Program-made: the position numbers and the translations under genes
The notes under the pieces: model-generated
What the model was told of the DNA's origin: nothing
Seen by the model: only the letters and a program-made list of their open reading frames with translations
Databases searched by the model: none
Assembly (NCBI RefSeq): GCF_011170125.1
Contig: NZ_BLLN01000003.1
Span: forward strand, 1,808,501 to 1,872,500
Direction: 5' to 3'
Source of the DNA: Streptomyces diastaticus subsp. diastaticus
GTDB taxonomy: Bacteria; Actinomycetota; Actinomycetes; Streptomycetales; Streptomycetaceae
DNA length: 64,000 bases
In this document: piece by piece, positions 1-64,000 of the stretch
Position numbering within the stretch: position 1 is the first letter of the stretch
How the letters are laid out: each line of letters opens with the position of its first letter

Positions 1-845
1 AGGTGGCCGCGGTGGAGCCTGACGGCGACGGGGTGACGGTACGCCTCGCCGACGGACAGCAGGACCACTACGACCTGGTCATCGGCGCCGACGGTTACCG
101 TTCCGTGGTCCGCGAGGCCATGTACCCGGACACCGGCGCCGCGTACGCCGGGTACATAGGCTGGCGGGGCACGTCCCCGGACGTCTCGGGCCTGCCCTCC
201 GACGGTCTGGACGCCCACAACATCACCTTCCCCGGCGGCCACTGCATGGCCTACCGCATCCCGGACGGCGCCGGCGGCCACCGCCTCAACTGGGTGCTCT
301 ACACGGCGCCCCCGCGGATCGACGGCCTCCACCCCGACCTGCGGACCCCCACCTCGCTGCCGCCCGGCCGGCTCAACGCGGAACTGACGGAGCACCTGCG
401 TGCGCTGGTGGCCGAGCACTTCCCGCCCTTCTGGGCCGCCAAGCTCCTCTCCACCCCGGCCGAGACCACCTTCATCCAGCCCATCTACGACCTGGACGTG
501 CCGCACTACGCCACCGACCGGATGGTGCTCATCGGCGACGCCGCCAGCGTGGCCCGGCCCCACCTCGGCGCCGGCAGCGTCAAAGCGCTCCAGGACGCCA
601 CCGCGCTGGAGGCCGCCTGGGTGGCGGGGGACAACTGGAAGGAGATCCTGGAGGGGTACCACGCGGTCCGCGGCCCGGTCGGCACCGCCATGGTGGGGCT
701 CGCCCGCAGGATGGGCAGCGCCCAGGTCGAGAACACGCCCGACTGGTCCGCGATGGGCCAGCCGGAGTTCGACGCCTGGTGGCAGGAGCAGAACGACGGC
801 TCCGACCGGCGCAGCGGCTTCGGCGGACACAGTTTGAAGTCCTGA
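1..845 (+). CDS. FAD-dependent aromatic monooxygenase (5' truncated by window edge)
   Basis: This is the C-terminal 280 residues or so of a group A flavoprotein hydroxylase; the N-terminal Rossmann motif lies outside the window. A DLVIGADG stretch near the visible N-terminus matches the DG motif that touches FAD and NAD(P)H. LIGDAASVARPHLGAG around residue 175 is the second FAD-binding GD motif. The ARPHLGAG form resembles 2,6-dihydroxypyridine 3-monooxygenase-like enzymes, so an aromatic or N-heterocyclic acid substrate is plausible but unproven. It converges on an ABC uptake operon, with a strong hairpin between them. An aromatic catabolic link to that transporter is inference only. The family call is firm; the substrate is not known. 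Confidence 0.85.
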   Translation, partial: VAAVEPDGDGVTVRLADGQQDHYDLVIGADGYRSVVREAMYPDTGAAYAGYIGWRGTSPDVSGLPSDGLDAHNITFPGGHCMAYRIPDGAGGHRLNWVLYTAPPRIDGLHPDLRTPTSLPPGRLNAELTEHLRALVAEHFPPFWAAKLLSTPAETTFIQPIYDLDVPHYATDRMVLIGDAASVARPHLGAGSVKALQDATALEAAWVAGDNWKEILEGYHAVRGPVGTAMVGLARRMGSAQVENTPDWSAMGQPEFDAWWQEQNDGSDRRSGFGGHSLKS

Positions 846-852
846 CGGACGT

Positions 853-915
853 GAGAGGGCCGGCACGGGAGGGCGCGGCCGGAATGAGGCCGCCCCCTCC
901 CGTGCCGGCCCTCTC
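853..915. terminator. Bidirectional hairpin terminator between convergent genes
   Basis: The arms 853-873 and 895-915 are a perfect 21-bp inverted repeat (GAGAGGGCCGGCACGGGAGGG and its complement). A short inner GCGGCC/GGCCGC pairing sits in the loop. It lies 8 bp after the monooxygenase stop and before the end of the livF-like gene on the other strand, so it can serve both. There is no T-tract, as is common for Streptomyces terminators. Confidence 0.8.
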
Positions 916-950
916 AGGGGTGGCCGTCCCCCGCCGCTGCCGCCCGCGCG

Positions 951-1691
951 TCAGGCCGCCGTCGGGGCCAGTTCGAGCGCGGCGTTCAGCGCGGTGGCGT
1001 CGGCGCGGGCCTCGTCGCCGTCCAGGCGCAGGACAGCGCGGCCCGAGGTGAGCACCGTGAGGCGGTCGGCGCACCGGACCGCCTGGGCGGGGCTCGGGGA
1101 GACCAGCAGCACCGCGATTCCCTCCCCGGCCAGCGTCCCCACCAGTTCGTACACCTGCTGGACCAGGGTCGGGGCCAGCCCCTCGGTCGGCTCGTCGAGG
1201 AGCAGCACGCTCGGCGAGGCCAGCAGCGCGCGGGCCAGCGCCAGCATCTGCTGCTCGCCGCCCGACAGGTGCGTGCCCCGGTGGCCGCGGCGCTCGCCCA
1301 GTCTGGGCAGCAGGTCCAGGACGCGCGCGGGCGTCCACACACTGGGGCGCGTCCGGTCGCCGGAGCGCGGCGGGCGGTGGGAGAGCCGCAGGTGTTCGGC
1401 GACGGTGAGCCCCGCGAACACCCGGCGGCCCTGCGGCACCAGCCCGATCCCCGCGCGGGCGATCCGGTGTGCGGGGAGCCCCGTCACGTCCCGGCCGCCC
1501 AGCCGCACGGTCCCGGAGGCCGGCCGCATCAGCCCCGCCACGGTGTGCACGAGGGTGGTCTTGCCCGCGCCGTTGTGCCCCACCACGGCGTGCACCGCCC
1601 CCGCGGACACCGCCAGGTCGAGCCCGTGCAGGACGGTGCCGCCGTGGTAGCCCGCGGTCAGGCCGGTCAGTTCGAGCATCGCGTCGGTCAC
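951..1691 (-). CDS. livF: Branched-chain-type ABC transporter ATP-binding protein (LivF-like)
   Basis: This 246-residue ATPase of the LivF type energises uptake through the permease encoded upstream. Walker A GHNGAGKTT is near residue 38, the signature LSGGEQQ near 142 and Walker B VLLLDEPTEG near 160. The GTG start overlaps the livG stop as GTGA, indicating translational coupling; an in-frame ATG four codons on is an alternative. It is the last gene of the operon livK-livHM-livG-livF. The family transports branched-chain amino acids, amides, urea or aromatic acids, and the substrate cannot be read from the ATPase. Confidence 0.88.
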   Translation of the reverse strand: MTDAMLELTGLTAGYHGGTVLHGLDLAVSAGAVHAVVGHNGAGKTTLVHTVAGLMRPASGTVRLGGRDVTGLPAHRIARAGIGLVPQGRRVFAGLTVAEHLRLSHRPPRSGDRTRPSVWTPARVLDLLPRLGERRGHRGTHLSGGEQQMLALARALLASPSVLLLDEPTEGLAPTLVQQVYELVGTLAGEGIAVLLVSPSPAQAVRCADRLTVLTSGRAVLRLDGDEARADATALNAALELAPTAA

Positions 1692-2554
1692 CTTCTCGTG
1701 TCGGGAGCGGACGGAGCGGCGGCGCGGGAGCCGTCGTCGGCCGGGGGCGGAGGCGCACCCTTACCAGGGGCGGACTCCAGGACGGCGCCGGTGCCGCGGT
1801 AGGCGTCGCGGACCGACGGGTGGGCGAGCGCCTCCCCGGTCGGGCCGGTGACCAGGACGCGTCCGGCCGTCAGCACGGTCACCGTGTCCGCGAAGTGGGC
1901 GACCACTTCGACGTGGTGCTCGACCAGGATCACCGCGACCTGCTCCGGGAGCCCGTCGAGGATGCCGAGCAGCCGCCCGATGTCACCGTCGGTGAGCCCG
2001 GCCGCCGGCTCGTCCAGGAGCAGTAGCCGGGGCTCGCCCGCCAGGGCGGCGGCGAGGTCGAGCATGCGCCGCTGCCCGTGGGAGAGCCGTGAGGCGGGCC
2101 AGTGGGCGGCCTCGGCGAGGCCGACCGCCTCCAGATGGCGCCCGGCCGCCTCGGCCCGCGCGCGCAGCCGGCCGGGCCGGCGCCAGGCGGCGTGACCGCC
2201 CCGGCCGTGCGGCCAGCCCGCCAGGACGACGTTGTCCAGCACCGTCAACTCGCCGATCACCACGGGCTGCTGGAAGCTGCGGGCAATGCCGGCGCGGCTG
2301 CGGCGGGCGGTACTCGTCCGGGTGACGTCCGCCCCGCCCAGCACGATGGAGCCCTGGTCCGGCCGGTCGGTGCCCGCGATCAGGTTGAGCAGGGTGGTCT
2401 TGCCCGCGCCGTTCGGTCCGATGACCGCGTGCCGGGCCCCCGGAGCCAGCCGCAGACTCACGTCGTCGACCGCGGTGAGACTGCCGAACGTGCGGGTGAC
2501 ACCGGTCAGTTCCAGTGCCGCGCCCGGGCGGGCCAGGGTCGGTGTGGGCGTCAT
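1688..2554 (-). CDS. livG: Branched-chain-type ABC transporter ATP-binding protein (LivG-like)
   Basis: This is a 288-residue LivG-type ATPase, the partner of the LivF-like subunit. Walker A IGPNGAGKTT, signature LSHGQRRMLDLAAAL and Walker B LLLLDEPAAGL are visible. The signature has SHGQ rather than SGGQ, which is common in the LivG branch. The ATG start overlaps the stop of the permease gene as ATGA. Longer upstream in-frame sequence exists but runs into the permease gene and is not needed for the fold. Confidence 0.88.
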   Translation of the reverse strand: MTPTPTLARPGAALELTGVTRTFGSLTAVDDVSLRLAPGARHAVIGPNGAGKTTLLNLIAGTDRPDQGSIVLGGADVTRTSTARRSRAGIARSFQQPVVIGELTVLDNVVLAGWPHGRGGHAAWRRPGRLRARAEAAGRHLEAVGLAEAAHWPASRLSHGQRRMLDLAAALAGEPRLLLLDEPAAGLTDGDIGRLLGILDGLPEQVAVILVEHHVEVVAHFADTVTVLTAGRVLVTGPTGEALAHPSVRDAYRGTGAVLESAPGKGAPPPPADDGSRAAAPSAPDTRR

Positions 2555-4587
2555 GGGGCAGCCTTCCCAACGGGGCTCGGAGCCGGGGACGACGAGGGTG
2601 CGGACACGGCGGTCGGCGGGTCCGGGGGCCCGGCGGTCCCGGACGCCGCCTGCTCGCCGCCGGGGGTGCCGCGCAGCCCCGCCAGCCCCCGGGGCAGCAG
2701 GTAGACGGCCGCGACGAAGAGCACACCGAGCAGCAGCGGACCGTGACCGGGCCACGCTCCGGCCACCCAGTCCCGGGTGGCGACGATGAGCCCGGCGCCG
2801 AAGAGCGCGCCGACGACCGAGGTCGTACCGCCGATGACCGCCGCCAGCAGAGCGAACGCCGCGATCTCGAACCCCACGTCGGCCGGGGAGAGGTACTGCT
2901 GGACGGTCACCATCAGGGATCCGCCGACGCCGGCCAGCGCCCCGGCGCCGATGTAGGCCACCAGCAGGTAGCGCCCGACCGGGTGCCCGGAGGCACGCAT
3001 CCGCGCCTCCGCCCCGCGCGCTCCGGTCAGCAGCTTCCCCGCCGGGGACCGGAGCACCAGCAGGGTGACGGCGAGCGCGACGGCCGCCACGACGAGGGCG
3101 TACGTGTACAGCTCGCCCTCCTCGAACATGCCCTCCGCGCCCCACAACGCCTGCGCCGACGGGAAGCCGACGAGGCCGTCGGCGCCCCCCGTGACGGACT
3201 TGAACTGGTTGACGGCGGCACTCGTCAGCTCACCGACGGCCAGCGTGATCATGAGTACGGTCGTGCCACGGGCCCGGATCACCGCGGGACCGGTGACCGC
3301 GGAGAACACCGCGGCGGCGAGGGCCGAGAGCAGGACCTGGACGGGGCCCACGGTCCAGCCGGCCTCCGCCAGGTTCACCGTCGCGTAGGCCCCGACGGCG
3401 AAGGGCGCGGTCTGCCCCAGCGTCGGAAGCCCCGCGTAGCCGGTGAGGACGGTGACGCTGACGGCGAGCAGCCCCAGCGCCAGCGCCGAACCGGCCAGCG
3501 AGACGGCGTACGCGTCGAGCAGCCACGGCAGGGCCACGAGCACCGCCGCCAGGACGAGCAGGGGGGTCGCCCGCCGCCACGCGGGCCCGGACGGAAGCAG
3601 GGTGCGTCCCGGCGGCGCCTCGGCCGAGGCCCTGGCCGGGCGGGACGCCCGGCGCAGGCGGGTGCCGAGCCGGCCGACGAGCCGGCCCAGCGGGTCCGGG
3701 GCCGGCCCGTCCGTGCCGTGACCGGTGGCGGGCTCCGCCAGCCGCGAACGCAGCACCAGCACCGCCGCCATCGCGGCGAACAACAGGTACGGGGCGAGGC
3801 TCGGCGCCACCGAGACACCGAGCGTCTGGACCTCGCCGACGCCGATCGCCGCGAAGAACGTCGCCCACAGCGAGCGCAGCCCGCCGAGCACGACCACCAC
3901 CAGGGAGAGCATCAGCACGGTCTCGGCGGTACCGGGGCCGGGGCCGATGATCGGCGCGCCCAGGACCCCGGCGGCACCGGCCAGCGCGCCGGCGGCGGCG
4001 AGCACGCCGAGGTGTACCGTCCGCGGGCTGTACCCGGTGGCCGCGAGCATCTGCGGGTCGTCCGCGGCGGCCCGCACCGCCGCGCCCACCCGGGTGCGGA
4101 CCAGCACCCAGGTGCCGGCGGCGGCCAGCAGCACCGCCATGACGATGAAGCAGAGCCGGTAGGCGGGGTAGCGGTGGCCCAGCAGCGACACCGAGGAGTC
4201 CAGGGCCGCGGGGACACGCACCGGCAGTTCGTCCGCCCCGAAGAACTGGATGAGCAGGTCTCCGCCGATCAGGGCGAGTCCGAAGGTCAGCAGTGCCTGG
4301 GCGAGGTGCCCGCGCCGCGCGAGCGGGAACGAGGCGGCGGACAGCCCCGCCCCCACCAGGCAGGCGGCCGCGGTGCCGGCGAGCAGCCCGAGGACGAGGC
4401 CGCCCCAGGTGCCGTCGCTCAACTCGGCCCCTGTGTAGGCGCCGACCGCGTACAGCATGCCGTGGGAGAGGTTGAGCACGCCGGCGGTGCCGAAGGCGAG
4501 GCTGAGCCCCGAGGCGACCACGAACAGCAGCAGGCCGTAGGCCACCCCGTCCACCATCGGCACGAGGTGGGCGTCGAGGAGTCCCAT
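2551..4587 (-). CDS. Fused LivH-LivM ABC permease
   Basis: This single polypeptide of 678 residues joins the two permease subunits that are usually separate. The first half (about 1-290) is LivH-like, with GLSLAFGTAGVLNLSHGMLYAVGAY near the start. A charged linker (about 295-345) follows. The second half is LivM-like, with TVLTGYAGLPTLGQ and a C-terminal permease core. About 16-18 hydrophobic segments are visible. An upstream in-frame start would overlap the substrate-binding gene. The ATG at 4587 lies one base after that gene's stop (TGAGATG) and is preferred. The last ~35 residues are low-complexity Pro/Ala/Ser. Fused LivHM permeases occur in some actinobacteria. Confidence 0.85.
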   Translation of the reverse strand: MGLLDAHLVPMVDGVAYGLLLFVVASGLSLAFGTAGVLNLSHGMLYAVGAYTGAELSDGTWGGLVLGLLAGTAAACLVGAGLSAASFPLARRGHLAQALLTFGLALIGGDLLIQFFGADELPVRVPAALDSSVSLLGHRYPAYRLCFIVMAVLLAAAGTWVLVRTRVGAAVRAAADDPQMLAATGYSPRTVHLGVLAAAGALAGAAGVLGAPIIGPGPGTAETVLMLSLVVVVLGGLRSLWATFFAAIGVGEVQTLGVSVAPSLAPYLLFAAMAAVLVLRSRLAEPATGHGTDGPAPDPLGRLVGRLGTRLRRASRPARASAEAPPGRTLLPSGPAWRRATPLLVLAAVLVALPWLLDAYAVSLAGSALALGLLAVSVTVLTGYAGLPTLGQTAPFAVGAYATVNLAEAGWTVGPVQVLLSALAAAVFSAVTGPAVIRARGTTVLMITLAVGELTSAAVNQFKSVTGGADGLVGFPSAQALWGAEGMFEEGELYTYALVVAAVALAVTLLVLRSPAGKLLTGARGAEARMRASGHPVGRYLLVAYIGAGALAGVGGSLMVTVQQYLSPADVGFEIAAFALLAAVIGGTTSVVGALFGAGLIVATRDWVAGAWPGHGPLLLGVLFVAAVYLLPRGLAGLRGTPGGEQAASGTAGPPDPPTAVSAPSSSPAPSPVGKAAP

Positions 4588-4588
4588 C

Positions 4589-5791
4589 TCAGCCGCCGAG
4601 CGTGGCCAGGTCCTCGACCATGACGTTGGCCAACTGGTCACCGTCCGGGCGCACCTGACGCAGGTACCAGGTCTGCACCGGGGAGTGCGCCTTCTCGCCG
4701 AACTCCCAGGCGCCGCGCGGACTGTCGATCTGGCCCAGGCCCGCGATCGCCTTGTTGACGGTCTGCGGCGTCACCTCACCCTTCTTCGCCGCGTCCGCGA
4801 CCGCCTTGTCCAGCACGGCCGCAGCGTCGTAGGAGGACATGGCGTAGGTGGTGGGCTGCGTGTCGTGCTTGGCCGTCCAGTCGGCGACGAACGTGCGGTT
4901 GGCCTCGTTGTCCAGGTCTGCCGCGTAGTTGAGGACCGAGTAGATGCCCTTCGCCGCGTCGCCCTGGGCCTGGAGCACGCTGCCCTCGGTGACGAACGCC
5001 GTGTAGAGCGGCAGGTGGGCGATGTCCGACTGCGCGTACTGCTTGGCGAAGTCGATCGCGGCCTTGCCGGCGTAGAAGCAGTACACCGCCTTGGCGTCCG
5101 TCTTGGCGATCTCCGCGAAGTACGGCATGAAGTTGGTGGTCTTCGGGAACGGCGTCCACGTGGTCTTGCCGCCGGGGTTGGCGAGCTTCCCCTCGACCCG
5201 CTCGAACTCCTCCGTGAAGCCCCGCAGTTCGTCGTGGCCGCCCTGGTAGTCGGGTCCGATCGCGTAGACCGGGCCGTCCACCTTCTCCTTGACGTACGGA
5301 GCGATGGCCCTGCCCGGCTCGTCGGACATGAAGCTCGTCGTCCAGACGTACTCGGGGTCCTTGACGTCCGGCCGCGCGTTGGACCCCAGGAACGGGATCT
5401 TCGCCTGGTCGACCAGGGGCAGCACGGCGTTGACCGAGCCACCGCTGACGAAACCGGTCAGCACGTCGACCTTGTCCTTCTTGACCAGCTTCGTCGTCGC
5501 GGGGACGGCGGTGGGCGGACCGTCGCCCTCGTCCGCGACGATCAGCTCGACCTCGCGGCCGCCCAGCTTGTTGTCGTGGGTCTCCAGGTACAGCTCGAAG
5601 CCGGCCCGCAGCTCGGTCCCGACCGGCTTGTAGGTACCGGAGAGCGAGGCGACCAGGCCGACCTTCAGCTTGTCGTCGTCCGCCCCGGCGCCGCCGGAGC
5701 ATCCGGTGACCGCGGCCAGGCCCAGGGCGATGACACCGGCGCCGAGGGCGCGCATTCTGTGCCGGGAGGCGAGGGACGTGTGGAAGAGCAT
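4589..5791 (-). CDS. livK: ABC transporter substrate-binding lipoprotein (LivK-like)
   Basis: This is a periplasmic-binding-protein type I lipoprotein of about 400 residues. A basic N-terminus, a hydrophobic stretch GAGVIALGLAAVTGC and the lipobox cysteine near residue 31 indicate lipid anchoring outside the membrane. The mature protein begins with a KVGLVASLSGTYKPVG stretch typical of the Leu/Ile/Val and aromatic-acid binding family, followed by GFVSGGSVNAVLPLVDQ and GPDYQGG. I chose the ATG at 5791 because GGAG lies 6 bp upstream; an ATG at 5803 has no ribosome site. It heads the transporter genes and follows the Roadblock/kinase pair on the same strand. The ligand is unknown. Confidence 0.85.
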   Translation of the reverse strand: MLFHTSLASRHRMRALGAGVIALGLAAVTGCSGGAGADDDKLKVGLVASLSGTYKPVGTELRAGFELYLETHDNKLGGREVELIVADEGDGPPTAVPATTKLVKKDKVDVLTGFVSGGSVNAVLPLVDQAKIPFLGSNARPDVKDPEYVWTTSFMSDEPGRAIAPYVKEKVDGPVYAIGPDYQGGHDELRGFTEEFERVEGKLANPGGKTTWTPFPKTTNFMPYFAEIAKTDAKAVYCFYAGKAAIDFAKQYAQSDIAHLPLYTAFVTEGSVLQAQGDAAKGIYSVLNYAADLDNEANRTFVADWTAKHDTQPTTYAMSSYDAAAVLDKAVADAAKKGEVTPQTVNKAIAGLGQIDSPRGAWEFGEKAHSPVQTWYLRQVRPDGDQLANVMVEDLATLGG

Positions 5792-5906
5792 GGGGGTCTC
5801 CATCAGGGCGGGGCGGAAAGGGGCGGAGCGAGGAGGGCGGTACGGGTCGACCTGCCGCCGCGCGCGGTCGGGAGCGGGTCCGGGCAGCCGGCGGGTCGGG
5901 TGCGTG

Positions 5907-6290
5907 CTACGCGCGGATCTGCGGGGACAGCGCGTCGCCGACCTGGTTGATCAACTCGGCCATCATGTAGCTGACCTCACCGATGTCGGCGTCCCGGGTG
6001 GTCGTCACCAGGAGCGAGGCCCCGGTGGAGACGGCCATGGAGAACAGGTAGCCGCCCTCCATCGCGGTCAGACTGTGCTCCACCGGATCGGTCTCCGTGG
6101 CCTGCGCCGCCGCGGACAGCAGGTTCACGATGCCGGAGGCGATGGCGGCGAGCCGGTCGGCCTCGTCGCGGTCCAGACCCGCGTATGCCAGCGCGAGCCC
6201 GTCCACGGAGACCGCGATCGCCCGGGTGACCTCCGGGATACGACTGGTGAAGTCGTTGAGTATCCAGCTCAGTTCGGTGGGTTGGTTCAT
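5907..6290 (-). CDS. Roadblock/LC7-domain protein (conservon CvnB-like)
   Basis: This is a 127-residue Roadblock/LC7 protein starting MNQPTELSWILNDF. It has the typical continuation RIPEVTRAIAVSVDGLALAY and a central EGGYLFSMAV segment. In Streptomyces conservons this subunit (CvnB) works with a membrane-associated sensor kinase (CvnA), a DUF742 protein (CvnC) and a small GTPase (CvnD). Here the ATG overlaps the kinase stop (ATGA), so the two are co-translated. No CvnC or CvnD follows, because the next gene 103 bp on is the ABC lipoprotein. Confidence 0.85.
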   Translation of the reverse strand: MNQPTELSWILNDFTSRIPEVTRAIAVSVDGLALAYAGLDRDEADRLAAIASGIVNLLSAAAQATETDPVEHSLTAMEGGYLFSMAVSTGASLLVTTTRDADIGEVSYMMAELINQVGDALSPQIRA

Positions 6291-8608
6291 CACTTGCTCC
6301 GTTCGGTGTTGCCTTCGTCGGTGGGGCGACCGCGATGGGTCGTGCTCCTGTTGACCCCCTGGGCGTAGGCCGCCAGAACGTCGGAGACCTGCCGGGAGTC
6401 CCGTCGGCGGGGCGGCTTGCGGGGACCGCTCGCCCCGGGGCGCCGCTCGGCGTTCTCGCGCTTGGCGGTCGTGGGCCACTGCTGCGGTGCGCTGCGCTTA
6501 CGGACGGGCAGACCCGAGGCGCTGACCCCCGCGATCCGGTCGGCCGGCTCGCCGGCCGGGGGCAGCGGGGGCGCCGAACCCGGCTCCCGCTCAGGCGGCG
6601 TGGCCGGCCCGGGCCGGTGCGGTGCCTCCTTGCGGGGGGCACGGGAGCGGCCGGCGGCGAGCTCCGCGCCGGCCCTGCCGGGCGCGGCGCCCGTCTCCCA
6701 GGACGGCGCGGCGGAGTCCCGCTCGATCCTCACCAGCACGCCCGCCGGCAGGGTGATCTCGGCGATGGTGCCGGGCCCGGAGGAGTCGCGCAGCTCCACG
6801 ACGATGCCGTGCCGCGCGGCGAGCCGCGCCACGACGTGCAGACCCATGAAGCGGACGTCGCCGACGCCGGCCCGCGGTTCGCGCAACGCGGCGTTGTGGA
6901 CGGCACGGCGGTCGGCCGGGATGCCCACGCCTTCGTCGACGATCTGCACGACCGCCTGCTCGCCCAGCCGCCAGACGGTGACACCGACCGGAGACTCGGG
7001 GGACGAGAAGCGGGTCGCGTTGTCGAGGATCTCGGCGAGGATGTGTGCCACGTCGTGCACGGCACGGGCGGCGATGCCGACATCCGCCTCGACGACGCCG
7101 AGCGAGACCCGGTCGAAGCGCTCGATCTGCTGGGCCGCCGCCACGATGACCGTCGAGCAGTCGACGTCGTCGGTCCGCACCCGGCCGTGCCCGTAACCGC
7201 CCAGCACCAGGATGTTGTTGGTGTTGCGCTCCATGCGGACGGCGAGGTGGTCGAGGGCGAAGAGGGTCTTCATCCGCTCGGGATCGGCCTCGTCGCGCTG
7301 CACGGTGTCCAGCTCGGACACCATGATGCTGGTGAGCTGCGCGCCGCGACGGGCGACCCCGACCAGGGTTTCCGCGAACTGCGCGTGGATGTGCGCCTGT
7401 TGGGCGGCGAGTCGGACGGCCTCGTGGTGCACGGCGTTGAACGCCTCACCGACCTCGCCGATCTCGTCGTCACCCGTCGTCTCGACCGGGTCGCTGGTCC
7501 GCTTCGCGACCTCCTCCGGAGTCGCGCCGCGCAGGGCGCCGGGCTGGGACAGTTCGTTCATCACGGCGGGCAGACCGGTCTGGGCGACACCGCGTGCGGC
7601 GTTGCGCAGACCGTGCAGGCGGTGGATCATGACGCGGCCGAGGCGGAAGGCCACCACGACGGCGCCGACCAGCGTCAGCACCACCAGGACGAGTTCGCCG
7701 CCGGCCGTCCAGAACAGCAGGGTGCGTTCCGCGGAGACACTCTCGTGGACGGAGGCGTCGATCTGCTTCTCCACCGACCGCAGCAGCTCCTGACGGTCCG
7801 TGGACGCCTTGAGCCACTCCTTCGCGGTGACGTCGATGTCCGTGTTGTTGCCGGTACGGCTGATGCGGTCCTCGAGCCTGCGTGCCTGTAGCGCCTTCTC
7901 ACCCGAGAGGGTGCGTTCCAGCCAGGTCCGCCACTCGCCGGGCCCGAGGTCGTACAGGACCCCGACGGACTCGGTGTAGCCGAGGCGGCTGGCGTCGAAC
8001 GTCCGACGCGAGGAGGTCGTGAAGCCCCCCGCGGCCTGCGCGCGCATGACCGTGACCTGCTCCTGCGCCGTGTACTCGGCGGCTTCGGAGAGGGCCGCGG
8101 CGGCACGGATCCGGTCGGCGATGTGGGCGTCGACCCCCTCGGCCTGGGCGATACCGTCCCGGTAGCCGATCAGGTCGGCGATCACGATGCGGTAGCCGAA
8201 GGCGAGCGCGGAGATGGTGCTGCTGCCGGAACGCGCCTGGGCGCGCAGGGACACCAGCTTCTCGACCGAGCGCTCGATGCGGTCCAGCATGACCTGGGCG
8301 TTGTCGGGCACCTCGGACAGGTCCGTGACCTCTTGACGGAACCTGTCGACGCTCTCGTCGGTCGCCTCGGCACTCTCGCGCAGCCGGTCCGGGTCTCCCT
8401 GACCCGAGACGAGCGCGGTCGCCGCGACCCGTTCATGCTGCAACTTCTCGGCCAACTCCGCTGCTCCGGCCGCGGCTTTCACCATGGCGGTCAGCCGGTC
8501 GGCCTGGAGCGCGTCGCTGGCGGCCGGAGCGAGAGCCAGGCCGGAGAAGGTGACGGCCACCGCCAGGGGAGCGGTCACGAGCAGGGCGAGGCGGCGATTG
8601 ATTTTCAC
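6290..8608 (-). CDS. Nitrate/nitrite-sensor-type histidine kinase (conservon CvnA-like)
   Basis: This membrane sensor kinase has about 772 residues. TM1 is at about residues 6-27, then comes a NIT-type extracellular helical domain to ~290. TM2 follows (LVLVVLTLVGAVVVAFRLG), then a HAMP-like linker, a dimerisation region and a HATPase domain with LAEILDNATRFSSPESPV as the N-box. No classical phospho-acceptor His motif is obvious, as in other CvnA proteins. The last ~160 residues are Pro/Arg-rich and ended by a basic segment. The GTG at 8608 has GGAG 7 bp upstream and sits just before the first TM; a longer reading frame adds 42 unlikely residues. It is co-translated with the Roadblock gene and reads towards the ABC transporter. 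Confidence 0.85.
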   Translation of the reverse strand: MKINRRLALLVTAPLAVAVTFSGLALAPAASDALQADRLTAMVKAAAGAAELAEKLQHERVAATALVSGQGDPDRLRESAEATDESVDRFRQEVTDLSEVPDNAQVMLDRIERSVEKLVSLRAQARSGSSTISALAFGYRIVIADLIGYRDGIAQAEGVDAHIADRIRAAAALSEAAEYTAQEQVTVMRAQAAGGFTTSSRRTFDASRLGYTESVGVLYDLGPGEWRTWLERTLSGEKALQARRLEDRISRTGNNTDIDVTAKEWLKASTDRQELLRSVEKQIDASVHESVSAERTLLFWTAGGELVLVVLTLVGAVVVAFRLGRVMIHRLHGLRNAARGVAQTGLPAVMNELSQPGALRGATPEEVAKRTSDPVETTGDDEIGEVGEAFNAVHHEAVRLAAQQAHIHAQFAETLVGVARRGAQLTSIMVSELDTVQRDEADPERMKTLFALDHLAVRMERNTNNILVLGGYGHGRVRTDDVDCSTVIVAAAQQIERFDRVSLGVVEADVGIAARAVHDVAHILAEILDNATRFSSPESPVGVTVWRLGEQAVVQIVDEGVGIPADRRAVHNAALREPRAGVGDVRFMGLHVVARLAARHGIVVELRDSSGPGTIAEITLPAGVLVRIERDSAAPSWETGAAPGRAGAELAAGRSRAPRKEAPHRPGPATPPEREPGSAPPLPPAGEPADRIAGVSASGLPVRKRSAPQQWPTTAKRENAERRPGASGPRKPPRRRDSRQVSDVLAAYAQGVNRSTTHRGRPTDEGNTERSK

Positions 8609-9734
8609 TGCACGGCTCCATCGCAGGAACCGGTGTGGAGTATCGGTGACACGCAGATACCTAGGTGATGGGGAATGAGTGGGGGGTGGAGCTGGCGCAC
8701 CGCGCGCGTCGCCACGGAGAGGGCGACGGGGCACCGATGGCGCGGCCTGATCCTACGTGGTAGCTCGTGACCACGGATGTACGCATCGTTGAGGATTGCG
8801 AGCGCTGAAGTGCACACAATCACCTTGGTTTGATCACATGGAGTGCGGGTCGCGACGCCTCGCGGCGGGTCGGCCGGGCGTTCCGAACGCGCCGGAATGT
8901 GCGCCTTCGTGGTCGTCTGGCGCTGCTCCGGTCCTGCCCCGTCACACGCGGCCGAGGCATGGCCCACGGACGTCAAGTGCACGTATGTGCAGGACGTGTG
9001 ACGGTCTGTCGAGTGCCTTCACAAGCGGGGCACTTGAGCCCTGTTTCCGCCGGACGAGAGGTACGGGGAGCGCTCTGGGACGTGCTCCGGCCACGCGTGC
9101 GGGCGGGGGCCGGCACGAAAGCGCACGTGAGAGGGGGCTTCGCTCCGTCGGGACGCGGCAGGGGCGGCCGCCGCGCCTGCTGCGCCCGCGCCCCCGGACC
9201 GCGCGCACCACTAGGTAATCACTTGAAAGATATGAGGAATACATGGTTCGGAGGGGCGTGTCCCGGCCGATTCCGGTGACCCTGCCGGGCTTCCGCGGGT
9301 CGCCGGGCCCGTCGGCGCGGCGTCGGACACCGCCACCGTGCGCACGTACCCGAAGGAGGTGCGCGGAGCACCTCCTTCGCACCACAGCGGATGCGAGCCC
9401 GCGTGTCGGCCTCGGCACCCGTCTCGTCAGGGGCTCGGCCGGCACGTGGGCGTGGGGTGGCGCAGGGGGCCGCGACGGGCGTAGTGACACGCGGAGCAGA
9501 CCGACCCTCCCTCCGGTGCCTTCCCGCAGTGGGCGCGCGACCCCGCCGCTGACGCACGACCTTGGCGGACGCACGACCTCGGCGCGGACGGGCGGCGCGC
9601 GCGCCGGCGGCGGGCCGGGGAAGCCGACGCCGGGACGAGCCCCTCCGGCAGCGGGAAGCGCGTGCCGACGCGCGCCGGTGGGTCCCGCGCGTGGAGTACC
9701 CCGGCCGGAGCGGACAACTCCGGCCGGACGGTCG
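8609..9734. other. Non-coding stretch of ~1.1 kb between the kinase gene and antO
   Basis: I find no convincing gene. All open frames here have poor codon character and no recognisable protein. The kinase promoter must lie near 8620-8830. A CGTGGT-N8-ACCACG inverted repeat at 8756-8775 and relatively AT-rich sequence around 8785-8835 are the only regulatory-looking elements. An unusually AT-rich block occurs at about 9211-9245, followed by an ATG at 9243 with a GAGGA ribosome-like site. The frame that follows looks like a shadow. A hairpin at 9351-9379 is listed separately. This stretch marks the left border of the antimycin cluster. Confidence 0.6.
9351..9379. terminator. Perfect 12-bp hairpin, possible terminator of the antH-O operon
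   Basis: CGAAGGAGGTGC (9351-9362) pairs perfectly with GCACCTCCTTCG (9368-9379) across a 5-base loop. It lies about 355 bp beyond the antO stop in the untranslated border. It has no T-tract. The left arm also contains an anti-16S GGAGGT core, so a purely structural or RNA-binding role is possible. Confidence 0.4.
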
Positions 9735-10538
9735 TCACGGGCGGCGGATCTCCTCACCTTCGTCCGGGCGGTCCGCGGAACCGGCCGCCGGGTGGGAGCG
9801 GCCGTGCTCGCGCGCCATGCGCCACAGCGTGTCGGCGACCTCACGGGCAGCCGGCGCGCCCGGCTCGATGAGCGTGTAATGGCCGGTACCCGGCAGGACG
9901 ACGGTTCGCAGGTCGCGGTGGACGGCCGCGTAGTCGGAGAACTGGCTCAGCGGCACCTCCTCATCGGCCTCCCCGTGCAGCAGCACCGTCGGCACGGTCG
10001 TCGTCCCCACCCCGCTGAGCAGGGTGAGTGGGTCCACGGACGCCATGTGTGCGTCGAACCCCGCCTCGTCGCCCATCAGTTGCAGCGCGGCGTCGTCGCT
10101 CAGCCCGTCCCGGCGGGTCGCCGCGAGGTCGGTGAGCGGCGCCAGGGCCAGCACACTGGTGGGGAGCGTCCCGGTGTGCCAAGGGGACTCCGGCGGCAGC
10201 AGGCCGCGGGCCGCGCACCACAGGGCCAGGTGCCCGCCCGAGCAGTGCCCGGCCAGGACGTACGGCCGCCCCTCGGGCAGGGTGTCGACGATGCGGGCGA
10301 CGTCGTCGAAGGTCTCGGGGTACCCGCCCGCCCCGCCGGACCTGCGGAACCCCGGAAGCACCGTGGAGAGCCCCTGCCGCGCCAGGTAGGCGGCGAACGG
10401 TGTCAGGTGCATCCGGTCGTACCGCCAGTACCCGCCGTGCAGCAGGATCACCAGCGGGGCGTCCGGGTCCTCGGCCGGCCAGGCGTCGTAGACCTGGTGC
10501 GGGTGCTCGCCGTACCGGCCGTGGCGCGGTGCCAGCAC
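9735..10538 (-). CDS. antO: Kynurenine-formamidase-like alpha/beta hydrolase, AntO
   Basis: This alpha/beta hydrolase of the arylformamidase type is the last gene of antHIJKLMNO. HGGYW forms the oxyanion-hole motif, GHCSGGH carries the nucleophilic Ser, and a DEEVPL Asp and the GTGHYTLIEP His complete the triad. Known family chemistry is deformylation of N-formylkynurenine. In antimycin work AntO has also been proposed to take part in installing the formamide on 3-aminosalicylate. The start is uncertain. GTG 10538 begins just before the conserved region, while the frame stays open to GTG 10646, which would overlap antN by 53 bp. A GGAGGAGGAG stretch at about 10563-10572 suggests that initiation may be at a nearby non-ATG codon. 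Confidence 0.8.
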   Translation of the reverse strand: MLAPRHGRYGEHPHQVYDAWPAEDPDAPLVILLHGGYWRYDRMHLTPFAAYLARQGLSTVLPGFRRSGGAGGYPETFDDVARIVDTLPEGRPYVLAGHCSGGHLALWCAARGLLPPESPWHTGTLPTSVLALAPLTDLAATRRDGLSDDAALQLMGDEAGFDAHMASVDPLTLLSGVGTTTVPTVLLHGEADEEVPLSQFSDYAAVHRDLRTVVLPGTGHYTLIEPGAPAAREVADTLWRMAREHGRSHPAAGSADRPDEGEEIRRP

Positions 10539-10593
10539 CGGCTTCAGGCTCAGGACGCGCTTCTCCTCCTCCGCGGCGGACGCGGAGACGATC

Positions 10594-11442
10594 CTAGAGC
10601 GCACCGCGTGCCTCCCACAGTTCGGGGAAGACCACGCGCCGGGCACGCTGCTCCAGGTAGGCGAGTCCGGCGGTGCCGCCGCTGCCGGGCTTGGCGCCCA
10701 TGGCCCGGCGCACCACCATCAGGTGGTCGAAGCGCCAGCGGGCGACCAGTTCGGCGATGTCCGTCAGCGCCTCCGCGAGCACCGCCGGCGGGTCGTACGG
10801 CGAGCCCGCGTAGACACCGCGCCACAGCTCCACCACGGCCGGGTCGGAGGTGTGGGGGAGGGTCACGTCCCGCTCGCGGACGTGCGCCGGCACGGGCAGG
10901 CCCTGGCGGTGCAGGAAGCACAGGACCTCGTCGTACAGGGACGGCTCGCGGTGGGCGTCGCCCAGCGCCTCGTGGACGGCCGGGTCGCCGCGGTGGGCAC
11001 GGACCAGGGCCGCCGATTTCTCACCCAGCAGGAACTCGATGTGCCGGTACATCGCCGACTGGAAGCCGGAGGCGCGGCCGAACGCCGCCCTGAACCCCTC
11101 GAACTGCAGGGGGGTCAGCGCGGCGATCGGCCGCCAGGAGTCGTTCAGCGCCGACAAGGCGCGCCGGCTGCGCGTCAGCGCGTCGAGCGCCGCGGGCAGG
11201 TCGTCCTTGACGAGGGCCTCGCGTGCCGCCCGCCACTCGTGGACGATCAGCGTGAACCACAACTCCATCACCTGTGTGGTGACGAGGAACCCCATCTCGT
11301 CGGCCGCCTCGGTGAGCGGTTGTTGCAGTGAGCTGAGGACGGAGGCACGGACGTACTCCTCGTAGGGACTGGCACCGGCGAAGGGGCGGGTCAGCGCGGT
11401 GTCCTCGGCGAGGTCCGCGGGGGCGGACGGGCCGTCGTTCAT
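10594..11442 (-). CDS. antN: Tryptophan 2,3-dioxygenase, AntN
   Basis: This 282-residue haem dioxygenase of the TDO family opens L-tryptophan to N-formylkynurenine, the first step to the anthranilate starter of antimycins. The C-terminal block RFDHLMVVRRAMG followed by KPGSGGTAGLAYL carries the proximal haem His and the substrate loop. The N-terminal helix reads FLVTTQVMELWFTLI. Common TDOs have a His-Gln at this place, so the usual active-site His appears to be Thr here. Trp oxidation by this branch is nevertheless expected from its pathway role. The gene sits between antM and antO on the same strand, 96 bp after antM. Confidence 0.9.
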   Translation of the reverse strand: MNDGPSAPADLAEDTALTRPFAGASPYEEYVRASVLSSLQQPLTEAADEMGFLVTTQVMELWFTLIVHEWRAAREALVKDDLPAALDALTRSRRALSALNDSWRPIAALTPLQFEGFRAAFGRASGFQSAMYRHIEFLLGEKSAALVRAHRGDPAVHEALGDAHREPSLYDEVLCFLHRQGLPVPAHVRERDVTLPHTSDPAVVELWRGVYAGSPYDPPAVLAEALTDIAELVARWRFDHLMVVRRAMGAKPGSGGTAGLAYLEQRARRVVFPELWEARGAL

Positions 11443-11538
11443 CAGGGCTCCTAGGGACGGGCCGGGGTGGGGGTGCGGGGACGGCCGGGCGGCCGCCCCC
11501 GCCGGTCGCGCGGCGGTCGCCGCCCGGGGCCTCAGGGG

Positions 11539-12315
11539 TCACAGACCGAGACCGACACCACCGGTGGCGTCGATCCACTGCCCGGTGACCCAGCGGGCCT
11601 CCTCGCTCGCGACGAAGGAGACGACGTCGGCGATGTCGGCCGGGGCGCCGAGCCGGTCGAAGACGGATGCCGAGGAGAGGGCCTTGCGGATCTCCGGGTT
11701 GCTCAGCGTCGGGTTGATCTCGGTCTCGGTGAATCCGGGCGCGACCGTGTTCACCGTGATGCCTCGGGGACCGAGCTGCTTGGCGAGCGCCGGCGTGAGC
11801 GTGTCCAGGGCACCCTTGCTCATCGAGTAGGCGACGATCGCCGGGTAGGCGGTGCGGGTCGCGGCCGAGGAGATGCTGATGATCCGGCCGCCGTCGCGCA
11901 GCCGCTCCAGCGCCCGCTGGACGATGAAGAACGGCGCCCGGGTGTTGACGGCGAAGACCCGGTCGTACTCCTCCTCGGTGACGGCGGCGACCGGACGGGG
12001 CAGGGTGATGCCGGCGTTGTTGACCAGGATGTCCAGCCCCGGCTCGGACCCCGTCCCCGCCAGCGCCTGGTCGAAGGCCGCCCAGAGCGTGGCGGCGTCC
12101 TGCGGCACGCCCAGTTCGGCGTGGACGGCGAACGCGCGTCCGCCGTCCGCCTCGATCTCCTCGACCGTCCGCCCGGCCGCCTCGTGGTCGTGGCCGTAGT
12201 GGACGGCCACCAGCGCGCCCTCCGCGGCCAGCCGCCTGCTGATGGCGCGGCCGATGCCCCGGCTGCCGCCGGTGACGAGCGCGATTCTTCCCTGGTGCCG
12301 CCGGCTCGTGGTCAC
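11539..12315 (-). CDS. antM: SDR-family ketoreductase, AntM
   Basis: This classical short-chain reductase has 258 residues. It has the cofactor motif TGGSRGIG near residue 16, NNAG near 95, a catalytic Ser in SISSAAT and YSMSK as the Tyr-xxx-Lys pair. In antimycin biosynthesis the stand-alone reductase AntM reduces the C8 ketone so that AntB can acylate the resulting hydroxyl. The GTG start has GAGGAGAG a few bases upstream. It follows antL after 43 bp in the same operon. General SDRs of this shape are FabG-like, and the specific role is taken from the cluster context. Confidence 0.88.
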   Translation of the reverse strand: MTTSRRHQGRIALVTGGSRGIGRAISRRLAAEGALVAVHYGHDHEAAGRTVEEIEADGGRAFAVHAELGVPQDAATLWAAFDQALAGTGSEPGLDILVNNAGITLPRPVAAVTEEEYDRVFAVNTRAPFFIVQRALERLRDGGRIISISSAATRTAYPAIVAYSMSKGALDTLTPALAKQLGPRGITVNTVAPGFTETEINPTLSNPEIRKALSSASVFDRLGAPADIADVVSFVASEEARWVTGQWIDATGGVGLGL

Positions 12316-12358
12316 GGGTCTCTCCTCGTGGAAGTGGTGCTGATGAAAGGAAGGGGTC

Positions 12359-13465
12359 TCAGGCGTCGAAGTCGAGGGTCACGTCGTCGGTGCGTGGCCG
12401 GGCCCGGCACGCGAGGGTGTAGCCCGCCGCCAGGTCCACCGCGTCCAGCGCGTGCTGGCGGCCGAGGGCCACGGCCCCTCGCACGACCTTGGCGCGGCAG
12501 TTCCCGCACACCCCGTCGCGGCAGGCGTACGGCACGTCGGGGCGGGCCCGCAGCACCGCGTCCAGGAGGGTGGTGTCCTGCGGCGCCATCGTCACCGTGC
12601 CGGTACGCCCGGCGAGCACGGTGGTGACGCGGCCCCGTCGCACGGCGGGCGCCTCGGGACCGGGCTCCGGCGGAGCCCCGTCGGTGGAGAACAGCTCGAA
12701 GCGGACGGTGTCCGGCTCGGCCCCCCACCGGGCGAGCGCTGTGCGGACCGTCTCCACCAGGCCGTACGGTCCGCACAGCGCGAACCGTGTGCCGGGGCCG
12801 GGCCGGGCGCCCAGCACGGCCAGCAGCCGAGCCAGCCGGTCCGCGTCGATCCGGCCACTGGACAACTCGCTCTCGCGCCGCTCGCGGGAGAGCACGTACA
12901 GCGCGGTGAAGCGGTCGACGTAGGTGTCCTTCAGCACGGCCAGCTCGTCGGCCAGCAGGGCGTCGCGGGCGGTGCGCGCCGCGTGGACGAGGGAGACCCG
13001 GCACTCCGGGTCCTCGCGCAGCGCGGCCGCCGCCATGGGGGCCAGCGGCGTGATTCCGCAGCCACCCGCGATCAGTACGTGGTGCGCGCCCCGTACCGGC
13101 GGCAGCCCGAAGTGGCCCGCGGGCGGGCCGACCTCCAGGATGTCGCCGACCGCGAGCCGTCGCAGGGCGTGTGCGCCGAATCCGTCGGGGGTGTTGCGCT
13201 TCACCACCAGCCGCAGCGCCGCCGGGTCCTCGGGGGGCGGGCACACCGAGTAGCTGCGGCGCAGTTCCCGGCCGCCGGCCCGGTGCCGGACGACGACATG
13301 GGCGCCCGGCCGGTGGGCGAAGCGCTCGCGCGCGCCGTCCGGCACCTCCAGGGTGATCGCCGTGGTGTCCTCGGTGAGACGGTGGAGGAAGGTGACCGGC
13401 AGCGGGTACCAGCCGGTGCGCGGCGCCGCCGCGTCCGCCGTCTTCGTCGTGACCGCAGTGTCCAT
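12359..13465 (-). CDS. antL: Oxygenase reductase component, PaaE-like (AntL)
   Basis: This ferredoxin-NADP reductase-type protein has about 368 residues. An FAD-binding barrel (RRSYSVCPPP), a NAD(P)H domain (IAGGCGITPL) and a C-terminal plant-type [2Fe-2S] domain (CRDGVCGNC plus a later Cys) are all visible. It passes electrons from NAD(P)H to the di-iron oxygenase AntH. The paralogous complex PaaABCDE epoxidises phenylacetyl-CoA. Here it is assigned to conversion of anthranilate to 3-aminosalicylate. ATG 13465 has GAGG 9 bp upstream; a GTG at 13480 overlapping the antK stop is an alternative start. Confidence 0.88.
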   Translation of the reverse strand: MDTAVTTKTADAAAPRTGWYPLPVTFLHRLTEDTTAITLEVPDGARERFAHRPGAHVVVRHRAGGRELRRSYSVCPPPEDPAALRLVVKRNTPDGFGAHALRRLAVGDILEVGPPAGHFGLPPVRGAHHVLIAGGCGITPLAPMAAAALREDPECRVSLVHAARTARDALLADELAVLKDTYVDRFTALYVLSRERRESELSSGRIDADRLARLLAVLGARPGPGTRFALCGPYGLVETVRTALARWGAEPDTVRFELFSTDGAPPEPGPEAPAVRRGRVTTVLAGRTGTVTMAPQDTTLLDAVLRARPDVPYACRDGVCGNCRAKVVRGAVALGRQHALDAVDLAAGYTLACRARPRTDDVTLDFDA

Positions 13466-13476
13466 GGGGTGTCGCC

Positions 13477-14010
13477 TCACATCGCCGTCATGAGGGGGAA
13501 CGTCTCCTGACAGCCGGCACAGTGGAGCATCGACTGGCAGCGGGCGGGACCGAACGCGCTGTGCGGACGGGTGGCCAGGGAACCGCAGTGCGGGCAGGGT
13601 GTCCCGAGACCCAGCCGGACGGGCTCGGGAGCGTCCGGGGCGGCGGGCGGCGCGATCCCGTGCGCGGCCAGCGCGGCACGGCCCCGCTCACTGATCCGGT
13701 CCGAACTCCAGGGGGGCGCCAGTACCTGCCGGACCCGTCCCTCCGGGTGGCCGCACCGCGCCAGCACCTCCAGCACGGAGGCGGTGATCGCGGGGAGCGC
13801 CGGACAGCCCAGGAAGGTCGGCAGGATCGCCACTTCGAGGTTCCCGTCGTCGGCGACCGCCACGGACTCGACCACGCCGAGATCGCCGAGGCCGATCATC
13901 GGCAGCTCCGGGTCGGGCACCTCGCCCACCCGCCGCGCCACCTCCGCCACCGGCAGCCGGGGGCAGGAAGGCCCGACGGGGGAGTGGGCCGGGAACAGGG
14001 GGCCGCTCAC
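13477..14010 (-). CDS. antK: Oxygenase assembly component, PaaD-like (AntK)
   Basis: This 177-residue protein has a MIP18/DUF59-like core (VPDPELPMIGLGDLGVV) with FLGCPALPAI. It is followed by a C-terminal zinc-ribbon-like region with CPHCGS and CAGC cysteine pairs. PaaD-family proteins are thought to help iron cluster or metal assembly of the multicomponent oxygenase. The GTG start overlaps the antJ stop as GTGA, so the gene is translationally coupled. It sits in the fixed order H-I-J-K-L, matching paaABCDE. Confidence 0.87.
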   Translation of the reverse strand: MSGPLFPAHSPVGPSCPRLPVAEVARRVGEVPDPELPMIGLGDLGVVESVAVADDGNLEVAILPTFLGCPALPAITASVLEVLARCGHPEGRVRQVLAPPWSSDRISERGRAALAAHGIAPPAAPDAPEPVRLGLGTPCPHCGSLATRPHSAFGPARCQSMLHCAGCQETFPLMTAM

Positions 14011-14795
14011 CACGTGCCTCCCGGGAACTGCCGGCGCACCGACTGGAGTTCGGCGACCAGCGGGCCGAACGCCTCGGTGTGCAGGCCGTCGCGGCCCCCC
14101 GTGGCGTGCCACTTCGGCGCGGGGAGCGGCAGTCCGGCGCGGTCCAGTACGGCCGCCACCTCCTGGCGCCAGCGCTCGTGCAGCGGACCGGGCGCGGGCA
14201 CGGCGCCCGACGCGACGAGCCCGCGCACCAACGGGTCCTCCTCGAACAGCTCGGCCGTGCAGGGCCACACCCGCTCCAGCCCCGCCCGCATCCGCCGCGC
14301 GCTCTCCTCAGTACCCAGGCCCAGCCGCACGACCCAGTCGTCGGCGTGCCGCCGGTGGTAGGCGACCTCCTTCGCCGCCCGCACCGCGAACGCCGCCAGC
14401 TCCTGATGGGTGCTCTCGGCCAGCGCCCCGTACAGCAGCACGGCGTGGTGGGTGTAGGCGAGCTGCCGTGCCACCGTCCGGGCGAAGTCGCCGCCCGGCA
14501 GTTCGACCAGCAGGGCGTTGGTGAACTCCCGTTCCGTGCGCAGGAACGCGAGGTCGTCCTCGGTGCGGCCGGTGCCGTCCAGGCGTCCGCCGAGGGCCAG
14601 CAGCGTCCGGGCGTGCCCGACGAGGTCCAGCGCGATGTTGGACAGCGCCAGGTCCTCCTCGATGGTGGGCGCCCTGGTGATCCACTGGCACAGCCGCTGC
14701 GCGAGCACCAGTGCGTCGTCGCCGATCCGCAGCGTGTACCGCGCCAGCGCGGCCTCAGTGACCTGCTCCGGCCGCGTGGCCGCCGTGTCAGCCAT
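14007..14795 (-). CDS. antJ: Oxygenase structural subunit, PaaC-like (AntJ)
   Basis: This 262-residue helical ferritin-like protein of the PaaC family is the structural partner of the catalytic subunit AntH. The segment IEEDLALSNIALDLVGHARTLL and the later AVRAAKEVAYHRRHADDW are typical. The start ATG 14795 overlaps the antI stop by 8 bp. Longer in-frame sequence upstream runs through antI and is not used. It belongs to the operon antHIJKLMNO. Confidence 0.88.
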   Translation of the reverse strand: MADTAATRPEQVTEAALARYTLRIGDDALVLAQRLCQWITRAPTIEEDLALSNIALDLVGHARTLLALGGRLDGTGRTEDDLAFLRTEREFTNALLVELPGGDFARTVARQLAYTHHAVLLYGALAESTHQELAAFAVRAAKEVAYHRRHADDWVVRLGLGTEESARRMRAGLERVWPCTAELFEEDPLVRGLVASGAVPAPGPLHERWRQEVAAVLDRAGLPLPAPKWHATGGRDGLHTEAFGPLVAELQSVRRQFPGGTW

Positions 14796-15090
14796 CGCCC
14801 TCGCCTCCCTCCGACAACGGGACGAACTCCTCCGGGTAGCGGTACGGCTTGTGCCGTGCGTTGCTGAAGAACGGGTCACGTTCGCCGGGCGACGCCGCGT
14901 ACACCGCCTCCGAGCGCACGACCCACAGCGACAGCGGGTCACCGCGCCTGGTGTACAGGTCCCGGGCGTGCGACAGCGCCATGTCGGGGTCGCTCGCCCG
15001 GACCGACCCCACATGCTGGTGGGACAGTCCGCGGCGGGGCCGCAGGAAGACCTCCCAGGACGCCGGGGCGCCCTCCGCCGGGCTGCTCAC
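14788..15090 (-). CDS. antI: Oxygenase small subunit, PaaB-like (AntI)
   Basis: This 100-residue PaaB-family protein has the characteristic [19 protein letters not shown] and later [16 protein letters not shown] and PEEFVPL blocks. PaaB is thought to bridge or stabilise the oxygenase core. The GTG start overlaps the antH stop (GTGA). The length and gene order match the family. Confidence 0.88.
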
Positions 15091-16145
15091 GCGATCCCCT
15101 CCGTGCTCCTCGTGCCCGCGGCGTCCGTGCCGGACGGCCGCGCCGCGTACGCGGCGGCCGCCTCACGGACCCACGCGCCGTCCTCGTGCGCGGCGACCCG
15201 GTGGGCCAGCCGCTGCCGGGCGGTGTGGGTGTCGTCGCCCAGCGCGCCCCGGTACAGCTCCCAGTCGACGGGACCGAAGTCGTAGTGCCCGCGCTCCTCG
15301 TTCCAGCGGATGCCCGGGTCGGGCAGGGCCAGCCCGAGACGTTCGGCCTGCGGCACGCAGTGGTCGACGAACCGCTGGCGCAGCTCGTCGTTGGTGTGCC
15401 GCTTGATGCCCCAGGCGATGGCCCGCCGGGAGACCGCGGCGCCGAGCGCGGCGGTCCTGGCGTCACCGCCCGCCGCCTCCGTGTCCGGCGGCCCGAACAT
15501 CAGCGCCACCGCCGGCAGCCACCAGCGGTCCACCGCGTCCTGCGCCATCGCCTTCTGCGCGGGCGTGCCTTCGCAGAGCGCCTTCATCAGGTCGTACCCC
15601 TGCCGGACGTGGAACGCCTCCTCCTGGCACACCCGGCGCATGGCCCGGGCGTAGGGCCCGTACGAGGTGTGGCACAGCGGGGCCTGGTTGATCACCGCCG
15701 CGCCGTCCGTCAGCCAGGCGATGGCCCCGGTGTCGGCCCAGGTCAGCGCCGGGTGGTTGAAGGTCGCCGCGTACCGCTGCTGGCCCCGGTGCAGGGCCGC
15801 GAGCAGCTCCGCGCGGTCCACGCCCAGCGTCTCGGCCGCCGAGTACAGGTACAGGCCGTGGCCCGCCTCGTCCTGCACCTTCGCCAGCAGGACCGACTTG
15901 CGGTGCAGCGACGGCGCGCGGGTCAGCCAGGCGCCCTCCGGCTGCATGCCGATGATCTCGGAGTGGGCGTGCTGGGCGATCTGGCGGACCAGCATGCGCC
16001 GGTAGCCGTCCGGCATCCAGTCCCGCGGCTCGACCGTCTCCCCCTCGGCGAGCAGTGCCTCGAACTCCGCGGTGAGCTGGTCCTGCGTCATCGGCTGTGC
16101 CGCCGGACCCGGCCCGGCCGCCGCCCGCGTCCGTGCGCCGGTCAT
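15087..16145 (-). CDS. antH: Di-iron oxygenase catalytic subunit, PaaA-like (AntH)
   Basis: This catalytic subunit of the PaaABCDE-type bacterial multicomponent mono-oxygenase has about 352 residues. [32 protein letters not shown] and [14 protein letters not shown] carry the Glu and His ligands expected for the di-iron site, with a second set at EEAFHVRQG. In the antimycin cluster the complex acts on an anthraniloyl thioester to give 3-aminosalicylate. I chose ATG 16145 because it overlaps the stop of a small upstream ORF (ATGA). GTG 16172 and ATG 16091 are alternatives with no better ribosome site. It is transcribed from the shared antH/antG intergenic region. Confidence 0.88.
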
Positions 16146-16231
16146 CGGGGCCCGGTCCCGGGGAGGGGCCACGCCGGACCGCCGTCGCGGACCGCGACGG
16201 CGGCGTGCGCGCGCTGCCTGAGCACCTGCAT
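16142..16231 (-). CDS. Candidate 29-residue leader ORF coupled to antH
   Basis: This short frame begins [12 protein letters not shown] and ends PGTGPR. It starts at ATG 16231 with AGAGGA about 4 bp upstream, one of the better ribosome sites in this region. Its TGA overlaps the antH ATG (ATGA), exactly as between the other genes of the operon. It lies inside the long leader downstream of the proposed SigAntA promoter. It could be a coupling or regulatory leader peptide, or the sequence may simply be 5' untranslated region. No homology is claimed. Confidence 0.4.
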
Positions 16232-16321
16232 CACATCCTCTGCTGCCTTTGGCGAGATCTGCCGCGCCCGCCCGGCGGAGCCGTCGCGGGACGGCCCCGT
16301 GGGCGGAACCCCCGTACCCGA

Positions 16322-16351
16322 GGAAGAGGCCCCTGCCCGGCCCCGCTATCC
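16322..16351 (-). promoter_or_regulatory. Proposed SigAntA promoter of antHIJKLMNO
   Basis: Read on the minus strand, GGATAGCGG (16343-16351) is followed after exactly 13 bases by CCTCTTCC (16322-16329). The same two words with the same spacing occur upstream of antG. The preceding G-run (GGGCGGGGGAT) is also shared. The element is about 90 bp from the leader ORF start and 176 bp from the antH start. ECF sigma factor AntA is known to drive antGF and antHIJKLMNO(PQ). The assignment of these words as -35 and -10 is my inference. Confidence 0.65.
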
Positions 16352-16372
16352 CCCGCCCTCCCGATCCGCCGC

Positions 16373-16386
16373 GTGACGAGCGTCAC
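16373..16386. promoter_or_regulatory. Palindrome GTGACGAGCGTCAC between antH and antG promoters
   Basis: This is a perfect 6+6 bp inverted repeat with a 2-bp centre. It lies 21 bp outside the antH promoter motif and 11 bp outside the antG motif, so a dimeric regulator here could reach both. No regulator is known to me for this word. Confidence 0.4.
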
Positions 16387-16397
16387 CACGGGTGGGG

Positions 16398-16427
16398 GGA
16401 TTGCGGCCGCACCGCCCCGCCTCTTCC
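16398..16427 (+). promoter_or_regulatory. Proposed SigAntA promoter of antGF
   Basis: GGATTGCGG (16398-16406), 13 bases, then CCTCTTCC (16420-16427). It matches the antH-side element in both words and in spacing. It ends 66 bp before the antG ATG, leaving a leader that contains the palindrome ACACACGTGTGT at 16437-16448. It is probably recognised by the cluster sigma factor AntA. Confidence 0.65.
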
Positions 16428-16436
16428 CCTGCGACA

Positions 16437-16448
16437 ACACACGTGTGT
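16437..16448. promoter_or_regulatory. Palindrome ACACACGTGTGT in the antG leader
   Basis: This perfect 12-bp palindrome is about 10 bp downstream of the proposed antG -10 word and 45 bp before the antG start. Its position near the expected transcription start would suit an operator. No binding protein can be named. Confidence 0.35.
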
Positions 16449-16493
16449 GGCCGGGACCGGCGGACGGCCGCGGCTGAGCGAAGAGGAGAAGGC

Positions 16494-16742
16494 ATGAGCA
16501 CCATCAGGGAGTTGCTGGTCGAGCTCACGGGCACCACCGAGTACGCCGAGACCCTCGGTGACGACGCCGAACTGGCCGGCAGCGGCATCGACTCGGGCGA
16601 CCTGGTGCGCCTGGTCCTGCTGGTCGAGCAGCGCACGGGGGTGGAGATCACCGGGGACGACATGGAGGAGCTGCGCACCATCGCCGACTACGAACGGTTC
16701 GTCGCCGAGCGCACGACGGCCGGGACGGCCGGCGGTGCCTGA
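16494..16742 (+). CDS. antG: Acyl carrier protein, AntG
   Basis: This 82-residue discrete carrier protein carries the aryl starter of antimycin. GSGIDSGDLVRLVLLVEQ around residue 28 contains the Ser that receives the phosphopantetheine arm. GAGGAGAAGGC before ATG 16494 is a strong ribosome site; the frame extends upstream but without support. The stop overlaps the antF start (TGATG), so carrier protein and ligase are made together. It is under the proposed SigAntA promoter at 16398-16427. Confidence 0.9.
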   Translation: MSTIRELLVELTGTTEYAETLGDDAELAGSGIDSGDLVRLVLLVEQRTGVEITGDDMEELRTIADYERFVAERTTAGTAGGA

Positions 16743-18220
16743 TGTGGCTGACCCAGTTGGCGGAGCGCAACCGCCAGTGCCACCCCGGCCGCACCGCCTT
16801 CGTCGACGAGCGGCGCAGCGTCACCTGGGCCCAGTTCCACGACCGCACGGTCGAACTGGCCCACGGTCTGGCCGCTCTCGGCATCGGACGCGGTGACCGG
16901 GTCGCCATCCTCGCCCAGGACCGGATCGAGGTGCTGGAGAGCTACTTCGCCCTCGCCCGGCTCGGCGCGCTGTTCGTGCCGCTGAACCACAGCCTGGCCG
17001 TCCCCGAGGTCGCCGGCATCATCGAGCGCGTCGGCGCCGTCGCCGTCCTCGGGGAGTCCGGCCTGCTCGACCGGCACACCACGCTCCCCGCCTCGGTGCG
17101 CGTCCGGATGGCGCTGGACGAGCCCGCCTTCGAGGCCCTCGGGACCGTGGACGAGCCCGGGGACCTGCCGGAGGTCGCCGACACCGACCCCATCGCGATC
17201 CTGCACACCTCCGCGACCACCGGGCAGGCCAAGGGCGTCACCGTCGACGGCGCCTCCTTCCGCGCCATCGCCCTCGGCTGGCTGGTCCTCGCCCGCCCCA
17301 CGGACGACATCGTGATGGTCAACTGCTGCCCGCTGTACCACGGCAGCATGGTCGTCTCCCTGACCTACATGGCCGCGGGCGCCACCATCGTGCTGATGCC
17401 CGGCTTCACTCCGCAACGTGCCCTCGCGGCGGTGGAGAAGAACCGGGCCACCCACATGTGGATGGTCCCGCAGATGGTGCGGTTCATGCTCCAGGCCAAG
17501 GGCTCCCACCGCACCGACCTCGGCTGTCTGCGGGAGATCCTGTACGGCGCCGCGCCCATGCCGCTGGACGTGTACGCGGAGGCCGTCGAACGGCTCGGCT
17601 GCGGCTTCCGCCAGGTGTACGGCATGACCGAGGTCGGCGGCCCCTTCGTCACCCTCGGCCCCGACGAACACCCCGAGCCCGGTGACGTCACCGCGCGCAT
17701 CCCCTGCGGCCGCGTCATCCCCGGCATGTCCGCCCGCGCCGTGGACCGGGACGGGCAGGAGGTGCCGGTCGGCGAGATCGGCCAGATCGTGGTCCGCGGC
17801 CCCGGCGTCATGCAGGGGTACTGGAACGACCCGGAGGCCACCGAGGAGGTCACGGCCGGCGGCTGGACCCTCACCGGCGACCTGGGCTTCATCGACGAGA
17901 ACGGCCGCGTCCACCTCGTGGACCGCACCAAGGACGTCATCATCCGGGCCGGGCAGAACGTCTACCCCTCGGAGATCGAGCGCGCCCTGATAACCCACCC
18001 TGGCGTCCGCGACGCGGCCGTCGTCGGCGTGCCCGACGAGGACTACGGCGAGGTCCCGCTCGCCCACGTCGTCGTCGAGGAGGGAACCACCACGACCGCG
18101 CTGCTCGCCCATGTCCGCGAGAACCTGGCCCCGTACAAGCGGCCCCGGTCCTTCACGTTCATCGAGCGGGTGCCCCGCAACCCCGCCGGGAAGATCCTGA
18201 AGAAGGAGCTGCGCGTCTGA
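16742..18220 (+). CDS. antF: Aryl-acid ligase, AntF
   Basis: This ANL-superfamily adenylating enzyme has 492 residues. It has the P-loop [14 protein letters not shown] near residue 155, YGMTEVGGP near 295, the hinge [18 protein letters not shown] near 380 and a C-terminal [11 protein letters not shown]ys motif. In antimycin biosynthesis AntF activates anthranilate and loads it on AntG for oxidation and transfer to the NRPS. It overlaps antG by 1 bp and is the last gene of antGF. It converges on antE, with hairpins between. Confidence 0.9.
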
Positions 18221-18326
18221 CAGCCGGGCCGTCCCGGCGGCGGGGTGCCTCTCCCGAGCGCGCGCCAGGGCACCCCGCCCGGTGCGCGCTCGCGCGCGGA
18301 CGGCGCACAGCTCCCCGCCACGTACC

Positions 18327-18363
18327 ACGAGGGCCGGCGTCCCGTCCGGGAGCCGGCCCTCGT
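18327..18363. terminator. Hairpin terminator between antF and antE
   Basis: ACGAGGGCCGGC (18327-18338) pairs with GCCGGCCCTCGT (18352-18363). It lies between the convergent ends of antGF and antCDE. A second weaker hairpin (CGGGGTGC/GCACCCCG) is nearer the antF stop at about 18240-18277. Confidence 0.7.
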
Positions 18364-18378
18364 GCGTCCCGGACGGTG

Positions 18379-19608
18379 CTACTCGGCGGCGTTGACCAGG
18401 ACCGCCATGTTGCCCGCGGGATGCTTGTTGTCGTGGATCAGCTGATGGGCCAGTCCGATCTCCTCGAAGCCGAACGTGCGCGACAGGCACGGGTCGATCA
18501 CGCCCTGGTCGATCAGCCGCGTGACCTCGCGCGCCTCCCGGGCGCTCGCGACGTGCGAACCCTGCAGCCGCTTCTGGCGCATCCACAGGAACCGCAGGTC
18601 GACGTCGCCGTTGTAGCCGGTCGTGCCGCCGCAGATCACGACCATGCCCGCGTTGTCGGCCATGTAGACCGAGGTCGGGATGGTGTCGGCGCCCGAGTGC
18701 TCCAGGACGATGCGCGGCGCCCGGCGCTCCCCGAGGACCTCCCAGAAGCGGCGTCCGAAGGCGCGGGCGCCGTCCAGCCACGTCTTCATCGCCTCCTCGT
18801 CGGTGGTGTCCGGCAACCGGCCCCAGTGGTCGAACTCACGCCGGTCGATCCACCCCTTCGCCCCGAGCCGCACGCAGAACTCGCCGCGCTCCTCGCTGGA
18901 GACGACGGCCACGGGCACACCCCCGACGTGGCGCACGAGCTGGATGGCGATGCTGCCGAGGCCACCCGCGCCGCCCCAGATCAGTACCGGGTCACCGGGC
19001 CGCACGGTGTGCGGCTCCCAGCCGAAGAGCTGACGGTAGGCGGTCGCCGCGGTGGCCATGTAGCAGGAGGCCGCCGCCCACGACAGCCGCCGCGGCTTGG
19101 GGTGGCACATGTACTCGTCGACCACGGCGAACTGCGCGAACGAACCGTAGTTCTCCTCGTACCCCCACACCCGCTGCGTGGAGGAGGTCACCGGTTCGGC
19201 CCCCAGCCGGATGTCCTGGGCCGTCTCGTCCCAGCGGCAGGCCAGGACGACCACCTCGGCACCGGGCTCGACGCTCCGCACCCCGTCGCCGACCGCCCAC
19301 ACGACGCCCGACAGGTCGGAGCCGCCGATGTGGAAGTCCTCGGTGGCGCCCTGCTTCTGGCGGGCCGCGATCACGTCGAGCGGTTCGCCGAGCGCCGCCC
19401 ACACGTTGTTGTAGTTGACGCCGGCCGCCATCACCTTGACGAGTACCTGCCCGGGGCCCACGGGCGGTACGTCCACCACCTCGGTGCGGAAGGCGTCGAC
19501 GGGCTGTCCGTAGCGTTCCTGGCGGATCAGCGAGGCGTACATCCGCTTGGGCACGGTGCCGAGGGCGGGCGCGTCGCCGAGTTCGTAGAGGTCCTTGAGC
19601 ACGGTCAC
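18379..19608 (-). CDS. antE: Crotonyl-CoA carboxylase/reductase homologue, AntE
   Basis: This 409-residue medium-chain reductase of the CCR family reductively carboxylates 2-enoyl-CoA to alkylmalonyl-CoA. Features include HIGGSDLSGVVW, the nucleotide loop IWGGAGGLGSIA, and the CCR-type VICGGTTGYNGDVDLRFLWMRQKRLQG region. It supplies varied alkylmalonyl extender units to AntD, which accounts for the C7 alkyl diversity of antimycins. The GTG start has AAGGA 6 bp upstream. It is the last gene of antCDE, 51 bp after antD. Confidence 0.92.
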   Translation of the reverse strand: MTVLKDLYELGDAPALGTVPKRMYASLIRQERYGQPVDAFRTEVVDVPPVGPGQVLVKVMAAGVNYNNVWAALGEPLDVIAARQKQGATEDFHIGGSDLSGVVWAVGDGVRSVEPGAEVVVLACRWDETAQDIRLGAEPVTSSTQRVWGYEENYGSFAQFAVVDEYMCHPKPRRLSWAAASCYMATAATAYRQLFGWEPHTVRPGDPVLIWGGAGGLGSIAIQLVRHVGGVPVAVVSSEERGEFCVRLGAKGWIDRREFDHWGRLPDTTDEEAMKTWLDGARAFGRRFWEVLGERRAPRIVLEHSGADTIPTSVYMADNAGMVVICGGTTGYNGDVDLRFLWMRQKRLQGSHVASAREAREVTRLIDQGVIDPCLSRTFGFEEIGLAHQLIHDNKHPAGNMAVLVNAAE

Positions 19609-19659
19609 GGGGAGTCCTTCTGGAGCGGGGCGGACGGGAGACGGGTCCGGGGCAGCGGG

Positions 19660-22600
19660 TCAGCCGGAGGCCGGGCGAAGGGCCTTGGCGACGACCTCGC
19701 CGATGCGGGCGATCGGGTCGGGTTCGGTCATGTCGTAGTGGCCGCAGGGCACGGCGTGGTCCTCGAACGCGCCGCGCACGTACGGGCGCCAGGCGTCGGC
19801 CTTGCCCGCCGCGAGCGACAGGTCCCTGGCGTCGGCGGCCGGGACGAGGTCCTGGGTCGCGCTGAAGAACAGCGCGTCGCCGCGGAAGACACCGGGCGTG
19901 AACTCCGGTGCGATCCGCAGGTTGTTGCGCATCACGGCGGCGATGGAGGCCGCCTCGTCGCGGGAGACGGGGGAGGAGCCGGCGCGGTGCGCCTCCCCGA
20001 CCCGGTCGAGCACGTCCTCGACACCGGGCGGGCCGTCGGCACCGGCGGGCAGGCCCGCCACCCGCGACAGCAGACCGGCGACCTGCCTCTCCGCGGTCCC
20101 GGCATCGTGCTCGCCGGCGTGCGGCAGCGGGGCGTCGAGCAGCGCCAGCAACTCGACCTCCTCGCCCTGTTCCTGCAACGCGCAGGCCATCGCGTGGGCG
20201 ACGAAGCCGCCGTACGACCACCCCAGGAGCCGGTACGGGCCGTCGGGCTGGACGGAGCGGACGAGGCCGAGACAGCCCTCGACCATCTCCCGGGCATCGC
20301 GCGCCGGCTGCCGGGTGCCGTCCAGACCGGCCGCCTGGATGCCGAACACCGGCTGGTCCGCGCCGAGATGGGGCAGCAGGCCGGTGTACCGCCAGGACAC
20401 GCCGGCGCCCGGGTGCACACAGAACAGCGGCCGCCGGTCCCCCTCGGCGCGCAGGGGCAGCAGCGGCGCCAGCGCGGCCGGGCCCGCGACGGCGTCCTGC
20501 CCGTCCTGGGCGGCCGCGAGCAGGCCCGCCACGGTCGGGGCGGCCAGCAGGGAGGCGGCCGGTACGTCCAGCACGCCCTGCCGGCGCAGCCGCCCGACCA
20601 GGAGCACGGCGCGCATCGAGTCGCCGCCCAGGTCGAAGAAGTTGTCGTGGACCCCGATGCCGCCGATCCCGAGGGATTCCTCCCACAACGCGGCGACCGC
20701 CCGCTCACGCGGGGTGCTCGGAGCCACGTGCGCGGTCGCCAGGTGCGGACGGGGCGCGAGCCCCGCCCCGCCGCCCGGAGCGGGCGTCCGCGACCGTGGG
20801 CCGGACTCCTGTGGGGCGCGGGCCCCGGGCGCGTCGATCCAGTGGCGGTGACGCTCGAACGCGTACCCGGGCAGCGGCACGCGTCCCGCGCTCCGAGGCG
20901 GCCGCGGAGCACGGGGCAGCGCGGCGTCCACGCCGGCGCTCCACAGCCGCCCCAGCGCCTCGGCGAAGACGAAACCGTCCGCCGCCCGCGCCTTGGCGTG
21001 CCGCATGGTCGTCACGGTCACCGGGTCCTCGCCGTCGAGCCGGGCCCGAGCGAGTTTGGTCAGGCTGTCGCCGGGGCCGATCTCGACGAGGACCGGCCGC
21101 TCCCGCTCCCACAGCGCGGCGATGCCGTCGGCGAAGCGGACGGTGCGCCGGGTGTGGTCCACCCAGTGGCCGACACCCGTGGCCTGTGCGGCGGTGGCCC
21201 AGTCGCCGGTCACGTTCGTGACGTACGGGATGCGCGGCGGCCGCAGGGTGAGGGTGCGCAGGTGGCCGGCGAAGCTCTCCAGGATCGGGTCGAGGACGTG
21301 CGAGTGGGCCGCCGCGGGCATCCGCAGCCGGCGGAACGGCACGTCGCGGCGGGCCAGTTCCGCCTCCAGCCGGTCGACCGCGTCGGTGTCCCCGGCGACC
21401 GTGCACGCCGCCGGGCTGTTGACCGCCGCCAGCGACAGCCCCTCGCCCAGCAGCGGGAGGACGGTGTCGGCGGCGGCCGCGACGCCGACGGTGGCACCGC
21501 CCGAGGAGGTGATGAGCCGGACGCGCTCGGCCACCACCGGCAGCGCCTCGTCGATCTCCATCACCCCGGCCAGGCAGGCAGCGGTGTACTCGCCCAGCGA
21601 GTGCCCGATCAGGGCGTCGGGCCGGACCCCCGCCTCCATCAGGGTGCGGGCCAGCGCGTACTCGGTGACGAACAGCGCCAGGAAGGCCGCCGTGCTGCCC
21701 GGCTCCACCTCCTCGAACAGGGCGGTGCGCAGGTCCGCCCCGAGCACCGGCCGTAGCACCGCGGAACACCGGTCGACGGCGTCCCGGTAGACGTCGTTCT
21801 CCTGGTACAGCCCGCTGCCCATGCCGACGTACTGGGTGCCGCCGCCCGGCAGCAGGAACGCCACCTTCGGCGCCTCGTCGGGCACCGGCCGCACGTCGGG
21901 CACCGCCGCGCGCAGCGCGTCCACCGCCTCCCGCACCGACGTCGCGGAGACGGCGAGCCGGTGCCGCAGCGCGGGCCGGTCCGAGCGCAGCGCGCCCGCC
22001 ACGTCGTCGAGCCGCAGCCCGGGACGCTCCTCCAGACGACGGGCGAGGGCGCCGGCCTGGCCGCGCAACGCGCCCGGCGTGCGTGCCGACAGCGGCAGGA
22101 CGAGCCGGCGCCCGTCCTCCTCGGGACGCGGCGGAGCGGCCGGGACCGGCGGAGCCTCTTCCAGGATGACGTGCGCGTTGGTGCCGCCGACCCCGAAGGC
22201 GCTGACCGCGGCCCGCCGGGGACGGCCGGTCGACGGCCACTCCTCCAGCGTGGTCGGCACCCGGAACGGTCCCGACGCGAAGTCGATGAGCGGGTTCGGC
22301 CGGTCGAAGTGCAGACTGGGCGGAATCTGGCGGTGCTCCAGCGCGAGCACCGCCTTGACGAGCCCCGCCATCCCCGCCGCCGCGCCCAGGTGCCCGATGT
22401 TGGTCTTCACCGAGCCCAGGGCGCAGTACCCGCGCCGGTCGGTGCTCTGGCGGAACGCCTCGGTGAGCGCCGCGACCTCGATGGGGTCGCCGATGCGGGT
22501 GGCGGTGCCGTGCGCCTCGACGAGTCCGATGGTGTCGGCGTCGATCCCGGCCTGCGCCTGCGCGGCGAGTACCACCTCCGTCTGGCCCTGCGCGCTGGGC

Positions 22601-23470
22601 GCGGTGAAGCCGACCTTGCGGCGGCCGTCGTTGTTGACGGCCGTGGCGCGCACGACGGCCCGGACACGGTCGCCGTCGGCCAGCGCGTCCTCCAGCCGCT
22701 TGAGGACCACCGCGCCCACGCCGTCGCCGGAAGAGGTGCCCGCCGCGTCGTCGGCGAAGGTGCGGCAGTGCCCGTCGGGTGAGAACGGCCCGCCAGGCAC
22801 GTGGCGGTAGCCCAGGTGGGCCGAGGGGTTCAGGGAGACCGCCGCCGCCAGCGCGGTGTCGCAGCGGTACTCGACGAGGTCCTGGAAAGCGGAGTGCAGC
22901 GCGACCAGTCCCGTGGAGCAGGCCGTCTGGAGCGACAGGCTCGGGCCGGTCAGGCCCAGTTCGTAGGAGACGCGGGTGGCGAGCGTGCCCAGCGAGTTGG
23001 CGGTGGCCGCGTGGACCAGCGCCACCGATCCGGGCTGCCCGGCGAAACGGGGGTGCACGTGCGCGGGGTAGTAGCGGCTGTCGCCGCTGCCCGCGTACAC
23101 CCCGGTCGTGCGGGACGGGTTGTCCTCGCCGGGGCAGCCGGCGTCCTCCAGCGCGTGGTAGGCCGTCTCCAGCAGCAGGCGCTGCTGCGGGTCGACGACC
23201 GCCGCCTCGGCCGGGCTGTACCCGAAGAAGCCCGAGTCGAAGCGGTCGATGCCCTCGATCACCGACGCCATCCGGATGAGGGACGGGTCGTCGAGGTCCT
23301 CCGGATCACCGCCCGCGGCGAGGAACTCCTCGTCGCTGACGGGCCGTACGGACTCGTGGCCCCGGGCGAGGTTGTCCCAGAAGGCGTCGACGTCGTCGGC
23401 GCCGGGGAAGCGGGCCGCCATGCCGATCACGGCGACGGCGGGCGCCTCGTCCTCCGGCGTGGCCTGCGAC

Positions 23471-23478
<8 letters not shown>
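19660..23478 (-). CDS. antD: Type I polyketide synthase KS-AT-ACP-TE, AntD
   Basis: This single-module PKS has 1272 residues. KS at about 14-440 has the TACSTG Cys, EAHGTAT and NIGHLGAA His residues. AT at about 540-850 has GHSLGEYTAACLAGV and an unusual AAAHSH in place of the HAFH/YASH specificity box, which fits relaxed extender choice. ACP is at about 910-980 (FFDLGGDSMRA) and TE at about 1010-1265 (GWSYGG Ser, a late GHYDM His). It elongates the AntC-bound chain with an alkylmalonyl unit and cyclises it to the nine-membered dilactone. The start overlaps the antC stop by 8 bp. Confidence 0.92.
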
Positions 23479-32167
<8,689 letters not shown>

Positions 32168-32372
32168 GACACCAACCCTCGGTTGCGAGCAGGTACTTCT
32201 CACGGGGGCGGGGCAAGCGGAGGCGGTCCGGGGACAGGACCCGTCCGGCCGTCGCGGGCCATGCCCCGGTTCACCCTGCCCTCGCCCGGTCGGGCGGAGC
32301 AAGCAGGGGCGCCGCTCGGCGGCCCATTCCAGGGAAACACCTAGAGGATGGCGCGATTTCCGTCCGTGAGGG

Positions 32373-32388
32373 TTGGGGAAATCGACGG
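32373..32388. promoter_or_regulatory. Candidate PAS-LuxR (FscRI/PimM-type) site on the antC side
   Basis: TTGGGGAAATCGACGG agrees at 12 of 16 positions with the PimM-type consensus CTVGGGAWWTCCCBAG, keeping the GGGAAAT core. It is about 205 bp upstream of the antC start. The consensus is recalled from published work on PAS-LuxR regulators of polyene clusters. Confidence 0.4.
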
Positions 32389-32645
32389 GGAAAAAGAGGG
32401 TGGGCCGACCGGCCGGAAAGTCCTCAGAGGGGGAGGGCCTCTTGACTTCCGACGAGATGTCGTCCGCCGGAAAGGCCGGCAGGCGCCTTTCCCCTTCTCC
32501 GGGGCCGGGTGGGGAGCGGTCGGCCGCATTCTTTGCAGATCCTGTTCATGACAACCGCGACGGCGTGCCGCGCATCCCGTACGCTGCACGGCAACCTGTC
32601 GACGGGCGCCCGCCGCGCGACTCCCGGCAAAACCTCGGACCGTTC

Positions 32646-32661
32646 TTAGGTGAAACCCTAA
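32646..32661. promoter_or_regulatory. Candidate PAS-LuxR (FscRI/PimM-type) site on the antB side
   Basis: TTAGGTGAAACCCTAA is a perfect 5+5 inverted repeat with 6-bp centre, and matches the PimM-type consensus at 11 of 16 positions. It lies about 150 bp before the antB start, a suitable place for an activator of antBA. Confidence 0.4.
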
Positions 32662-32809
32662 ATCCGCCGCCCATATGGTTCTGTCAAGATCGGGGCCTAT
32701 CGCTGTCTCTCCTTGACGTGAGGGCGTGACAGGGACTTCGCACTCGTTTTTGAGAACCGCCATCCGTGCGGGTACGGACCGTGCGGTGACGGCTGGAAGG
32801 GCTGCCAGA

Positions 32810-34120
32810 ATGCGACGCGCGCTGTGTCCCGTGGAAAACCTCTATGTCGGCCAGCGGAGCCGGGCCTTCCTCTCCTGCGTCCTGCGCGGGGACGTCGACG
32901 CCCCGACGCTGGCGAGGGCGTTCGACGCGCTCACGGCCGAGCACCCCACCCTGCGCTCCCGCATCGTCCCTGTGGCCGCCGGTCACGCCCTGGAACTCCT
33001 GCCGGAGGACGAGCGCCCGCGCCTGATCCTCAGGGACGGCGGGGAGGAGTCGTACGGGGAGGAACTCAACGTCCCGCTCCCGGTGGGCGGGCCGCTCAGC
33101 CGCGCGTCCCTCGTCACCACCGGGCCACGGACACGGCTTCTGACCATGACGATCGACCACACCGTCACCGACGGGCACAGCGCCATCACCCTCCTGAACG
33201 CGCTCTGGGACCGCTACCGCGACCTCGTCGGCACCGGTTCGGCCCAGACCCCGGCCGCCCCCGTCACCGAGGAGAGCTGGCCCCGGCCCGTCAGCGAACT
33301 GCTGCCCCCGGCCGACGCCGAGGACACCGAGAAGTACCTCCGGCGCCGTATCGAGGAGACGAGCGCCCACCCCGTCGAACTCCTCGCCTACGACACCCCT
33401 CGCGACGAGCCGGCCGACGCCGCCGCAGCGGCCCGGCACCGCGTCGAGGTCCGCCGGCTGGTCCTCGGAGCCGAGGAGACCACCCGGCTGCGCGCCGCCG
33501 CGCGTGACGCGGGCGTCACGGTGCACGGCCTCGTCGCCGCCGCCCTGATGACGGCGGTCCGCGCCCGCCTGGACGGCACGGGCCCGCGAATCCTGGGCTG
33601 CATGTCCCCCGTCGACCTGCGCTCACGGCTCAGCCCGCCCCTCGCGCCGTCCGTGATGGTGGCCTCCGTGACCTCGCACCTCCAGTCCGTCCCGGTCGCC
33701 GAGGACGCCGACCCGCTCGCCCTCGCCCGGGAGCTCGGCACACGCCTGCGCGCGTCCGTCGAGCGCGGCGACCACTTCCACGAGATGCGCATCATGCCGA
33801 GGGTCCCCGCCCACCCCGCCCTCCAGACGGGCTCGGTGATCGTGACCAACATGGGGGCGACGGCCGGCCCGCGCTTCCCCGAGGGCGTGGAGGGCACCGA
33901 CGTCCGGCTGGTCCCGGCCCGCGAGACGTACTTCCCGCAGGCCGGCCGCAGTCCGGTCATGGCCTGCGTCGTCTCCTTCGACCACCGGCTCGCCGTCGAA
34001 CTCCCGCACCACACCGCCTGCTTCAGCCCGGCCTTCATGCGGGCCTTCCGCGACGACGTCCGCTCCGCGCTGCTCGCCTTCACCCAGGACGCCGCCCCGG
34101 CGCCGGCGAGCACCGGCTGA
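32810..34120 (+). CDS. antB: Condensation-fold acyltransferase, AntB
   Basis: This acyltransferase of the condensation/PapA superfamily has about 436 residues. TMTIDHTVTDGHS holds the HxxxDG catalytic motif near residue 120, and a structural SPVDLRSRL segment follows in the C-terminal half. AntB acylates the C8 hydroxyl of the antimycin dilactone with varied acyl-CoAs. ATG 32810 follows GGAAGGG by 8 bp and begins at the conserved region; GTG 32726 is possible but has poor spacing. It is first in antBA, ending 50 bp before antA. Confidence 0.9.
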   Translation: MRRALCPVENLYVGQRSRAFLSCVLRGDVDAPTLARAFDALTAEHPTLRSRIVPVAAGHALELLPEDERPRLILRDGGEESYGEELNVPLPVGGPLSRASLVTTGPRTRLLTMTIDHTVTDGHSAITLLNALWDRYRDLVGTGSAQTPAAPVTEESWPRPVSELLPPADAEDTEKYLRRRIEETSAHPVELLAYDTPRDEPADAAAAARHRVEVRRLVLGAEETTRLRAAARDAGVTVHGLVAAALMTAVRARLDGTGPRILGCMSPVDLRSRLSPPLAPSVMVASVTSHLQSVPVAEDADPLALARELGTRLRASVERGDHFHEMRIMPRVPAHPALQTGSVIVTNMGATAGPRFPEGVEGTDVRLVPARETYFPQAGRSPVMACVVSFDHRLAVELPHHTACFSPAFMRAFRDDVRSALLAFTQDAAPAPASTG

Positions 34121-34170
34121 CCGCACCCCGGCCCGCCCGCACCGTCCTCCTCGCAAGGAGAGCACCCTCC

Positions 34171-34692
34171 GTGAACACCGCGCACGAACTGCCCGCCCCC
34201 GTGGACCGGTTGCTGCCGCGGGCCAGAGCGGGGGACGAGCAGGCCATGAACGACCTGCTGCTGCACATCACCCCGTACGTCACCAGGGTCTGCCGCTCGG
34301 TCGCCCACGACAACGGCTCCGACGCCCGGCAGGAGGCCCTCCTCGCGATCTACCGCGGCCTGCCGGGGCTGCGGGAGCCCGCCGCCTTCTACGGCTGGGT
34401 CCGCTCGGTCACCGTGCGCGAGGCGGTACGCACGGCAAGGCGCCTGGGCCGGGAGCCGGCCAGTGCGGAGGTCGACCCCCGGCACGAGACCCACTCGCTG
34501 GACGCCGTGCACATCAACGACGTCCTGGACCGCATGTCCGAGGCCCACCGCCAGGTGCTGACCCTGCGCGTCTACGGCCTGAACGAGGTGGAGATGGCGG
34601 AGACGCTCGCCCTGCCCGTCGGTACGGTCCGCTCCCGGCTCCACCGGGCCCGCCGCCGCTTCCAGGAGGCGTGGCAGCCCACAGCCGCGTGA
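34171..34692 (+). CDS. antA: ECF RNA polymerase sigma factor, AntA
   Basis: This 173-residue ECF sigma factor has region 2 (AMNDLLLHITPYVTRVCRS to AFYGWVRSVTVREAVR) and region 4 (LDRMSEAHRQVLTLRVYGLN to GTVRSRLHRARRRF). No anti-sigma gene is adjacent, in keeping with the orphan nature of SigAntA, which activates antGF and antHIJKLMNO. The protein ends in Ala-Ala, the signal reported to expose AntA to ClpXP proteolysis. The GTG start has AAGGAGAG 8 bp upstream. It is cotranscribed with antB. Confidence 0.92.
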   Translation: MNTAHELPAPVDRLLPRARAGDEQAMNDLLLHITPYVTRVCRSVAHDNGSDARQEALLAIYRGLPGLREPAAFYGWVRSVTVREAVRTARRLGREPASAEVDPRHETHSLDAVHINDVLDRMSEAHRQVLTLRVYGLNEVEMAETLALPVGTVRSRLHRARRRFQEAWQPTAA

Positions 34693-34946
34693 ACGGCACC
34701 GGCGCCCCCGCTGCCGTGGCCGAGCTCCGCGACGGCGCGTGGGGCGCGGACCAGCTCGACGCGGGTCACGGACACCGGGCCGTGCGGGCGATGGCCGCGG
34801 CGCGGGCCGGGTCACGGGCGGCACTCTCAGCCGCGCGCGGGCGCGGGGTTCGTCCCTGGCATCCGGCGCCGCGCGCGAGCTGACCGGTCGTGAGTTGCTC
34901 GCCCACGGTCGAGATCCGGGACCTTCCACCGTCCGGAGACTCATCC

Positions 34947-35012
34947 GTCACGACGTCACGACGTCACGACGTCACGACGTCACGACGTCACGACGTCACG
35001 ACGTCACGACGT
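34947..35012. repeat. Tandem repeat, 8 perfect copies of GTCACGAC
   Basis: The octamer GTCACGAC is repeated eight times without error (34947-35010), followed by a partial GT. Each junction creates the palindrome GACGTC. It directly abuts the hairpin at 35019-35061. Perfect conservation suggests recent slippage expansion. The unit length of 8 would shift frame per copy, so a coding role is unlikely. Confidence 0.95.
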
Positions 35013-35018
35013 ACGACC

Positions 35019-35061
35019 GGGCGCCGGGACGGTGGGTGTGGTGCTCGCCGTCCCGGCGCCC
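35019..35061. terminator. Strong hairpin between antA and the sugar dehydrogenase
   Basis: GGGCGCCGGGACGG (35019-35032) pairs perfectly over 14 bp with CCGTCCCGGCGCCC (35048-35061), with a 15-base loop. It lies between convergent genes and can stop both transcripts. Confidence 0.8.
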
Positions 35062-35086
35062 CCGGCGCGGCCTCAGCCGCGCGGCT

Positions 35087-36223
35087 TCACGCGGGGTCGA
35101 TGCGCTGGATCGCGCCCCCGATGTTGAGCACGTACAGCTCGCCGGCGTCGTCCTGAGCGAAGGAGATGACCTCGCCGGCGGTGACGCCGAGATCGCCCTC
35201 GCCGGTCACCTCGCCGTCCTCGATCCGCAGGGTGCGGATCGTGCCGTCGCAGTAGTCGCTGAACACGTACTGCCCCACGAGATCCGGCAGTGCCTCGCCG
35301 CGGTAGACGTAGCCGCCGGTCACCGAGCAGCCCAGGCCGCCGCGGCCGTACTCGTGGACCGGCGGGACGTGGTTCGCGGGCTCGGTGCCGCCACGGAAGG
35401 GGTGGGTGCCCTCCATCGAGGACCAGCCGTAGTTCTCGCCGCCCGTGCTGCCGGCCGGGGCCCAGTCGATCTCCTCCCAGTCGCTCTGCCCGACGTCGCC
35501 GACGAGGAGGTCGCCCGTGCCCTTGTCGAAGGAGAACCGCCAGGGGTTGCGGAGCCCGTACGCCCAGATCTCGTCCCTCGCGTCCGGGTCGTCCACGAAC
35601 GGGTTGTCCGCCGGGACCGCGTACGGGTCGCCGCCGCCCGGGTCGATGCGCAGGATCTTGCCGAGCAGCGTGTCCAGGCTCTGCCCGTTGCCGTGCGGGT
35701 CGCCGCCCGAACCGCCGTCGCCCAGCGCGATGTAGAGATGACCGTCGGGGCCGAACGCGATGCCGCCGCCGTTGTGGTTGGCGTACGGCTGGGTCTGGGT
35801 GAGGACGGTGCGCCGGCTGTCCGGCTGGACCGCGCCGTCCTCCACGGCGAACTCGTCGATGGTACTGGTGCCCTCCAGGTCGGTGTACGAGACGTAGAAG
35901 TGCGCGGCCGTCTCGTCGAACGCGATGCCCAGCAGGCCGCGTTCGCCGTCCGTCGTGGTCTCGTCGGAGATGTCGAGCACCGGGTCACTCAGGCCCTGGC
36001 CGTCCAGGACCCGTACGGTGCCCCCGCGTTCGGCGATCCACAGGGTGTCGCCGGGCCCGGCGGCGCCGGCGGTCGGGTTCTGTGCCTCGGCCACTTCCGT
36101 GAGGGTGACCGCGGCCTGCCGGGCCGGTGGTCCGGGCTCGTCGGCCGACGCCGTGGACGGGGCCACGGACGCGACGAGGCAGAGCGTGCCGAGGAGTGCG
36201 GAGCATCTGGTGCGAGCGTTCAC
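35087..36223 (-). CDS. Secreted PQQ-dependent sugar dehydrogenase-like beta-propeller (GSDH family)
   Basis: This 378-residue exported protein starts with a signal peptide (LLGTLCLVASVAPSTASA, cleavage probably after ASA). The mature part is a six-bladed propeller of the glucose/sorbosone dehydrogenase family, with ERGLLGIAFD, NHNGGGIAFGPDGHLYIALGDGG, LLGKILRIDP and YGLRNPWRFSFD repeats. Family members oxidise aldoses with PQQ, but many actinobacterial ones have no proven substrate. The ATG at 36223 precedes the basic n-region. It stands alone, convergent with antA. Confidence 0.85.
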   Translation of the reverse strand: MNARTRCSALLGTLCLVASVAPSTASADEPGPPARQAAVTLTEVAEAQNPTAGAAGPGDTLWIAERGGTVRVLDGQGLSDPVLDISDETTTDGERGLLGIAFDETAAHFYVSYTDLEGTSTIDEFAVEDGAVQPDSRRTVLTQTQPYANHNGGGIAFGPDGHLYIALGDGGSGGDPHGNGQSLDTLLGKILRIDPGGGDPYAVPADNPFVDDPDARDEIWAYGLRNPWRFSFDKGTGDLLVGDVGQSDWEEIDWAPAGSTGGENYGWSSMEGTHPFRGGTEPANHVPPVHEYGRGGLGCSVTGGYVYRGEALPDLVGQYVFSDYCDGTIRTLRIEDGEVTGEGDLGVTAGEVISFAQDDAGELYVLNIGGAIQRIDPA

Positions 36224-36454
36224 CGTGGCCTCCTGGAGGCGGCGACATGGGGGGAGTCCACCCGGCTGCCCGGGGCGGAAAGTGCGTCGGGGGGTCCGGG
36301 CCAGTACGCGACCTGGGTGGGGGAGTGGTGGGGCGGTGGGTTACCGGTCACAGACGAGGATAGGGGGACGGGAAGGTCTGGCCTAGACCAACGTTCCGGC
36401 CATCCGGCCGTGAGAGCGGTACGAAAGACGCGTCGCCGGGCTGGTCCCGGGCGG

Positions 36455-37036
36455 TCAGCGGCCGGGTGCTCCCGCGCGCAGTCCGTCCATCACGAGGTCC
36501 AGGAGGCGGGCGGCGCGCGGCTGCCAGTCCTCCCCCTGGCCGATCTGCCACAGGCCCGCGATGGCGAGGAAGAAGTCGTCCTCGCTCACGCCGGGCCGGA
36601 TGGTGCCCGCCTCCTCGTTGGCGCGGAGCAGGAGTCCGGCCGCTTCCATGACCGGGGTGGGGCCGGGCTTGTCGGGGCCGCCCGGGGCGCTGGTGACCAG
36701 CCGGATCGCGTCCGCCAGGCCGGCCTTGGTCATGGCGAACCGGGCCAGGCGGTCCATCCACTCGCGCAGGGCCTCTCCGGGTTCGCGGGTGTCGAGCAGC
36801 GTGCTCGCCGCCCGGGCCACCTGCTGCATCTCGTAGCGGTACACCTCCAGGACGAGCGCTTCCCGATGCGGGAAGTTGCGGTAGAACGTGCCCTGTCCGA
36901 CGCCCGCCTTCCTGGCGATCGAGCTGAGCGGGGCGTCCGCGCACCGCGTCAGTTCGGCGGTGGCCACCTCAAGGATGCGCTCACGGTTGCGCTGGGCGTC
37001 CGAGCGCAGGGGGGCGTCCTTCCTCGGTCGGGACAC
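36455..37036 (-). CDS. TetR-family transcriptional regulator
   Basis: This 193-residue TetR regulator has an N-terminal helix-turn-helix in LSSIARKAGVGQGTFYRNFP near residues 38-57, followed by a helical ligand domain. It is divergent from the molybdenum hydroxylase operon. Two perfect palindromes in the 190-bp gap (37081-37094 and 37113-37130) are the expected operators, so it probably represses both itself and the operon. The GTG 37036 start has AGGAGG only 4 bp upstream, and a slightly later start is possible. Confidence 0.88.
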   Translation of the reverse strand: MSRPRKDAPLRSDAQRNRERILEVATAELTRCADAPLSSIARKAGVGQGTFYRNFPHREALVLEVYRYEMQQVARAASTLLDTREPGEALREWMDRLARFAMTKAGLADAIRLVTSAPGGPDKPGPTPVMEAAGLLLRANEEAGTIRPGVSEDDFFLAIAGLWQIGQGEDWQPRAARLLDLVMDGLRAGAPGR

Positions 37037-37080
37037 GCATCCTCCTCACGGGCTCCTGGCCGAATCCCGTCCTTGTTAAG

Positions 37081-37094
37081 CGGACAGCTGTCCG
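37081..37094. promoter_or_regulatory. TetR operator 1, CGGACAGCTGTCCG
   Basis: This perfect 14-bp palindrome shares the core GGACAGCTGTCC with operator 2, with centres 34 bp apart. It is 45 bp upstream of the tetR start and probably overlaps its promoter. Confidence 0.75.
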
Positions 37095-37112
37095 TTACGT
37101 TTTCCAGCAGTG

Positions 37113-37130
37113 ACCGGACAGCTGTCCGGT
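37113..37130. promoter_or_regulatory. TetR operator 2, ACCGGACAGCTGTCCGGT
   Basis: This perfect 18-bp palindrome with the same core as operator 1 is followed by GTTAGGTTCACC. It lies about 95 bp before the iron-sulphur subunit gene and probably overlaps that promoter. Confidence 0.75.
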
Positions 37131-37224
37131 TAGGTTCACCTTAGCGCCGTCTGCCGTCGGCAGTCACCCCCGGCCCCCGCCGACAGCCCTGATTCCTGAC
37201 CTCAGACACCAGAGAAGGCTGATC

Positions 37225-37800
37225 ATGGCCCCAGAACCGTCGTCGACCTCCAGCGCGATCACCCTGCACGTCAACGGCGAGCAGCACCGGCTGACCGTCG
37301 ACCACCGCACCACACTCCTCGACGCCCTGCGCGAACGCCTCGACCTCACCGGTACCAAGAAGGGCTGCGACCAAGGCCAGTGCGGCGCCTGCACCGTCCT
37401 GGTCGACCAGCGGCGCGTCGTCTCCTGCCTCAGCCTCGCGGTCGCCGCCGAGGGGCGCGAGGTCACCACCATCGAGGGCATGGCCGACGGCGACGACCTC
37501 CACCCCGTCCAGCAGGCGTTCCTCGACCTCGACGGTTACCAGTGCGGCTACTGCACGCCCGGACAGATCTGCTCGGCCGTCGCCCTCATCGAGGAACACG
37601 CGGCCGGCTGGCCGAGCGCCGTCACCCCCGACGTGGGTCCGGACACCGCGCCCGCCCCGCTGACCCCCGACGAGATCCGGGAACGGCTGAGCGGCAACCT
37701 GTGCCGTTGCGGCGCCTACGTCCCGATCGTCCAGGCCGTCGCCCGCGCGGCCGAAACGCACGCACAGAGCCGGACCCGGGCCGAGGAGGCCGCCGCGTGA
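37225..37800 (+). CDS. Molybdenum hydroxylase [2Fe-2S] subunit (PaoA/YagT-like)
   Basis: This is a 191-residue small subunit of the xanthine oxidase family. CDQGQCGACTVLV with an earlier Cys and a later Cys binds the plant-type [2Fe-2S] cluster. CGYCTPGQI and LCRCGAY hold the second cluster near the molybdopterin. It moves electrons from the Mo site to FAD. It is first in a four-gene operon with GTGA or ATGA overlaps, controlled by the divergent TetR. The substrate is probably an aldehyde or N-heterocycle; the closest-looking known system is the periplasmic aldehyde oxidase PaoABC, but no Tat signal is seen here. Confidence 0.9.
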   Translation: MAPEPSSTSSAITLHVNGEQHRLTVDHRTTLLDALRERLDLTGTKKGCDQGQCGACTVLVDQRRVVSCLSLAVAAEGREVTTIEGMADGDDLHPVQQAFLDLDGYQCGYCTPGQICSAVALIEEHAAGWPSAVTPDVGPDTAPAPLTPDEIRERLSGNLCRCGAYVPIVQAVARAAETHAQSRTRAEEAAA

Positions 37801-38786
37801 AGCAGTTCGACTACCGCCGCGCCCACGACGTCGACGGAGCCCTCGCCCTGCTCGCCGCCGATCCGGACGCCCGGTTCCTCGGCGGCGGCACCAACCTCGT
37901 CGACCTGATGAAGACCGGCGTCGAACGCCCCGCCCGCCTCGTCGACCTCCGCGAACTCCCCCTGGACCGCGTCGAGCGCACCCCGGACGGCGGCCTGCGC
38001 GTCGGCGCCACCGTCACCAACAGCGACCTCGCCGCCCACCCGTACGTCCGCCGCCACTACCCGGCGCTGACCCAGGCCGTCCTCGCCGGCGCCTCCGGCC
38101 AACTGCGCAACATGGCCACCGTCGGCGGCAACCTGCTCCAGCGCACCCGCTGTGGCTACTTCACCGACGTCAGCCGGCCGTGCAACAAGCGCGCCCCGGG
38201 CAGCGGCTGCCCGGCCGTCAGCGGCGAGCACCACAACCACGCGGTCCTCGGCGCCTCCGACCACTGTGTGGCCGTCCACCCCTCCGACATGGGCGTCGCC
38301 CTCACCGCGTTCGACGCCGTCGTCTCCTACGAGACCCCCGACGGGCCGGGCCGGACGCCGGTCACCGACTTCTACCTCCCCGTCGGCGACACCCCGCACC
38401 GGGAGACCACCCTCCCGCCCGGCGCGCTGATCACCCACATCACCCTTCCGCCCGCGCCCGCCGCCCGTTCCCGCTACCGCAAGGTGCGCGAACGCGCCTC
38501 GTACGCCTTCGCCATCGGCTCCGTCGCCGCCGCGCTCACCGTCGAGGACGGTCGCGTACGCGAAGCGCGCCTGGCCCTGGGGGCCGTCGCCTCCCGGCCC
38601 TGGCGCGCCCGCGCCGCCGAGGCCGTCCTGACCGGCGCGCCGGCCGACGGCACGACCTTCGCCGCCGCCGCCGACGCCGAACTGGCGGCCGCCCGGCCAC
38701 TGCCCCGCAACGGATACAAGGTGCCCCTCATGCGCAACCTGGTCGTCTCCGTCCTGACCGAACTCGCCGAGGGGGACGCCCGATGA
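37797..38786 (+). CDS. Molybdenum hydroxylase FAD subunit (PaoB/YagS-like)
   Basis: This 329-residue FAD-binding medium subunit has FLGGGTNLVDLMKTGV near residue 27 and the ATVGGNLLQRTRC flavin loop near 108. An extra Cys-rich insertion follows (RCGYFTDVSRPCNKR, SGCPAVSG, ASDHCVAVHPSD), which in PaoB-type subunits holds a [4Fe-4S] cluster that ordinary xanthine dehydrogenases lack. The GTG start overlaps the previous stop as GTGA. Confidence 0.9.
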   Translation: MKQFDYRRAHDVDGALALLAADPDARFLGGGTNLVDLMKTGVERPARLVDLRELPLDRVERTPDGGLRVGATVTNSDLAAHPYVRRHYPALTQAVLAGASGQLRNMATVGGNLLQRTRCGYFTDVSRPCNKRAPGSGCPAVSGEHHNHAVLGASDHCVAVHPSDMGVALTAFDAVVSYETPDGPGRTPVTDFYLPVGDTPHRETTLPPGALITHITLPPAPAARSRYRKVRERASYAFAIGSVAAALTVEDGRVREARLALGAVASRPWRARAAEAVLTGAPADGTTFAAAADAELAAARPLPRNGYKVPLMRNLVVSVLTELAEGDAR

Positions 38787-40936
38787 CGACGACCACACCC
38801 GCCTCGGCAGCCGTGCGCGCGGCCGTCGGCACCGCCCACACCCGCGTGGAAGGCCGCGACAAGGTCACCGGCGCGGCCCGCTACGCGGGAGAGATCCCGT
38901 TCGCCGGACTCGCCCACGGCTGGCTGGTGCTGTCCACGATCACCCGCGGCCGCGTCCGCGAGGTCCGCACCGCCCCGGTACTGCGGATGCCGGGCGTCCT
39001 GGCCGTGCTGCACCACGGCAACGCCCCGCGGCTGCGGACCGACTACGTCGGCCTGCTCGGCGTCCCGCCGGACCCGGCGGCCTGCGTCTTCCAGGACGAC
39101 CGGGTGCCGTTCGCCGGCTGGCCCGTGGCGCTCGTCGTCGCAGAGACGCCCGAGCAGGCCAGGGAGGCGGCCGAGGCGCTCGCAGTCACGTACGAGCAGG
39201 AGCCGCACGACACCGCGCTCGTCGCCGGCCACCCCGGCGCCTACGCCCCTCAGGGCCACATGCCCGCGGAGACCGCCAAGGGGGACCTGGAGGCGGAACT
39301 CGCCGCCTCCGCCGTCGTCGTGGCCGAGGAGTACACCACCCCCGAGGAACAGCACAGCATGATGGAGCCGCACGCGGCCACCGCCCTGTGGGACGGCGGC
39401 CGTCTGGAGGTCGTCGACTCCAACCAGGGCGCGGGCTGGGTGCGCGACGAGCTGGCCACCCTGTTCTCGCTCGACCCCTCCGCCGTGCGCGTACGCTCCG
39501 AGCACATCGGCGGCGGCTTCGGCAGCAAGGGCCCGCGCGCCCACCAGGTCTGCGCCGTGATGGCCACCACGGCCCTGCACCGGCCGGTGCGCGTGGTGCT
39601 GACCCGGCGCCAGCTCTTCTCCCTGGCCGGATACCGCAGCCCCACCACACAGCGCGTCAGGCTCGGCGCCGGTCCCGACGGGCGGCTCCGCGCCCTGGAA
39701 CACCGCTCGCTCAACCAGACGTCCAGGGTGTACGAGTTCGTCGAGCCCAGCGCCGGCGTGGCCCGCGTGATGTACGACGCCGCCGCACACCGCACCGCCA
39801 ACCACGTCGTACGGCTCGACGTGCCCTCGCCGACCTGGATGCGGGCACCCGGCGAGGCACCGGGGTCGTTCGCGATCGAAGCGGCCCTGGACGAACTGGC
39901 CGAGCGCGCCGGCGTCGACCCGATCGAGCTGCGCGTACGCAACGAACCGCAGGCGGGCCCGGTCTCCGGACTCCCCTTCAGCAGCCGCAACCTGGTCGCC
40001 TGTTTCCGCGAGGGCGCGCGCAGGTTCGGCTGGGCGGACCGCGACCCGCGCCCCGGGCTGCGACGCGACGGCCGGTGGCTGCTGGGGACCGGCACGGCGG
40101 CCGCCTCCTTCGGTGCCGGGGCCGCCCCCTCCACGGCGCTGGTGACGGCCGAGGCCGACGGCACCTTCACCGTACGGATCGCCGCCGCCGACATCGGTAC
40201 CGGCGCCCGCACCGCCCTCACCCTCATCGCGGCCGACGCCCTCAGGACCACCCCCGAACGCGTCCGGGTCCGCATCGGCGACAGTGACTTCGGCCAGGCG
40301 ATGATCGCGGGCGGCTCCATGGGCACCCGCTCCTGGGCCTGGGCGGTCACCGCCGCCGCCGCCGAACTGCTCGAACGCCTCGCCCTGGGTACCGGCATCC
40401 CCCCGGAGGGCGTCACCGTGCGGTCCGACACCACCGAGGCCCTGGCCGCCCTCGCCCAGAAGGAGCGGCACTCCTTCGGAGCCCAGTTCGCCGAGGTCGC
40501 CGTGGACACCGCCACCGGCGAGGTGCGTGTGCGCCGCATGCTGGGCATCTTCGCGGCGGGCCGCATCGTCAACCCGCTCACCGCCCGCAACCAACTCGTC
40601 GGCGGCATGACCTGGGGCATCTCCATGGCTCTGCACGAAGAGGCCGTCCGCGACCACCGCACCGGCGCCCACTACGCCCCCGACCTCGCCGGGTACCACG
40701 TGGCCACGCACGCCGACGTCCCGGACATCGAGGCCGACTGGGTGGACGACCACGACCCGGACGACCCGGTCGGCATCAAGGGCATCGGCGAGGTCGGCAT
40801 CGTCGGCGCGGCGGCGGCCGTCGCCAACGCGGTCTGGCACGCCACCGGCGTGCGCCACCGGGAGCTGCCGATCCGGCCCGACCGGATCATCACGGCGGCG
40901 AGGAACCGGCCCGGCGGGGGAGCGGTGGATGCTTGA
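38783..40936 (+). CDS. Molybdenum hydroxylase catalytic subunit (PaoC/YagR-like)
   Basis: This is a 717-residue molybdopterin-cytosine-dinucleotide-type large subunit. HIGGGFGSKG and MRAPGEAPGSFAIEAALDEL are cofactor-binding segments, GGSMGTRSWAWA is typical of the YagR branch, and the late GIKGIGEVGIVGAAAAV contains the catalytic Glu. It hydroxylates or oxidises the substrate at the Mo centre. It starts with ATGA on the preceding stop and overlaps xdhC by 8 bp. Confidence 0.9.
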   Translation: MTTTTPASAAVRAAVGTAHTRVEGRDKVTGAARYAGEIPFAGLAHGWLVLSTITRGRVREVRTAPVLRMPGVLAVLHHGNAPRLRTDYVGLLGVPPDPAACVFQDDRVPFAGWPVALVVAETPEQAREAAEALAVTYEQEPHDTALVAGHPGAYAPQGHMPAETAKGDLEAELAASAVVVAEEYTTPEEQHSMMEPHAATALWDGGRLEVVDSNQGAGWVRDELATLFSLDPSAVRVRSEHIGGGFGSKGPRAHQVCAVMATTALHRPVRVVLTRRQLFSLAGYRSPTTQRVRLGAGPDGRLRALEHRSLNQTSRVYEFVEPSAGVARVMYDAAAHRTANHVVRLDVPSPTWMRAPGEAPGSFAIEAALDELAERAGVDPIELRVRNEPQAGPVSGLPFSSRNLVACFREGARRFGWADRDPRPGLRRDGRWLLGTGTAAASFGAGAAPSTALVTAEADGTFTVRIAAADIGTGARTALTLIAADALRTTPERVRVRIGDSDFGQAMIAGGSMGTRSWAWAVTAAAAELLERLALGTGIPPEGVTVRSDTTEALAALAQKERHSFGAQFAEVAVDTATGEVRVRRMLGIFAAGRIVNPLTARNQLVGGMTWGISMALHEEAVRDHRTGAHYAPDLAGYHVATHADVPDIEADWVDDHDPDDPVGIKGIGEVGIVGAAAAVANAVWHATGVRHRELPIRPDRIITAARNRPGGGAVDA

Positions 40937-42059
40937 CATCACCGGCGAACTGCACCGGTGGATGGAGGAGGGCCGGGAGTTCGCCGTCGGCACCGTCGTC
41001 GCCACCAGCGGCAGCGCCCCGCGCGGCCCCGGTGCCGCCCTCGCCGTCGACAGCGACGGCACGGTCGTCGGATCGGTCTCCGGCGGCTGCGTCGAGGGCG
41101 CCGTCCACGAACTGTGCGTCCAGTCCCTCCAGGACGGTACGACCGTGCGCGAACGGTTCGGCTACAGCGACGAGGACGCCTTCGCGGTCGGACTGACCTG
41201 CGGTGGGGAGCTCGACGTGATGGTCACCCCGGTCCGCGTGGACACCCCGGACCGGGCGGTGCTGCGTGCCGCGCTCTCCGCCGCCGCGGCCGGCTCCCCG
41301 GCCGCCCTCGCCCGGGTCGTCGCCGGCCCCGCCGGGCTACTGGGACGCGCCATGCTCGTCCACGCGGACGGCACCCACGAGGGCGGGTTCGGCGGCCACC
41401 CGGCGCTGGACGGTACGGCGGCGGCCGAGGCCCGGGCGCTGCTGGACGCCGGGCGCAACGGAACCGTCGAACTGTCCGAGCACGGTTCGCACTGCCCCGG
41501 CGGCCTGACGCTGTTCGTCGAGACCAGCCGACCGCCTCCCCGCATGATCGTCTTCGGTGCCGTCGACTTCGCCGCAGCGCTCGTGCGCGTGGGCAAGTTC
41601 CTCGGCCACCACGTGACGGTGTGCGACGCCCGGCCCGTCTTCGCCACCCGGGCCCGGTTCCCCGAGGCCGACGAGGTCGTCGTCGAGTGGCCGCACCACT
41701 ATCTGCGGCGCACCCCGACCGACGGGCGCACCGTGCTGTGCGTCCTCACCCACGAGGCCCGCTTCGACGTGCCGCTGCTCACGGAGGCCCTGCGCAGGCC
41801 CTGCGCCTTCATCGGTGCGATGGGCTCACGCCGTACCCACGAGGAACGGACACGACGGCTGCGCGAGGCGGGCCTGACCACACGTGAACTGGAGCGGCTG
41901 CGCTCGCCCGTCGGCCTGGACCTCGGCGCCCGGACCCCGGAGGAGACCGCCTTGTCGATCGCGGCGGAGATCGTCGCGACCCGCCACGGCGGCACCGGTC
42001 TGCCCCTCACCGGCCGGGCGGAGCCGATCCACCGCGACCTGTCGCCGACGGGCGTCTGA
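40929..42059 (+). CDS. xdhC: XdhC/CoxI-family molybdenum cofactor insertion factor
   Basis: This 376-residue XdhC-family chaperone has an N-terminal XdhC/CoxI segment (ATSGSAPRGPGAALAV, GSVSGGCVEGAVHE, GLTCGGELDV). A C-terminal Rossmann-like domain (VFGAVDFAAALVRVGKFLGHHV, FIGAMGSRRTHEERTRRL) follows. These proteins bind and deliver mature, sulphurated Mo cofactor to the hydroxylase. It is the last gene of the operon. Confidence 0.88.
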   Translation: MLDITGELHRWMEEGREFAVGTVVATSGSAPRGPGAALAVDSDGTVVGSVSGGCVEGAVHELCVQSLQDGTTVRERFGYSDEDAFAVGLTCGGELDVMVTPVRVDTPDRAVLRAALSAAAAGSPAALARVVAGPAGLLGRAMLVHADGTHEGGFGGHPALDGTAAAEARALLDAGRNGTVELSEHGSHCPGGLTLFVETSRPPPRMIVFGAVDFAAALVRVGKFLGHHVTVCDARPVFATRARFPEADEVVVEWPHHYLRRTPTDGRTVLCVLTHEARFDVPLLTEALRRPCAFIGAMGSRRTHEERTRRLREAGLTTRELERLRSPVGLDLGARTPEETALSIAAEIVATRHGGTGLPLTGRAEPIHRDLSPTGV

Positions 42060-42203
42060 CGGCGCCCGCCGCGGCAGCGCCGAAGGACGCGGAAGGCCGG
42101 CCGGACGGCGCGCCGACGTACCCGGCCGGCTTGGCACGGGCCTGAAGCCGTGCGGGCGAGACCTCGGCAGGTACCGAGGGTGCGGGTCCCACCGGGGACG
42201 GGG

Positions 42204-42367
42204 TATAGTCGATCTTGAAGGCGCCCGGTCGTTTCGGCGGGTGGTCGCCCGCGCGTTGGTGGTCCAAGGAAAGACGCCCCGCTTCCTGCGGGGAGATGCA
42301 GGTGCAAGGCCTGCCCAGCGCTCCGCGAGAAGGGCCCCGTTCCCGGCACCACAGGAACGGGGCCCTT
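42204..42367 (+). ncRNA. Predicted small RNA unit with a tRNA-like fold
   Basis: A TATAGT -10-like hexamer (42204-42209) precedes a ~150-nt region closed by a perfect 14-bp terminator hairpin (42330-42367). Within it, 42253-42322 can fold as a cloverleaf. The acceptor pairs GCGTTGG with CCAGCGC (one G-T). A short D arm GTC/GAC, anticodon arm CCCCG-CTTCCTG-CGGGG and T arm GCAGG-TGCAAGG-CCTGC complete it. The loop would present TCC (Gly), but the T loop lacks the second T, the D stem is 3 bp, the variable loop is 4 nt and CCG replaces CCA. A 5' hairpin (about 42220-42251) precedes it. It is probably a regulatory or tRNA-derived RNA, not a standard tRNA. Confidence 0.55.
42330..42367 (+). terminator. 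Rho-independent-type terminator of the small RNA
   Basis: AAGGGCCCCGTTCC (42330-42343) pairs perfectly with GGAACGGGGCCCTT (42354-42367), with a 10-base loop and a short TT at the end of the stem. It lies 8 bases after the tRNA-like fold and 94 bp beyond it is the convergent hypothetical gene. Confidence 0.85.
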
Positions 42368-42460
42368 CGCATGGGCCGCTTCTCCCGGAAACCGAGCCGC
42401 CGGCAGGCGGAGCCTGCCGGGGCCGTGACGGTCAGGCCGCTCGATACGGCGGCGGCGTCC

Positions 42461-43561
42461 TCACTCCTGGTCCCAGTCCGGGTGGACGGTGGGACCGGGG
42501 AGCCTGAGGTCGGTGCAGCCCCGGCGTGCGGCCTGGTCCCTCGCGAACGCGCCGAGAAGGCCGCGTACGTCGCTCATCGGAAGCGCTGACCCGGTGTGGT
42601 TCCGGGTGTAGCTGGTGGCGAGGAAGTTCGCCGATTCGCCGGCGCACCGGGCCGCGGCGCGGCCGAAGTCCTGGCCGAGAAGCGCGTCGCGGGCGCTGCG
42701 CCCCTCCGGCACCTGGAGATTGGACGAGACGAGCCTCTCGAACGGCTTGTCCGTCCAGTCGCCGTACCAGCCCGTGAGGCTCACCGCGGGCAGGCCGCTG
42801 CCGGAGTCGATCAGCGAGCAGTGGGTGATCGAGGCGTGCTCGTCCGTGGGCGCGACCACCTGCCATCGCTCACCGGACGGGCTGGCGGGCAGCCTGGTCC
42901 CGGCCAGCCACCCGCACATCGTGCCCCTGGCCCCGGCAAGGGACACCCCGCGGACCGGTTCGACCCGCTCCGGCAGCGGCAGGGCATCGGCACCGCACCC
43001 GGTCTCCACGTTGGCGCCGTTGGCGATCCGCACCGCCGTACGCAGGGACTCGGGCGAGGGGTCGCTCTCCACGCCGTGGGTGTACACCTTGGTGACCAGG
43101 CGCCGCGCCCGGCCCTCCGAATCGGGGCCCAGCTTCGGGCACTCCTGGAGGATCACGGGGCCGAACTTGCCGTAGAAGCCCGGGACGGAGCGGGGATAGG
43201 CGAAACGGAGGTCCCTCGGGACGGTGAACTCCATGTCGAGCGGACCCAGCGGCTCGCCGGTGTCCATCTCCGCCCGCACATCGAGGACGAAGTGCCGGCC
43301 GTCGCTCTCGTCCACCCCGCACCTGAGCGGACCGCTCCCGGTGCCGAAGGTGTCCTTGGCGCCCTGAAGCCGTTCGGCCGGCAACAGCTCGGCCAGCTCA
43401 CGGCCCGACAGGTGGCCCCCGCACAGCGTCGCCGCGTACCACCACGGCTGCCACACCGGCTTGGCCAGCCATCCGGCGCCCGCGAGGAGCGCGAGCACCA
43501 CCCCCACGATTCCCAGCACCCGACCGCCGGGCAGCCACCGCACGCCCCGTATCCCCGCCAT
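42461..43561 (-). CDS. Hypothetical membrane-anchored secreted protein
   Basis: I do not recognise the family. The protein has 366 residues. One N-terminal membrane segment (VLGIVGVVLALLAGAGWLA, residues about 14-32) suggests type II anchoring with an extracytoplasmic body. Several cysteines (in TLCGGHLSG, LRCGVDES, LQECPKLG, ETGCGADA, TMCGWLAG, HCSLID, ARCAGES, RGCTD) could form disulphides. Streptomyces genomes carry similar single-TM proteins of unknown role. The ATG 43561 is chosen just before the basic n-region; the frame extends upstream through non-coding sequence. It stands alone. Confidence 0.75.
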   Translation of the reverse strand: MAGIRGVRWLPGGRVLGIVGVVLALLAGAGWLAKPVWQPWWYAATLCGGHLSGRELAELLPAERLQGAKDTFGTGSGPLRCGVDESDGRHFVLDVRAEMDTGEPLGPLDMEFTVPRDLRFAYPRSVPGFYGKFGPVILQECPKLGPDSEGRARRLVTKVYTHGVESDPSPESLRTAVRIANGANVETGCGADALPLPERVEPVRGVSLAGARGTMCGWLAGTRLPASPSGERWQVVAPTDEHASITHCSLIDSGSGLPAVSLTGWYGDWTDKPFERLVSSNLQVPEGRSARDALLGQDFGRAAARCAGESANFLATSYTRNHTGSALPMSDVRGLLGAFARDQAARRGCTDLRLPGPTVHPDWDQE

Positions 43562-43763
43562 GACCTGCAGTCTCCCCCGTCGCCGCCAGTGCTTCCCCGA
43601 CGCGCGCAGCCTACGCGGTGCCCCGATCCGGCCGGCTCGCGGCCCGAACGTGACGAGGACATCAGTGGTACCCCTGCGCCGGGCGCGCCGACGGGAGAAG
43701 TACGGTTGGCGGAAAGGGCCGCCCGGCAGTCCCCTTCGACTGTCCGGCAGGAAAGGAGGAGCG

Positions 43764-44204
43764 GTGCGCCGAGCACGTACGACCGAGCGGTCGACGAGTT
43801 CCTTCCTGCTGCTGTTGGCCGCGCTGCTCTTCGCCCAGCTCTGCGTCCAGGGACACACCGGTCTGCAAGGCGGTTCTGGCCAGCCGGCTGCCCGCGGGCC
43901 GGTGACGGGGGTCCCGGTGTCCGCGCCGGCCGGGAGCCCGGCGTCCGCCCCGCAAGACGCCTCCGCTCCCGCGGCCGGCGAGCCCGACACGGACTCGACC
44001 GAGGTCTCGCACGGCAAGGGCGGCACCTGCCCTGAGCGTCAGGCCCCGGAGCAGCCGACCAGCCCACACCTGGCCGCACCCGCGGCGGCGGAGTTGCCCT
44101 CCGTGGGCGTCGCCCCCGCTTCCTCCGCCGCACGGTGGCCCGCGCACCGCGAGGACTCGTCCGGCAAGGCGCCACCGGCGCACGTCTGCGTGCTGAGGAT
44201 CTAG
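43764..44204 (+). CDS. Small hypothetical protein with one membrane segment
   Basis: This 146-residue protein of unknown function has a hydrophobic N-terminal segment (SFLLLLAALLFAQLCVQ, residues about 12-28), then a Pro/Ala/Ser-rich, probably extracytoplasmic tail. AAAGGAGGAGC just before GTG 43764 is an excellent ribosome site and decides the start. It is the first of four same-strand genes leading to a DsbA-like and a CcdA-like protein, so a link to extracytoplasmic thiol or metal chemistry is possible but not shown. Confidence 0.6.
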   Translation: MRRARTTERSTSSFLLLLAALLFAQLCVQGHTGLQGGSGQPAARGPVTGVPVSAPAGSPASAPQDASAPAAGEPDTDSTEVSHGKGGTCPERQAPEQPTSPHLAAPAAAELPSVGVAPASSAARWPAHREDSSGKAPPAHVCVLRI

Positions 44205-44310
44205 ACCGGCCCAGGCCGCTCCCCACCTCGTCCCGAGCCTCGTCAGGGCTCCGGAGGCGCGGGAGCGGCTTCGCGTGTCCGTGTCCCTCCTCAGCAACGG
44301 AGACTCTCCC

Positions 44311-44835
44311 ATGGGCTCGTCGCCCACCTCTTCCGCGTCTGCCTCCTCCGTCGTGCGCAGCAACCGCTCCCCACGGGCCGCCTTCAGCGCGCTGCGCCTC
44401 TGGGGCTTCCGCCAGTGGACGGCCGTGGCTGCCTCCGCCGTCGCCACGGCGCTGATCGTCGGAGTGCCGACCGCCGTCGTCCCCACCCCGTTCTTCGGCC
44501 GGGAGATCCCGGTCCAGTGGTGGAACTACCCGGCCCTCGCACTGACCGCGCTGCTCTCGGGGCTGGTCCTCGGCACGTATCTGCGCCCCGGCCCGTCGAG
44601 CGCCACCCCTGCCCCCGGTGGCCGGCTCGGCTCGGTCGGCGGCGTGCTGTCCTTCTTCGCGGTGGGCTGCCCGGTCTGCAACAAGATCGTCCTGCTGCTG
44701 CTCGGTACCGGCGGCGCGCTCAGCTACTGGGCACCGCTTCAGCCACTGCTCGCCCTCGCCTCGGTGGGGCTGCTCGCGGAGGCGGCCCTGCGCCGACTGG
44801 GCGGCCAGGCCGCCTGCCCCGCGCCCAGCGCCTGA
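44311..44835 (+). CDS. Four-TM membrane protein with a Cys-Pro-x-Cys motif
   Basis: The protein has 174 residues and about four membrane helices (ATALIVGVPTAVVPT, NYPALALTALLSGLVLG, SVGGVLSFFAVGCPVCNKIVLLLLG, LQPLLALASVGLLAEAAL). The GCPVCNK motif in the third helix suggests a redox-active or metal-binding thiol pair. GGAG 8 bp before ATG 44311 decides the start. It precedes a DsbA-like thioredoxin and a CcdA-like thiol transporter, so it probably acts in the same thiol pathway. The exact family is not known to me. Confidence 0.75.
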   Translation: MGSSPTSSASASSVVRSNRSPRAAFSALRLWGFRQWTAVAASAVATALIVGVPTAVVPTPFFGREIPVQWWNYPALALTALLSGLVLGTYLRPGPSSATPAPGGRLGSVGGVLSFFAVGCPVCNKIVLLLLGTGGALSYWAPLQPLLALASVGLLAEAALRRLGGQAACPAPSA

Positions 44836-44847
44836 CGTCTCCCGCCC

Positions 44848-44870
44848 GGCCCGCCCGCGACGGGCGGGCC
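44848..44870. terminator. 10-bp hairpin upstream of the DsbA-like gene
   Basis: GGCCCGCCCG pairs perfectly with CGGGCGGGCC across CGA. It lies 12 bp after the preceding stop and 40 bp before the next start. It may be a partial terminator, tuning expression between the two genes. Confidence 0.5.
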
Positions 44871-44910
44871 CCGGCCCACCCTTCACCCTGCTCACAGGAG
44901 CGTGTTCCTC

Positions 44911-45696
44911 ATGCCCGAGAAGTCCCCTTCCTCTTCCCCCTCCGCCTCCCGGACGCCGCGCGCGCGGGCCCGTCGCAGGCGCACCGTGGGGGCCGCCGGC
45001 GTACTGGTCGCCGCCACCGCCACAGCGGTGTTCGTCGTCACGTCCGGTTCCGGCGACTCCGCCTCACGCCCCGCCCCCGCCCCTTCCGAGGCCGCGGCGG
45101 AGCAGACGCCCGGGGACTCCGTTCCGGCCGGTCCCGACCTGGCACGCCGCGACGCCGACGACGCCCTGGCCGTCGGCCCCGCCGACGCACCCGTGGTGAT
45201 GATCGAGTACTCCGACTTCCAGTGCCCGTTCTGCGGGCGCTTCGCCCGCGACACCAAGCAGGAACTCCTGCGCACACACGTGGAGAAGGGATCGCTGCGC
45301 ATCGAGTGGCGCAACTTCCCCATCTTCGGCGAGGAGTCCGAAGCCGCGGCTCGCGCCGCCTGGGCCGCGGGCCGGCAAGGGGTGTTCTGGGAGTTCCACG
45401 ACCGCCTCTACGCCGAACCGCGCGAGCGCAACAGCGGCGAGTTCACGACGACCAAACTCGTCGCCCACGCGAAGGCGGCCAAGGTGGCGGACCTCGACCG
45501 GTTCCGCGAGGACATGGAATCGGACCAGGCGCACCAGGCCGTGGAACGCGACCTCGAGGAGGGGTACGCGCTGGGTGTCACCAGTACCCCCGCCTTCCTC
45601 GTGAACGGCACACCCCTGCTCGGAGCCCAACCGACCGAAACCTTCGACCAGGCCGTCCGTGACGCCCTCACCCGGAGCGAAGGCGGGACGAAGTGA
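44911..45696 (+). CDS. DsbA-like secreted/membrane-anchored thioredoxin-fold protein
   Basis: This 261-residue protein starts with a basic segment and a membrane anchor (VGAAGVLVAATATAVFVV, about residues 26-43). A Pro/Ala linker follows, then a thioredoxin fold with YSDFQCPFCGRFARDT holding the CPFC active site near residue 112. A long helical insertion and VTSTPAFLVNGTPL with the cis-Pro are also visible. It is a DsbA/DSBA-like oxidoreductase acting outside the membrane. AGGAG 10 bp before ATG 44911 supports this start; GTG 44902 is too close. It overlaps the CcdA-like gene as GTGA. Confidence 0.88.
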   Translation: MPEKSPSSSPSASRTPRARARRRRTVGAAGVLVAATATAVFVVTSGSGDSASRPAPAPSEAAAEQTPGDSVPAGPDLARRDADDALAVGPADAPVVMIEYSDFQCPFCGRFARDTKQELLRTHVEKGSLRIEWRNFPIFGEESEAAARAAWAAGRQGVFWEFHDRLYAEPRERNSGEFTTTKLVAHAKAAKVADLDRFREDMESDQAHQAVERDLEEGYALGVTSTPAFLVNGTPLLGAQPTETFDQAVRDALTRSEGGTK

Positions 45697-46529
45697 GCGA
45701 CGCCGGTGTCCTCCTCGCCTTCCTCGGCGGGCTCCTCGCCCTGCTCAGCCCGTGCAGCGCGCTCCTCCTGCCCGCCTTCTTCGCCTACTCCTTCACCAAC
45801 AGGACGAGGCTGCTCCGCCACACCGCCGCCTTCTACGGCGGGCTGTGCCTGACCCTGGTCCCGCTCGGCGCGGCGGGGGCTCTTGCCAGCCGCCTGTTCA
45901 TCGGTCACCGCGACACCCTGGTCCTCGTCGGCGGCTGGACCATGATCGTCCTCGGGGTGCTGCAACTCCTGGGGCTCGGCTTCGGCTCCCGACGCCTCCA
46001 GCAGCGAGCCGGCGCCCCCAGTGGCTCGACACCCTCCACCATCGCGCTGGGAGCGGTGTACGGGCTCGCCGGATTCTGCGCGGGCCCCATCCTGGGCAGC
46101 ATCCTCACCGTCGCCGCGCTCGGCGGCAGCCCCCTGCGCGGTGGCTTCCTGCTGGCGGTGTACGCCCTCGGCATGGCCGCGCCCCTGTTCGTCCTGGCCC
46201 TGCTCTGGGACCGCTGGCAACTGGGCCGGCGTGCCTGGCTGCGCGGACGGGGCTTCCGGCTCGGCCGCCTGCACCTGCACAGCACCTCGGTGATCGGCGG
46301 TCTGCTCTTCATCACCCTCGGAGCGGTCTTCCTTCTCTTCGACGGGTCGGCGGCGCTCCCGTCGCTGCTGGACGTGGACACCGAGTACGCGTGGGAGCAG
46401 CGGGCCACCGCCCTCGCCGCCGCCGTCCCGGGCAACCTCGTTCTGGCCACGCTGGCCGTCACGGTGGCGGTGGCAGCGAGCGTCGTACTGGTCAGGAACG
46501 TCCGCGCGAGCAGCCGCGACCGGAGCTGA
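45693..46529 (+). CDS. CcdA/DsbD-type thiol:disulphide transporter
   Basis: This polytopic protein has 278 residues and six to seven helices. LLALLSPCSALLLPAFFAYS in TM1 and LAGFCAGPILGSIL in the fourth segment hold the Cys pair that carries reducing equivalents across the membrane in the CcdA family. It probably exchanges electrons with the preceding DsbA-like protein or with GCPVCNK of the upstream membrane protein. The GTG start overlaps the previous stop. Confidence 0.85.
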   Translation: MSDAGVLLAFLGGLLALLSPCSALLLPAFFAYSFTNRTRLLRHTAAFYGGLCLTLVPLGAAGALASRLFIGHRDTLVLVGGWTMIVLGVLQLLGLGFGSRRLQQRAGAPSGSTPSTIALGAVYGLAGFCAGPILGSILTVAALGGSPLRGGFLLAVYALGMAAPLFVLALLWDRWQLGRRAWLRGRGFRLGRLHLHSTSVIGGLLFITLGAVFLLFDGSAALPSLLDVDTEYAWEQRATALAAAVPGNLVLATLAVTVAVAASVVLVRNVRASSRDRS

Positions 46530-46639
46530 ACCGGCTTTCGGCCCGCGCCCGCCGAGCAGCCCAGCCGTCAGCACGAGCCCGCACGGCGGCCGGTCCAGTT
46601 CGGTGGGCGAGCCCGCGCCCGCAGCCCGCCGGCCCCGTG

Positions 46640-47074
46640 TCATCCGGGCTCGCCCGGGAGGAGGCCGACGAGGCGGTCGAGCTGGGCCGGGTCGCCGAGA
46701 GCGGAGCCCAGGGCCACCACGCGGGCACCCGCTTCGAGGAACGCCGAGGCGTTCCGGAGGTCCAGGCCACCGGTGGCGACGACGCGCAGGCGGGGGAAGG
46801 GCGCCCGCACCGCACGTATCCAGGAAGGTCCGAGCGAGGACGCAGGGAACGCCTTGACCCAGTGGAGACCGCGCCTGCGCGCCCTGCCCACCTCGGTGGG
46901 AGTGGAGACGCCCGGCAGGTGGGGGAGGCCGGCTTGGAGGCGGGCGTCGAGGGGCGGCACGGTGACGGACGGCGGGAGTGGGGACGTGGAGAGGGGTGGC
47001 GGCGGCCGAGAACGGTCCGGAATCCTCACGCGTCCCGCGGCCACGGCCGGAACGGGTGCCCGTGGAGCCGTCAA
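46640..47074 (-). pseudogene. eda: Remnant of KDPG/KHG aldolase (eda), N-terminal part lost
   Basis: The C-terminal ~100 residues of this frame match the second half of 2-dehydro-3-deoxyphosphogluconate aldolase. LPGVSTPTEVGRA, LHWVKAFPASSLG with the Schiff-base Lys, FPRLRVVATGGLDLRNASAFL and RVVALGSAL are visible. The first half of the barrel, including its catalytic Glu, is absent, replaced by ~40 Pro/Ser/Arg-rich residues. A complete enzyme has about 205-215 residues. It is not adjacent to other sugar-acid genes, so it is probably a decayed leftover of a rearrangement. Confidence 0.6.
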
Positions 47075-47167
47075 CCTTCGCAGGCGTCACGCGGTCTTGT
47101 CCGACGACGTTCACCACGAGGCTGCCGGCGCGTCCGCGTCGGCGGGTGGAGAGAGGATGAGGCGGAG

Positions 47168-47548
47168 ATGGCGGATCTGCGAGCCATGGCGACCTGGGTC
47201 GACGTGCGGGAGGGGCGGCCGGAGATCGGGATGCCGGTCGCGGTGGCGATCACCGGGCGGTACCCGGCAGAGGACGACGACGGCGACAGGGCGTCCGGTG
47301 AAGCCTTCTGGCTGGTGCGGACGATGTACTACACCGACTGGTTCCGGACGGAGGACGGCGTCACCCACCACGACTGCTTCGTCGACTCCGACGAGGTCAT
47401 CCGCTTCCCTTACGACCCGGAGAGCGATGACAGCGTGACGCACTGGGCGGAGCTGCCCACCCTGCCCGGGACGAAGACGCACTTCCTCGGCGGGGACGAC
47501 GTGGCGCCGGCACTGCGCCATGCCTGGGAGGTGCCCGCCGGTGCCTGA
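47168..47548 (+). CDS. Conserved actinobacterial hypothetical protein
   Basis: This soluble 126-residue protein is rich in acidic and aromatic residues. Its central segment AFWLVRTMYYTDWFRTEDGVTHHDCFVDSDEVIRFPYD and the end VTHWAELPTLPGTKTHFLG look well constrained, like a small conserved family I have seen in Streptomyces genomes without known function. ATG 47168 has GAGG a few bases upstream. The neighbours (a decayed aldolase, then the homogentisate operon) give no clue to its role. Confidence 0.65.
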   Translation: MADLRAMATWVDVREGRPEIGMPVAVAITGRYPAEDDDGDRASGEAFWLVRTMYYTDWFRTEDGVTHHDCFVDSDEVIRFPYDPESDDSVTHWAELPTLPGTKTHFLGGDDVAPALRHAWEVPAGA

Positions 47549-47734
47549 ACCAGGCTGCCGGACGGCCGCAGGCGCGGCCCGCCGGCAGGCGGGAGAGCCG
47601 GCACTTCTCCCGACCGCGGGACCGTCAGCTCGACGGCCCCGCAGTCTCCCTTCCCGGGCCGGGCCGGGCCCGGCTCCGCCGCCGTGCGGCGGACCTCGCG
47701 GTGTCCGGCGAGCGCCGCCGGGTGGCGAACCGCG

Positions 47735-48367
47735 TCACCCGCAGATGATCTCCGGCTGAGTCCTGGCCCGGACGTCCTCGACGGTGACGTCCGGCGCGAG
47801 TTCGGCCAGGCGCAGGCCCTCGGTGGTGATGTCCAGGACGCACAGGTCGGTGATGATCCGCTGGACGACCCTCTTGCCGGTGAGGGGCAGGGAACACTCC
47901 TCGACGATCTTGAAGTTCCCGTCCCGGGCCACGTGCTCCATGAGGACGACGACCCTCCTGGCGCCGTGCACCAGGTCCATCGCCCCGCCCATCCCCTTGA
48001 CCATCTTGCCGGGAATCATCCAGTTCGCGATGTCCCCCCGCGCCGACACCTGCATGGCGCCCAGTATCGCGGCGTCGATCTTGCCGCCCCGGATCATGCC
48101 GAAGCTGGTCGCGGAGTCGAAGAAGGAGGCACCGGGGCGGACGGTGACGGTTTCCTTGCCGGCGTTGATCAGGTCGGGGTCGACCTGTTCCTCGGCCGGG
48201 TAGGGGCCGGTGCCGAGGATGCCGTTCTCGGACTGGAGCACCAGTTCCACGTCCGCCGGGATGTGGTTGGGCACCAGCGTCGGCAGACCGATCCCGAGGT
48301 TGACGTAGTCCCCGTCCGACAGCTCCGCCGCCGCACGGGCCGCCATCTGGTCGCGGGTCCAGCTCAT
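47735..48367 (-). CDS. 3-oxoacid CoA-transferase subunit B
   Basis: This 210-residue beta subunit of a family I CoA transferase has [14 protein letters not shown] and [11 protein letters not shown], where the Glu of SENG forms the covalent CoA thioester. The rest follows the ScoB/PcaJ pattern. In this operon it most likely activates acetoacetate released by fumarylacetoacetase, using succinyl-CoA. A 3-oxoadipate role (PcaIJ) cannot be excluded by sequence reading. It overlaps subunit A by 4 bp and ends the operon. Confidence 0.88.
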
Positions 48368-49116
48368 CGCACCGTCCTCTTCTCGATCCGCTTGTCGGCG
48401 GCCTGTCCGGGCGTCAGCGCGACGACACGGTGGACGTAGACGCCGGGCAGGTGCACGTGGTCGGGGTCGAGTTCGCCGGGCTCGACCAGCTCCTCCACCT
48501 CCGCGACGCAGATGCGGCCCGCCATGGCGGCCAGGGGGTTGAAGTTGCGGGCGGCCTTGTCGAAGACCAGGTTGCCGTGCCGGTCGCCACGGGCGGCGCG
48601 CACCAGGGCGACGTCCGCCACGATGGCGTGCTCCAGCACGTAGGCTCGGCCGTCGAACTCCTGGGTCTGCTTGGCCGGTGAGGCGATCTCGACGCCGCCC
48701 GCGCTGTCGTACTTCCAGGGCAGGCCGCCCTCGGCCACCTGGGTGCCGACACCGGTGGCGGTGAAGAACGCCGGGATGCCGGAGCCGCCGGCCCGCAGCC
48801 GTTCGGCCAGCGTGCCCTGGGGCGCCAGCTCGACCTCCAGTTCACCGGCGAGGTACTGCCGGGCGAACTCCTTGTTCTCTCCCACGTAGGAGGCGACGAT
48901 GCGGCGGATGCGGCCCGCGCCGAGCAGGAGCCCGAGTCCCCAGTCGTCGACACCGGCGTTGTTGGAGACGATCTGGAGCCGGTCGGCGCCCGACCGGAGA
49001 ACGGCGTCGATCAGCACCGCCGGGATGCCGCACAGGCCGAAGCCGCCCACCGCCAGTGTCGCGCCGGAGCCGACGTCCGCTACCGCCTCGACGGCGGAGG
49101 GAACCACCTTGTCCAT
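48364..49116 (-). CDS. 3-oxoacid CoA-transferase subunit A
   Basis: This 250-residue alpha subunit carries the family I signature [15 protein letters not shown] and [15 protein letters not shown], as in ScoA/PcaI. It pairs with subunit B to convert acetoacetate to acetoacetyl-CoA in the last step of tyrosine breakdown. The start codon overlaps the fumarylacetoacetase end, showing one transcription unit hmgA - unknown - fah - A - B. Confidence 0.88.
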
Positions 49117-50321
49117 CAGACCTCCCGGCCTTGTCGCGCGGCGACGACGCGTCCGCGCGCCTCACCGAAGCCGATGCGGGCGCCGCCCGCTCCGGGGGCG
49201 GTGGCGCGCAGCACCACCTCGTCCCCGTCCTCCAGGAACGTCCGCTGCTGCCCGGCCACCGTCACCGGTTCCGCGCCGCCCCAGGTCAGCTCGATGAAGG
49301 CACCGCGCTGCTCCTTGGCCGGTCCCGAGACGGTGCCCGAGGCGAACAGGTCGCCGGTGCGGGTGGGCGCTCCGTTGACCGTGAGATGGGCCAGCATCTG
49401 CGCCGGCGACCAGTACATGGCGGCGTACGGCGGCCGGGAGACCACCTGGCCGTTCCACTCGACCTCCAGGTCGATGTCCAGGCCCCAGGGCTCGTCGAGC
49501 GCGAGGTAGGGGAGGACCTCGGGTTCCTGGACCGGGGTGCGCACCTTGGCCTCCGTCAGGGCCAGCAGCGGCACGACCCAGGGGGAGACGGTCGAGGCGA
49601 ACGACTTGCCGAGGTTGGGGCCGAGCGGCACGTACTCCCAGGCCTGGATGTCCCGGGCGGACCAGTCGTTGAAGAGGACGACGCCGAAGAGGTGCTGCTC
49701 CGCCCGCCCGGCCGCGACGGGCTCACCGAGCGTGTTGCCGGTGCCCACCACGAAGCCGAGTTCGGCCTCGATGTCGAGGCGTACCGACGGTCCGAAGACG
49801 GGCGCCGGGTCGTTCGGGCCCTTGCGCTGCCCGCAGGGGCGGATGATGTCGGTCCCGGAGACCACGACCGAGGCGGACCGGCCGTGGTAGCCGACCGGGA
49901 GGTGCTTCCAGTTCGGCATGAGCGGGTCGGGGTTGTCCGGGCGGAACAGCCGTCCGAGGTTCGCGGCGTGGTGCTCCGAAGCGTAGAAGTCGACGTAGTC
50001 GGCCACCTCGAACGGCAGATGGAGGGTCACGTCGGCGGCGGAGTGCACCGCTTGCCGGGGCACGTCCCCGTTGAGCGCGGCGGCGATGGCGGCCCGCACC
50101 TGGACCCAGCGGTCATGGCCCTGGGCCATGAACGGATTGAGTGACGGGCCCGCGAACACCTCGTCGCCGAGGAGTGTCGCGAGGTCGACGACGTGCTCGC
50201 CGTAACGGGTGCCGACGCGGGGGTCGCGGCCGGGCAGCGAGTACACCCCGTAGGGCAGGTTGTGGATGCCGAACGGGTCGTCCCGGGGCACGTCGAGGCG
50301 GACGGTGGTGGATGCGGTCAC
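49116..50321 (-). CDS. fahA: Fumarylacetoacetase
   Basis: This 401-residue enzyme hydrolyses fumarylacetoacetate to fumarate and acetoacetate. The N-terminal small domain (FGIHNLPYGVYSLPG) is followed by the FAH fold with YASEHHAANLGRLFRP, DIEAELGFVVG (metal-binding Glu pair) and VLFNDWSARDIQAWEYVPLG (metal Asp and catalytic region). Length and motifs fit a complete enzyme. The GTG start overlaps the upstream unknown gene by 4 bp. Confidence 0.93.
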   Translation of the reverse strand: MTASTTVRLDVPRDDPFGIHNLPYGVYSLPGRDPRVGTRYGEHVVDLATLLGDEVFAGPSLNPFMAQGHDRWVQVRAAIAAALNGDVPRQAVHSAADVTLHLPFEVADYVDFYASEHHAANLGRLFRPDNPDPLMPNWKHLPVGYHGRSASVVVSGTDIIRPCGQRKGPNDPAPVFGPSVRLDIEAELGFVVGTGNTLGEPVAAGRAEQHLFGVVLFNDWSARDIQAWEYVPLGPNLGKSFASTVSPWVVPLLALTEAKVRTPVQEPEVLPYLALDEPWGLDIDLEVEWNGQVVSRPPYAAMYWSPAQMLAHLTVNGAPTRTGDLFASGTVSGPAKEQRGAFIELTWGGAEPVTVAGQQRTFLEDGDEVVLRATAPGAGGARIGFGEARGRVVAARQGREV

Positions 50322-51205
50322 AGGAGGTCCTTGGTCAGGTCCGGGCCGAGCAGGTCGAGAGCCGCCAGCTCACTGACCGGCCCGGTGAGGGAACAGGTGC
50401 CGAAAGAGCGGAAGGTCTTCCGGACTTCCGGGGACAGGGCGCCGACGAGCCCGGCGACCGTGGCGGCGTCGCGTTCGGCCAGGATCGCGACGATGTCCTC
50501 TTCGTCGGCGCCGTCGAGCGCGGCGCCGGTGGCCGCGAGCAGGTTGAGGTGCCCGTGCTGCTCGAAGAGGGTCCGCGGATCGGTGTTGCGCACCGCGTGA
50601 TGCAGCCCCGCGGTCGCCTTGAAGGGGACCTTCGCGCGTACCGCGAGGAGCACGGAGCGCGCGAGTTCCCTCTCGTCGGGATACAGCTCGGCCCGCACAC
50701 CGCCGGTGCGGAACTTCGCCAGGTAGGGGGAGGTGGCCAGCGAGGCGATCAGCTCGGCCCGGCGTTCGTCGCGCGGCACCTCCACGTACACGGTCACCCG
50801 GGCGTGGTCGGGCGCCTCCGCCAGGGTGGCGGTCAGCCGGGGCACGACCTCAGCCGCGGGCACGTCCTCGGGCACGGCGACCTCCAGGAAGCGCAGCCGG
50901 GCTGCCGGCAGGGCGCGGACGGAGGCCGGCGCCCGCGCGGCCTCCTCGGGCGAGGGCACCGTGACCGCGAGGTCCAGCGTCCCGGGGCCGTACCCGGCCG
51001 TCAGTGCCGCCAGTTCGGACAGCCGGGCCCGCGGCACCACGAGCGGTCCCACCAGCGGCGCGTGGGCGGCGGCGACGTGCCTCAGGTGCGCGGGCACCGC
51101 ATCGGCCAGCGGCATCTCACCGGGCGGGAACACCGCGGCGTCGTCGCAGAACGAGGCGAACAGGTCCGGCGGGACCCGGACGGCGCCGGGTGCGGCGCTG
51201 GTCAC
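50318..51205 (-). CDS. Unknown protein of the homogentisate operon
   Basis: I do not recognise this 295-residue protein. It is soluble, starts MTSAAPGAVRVPPDLFASFC with a following DDAAVFPPGEMPLADAV, and has a possible core VPFKATAGLHHAVRN. The alternating hydrophobic strands and helices (LRFLEVAVPE, RVTVYVEVP, AELIASLA) and the Lys in PFKATAG suggest an alpha/beta, maybe TIM-barrel-like, enzyme. It overlaps both hmgA and fahA by 4 bp, so it is made together with them. Because maleylacetoacetate isomerase is otherwise missing from the operon, an isomerase or accessory role is one idea, not evidence. Confidence 0.75.
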   Translation of the reverse strand: MTSAAPGAVRVPPDLFASFCDDAAVFPPGEMPLADAVPAHLRHVAAAHAPLVGPLVVPRARLSELAALTAGYGPGTLDLAVTVPSPEEAARAPASVRALPAARLRFLEVAVPEDVPAAEVVPRLTATLAEAPDHARVTVYVEVPRDERRAELIASLATSPYLAKFRTGGVRAELYPDERELARSVLLAVRAKVPFKATAGLHHAVRNTDPRTLFEQHGHLNLLAATGAALDGADEEDIVAILAERDAATVAGLVGALSPEVRKTFRSFGTCSLTGPVSELAALDLLGPDLTKDLL

Positions 51206-52404
51206 TTCCCGGCCTCCTTGCCGCCCTTGGCCCAGGAGTAGGCGTAGACACCGTCGTCGCAGGCGCGGGCCGCCTCACCGAGTTCCAGCGGGCGGAAGGT
51301 GTCCACCATGACGGCCAGCTCGTCGAAGAACTCCGCTCCGATGGCACGCTCGTAGGCCCCGGGCTGCGGCCCGTGCGGGTGGCCGCCGGGGTGCAGACTG
51401 ATCGAGCCCTGCCCGATCCCGGAACCCTTGCGGGCCTCGTAGTCACCGCCGCAGTAGAACATCACCTCGTCCGAGTCGACGTTCGAGTGGTAGTACGGCA
51501 CCGGGATGGCGAGGGGGTGGTAGTCGACCTTGCGCGGCACGAAGTTGCAGATGACGAAGTTGTGCCCCTCGAACACCTGGTGGGCCGGCGGCGGCTGGTG
51601 GACCCGGCCCGTCAGGGGCTCGAAGTCGCGGATGTTGAAGACGTACGGGTAGAGGCAGCCGTCCCAGCCGACCACGTCGAAGGGGTGGTGCGGCAGCGTG
51701 TGCACCGTGCCCGCGATCCCCCCGGGGCCGGTGCCGCGGTGCTTGATGTACACCTCGACGTCCTGCTCCGCCACGACCCTGAGGCCCTCGGGCCCGCGGA
51801 GGTCCCTCTCACAGAACGGGGCGTGCTCCAGGAGCTGCCCGAAGCGGGAGAGATAGCGCTTGGCGGGGGTGATGTGGGAGTTGGCCTCGATGGCGTACAC
51901 CCGGACCGGCCCGTCCGGGACGATCCGGTACGTCGTCGCGCGGGGGACGACGACGTAGTCGCCCTCGCCCACCGGCAGATCTCCGAAGACGGTCTCGACC
52001 CGAGCCGCGCCGGCCTCCACGTAGAGGCACTCGTCACCGATCGCGTTGCGGTAGTACGGGCTGGTCGTGTCGGCGACGACGTAGGAGAGCCGGACGTCGG
52101 CGTTGCCCAGCAGCAGCCTCCGGCCGGTCACCGCGTCGGTGCCCGCAGCGCCCTCGCCGAACAGGTCGTGTGTGGAGAGGTGGCGCGGAGTCAGCGGGTG
52201 GTTCGGGACGAGCGACTGGTCCGGCAGCTCCCAGACCCGGTACGCCGCGATCGAGGACGGGATGTTCACGTGGTAGAGCAGCGAGGAGTCGGAGGAGAAA
52301 CCCTCCTCGCCCATCAACTCCTCGAAGTACAGCGACCCGTCGGGGGCCCGGTGCTGGGTGTGGCGCTTGGGCGGGACGCTCCCCGCCACGCGGTAGTACG
52401 GCAT
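51202..52404 (-). CDS. hmgA: Homogentisate 1,2-dioxygenase
   Basis: This 400-residue cupin-type Fe(II) dioxygenase opens homogentisate to maleylacetoacetate. The conserved NFVPRKVDYHPLAIPVPYYH, NVDSDEVMFYCGGDYEARKG and SLHPGGHPHGPQPG segments carry the two His and one Glu iron ligands. It heads the operon and is divergent from an IclR regulator; the 445-bp gap holds palindromic sites. The ATG at 52404 begins PYYRVAGSVPPKRH, as in the family. Confidence 0.94.
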   Translation of the reverse strand: MPYYRVAGSVPPKRHTQHRAPDGSLYFEELMGEEGFSSDSSLLYHVNIPSSIAAYRVWELPDQSLVPNHPLTPRHLSTHDLFGEGAAGTDAVTGRRLLLGNADVRLSYVVADTTSPYYRNAIGDECLYVEAGAARVETVFGDLPVGEGDYVVVPRATTYRIVPDGPVRVYAIEANSHITPAKRYLSRFGQLLEHAPFCERDLRGPEGLRVVAEQDVEVYIKHRGTGPGGIAGTVHTLPHHPFDVVGWDGCLYPYVFNIRDFEPLTGRVHQPPPAHQVFEGHNFVICNFVPRKVDYHPLAIPVPYYHSNVDSDEVMFYCGGDYEARKGSGIGQGSISLHPGGHPHGPQPGAYERAIGAEFFDELAVMVDTFRPLELGEAARACDDGVYAYSWAKGGKEAGK

Positions 52405-52849
52405 GCCTGTCCATCTCCTGTCGGCAGTTCACCCTTGTCGGCCGACACCCGGAGCCATGGACGCCGGTGGCGCCCTAGGCGGGTCCCGACGCGGGGAAGG
52501 GCTGCGAGCTGCGCCGGACGGTGTGTGCGGCATACGGCCTGGAGGACGTGGTCAGCGACTTCGTCCCGGAGGGACCGCCGCCACTCCGGCCGCATGTGCG
52601 CCTGGCGCACACTTCTGTGCGGTGTCCGCAACTTGTGTGCAACATAGTTCGCGTCCCGGGCGCGGTCAAGAGGTGCCGTGTCGCGGATCGGCCGAGGTGG
52701 GAGCCGTGCCTGAGCTGCCGTGGCGACGGCGGGCACCGGCAGTCGTCGGCGGGCCGGGCCGCCGGATGGCTAACCTTCGAGTGGCCGCGCGCCGTGTCCG
52801 AAGGCGCGGCGCGCCACGACCCGCGGAGCGAACACAGGAGGATGCCCAC
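52405..52849. promoter_or_regulatory. Divergent hmgA/IclR promoter region
   Basis: These 445 bp between hmgA and the IclR gene contain no gene I support. Around 52590-52650 there is a cluster of TGTGC-rich inverted repeats. They include the perfect palindrome at 52595-52611, TGCGG-TGT-CCGCA shortly after, and a final TTGTGTGCAACATAG. Such arrays are expected for an IclR-type regulator controlling both directions. Confidence 0.6.
52595..52611. promoter_or_regulatory. Palindrome TGTGCGCCTGGCGCACA, likely IclR operator
   Basis: This is a perfect 8+8 bp inverted repeat with one central base, about 190 bp before hmgA and 240 bp before the regulator. It is the best dyad in the shared promoter region. 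Confidence 0.55.
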
Positions 52850-53521
52850 GTGGCCACCTTGCAGAGTCTGGACCGTGGCCTGCGGGCCCTGAGCCTCGTC
52901 TCCCTCGCCCCCGAGGGGCTCACGGTCGCCGAGATCGCGACGCGGCTCGGCACCGACCGGGCGACCGCCTACCGCATCGTCGACACGCTGGAGCAGCACG
53001 CGCTGGTGGCCCGGGGCGTGGGAAAGAGGATCCGGCTGGGGGCCGGCGCGGTCGTCTTCGCCGGCCGCTTCCAGCCCCAGCTCATTCGCGCGGCCGGACC
53101 CGTCCTCCAGGAACTCGCCGACGCCGCCGGGGTGGCCGCGTTCCTCTCCCTGGCCCAGGGGGACGACGCGTGTGTCCCCGTGCTGTCCGCGGAACCCGCC
53201 CGGCAGACGATCTTCCAGGTCAGCTACCGCATCGGGGCCGGCCACCCGCTGGACAAGGGGGCCAACGGCATCGCCATCCTGGCGCTCCAGCCGGCGGCCC
53301 GGGGCGACTCCGAGGCCGTGAGGCAGGCGCGGGACGCCGGCTACAGCGTCACCGCGGGAGAGCTTCAGCAGGGAGCCGTCGGGGTGGCCGCCGGTTTCGA
53401 GGTGCCGCACCTGCTCGGCGCCTCCGTCGGCACCGTCGCCATGGGGGAGGTCGACGTCGGCCGTCTCGGCGAGCTGGTGCGGGGGGCGGCCGCCCGGCTC
53501 GCACAGCTCAGCCGCGCCTGA
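52850..53521 (+). CDS. IclR-family regulator of the homogentisate operon
   Basis: This 223-residue IclR protein has an N-terminal winged helix-turn-helix (LTVAEIATRLGTDRATAYRIVDTLEQHALV) and a C-terminal effector domain (GHPLDKGANGIAILAL). It is divergent from hmgA and so probably its repressor, with homogentisate or a related aromatic as effector. AGGAGG 8 bp upstream of GTG 52850 decides the start; the open frame upstream is not used. It ends at a very strong hairpin shared with the next, convergent IclR gene. Confidence 0.88.
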   Translation: MATLQSLDRGLRALSLVSLAPEGLTVAEIATRLGTDRATAYRIVDTLEQHALVARGVGKRIRLGAGAVVFAGRFQPQLIRAAGPVLQELADAAGVAAFLSLAQGDDACVPVLSAEPARQTIFQVSYRIGAGHPLDKGANGIAILALQPAARGDSEAVRQARDAGYSVTAGELQQGAVGVAAGFEVPHLLGASVGTVAMGEVDVGRLGELVRGAAARLAQLSRA

Positions 53522-53525
53522 ACCC

Positions 53526-53563
53526 GGTCCCACCGGTACGGCGGACGCCGTACCGGTGGGACC
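53526..53563. terminator. Very strong hairpin between two convergent IclR genes
   Basis: GGTCCCACCGGTACGGC (53526-53542) pairs perfectly over 17 bp with its complement at 53547-53563, leaving a 4-base loop. It begins 5 bp after the first regulator's stop. Confidence 0.85.
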
Positions 53564-53633
53564 GCCTCGCGCGGAGATCGCCGGGGCGGGTGCCAGGCGC
53601 GGCGGCCGGTGCCGCCGCGGCCGGCCTCGGGCG

Positions 53634-54344
53634 TCAGTCGAGCAGTTCGCCCAGGCTCCTCGCCGCGCGGGAGACCATGGTGCCGAGCTGGTCGAGGTCG
53701 GTGTACTCGAAGACCGAGACGCCGATGCTGGCCGCCGCCCTCCCGTTGCCCGCCGGGACGGCGGCGGAGACGCCGGTCACGGCGGGGATGACCTCGCCCG
53801 TGGTGACCGCGTACCCCTTGGCGCGGGCCTCGGTGACCTCCGCGCGCTCCCCCTCGCGGTGCGGGCCGTGGGCGAGTACGGCGACGCCGCCGGAGCCCTG
53901 CTCGATGGAATGGGTCTGCCCGGGCCGGAAGGACACGTGGACCAGGGCGCCGCGCGGTTCCACCACCATGAGCGCGCGCATCTGGGTGTCGCCCTCCCGG
54001 ACCAGCAGATGCGCGGTGGCCCGAGTGTTTTCGGCCAGCTCGTCCAGGACCGGCCGGGCCAGCGCGCGCAGGTCCTGCTGAACCGGTTCGGCCAGCGACA
54101 CCAGGCCCGTGCCCAGGACGACCCGGCGCTGGTGGTCGCGGCGGCACAGCTGGTGCGCCTCCAGGGTCCGCACCAGGCGGTGGGCGACTGTGCGGTGGAC
54201 CGAGATGGCGTCCGCCAGCTCGCTGACGGTCAGGCCCTGCGGATGCTCGGAGACCACTCTGAGCAGCAGCAACCCGTGGTGAAGCGTCTTGGACATGCCC
54301 GCGTCGAGTTCGGGGGCCGACCTGGTCGGCGAAGGTGAAGTCAC
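53634..54344 (-). CDS. IclR-family regulator of the adjacent catabolic cluster
   Basis: This 236-residue IclR regulator has the helix-turn-helix LTVSELADAISVHRTVAHRLVRTLEAHQL near residues 38-66 and an effector domain containing GQTHSIEQGSGGVAVLA. It is divergent from a SnoaL-like gene and a five-gene catabolic set. The perfect dyad ATTCGCAC-N5-GTGCGAAT at 54391-54411 in the gap is a probable operator. The GTG start at 54344 is used; MSKTLHHGLLLL 16 residues on would be an alternative. Confidence 0.88.
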   Translation of the reverse strand: MTSPSPTRSAPELDAGMSKTLHHGLLLLRVVSEHPQGLTVSELADAISVHRTVAHRLVRTLEAHQLCRRDHQRRVVLGTGLVSLAEPVQQDLRALARPVLDELAENTRATAHLLVREGDTQMRALMVVEPRGALVHVSFRPGQTHSIEQGSGGVAVLAHGPHREGERAEVTEARAKGYAVTTGEVIPAVTGVSAAVPAGNGRAAASIGVSVFEYTDLDQLGTMVSRAARSLGELLD

Positions 54345-54390
54345 GAATTCATCCCTTGACGGGTTTCAGCCAGCTCCCTATGCTCCCAGT

Positions 54391-54411
54391 ATTCGCACAG
54401 GTGGTGCGAAT
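54391..54411. promoter_or_regulatory. Palindrome ATTCGCAC-N5-GTGCGAAT, likely IclR operator
   Basis: This perfect 8+8 bp dyad is followed at once by a second looser one (TCGCACAC...GTGTGTCGC, 54413-54437). Both lie between the IclR gene and the divergent SnoaL-like gene, in the most AT-rich part of the gap. Confidence 0.6.
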
Positions 54412-54500
54412 ATCGCACACAATCTCGGTGTGTCGCAAGCTCTCCTCTCCAGCGGCCGGACGACTGCCGGAAGAAGGACACGAGCCGAACGGATCTCCCT

Positions 54501-54956
54501 ATGAATCCCCACGCGCCGGCGCCTGCCGCCAGTGCCCGGCTGGCCGAAATCCACCAGCTCTACCACCTCCAGAGTCACCTCATCGACGGTGGCCGTGCCG
54601 ACGACTGGGCAGCGACCTTCACCGCGGACGGCACCTTCACCTCGCCCACCTATCCCGCCCCCGTGACCGGCACCGCCGCGCTGACCGCGTTCGCGAAACG
54701 GTTCTCCGCCGACTGCGCCGCCGACGGCGTGGTGCGCCGGCACGTGGTCAGCAATGTGGCCTTGACCGGCGACGACGGAGCCGGGACGCTCCAGGTGGAG
54801 GCGTATCTGCAGATCGTCGCGACCCCCGCCGGCGGGACCCCGCACACCGAGCGGTTCACGACCCTCACCGACCGGGTCGTCCAGGACGGCGGCGACTGGC
54901 GGATCGCCGCTCGCGTCGTACACCGCGACGGCGCTCCCACCGCCCCCCAGGTCTGA
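54501..54956 (+). CDS. SnoaL/NTF2-like protein
   Basis: This 151-residue NTF2-like alpha+beta cone protein has LAEIHQLYHLQSHLIDGGRADDWAATFTADGTF at the N-terminus and GDWRIAARVVHRDG at the end. Folds of this type serve as small isomerases, dehydratases or dioxygenase beta-like subunits; no oxygenase partner is present here. It is the first gene right of the IclR operator and 265 bp before the MFS gene. The gap in between (54957-55221) shows no gene. Confidence 0.8.
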   Translation: MNPHAPAPAASARLAEIHQLYHLQSHLIDGGRADDWAATFTADGTFTSPTYPAPVTGTAALTAFAKRFSADCAADGVVRRHVVSNVALTGDDGAGTLQVEAYLQIVATPAGGTPHTERFTTLTDRVVQDGGDWRIAARVVHRDGAPTAPQV

Positions 54957-55221
54957 CGCCCGGGGCCCCGCGCCCCGGTCTCTGCCCGCACGCACCCCGA
55001 CCCTTCCACGACGACACCCGGCCCGGCGGCCACCAGCCCGAAGGCCCCGGAGTGTCGGCGAGGGGCACGGGCGCCGGCCGGCGCTACCTCTGGCTGAGGA
55101 CACCGGTACCCGCCCCGCCCGCCCCGCACCGCCCGGGACGTCCGACAGCGACCGCGCTCCCCCGTCGCCCCACGACCTCCCGTGCCCCACTCAAGCTTCC
55201 GCGCGTTCTAAGGACCGACCC

Positions 55222-56565
55222 ATGGCAGACCTGAGAGCCGAACCGACGCCGTCGAACCACTCAGGGGAGGCGTCACCCAAAGTCGGCGAGAACCCCGCCG
55301 CCACACTGAAGGTCATCCGGGCGGCGATCCTCGGAACCGTCGTCGAGTACTACGACTTCGGCATCTACGGCTACATGGCGACCCTGCTCTCGGCGCACTT
55401 CTTCGTCGAGAGCGACCCGAACACGGCGCTGCTCTCCACCTTCGCCGCCTTCGCCGTCGCCTTCTTCCTCCGGGCCCCCGGAGGCATCCTCTTCGGCCAC
55501 ATGGGCGACAAGTACGGGCGCAAGAAGGCGCTCACCTGGACCATCCTGCTGATGGCCATCGCCACCACCGGCATCGGCCTGATCCCCTCGTACGCCACGC
55601 TCGGCATCTGGGCGACCGTCCTCCTGGTGCTGTGCCGCTGCCTCCAGGGCTTCGCGGCCGGCGGCGAACTCGGCGGCGCCAACGCCTTCGTCTCCGAGCA
55701 CGCCCCGGCACACCGACGGGCGTTCCACACCTCGTTCGTCAACACCGGCACCTACCTCGGCTCGCTGGTCGCCTCGCTGGTCGCGCTGCTGCTGACCTCG
55801 GCCGTCAGCGCGGAGACCCTGCACGACTGGGCCTGGCGCATCCCCTTCCTGCTCAGCGCGGTGATCGGCCTGATCGGCCTCTACATCCGCAGCCAGCTCC
55901 CCGAGACCGAGCAGTTCGAGGCCGTCCAGGAGAGCGACTCGGTCGAGGTGGCGAAGTACCCCATCGCCGACGTGTTCACCCACGCGTGGCGCCAGATCGT
56001 GCTCGTCATCTTCCTCGGCGCGCTGATCGTCGGCGGCTACTACGTGGCCGGCGTCTACGCCGCCAGCTACCTGCAGACCGAAGGGGGACGCTCCGCCGAC
56101 TTCGCCTTCACCTCCACCTGCATCGCCATGGTCGCCGCGGTGATCAGCCTGCCCATCGCCGGGTACGTCGGCGACCGCATCGGCCGCCGGCCCGTGTTCT
56201 TCTTCGGCAGTGGCGTCACCGCCGTCATCTCCTTCCCGGCCTTCATGGTGATGCGCGACGGCAGCCCGGCGGCCGCCGTCCTCGCCCAGTGCGCGCTGAC
56301 CTTCTTCATCGGCCTGGTCAACGGTGTCTCGTTCGCCACCTACGCCGAGATCTTCCGGGCGCGCTACCGCTACAGCGGCATCGCGATGAGCAACAACGTC
56401 ACCAACATGGCGCTGGGAGGCACGGCGCCCTTCATCGCCACACTCCTCATCAGCACCACCGACAACAACCTGGCGCCGGCGGGTTACCTCCTCGCCACCG
56501 CGCTCATGACCTTCATCGCCACCTTCTTCCTCAAGGAGACCCGCGGAAAGGAACTGCAACTGTGA
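55222..56565 (+). CDS. MFS transporter, metabolite:H+ symporter type
   Basis: This twelve-TM major facilitator has 447 residues. VVEYYDFGIYGYMA in TM1, the loop motif GHMGDKYGRKKAL between TM2 and TM3, and RCLQGFAAGGELGGANAFVSEHAPAHRR in TM4 are hallmarks of the MHS group (shikimate, ketoglutarate, proline/betaine or aromatic-acid importers). It probably imports the substrate of the following enzymes. The next gene starts on its stop (GTGA). Confidence 0.9.
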   Translation: MADLRAEPTPSNHSGEASPKVGENPAATLKVIRAAILGTVVEYYDFGIYGYMATLLSAHFFVESDPNTALLSTFAAFAVAFFLRAPGGILFGHMGDKYGRKKALTWTILLMAIATTGIGLIPSYATLGIWATVLLVLCRCLQGFAAGGELGGANAFVSEHAPAHRRAFHTSFVNTGTYLGSLVASLVALLLTSAVSAETLHDWAWRIPFLLSAVIGLIGLYIRSQLPETEQFEAVQESDSVEVAKYPIADVFTHAWRQIVLVIFLGALIVGGYYVAGVYAASYLQTEGGRSADFAFTSTCIAMVAAVISLPIAGYVGDRIGRRPVFFFGSGVTAVISFPAFMVMRDGSPAAAVLAQCALTFFIGLVNGVSFATYAEIFRARYRYSGIAMSNNVTNMALGGTAPFIATLLISTTDNNLAPAGYLLATALMTFIATFFLKETRGKELQL

Positions 56566-57377
56566 GCCCCGCGCAGACCGGCCGACGCAGGTTCGAGAGC
56601 CGTACGGTCCTGGTCACCGGCGCCGCCGGCGGCCTGGGCCGGGCCGACTGCCTGGCACTGGCCGCCGAGGGGGCGCACGTCTGGGCCGCCGACATCGACG
56701 TGGCCGCCGCCGAGACGCTCGTCCCCGAACTCACGGCGGCCGGCGGGTCGGGGCGGGCCGTTCACCTGGACGTCGCCGACGCCGACTCCTGGCGTGCGCT
56801 GGCCGACGAGGTGGAAGCCGCCGGGCCCCTCCACGGCCTGGTCAACAACGCCGGCGTCAGCCTGCGCGCGGGCATCGCCGACACCACCGTCGAACAGTGG
56901 CGGCGCGTCATGGACGTCAACCTCTCCAGCGTCTTCTACGGCCTCAAGACACTCACCCCCGCCCTCGCACGAGGGGCCGAGGCCGGTGGCGCCGCGGTCG
57001 TGAACGTCTCCTCCATCGCCGGAATGGTCGGCTACTTCTCCGCCACGTACGGCACCAGCAAGTGGGGCGTCCGCGGCCTGTCGAAGGTCGGCGCGCTCGA
57101 ACTCGCGCCGCACGGCGTCCGCGTGAACTCGCTCCACCCGGGACTCACCTCCACACCCCTGCTCCACCAGGCCCCCGACACCGCCTTCGTGGACGAGAGC
57201 GTGCGGTCGGTGCCCGCGGGCCGGCTCGCGACTCCCCAGGAGATCGCGCGCGTGGTCGCGTTCCTGCTGTCCGACGACGCCACCTACATCACGGGCGAGG
57301 AGGTCGTCGTCGACGGCGGACTGACCTCCGGCGGTCTCTACCACCGCATCCTCGCCGGACTGGCCGACAGGCCGTGA
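56562..57377 (+). CDS. Short-chain dehydrogenase/reductase
   Basis: This 271-residue classical SDR has TGAAGGLGR near residue 20, NNAG near 96, a Ser in NVSSIAGM and YGTSK near 165. The C-terminal SGGLYHRILAGLADRP tail is atypical. It most likely oxidises an alcohol or reduces a ketone with NAD(P). It is translationally coupled to the transporter and followed by a second SDR, which suggests consecutive steps on a cyclic substrate. Confidence 0.87.
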   Translation: MSPAQTGRRRFESRTVLVTGAAGGLGRADCLALAAEGAHVWAADIDVAAAETLVPELTAAGGSGRAVHLDVADADSWRALADEVEAAGPLHGLVNNAGVSLRAGIADTTVEQWRRVMDVNLSSVFYGLKTLTPALARGAEAGGAAVVNVSSIAGMVGYFSATYGTSKWGVRGLSKVGALELAPHGVRVNSLHPGLTSTPLLHQAPDTAFVDESVRSVPAGRLATPQEIARVVAFLLSDDATYITGEEVVVDGGLTSGGLYHRILAGLADRP

Positions 57378-57481
57378 ACCGCCCCACCGAGCCGGTCCGA
57401 AGGCCCGCGCGCCGACGCCCGCCGCACGTCGGCGCCGGGTCCACGACCACCCACCCGTCCCACCCACCTGAAGGAACCTTC

Positions 57482-58318
57482 ATGACCAGCACCCAGGCAG
57501 CCGACGACAACCCCGGCCGTGTCAACCACGACGCCCTCCCCGCCATCAACCCGGAGCTGGTCGGCCGCACCGTCGTCGTGACCGGCGCCGGCCGGGGCAT
57601 GGGCGCCCTCTTCCTCGAGGAGCTGGCACGCCGTGGCGTCAACGGCGTCGGCGGCGACCTCGACCAGGAGGAGATGGCCGCCGTGGCCGAGAGGATCAAC
57701 GCGCGCCTCGCCGGCACCGACGGCGCGGGCCGCGTGGTCGGCGTCGGCGCCGACGTCACCGACCCGGCCGCCGGCGACGAACTGGTGGCCACCGCCCTGC
57801 GCGAGTTCGGCCGGCTCGACCTGTGGGTCAACAACGCCGGCGTCTTCCCCCAGGCCGCGTTCACCGACATCACCCCCCAGCAGCTCGCGCTCACCTACGG
57901 CGTCAACGTCAACGGCGTCGTGTACGGCGGGCAGGCCGCCGCCCGCCACTTCCGCACCGTCGGGGGCGGCGCGATCGTCAACATGTCCTCGGTCGCCGCC
58001 GTCCGGGCACGCCCGACCCGGGCCACGTACAACTCCTCCAAGGCCGCCGTGCGGCACCTCACCACCTGCATGGCCGTCGAGCTCGGCCCCGACAACATCC
58101 GCGTCAACTCCATCGCCCCCGGCTACATCGACACCGAGATGACCCGCTGGATCCGCGAGGACCGGGCGGCGATGGACCGGGCACTCACCACCGTCCCGCT
58201 CCGCCGGATCGGGGCGCCCATGGAGGTCTTCGCCGCCCTCTACTTCCTCCTCTCGGACAGCGCCCGGTACATCACCGGCGTCAGCATCCCCGTGGACGGC
58301 GGTTCGCAGCATGTCTGA
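57482..58318 (+). CDS. Short-chain dehydrogenase/reductase
   Basis: This is a second classical SDR, 278 residues. It has TGAGRGMG near residue 36, NNAGVFPQ near 118, NMSSVAAVRA Ser and YNSSK near 182. ATG 57482 follows GAAGGAACCTTC, a good ribosome site. The 104-bp gap after the first SDR contains no gene. Its end overlaps the flavoprotein gene by 8 bp. The two SDRs share only the general family pattern and are not recent duplicates. Confidence 0.87.
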   Translation: MTSTQAADDNPGRVNHDALPAINPELVGRTVVVTGAGRGMGALFLEELARRGVNGVGGDLDQEEMAAVAERINARLAGTDGAGRVVGVGADVTDPAAGDELVATALREFGRLDLWVNNAGVFPQAAFTDITPQQLALTYGVNVNGVVYGGQAAARHFRTVGGGAIVNMSSVAAVRARPTRATYNSSKAAVRHLTTCMAVELGPDNIRVNSIAPGYIDTEMTRWIREDRAAMDRALTTVPLRRIGAPMEVFAALYFLLSDSARYITGVSIPVDGGSQHV

Positions 58319-59777
58319 GCCCCACGACACCGCCCACGACTACGACGTCATCGTCGTCGGCGCCGGCGGCGCCGGCCTGGCCGCCTCGATCTCAGCCGCC
58401 CAGGCGGGCGCACGCGTGCTGCTGCTGGAGGCCGAGGACGAGATCGGCGGCTCCACCCAGCTCTCGGCCGGCCTGCTGACCGCCTCGGCCACCAGCGTCC
58501 AGGAGAGCCTCGGCGTCGACGACTCGCCGCTGCGCATGTTCCAGCACTACATGGACCTGAACGGCTGGCGGGTCAGGCCGGGCCCCGTCAGGATGTTCTG
58601 CGAGGAGTCCGGCAGCGCCGTCGAGTGGCTGCTCGAACTGGGGGTCGAGATACCCGCCCAGGTCTCGCGCAGCGCCCACGAGCCCGGACTGACCCGGGCC
58701 GGTGTGGAGGACGTCTGGCGAGGCCACGTTCCGAAGGACCAGGGCTACGGACTGGTGCAGGTGCTCGACAAGGCCCGCGCACGGCTCCACGTCGACCTGG
58801 CCCTCGGCAGCCGGGTGGAGGACCTGGTGGTCCGGGACGGCGCCGTCCAAGGCGTCGTCATCGAGGGCGAGGAGGCCACCGCACCGGCCGTCGTCATCGC
58901 CAGCGGCGGCCTCGCCGCCGACGCGGACCTGGTCCGCCGGTTCCTTCCCGACGCCGAGGTCGCGGGCGACGCGCTGTTCGTGGTGGCCGCACCCGGCTGC
59001 CGGGGCGACCACGTCGGCATCGCCGAGCGGCACGACCTCGCCCTTTTCGGCCAGGGCTGGGGCCTGCTCCTGGTGACCGCCGAGTTCCAGCGGTACCACC
59101 ACTGGCAGAGCGGATTCCCGCCCGCCTCCCGCATCCACGTCGGCCTCGACGGCCGGCGCTGCATGGACGAGGACGCCCCGTACGCCGTCAGCCCGGGCAT
59201 CCTCAAGGACCATGGGGGCTGGGTCTGGTCCGTCTTCGACGACGACGCCCGCACCTCGCTGCCCCCCGGCTACGCCGACTGGGACGCCGACCGGATCCTG
59301 GAGGAGGCCGCCAAGGGCGTCGTCCTGCGCGCCGACACCCTCGAGGAACTCGCGGCCCTGATGGACGTGCCCGCGGACCACCTGACCGCGAGCGTCACCC
59401 GTTTCAACGCGCTGTTCGCCAACGGGAACGACGAGGACTTCCTGCGCCACGAATCCCTCGCCGCCAAGGGCGTCGACCCGCACCTCGCCCCGATCGCGAC
59501 CGGACCGTTCCACGCGGTACGGATGCTCCCCGCCGAACTGGTCTGCACCCACACCGGCCTCGAGGTGGACGCCCGCACCCGTGTGCTCGGCACCGACGGC
59601 CGGGCCCTGCCGGGCCTGTACGCGGCCGGGGAGGCCGCCGGCGGAATCCTCGGCGAACGCTACGTCGGCGGCGGCAACTCCGTCGCCCACGCGCTGGTAC
59701 TCGGCCGGGTCGCCGGCCGCGAGGCGGCCGCCCGCGCCGCCGCGTCATCACCCAGGACCGAGGAGGACCCCGCATGA
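58311..59777 (+). CDS. FAD-dependent dehydrogenase, KstD/fumarate-reductase flavoprotein type
   Basis: This 488-residue flavoprotein has the N-terminal FAD motif DVIVVGAGGAGLAASISA, then LEAEDEIGGSTQLSAG. The C-terminal GLYAAGEAAGGILGERYVGGGNSVAHALVLGRVAG also binds FAD. The family includes 3-ketosteroid delta1-dehydrogenases and fumarate or urocanate reductases, so it probably introduces or removes a C=C bond next to a carbonyl. In context it acts with the two SDRs on one carbon skeleton. It overlaps the neighbours on both sides (8 bp and 4 bp). Confidence 0.88.
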   Translation: MSEPHDTAHDYDVIVVGAGGAGLAASISAAQAGARVLLLEAEDEIGGSTQLSAGLLTASATSVQESLGVDDSPLRMFQHYMDLNGWRVRPGPVRMFCEESGSAVEWLLELGVEIPAQVSRSAHEPGLTRAGVEDVWRGHVPKDQGYGLVQVLDKARARLHVDLALGSRVEDLVVRDGAVQGVVIEGEEATAPAVVIASGGLAADADLVRRFLPDAEVAGDALFVVAAPGCRGDHVGIAERHDLALFGQGWGLLLVTAEFQRYHHWQSGFPPASRIHVGLDGRRCMDEDAPYAVSPGILKDHGGWVWSVFDDDARTSLPPGYADWDADRILEEAAKGVVLRADTLEELAALMDVPADHLTASVTRFNALFANGNDEDFLRHESLAAKGVDPHLAPIATGPFHAVRMLPAELVCTHTGLEVDARTRVLGTDGRALPGLYAAGEAAGGILGERYVGGGNSVAHALVLGRVAGREAAARAAASSPRTEEDPA

Positions 59778-60280
59778 GCCGCGCCGACGACCGATTCGCG
59801 ATCCAGGACGTCCTGTTCCGGTACGCCCGCGCGGTGGACCGGCTCGACCACGACGCCATCGCCGCCTGCTACTTCGACGACGCGGTCGACGTCCACGGCG
59901 GGTACACGGGCGACGCCGCCGGACTCGTCGAGGACATCCGCGCCCGGCACCGCACCATCGACTCCTCCCAGCACTTCATCACCAACGTCCTCGTGGAGTT
60001 CACCGGGGAGCACAGCGCCGACGTCGAGTCGTACTGCCTCTGCTTCCTGCGGCAGCAACCCGCCGAGCCCGGCGGGGAGCAGGACCTGGCGGTCATCCGC
60101 TGCCGGTACGTCGACCGGTTCGAGCGGCGTGACGGTTCCTGGGGCATCGCCGACCGGGTCGTCGTGTTCGACGAGTCGCGCGTCGTCCCCATGACCGACG
60201 GCCTGAACCCCGACTGGGTCGCCTCGCGACGCGACGGCACCGATCCCGTGTACACCTGGGGGCACCGCAGCCCCGCATAG
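59774..60280 (+). CDS. SnoaL-like (NTF2-fold) protein
   Basis: This 168-residue NTF2-like protein has DDRFAIQDVLFRYARAVDRLDHDAIAACYFDDAVDVHG, the pattern of the SnoaL_4/scytalone-dehydratase-like group, and ends GLNPDWVASRRDGTDPVYTWG. It may be a dehydratase or isomerase of the pathway. It is the second such protein in the cluster but only distantly similar to the one at 54501. The ATG overlaps the flavoprotein stop (ATGA); a hairpin follows the gene. Confidence 0.82.
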   Translation: MSRADDRFAIQDVLFRYARAVDRLDHDAIAACYFDDAVDVHGGYTGDAAGLVEDIRARHRTIDSSQHFITNVLVEFTGEHSADVESYCLCFLRQQPAEPGGEQDLAVIRCRYVDRFERRDGSWGIADRVVVFDESRVVPMTDGLNPDWVASRRDGTDPVYTWGHRSPA

Positions 60281-60327
60281 GTGTATTGATCACGAGCGTT
60301 GTTGACGCGGGTCAGGTCCTGGGCCGC

Positions 60328-60355
60328 ACCGGGACGGCCGTGCCGCCGTCCCGGT
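60328..60355. terminator. Hairpin after the catabolic cluster
   Basis: ACCGGGACGG (60328-60337) pairs with CCGTCCCGGT (60346-60355) across an 8-base loop. It lies 48 bp after the last gene of the cluster and upstream of the sensor kinase. Confidence 0.65.
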
Positions 60356-60459
60356 CGGCGTGTTGAGGGCGTCGTGCGGACGCACCGCCGACTTTCGTCG
60401 CGGGCCGCGACGACGAAGGGCCACTGCGGCGGCCGGCGGGCGGGGCATAGCGTGGGCGT

Positions 60460-62247
60460 GTGACTCGTGTGCGATCCATGCCCCCCGCAGCATCCGTCCA
60501 CCCGGCGCCGCCGACGAGGCCGCGCCGGGTGCTCCAGCCGGCCGCGCTGTGGCGGGCCCTGTCCGCCCCCGGGATGTGGCCTGCCCGGCGCATCGTGGGG
60601 GAATCGGCGCTGTCCCTGCTCCTGATGCTGGTGGCGGCCGGTTTCGGAGTGCTGGGCGACCGGGGCGTGGTCGAGACCGTCGGCGTCGCGCTGGGCGTCG
60701 GGCTGCTGTCGGTGCTGCGCCGGGTGCTTCCCGCGACCGTACTGCTGGTGTCCTCGGTCGGTTCGGTGACGCTCCCGGGCGCCGGCCCGCTCATAGTGAT
60801 CGCCGCGTGGTCGGCCGGGCGGCGGATCGGCGGCCTCGGCAGGGCGGCCGGGGTCTTCGCCCTCGCGTACGGCCTGTCCCTGGGGCTGTCCGTGGCGTGG
60901 GAACCGACGCTGCTCTCCCCGTCGCTCCTGGCACTCAGCGGGCTGTGGCTGCTGGTCTCGCTCATCGTGCCCGGCCTCGCCGGACGCTACTGGTCGCAAC
61001 GCCGGACGCTGACCGACACCCTCTACGAGTACAACGCCCAGCTCATCCGCGAACGCGCGATGATAGCCGGGCACGCCCGGATCCGGGAGCGTCAGCGCAT
61101 CGCCCAGGACATGCACGACAGCCTCGGCCACCAGCTCGCGCTGATCGCGGTCCACACCGGCGCACTGGAAGTCGACCAGGAGCTGACCGGACGGCAACGC
61201 GAGGCCGTCGGGGTGCTGCGGGCGGCCTCCGTGGCCGCGATGCACGAACTACGCGACGTGGTCGGTCTCCTGCGGGACGGCACCGAGACTCCCGGCCCCG
61301 ACGGCGCCGAGCCTGCCCCGGACGGGGACGGCGAGGACCCCGGCACCCCGTCACGCGGGGTCGCCGGCGTCGACAGCCTGGTGGACACCTCCCGGCGGGC
61401 CGGTACGCCGGTGGAGCTGCGACGCTCCGGCGAGGTGCGCCCGCTCGCCCCGACCGCGGACCACGCCGCCTACCGGGTGGTCCAGGAGGGCCTGACCAAC
61501 GCCCACAAGCACGCCCCCGGCGCCTCGATCACGGTCGGCCTCCGGTACGAGGAGGACTCCCTGGTCGTCGAGGTCACCAACCGCCCGGCGGCGGAACCGG
61601 CACCCGGCAGCGTGGCCCACGGCGGCCAGGGGCTGACCGGGCTGGAGGAGCGGGCCCGGCTCGTCGGCGGCATGGTGCACGCGGGCCGTACGGCGGACGG
61701 CGGGTTCCGCCTCGCGGGCGTTCTGCCGTACACCTCGCCGGGCGTGGCCCAAGCGACGTTCGTCGCTGCCCCGGACGACTTTCGCCCACAGATTCCGGCC
61801 GGCTCCTTCGGTGAGATGGGACCCGTCATCGACGGGAACGGTCTTCCGAAGGAGCTGGCCAAGGCAATGAGCAGGAACAAGAGGGGCAGCGGCATAGCCA
61901 TCGGCTGCGGAGTGGCGGCTCTGATCGCCGTACTGCTGTTGGCCGCGCTGATCGTCGGCGGTGTCTTCCTCTTCCGCGAGGCCGACGAGGCCATGATCGA
62001 ACCGAAGCAGTACGACGCGGTGAAGGTCGGCCAGTCCGAGGCGGAGGTCCGGCGGCAACTCCCCGACGGGGACTCCTTCCTCACCAGTGGCGTGGAGAAG
62101 GGCGCACCGCCCGTTCCGGAGGGAGCGCGGTGCCTCACCCTGCTCTCCACGGAGTTCGGCAGCAGCTGGGACGCCGAACCGGTCTTCCGTTTCTGCTTCA
62201 AGGACGGTGAACTGGTGGAGAAGAAGTCCTTCGAGGTCGAGAGCTGA
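60460..62247 (+). CDS. NarL-type sensor histidine kinase with a C-terminal membrane/BamE-like extension
   Basis: This protein has 595 residues. Five or so N-terminal helices (about 45-175) are followed by a HisKA_3 domain (RIAQDMHDSLGHQLALIAVH, phospho-acceptor His near residue 223) and a HATPase ending GQGLTGLEERARLVGGMV. Unusually, the chain continues. A ~60-residue linker, a transmembrane helix near residues 477-505 (IAIGCGVAALIAVLLLAAL) and an outside domain beginning YDAVKVGQSEAEVRRQLPDG, with a Cys pair, follow. The latter resembles the BamE/SmpA-like repeat fold. It could be a ligand-sensing or envelope-contact module. GTG 60460 or ATG 60478 may start. It is followed by its response regulator. 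Confidence 0.85.
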   Translation: MTRVRSMPPAASVHPAPPTRPRRVLQPAALWRALSAPGMWPARRIVGESALSLLLMLVAAGFGVLGDRGVVETVGVALGVGLLSVLRRVLPATVLLVSSVGSVTLPGAGPLIVIAAWSAGRRIGGLGRAAGVFALAYGLSLGLSVAWEPTLLSPSLLALSGLWLLVSLIVPGLAGRYWSQRRTLTDTLYEYNAQLIRERAMIAGHARIRERQRIAQDMHDSLGHQLALIAVHTGALEVDQELTGRQREAVGVLRAASVAAMHELRDVVGLLRDGTETPGPDGAEPAPDGDGEDPGTPSRGVAGVDSLVDTSRRAGTPVELRRSGEVRPLAPTADHAAYRVVQEGLTNAHKHAPGASITVGLRYEEDSLVVEVTNRPAAEPAPGSVAHGGQGLTGLEERARLVGGMVHAGRTADGGFRLAGVLPYTSPGVAQATFVAAPDDFRPQIPAGSFGEMGPVIDGNGLPKELAKAMSRNKRGSGIAIGCGVAALIAVLLLAALIVGGVFLFREADEAMIEPKQYDAVKVGQSEAEVRRQLPDGDSFLTSGVEKGAPPVPEGARCLTLLSTEFGSSWDAEPVFRFCFKDGELVEKKSFEVES

Positions 62248-62345
62248 GCACGGACGGCGCCCGGCTTCGTGACCGCCGGCCCGATCGGGGATGATGGTCC
62301 GATGCTCGCAGGTACGACGCACCGCACGGACCGCACAGGAGAGTC

Positions 62346-62999
62346 GTGATCAGGGTTCTGGTGACGGATGACGAGCCGCTGATCCGGGCGGGCATCCGGA
62401 TGATCCTCTCCTCGGCAGAGGACATCGAGGTCGTCGCCGAGGCGGCGAACGGCCGCGAGGCCGTCGAACTCGCCCGGACCCACCACATCGACGTGGCGCT
62501 GCTCGACATCCAGATGCCGGTCATGGACGGCCTGACCGCCCTGGCCGAACTGCGGCGGGCGGCGCCACGGGTGCACGTGCTGATCCTGACCACGTTCGGC
62601 GAACGGCAGAACGTCCTCCGCGCCCTGAGCGGCGGCGGCGCGGGCTTCCTCCTGAAGGACTCGGCACCCGCGGAACTCCTGCGCGCGGTACGGGCGGCAG
62701 CGGCGGGCGAGGCGTACCTGTCACCCGGCGCCACCCGCCACGTGGTGGATTCCCTGGCATCCGGCGGCACCGCCCACCGCGAGGAACAGGCCCGCCGCCG
62801 ACTGGAGAAGCTGACGGACCGGGAGCGGGAGGTCCTGGCGCTGCTGGGCGAGGGCCTGTCGAACGCGGACGCCGGCCAGCGCATCCACATGAGCGAGGCC
62901 ACGGTCAAGACCTACGTGAGCCGCATCCTCGCCAAGCTGGAGTGCGAGAACAGGGTGCAGGCCGCGTTGCTGGCGCGGGACGCGGGGCTGGGGGAGTGA
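62346..62999 (+). CDS. NarL/LuxR-family response regulator
   Basis: This 217-residue response regulator has a receiver domain with VTDDEPLIRAG and VALLDIQMPVMDGL, where the Asp near residue 54 is phosphorylated, then TTFGE and a conserved Lys in LLKDSAP. The C-terminal LuxR helix-turn-helix is LTDREREVLALLGEGLSNADAGQRIHMSEATVKTYVSRIL. It is the cognate partner of the preceding kinase (98-bp gap). No specific target site is identifiable. Confidence 0.93.
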   Translation: MIRVLVTDDEPLIRAGIRMILSSAEDIEVVAEAANGREAVELARTHHIDVALLDIQMPVMDGLTALAELRRAAPRVHVLILTTFGERQNVLRALSGGGAGFLLKDSAPAELLRAVRAAAAGEAYLSPGATRHVVDSLASGGTAHREEQARRRLEKLTDREREVLALLGEGLSNADAGQRIHMSEATVKTYVSRILAKLECENRVQAALLARDAGLGE

Positions 63000-63103
63000 C
63001 CGCGGCGGCGAAGATCTCGTACGGGGGCCGTCGCTCCGTCACGGCCGGTTCGCCACCCCGGGAGCACCGTCCCTGCCCGCCGGTCGCGCACCACCTGGGT
63101 CGC

Positions 63104-63120
63104 CCCGCTACTTGAGCGGG
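63104..63120. terminator. Small hairpin between convergent genes
   Basis: CCCGCT pairs with AGCGGG across a 5-base loop. It is weak, but is the clearest dyad in the 264-bp gap between the response regulator and the aldo/keto reductase, in which I see no gene. Confidence 0.3.
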
Positions 63121-63263
63121 AATCGGGCACCGGTGCCCTGGCGGCGCCCCGTTCGCGGGGTGCCGTCCGTCCGGGAGGACCGGGCGACTCCCACGCATCC
63201 CAGGCCGGTGCGCCGAGGAGGGACGATGCGGTGGGCTGCTCGTGGACGAACTCCTGGACGCCC

Positions 63264-64000
63264 CTACGTGCCGCTGTAGACCGGAAAGGCGCTGTTCTCG
63301 CCGTAGTCCCGTGCGTGCATCCCCCGGAGTGTGGCCATGTCGTCCTCGGAGATGACGAAGTCCACCTCCGCGTTGCTCCGCATGTGCTCGGGATCGGCGG
63401 TCTTCGGCAGCGACACGGTGCCCAGCTGGAGGGTGTAGCGGATGCACAGCTGCGGAATGGTCACCGAGTACTGGTCGGCCATCGCCCGGACGTCCGGATT
63501 CTTGAGGATCTCCCCGTGAGCGATCGGCGAGTACGCCTCGACGAGGACGCCCTTCTCCTCGCAGTACGCCATGAGTTCGACCGGGGTGTTGCCCGCGTGC
63601 ACCAGCAACTGGTTCACCTGCGGGGCGACGGTGCAGGCGGAGAGGATGTTCTCCACATCCCGCCGCTGGAAGTTGGAGACGCCGATCGCACGGAGCCTGC
63701 CCGCCTGGTACGCCTCTTCCAACGCCTTCCACGCCTGGCGGTTGCCCTCGGCGTAGTCTCCGCCGCGGAAGTCGGCCCAGGGCTGCGGGCTGTGGATCAG
63801 CATCAGGTCGATGTGGTCCAGGCCCAGCGTCACCAGAGACTCGTCGATCGCGGCGACCGCGTCGTCGTAGTTCTTGATCTCGGCGGCCAGCTTGCTGGAC
63901 ACGAACAGCTCGTCCCGGGCGATGCCGCCGGCGCGCACGCCCTCTCCGACTCCCCGCTCGTTCCCGTACGCCTGTGCGGTGTCGATGTTGCGGTACCCGA
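63264..64000 (-). CDS. Aldo/keto reductase (5' part beyond window)
   Basis: This NADP-dependent aldo/keto reductase lacks only its first ~50 residues, which lie past the right edge. The visible start reads GYRNIDTAQAYGNERGVGEG, with the catalytic Asp and Tyr, then LFVSSKL with the Lys. DLMLIHSPQPW, RAIGVSNFQRRDVE and the C-terminal LPKTADPEHMRSN cofactor loop follow. It belongs to the 2,5-diketo-D-gluconate reductase-like group, which reduces assorted aldehydes and ketones. The ORF is complete at its stop. Confidence 0.9.
   Translation of the reverse strand, partial: GYRNIDTAQAYGNERGVGEGVRAGGIARDELFVSSKLAAEIKNYDDAVAAIDESLVTLGLDHIDLMLIHSPQPWADFRGGDYAEGNRQAWKALEEAYQAGRLRAIGVSNFQRRDVENILSACTVAPQVNQLLVHAGNTPVELMAYCEEKGVLVEAYSPIAHGEILKNPDVRAMADQYSVTIPQLCIRYTLQLGTVSLPKTADPEHMRSNAEVDFVISEDDMATLRGMHARDYGENSAFPVYSGT

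Follow-up and report, generated by a model that had tools for sequence, protein, structure and literature searches.

A dispersed transcription unit of Streptomyces carrying a glycine tRNA with conserved charging determinants and altered decoding features

The DNA analysed here, a stretch of 64,000 nt from Streptomyces diastaticus subsp. diastaticus referred to as the window, contains a unit of ~170 bp on its forward strand, in which a tRNA-Gly(UCC)-like gene is enclosed between a promoter and a terminator of its own. The observation reported in the first-pass annotation is confirmed as such, and copies of the unit are scattered over about half of Streptomyces species. To the reading that the family is a non-translating glycyl-tRNA, which would serve a non-ribosomal glycyl transferase, with FemX-type enzymes considered first, we give an even chance. 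More generally, the family tRNA looks made for glycine loading rather than for the ribosome, so that it probably feeds glycine to a process off the ribosome, e.g., cell-wall building.

The unit starts with the −10-like box TATAGT (42204–42209, + strand, as all features below), an instance of the TANNNT box found upstream throughout the family. The leader (42210–42252) opens with the conserved start motif CGATCTTGA (42210–42218; family form TGATCTTGAGC, according to a position profile of 161 copies) and includes a hairpin (42220–42249). According to ARAGORN, Rfam, folding, and alignment, the tRNA-Gly(UCC)-like body (42253–42322) is a 70-nt cloverleaf with discriminator U73 and without encoded CCA. 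Its anticodon loop CTTCCTG (42282–42288) reads C32 U33 U34 C35 C36 U37 G38 by comparison of 203 copies, and its T loop TGCAAGG (42303–42309) has G55 replacing U55, as judged against 71 tRNA genes of the host. An intrinsic terminator hairpin (42330–42367), also present in the consensus of 60 copies, closes the unit with a 14-bp stem (arms 42330–42343 and 42354–42367). The −10 box, hairpin, cloverleaf, and terminator described by the first-pass annotation are thus all located, and the gap between protein genes in which it placed them is bounded by an XdhC gene upstream (40929–42059, Pfam) and by a converging ORF without Pfam match on the other side (42461–44026). Genes for a molybdopterin-dependent dehydrogenase and XdhC occupy 38180–42059 upstream of the unit. 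From the conserved promoter and terminator, a primary transcript of ~160 nt is expected, whose 5′ leader is presumably removed by RNase P.

Comparison between copies also bears out the earlier proposal of an independent transcription unit. The TANNNT box lies upstream of the tRNA in 158 of 161 non-redundant copies with a 7-nt anticodon loop and is followed by TGATCTTGAGC; the distance from box to tRNA is most often 47 nt (83/161) and equals 49 nt in the window copy. Mean identity among 60 copies (the window copy and 59 drawn at random from 119 eligible; like the promoter profile, this alignment holds 7-nt-loop copies only) is 0.96 for the tRNA, 0.535 for the leader, and 0.494 for the terminator. 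Since the tRNA is held at 0.96 while leader and terminator drift, the tRNA body appears to be what selection fixes. The terminator consensus of these copies has 12 pairs, 11 of them with both-sided changes that keep pairing, and terminators fold far better than shuffled sequences (mean z −6.4, 154/158 below −3; −5.0 in the window). The 5′ hairpin taken alone in the window lacks significance (z −0.64), and the RNAalifold consensus of the 60 copies is without a leader pair, but leaders of the family as a whole have a mean z of −2.26 against shuffles (94 below −2, n = 158). Judging by these comparisons, both the start and the stop of transcription are under selection around the tRNA body.

For 42253–42322(+) ARAGORN reports tRNA-Gly(UCC), and the Rfam tRNA model (RF00005), run with sensitive filters, puts it at 41.9 bits, above the cut-off of 29. 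This is the lowest of 71 tRNA matches in the host genome, the next being 50.5 bits, and the fast Rfam gathering scan missed the window tRNA together with the copies in L170, L323, L054, L199, and L053. A hit in a known RNA family, which the first-pass annotation counted against its proposal, thus formally exists, yet it says no more than "tRNA". The body has an MFE z-score of −2.2 and a D stem of 3 bp plus a C-A mismatch. Its pair cells are standard in 300 of 300 cases (15 distinct copies), with compensatory changes in 3 pairs. The length of the tRNA is kept exactly in other genomes. Taken together, exact-length conservation, standard pair cells, and covarying terminators indicate that the fold is more than chance. 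The label "degenerate" given earlier is wrong because the sequence is highly conserved: a tRNA identity of 0.96 over 60 copies means strong constraint and, next to 0.54 for the leader and 0.49 for the terminator, rules out a degenerate pseudogene. The argument from the missing CCA proves uninformative, CCA being encoded in 79 of 203 copies and absent from the rest. Main-type copies appear in ARAGORN output as ordinary tRNA-Gly, and the program missed all 5 copies with 6-nt anticodon loops at four loci (L054, L083, L199, and L053); annotation software can thus hide the family.

According to a covariance model built from 15 distinct copies, 166 of 295 Streptomyces genomes carry 1–9 copies (E ≤ 1e-7), 4 of the 166 resting on weak model matches (2e-8 to 8e-8). 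Scores with this model are 66–104 bits for complete members, 52 for the partial copy L081, and 26 for L082, also partial; no other tRNA exceeds 39, a value that belongs to a second odd tRNA-Gly (discussed below), the next being 34. Order-wide, 206/391 genomes and 2/10 genera are positive, the second genus through one weak match (G846), and class-wide 20/394 genomes and 1/137 genera; the weak matches (the 4 of 166 and G846) may represent the second tRNA class, and their family membership needs checking. A pattern scan of named genomes returned at least 120 stretches, and the 80 listed comprise 79 from Streptomyces and 1 from Actinacidiphila. In plasmids, 135 places were found in 69 records (67 Streptomyces, 2 Streptantibioticus), with up to 8 copies per record among the matches listed; eight places matching the tRNA lie on NZ_CP032054.1, a linear 1.05-Mb plasmid of S. 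clavuligerus. A phage tRNA origin is ruled out, as 50,697 phage records gave 0 matches and viral contigs gave none to exact patterns. BLAST of the unit over 100 relatives, with 8 candidates scored per genome, recovered the tRNA part in other Streptomyces genomes; the 49 loci obtained, of which 6 are on plasmids and one is the window copy itself, include 2 partial copies that were left out of later counts. Searches over >40 genomes ran with stricter filters. Most of a set of 203 copies came from a pattern in which portions of the D and T arms are preset, so that constancy of the T loop and of A51-U63 within this set is by construction. Two kinds of deviating copies were observed. L323 (G172:C41:16948-17019), found by the model, is a divergent relative with T loop TGCGAGC and a longer D loop, possibly an intermediate form, and L081, L082, and L250 have their 5′ part replaced or diverged and are likely decaying units.

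The bacterial glycine identity set, as given in the accessible part of PMC9976931, consists of U73, G1-C72, C2-G71, G3-C70, C35, and C36. An alignment of 18 distinct copies shows no variation in the acceptor elements. Within the set of 203, the start GCG is present in 202 copies (the exception has its 5′ part replaced) and the end CGCT in all 203, neither being fixed by the collecting pattern. The CC of the anticodon loop is likewise kept in 203/203 copies, while positions 32, 33, 34, and 37 and the loop length vary: CTTCCTG is found in 160 copies, CTTCCCG in 25, CTCCAA in 8, CAACCG in 3, CATCCG in 2, and ATCCAA, CTGCCG, CAGCCG, CTTCCGG, and the 12-nt CTCCCCGCGGGG in one each. One-base deletions thus occur on either side of CC (CTCCAA/ATCCAA, 9 copies; CNNCCG, 7). 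With all known bacterial glycine determinants in place, glycylation by GlyRS is expected, and the glycine identity claimed earlier holds across copies. A dedicated synthetase was considered and rejected: of 101 genomes, 97 show 3 matched pieces of GlyRS and the remaining 4 show 4, consistent with one gene.

The features that serve decoding have a different fate. The T loop has TTC in 69 of 71 host tRNA genes and TGC in 2, both tRNA-Gly(UCC), and TGCAAGG is found in 49/49 BLAST loci, so the alteration noticed at first sight is upheld by comparison. Pyrimidine 37 (U37 or C37) is present in 185/203 copies, and pairing of C32 with G38 is possible in 186/203 and drawn in 60/60 aligned copies, whereas the other distinct host tRNAs examined have purine 37 in 32/32 cases and C32-G38 in 0/32, with A32-U38 in one. 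A 6-nt anticodon loop is found in 16/203 copies, six of these with A at position 33; the corresponding sub-families (CTCCAA and CNNCCG) were observed at L054, L083–L085, L056, L057, L199, and L053. An altered T loop, a pyrimidine at position 37, a 32-38 pair, and 6-nt loops are all features that generally harm decoding. The pair A51-U63 is invariant in 18 distinct copies (columns A48 and T60), and canonical tRNA-Gly of the host have G-C or C-G there; the available text of PMC4052509 describes A51-U63 as weak for EF-Tu in wall tRNAs of Staphylococcus aureus. Canonical tRNA-Gly with UCC, GCC, and CCC anticodons are all encoded by the host genome, so a family copy is not needed for decoding. The window copy retains G18-G19, U33, and a formal 7-nt anticodon loop and could therefore still decode.

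Under the non-translating reading, the unit would be transcribed from its own promoter and end at its own terminator, as comparative conservation supports. The ends would then mature in a tRNA-like manner, with CCA added where it is not encoded, and GlyRS would, by the identity rules, load glycine. Decoding would be poor or nil because the T loop, position 37, and the 32-38 pair are altered, and in some copies the loop length and U33 as well, and the weak A51-U63 pair of the T stem should loosen EF-Tu. In the least certain step, the spared Gly-tRNA would supply a non-ribosomal glycyl transferase. Spreading between sites and replicons would raise the gene dosage.

The likeliest consumer would be a FemX-type enzyme placing glycine on the peptidoglycan precursor, FemX proper being a tentative choice well short of an even chance, and the user may instead be a FemX-like enzyme from a secondary pathway. 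FemAB-family genes are present in 101/101 genomes. In S. coelicolor, the residue carried to FemX and VanK is glycine. Both FemX and VanK of this species are named as aminoacyl-tRNA users in the consulted part of PMC4052509, and the corresponding part of PMC12945691 names FemX-like Gly-tRNA users in antibiotic pathways of Streptomyces, namely DhpK and Orf11 of BD-12. What speaks against a wall role is the patchy presence of the family (166/295 genomes) while FemAB genes are universal. Carriers have no clear excess of FemAB matches (4.04 vs 3.30 in non-carriers, p 0.07; carrier status in the association tests follows the covariance-model survey of 295 genomes), and the larger genomes of carriers (9.15 vs 7.94 Mb, p 2e-6) could alone explain this trend. 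None of the neighbour genes at 172 loci points to a consumer. Another candidate, a LanB/PEARL-type consumer (PF04738), was rejected, being present in 37/51 carriers and 37/50 non-carriers (p 1.0).

The main rival holds that the family is a decoy or sponge, i.e., a multi-copy, non-essential Gly-tRNA that would absorb enzymes attacking tRNA-Gly (acetylating GNAT toxins, pyrophosphorylating toxSAS, anticodon nucleases) and spare the decoding pool. Its patchy, multi-copy, and plasmid-borne distribution suits an arms race, and the toxin literature, as far as the accessible parts of the papers go, fits as well: most GNAT toxins tested are specific to Gly-tRNA (PMC9177977), TacT reads U73 and G71 (PMC9976931), and FaRel2 reads G1-C72 and C2-G71 (PMC11559606), all of them features kept here. 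Yet toxins of the acceptor stem would require neither C35 nor C36, which are the sole constant bases of the anticodon loop, and at pair 4-69 the window family has U-G where the FaRel2 set has G-C. Matches in phages or viral contigs are also missing, and no toxin gene was recognized by eye among recurrent neighbours. We consider the decoy unlikely.

An ordinary extra tRNA-Gly(UCC), employed in translation of, e.g., GGA-rich accessory genes, with its oddities tolerated, is quite unlikely. Main-type copies keep U33 and the UCC anticodon, and ARAGORN calls them tRNA-Gly, but G55 occurs in only 2 of 71 host tRNA genes, both odd tRNA-Gly(UCC), and Y37 and C32-G38 in 0/32 of the other distinct host tRNAs examined. 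Sub-families with 6-nt loops, some with A33, moreover persist elsewhere, and a canonical tRNA-Gly(UCC) is already present.

A regulatory RNA with a tRNA-shaped domain, acting via its leader or sensing glycine charging, would account for the promoter, structured leader, and terminator, and it has a precedent in the pseudo-tRNA of Bacillus cereus (tRNA-Other; PMC3399842, available part). This is very unlikely, as leader (0.54) and terminator (0.49) drift against 0.96 for the tRNA, so that the tRNA body is what is selected, and the sole T-box match of the host precedes a class I synthetase (Ile/Leu/Met/Val-type) rather than GlyRS. That match (G000:C3:617809-617904, 43.1 bits, below cut-off) stands before IleRS as read by eye, and T-box regulation was rejected.

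The last rival, a selfish mobile mini-element whose copying is its only function and whose tRNA shape protects the transcript or recruits tRNA enzymes, concerns the dispersal of the unit. Among 25 within-genome pairs from seven genomes or loci with several copies, copies are alike at most inside the unit, with similarity ending at its edges: more than 60 nt upstream, identity stays at or below 0.65 in every 20-nt step, and in some pairs little except the tRNA is shared. In the clearest pair, two copies at L199 (S. himastatinicus), similarity sets in ~5 nt ahead of the −10 box and runs through the whole terminator. Because homology between copies takes in the −10 box, copying at the DNA level is likelier, and retroposition of the transcript is disfavoured. 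Filled and empty sites are seen at groEL, where L170 and L112 have the unit and 15 loci with both flanks alignable lack it (15 further loci could not be judged); for the window copy, related genomes among the matches listed align to the xdhC side only. These patterns suit a selfish element. Against it, inspection by eye showed neither inverted repeats nor target duplications nor an associated transposase, several sites (beside TsaD, malate dehydrogenase, and GroEL genes, by Pfam names) look common to different species, and a parasite need not keep GlyRS determinants, so that this rival is very doubtful. Where copies occupy corresponding positions in different genomes, the upstream flanks are conserved (L046/L068 and L069/L070). 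The neighbour genes are mixed and the surroundings mostly unrelated: with a crude GC3 rule for gene calling, the commonest neighbour cluster is found at 14 of 172 loci, a count that is not deduplicated and includes repeats of the same place. Neither the initial impression that the surroundings recur nor a neighbour gene as partner survives this result. At L217, L164, L179, and L199, two or three copies lie 1.2–2.1 kb apart with unrelated genes between them.

The second host tRNA-Gly(UCC) with a TGC loop (G000:C2:520584-520655, i.e., L015:1332-1403; also L351) scores 54.1 bits with Rfam and is not listed by ARAGORN. It lies after an Lsr2 gene, 97 nt upstream of tRNA-Gly(GCC), and a counterpart with the same tRNA neighbour exists in G212 (L322), so that the class is seen in G000 and G212; a search against plasmids gave no match in Streptomyces and two at 78–82% in other genera. 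With the window family it shares the UCC anticodon, the TGC T loop, and a family-model score of 39 bits; it differs in its Lsr2/tRNA-Gly(GCC) site, in A18-G19 (A18 for G18) and a bulged T stem, both read by eye, and in a normal-looking anticodon loop TTTCCAA. The two exceptions among 71 agree in amino acid, anticodon, and substitution, which makes it more credible that a function lies behind the change. One conjecture, to which we give somewhat less than an even chance, is a two-tier supply of glycine off the ribosome: a TGC-loop tRNA-Gly(UCC) would stay fixed next to tRNA-Gly(GCC), and a multi-copy class, mobile and horizontally spread, would serve non-ribosomal glycyl transfer alone. The mobile class may in that case have an anticodon arm worn towards the two bases read by GlyRS, and it may serve the peptidoglycan bridge or peptide natural products.

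If the non-translating reading is true, Streptomyces contains glycine tRNAs selected genus-wide in which features for charging are retained and those for decoding lost, testable in genetically tractable laboratory bacteria, and a tRNA gene would be shown capable of travelling as a mobile unit complete in itself. Titles and abstract openings of open-access literature gave no description of the family among the matches listed. Within the host, the canonical tRNA-Gly(UCC) (L006) has the same UCC anticodon, acceptor identity, and U73 as the window tRNA but differs in its TTC T loop, A37, and G51-C63, and BLAST of the window tRNA against its own genome matches itself only, so the body is distinct from the canonical one. 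The tRNA-Other of B. cereus is likewise tRNA-shaped, outside translation, and linked to the cell wall (PMC3399842, accessible part); its tRNA shape, however, is part of a longer regulatory RNA at the edge of an island, whereas the window unit is short, glycine-type, multi-copy, and dispersed.

The closest comparison is with the non-proteinogenic tRNA-Gly of S. aureus, which serves the pentaglycine bridge. It likewise keeps glycine identity, has the weak A51-U63 pair, and exists in several copies beside ordinary tRNA-Gly. Its T arm has GUGC replacing G-T-psi-C, as in the window family. According to the consulted part of PMC4052509, A51-U63 as a weak EF-Tu pair defines the staphylococcal class. 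Pair 49-65 is A-U in staphylococcal wall tRNA-Gly and G-C in the window family, and positions 18-19 are UU or CU there, while GG is kept here; since A49-U65 and the loss of G18-G19 are not found, the family is not filed with that class. It adds Y37, C32-G38, and some 6-nt anticodon loops, and it consists of scattered single units with their own promoter and terminator, on plasmids too. The first-pass annotation, which drew the parallel with non-proteinogenic tRNA-Gly, is supported in part: it stands as regards the independent unit, glycine identity, and altered decoding features, and falls as regards degeneracy, CCA, and recurring surroundings. Class membership aside, the best reading of the analogy is that the family would work like staphylococcal wall tRNA-Gly, and glycine tRNAs withheld from translation are, as a kind, already known from staphylococci.
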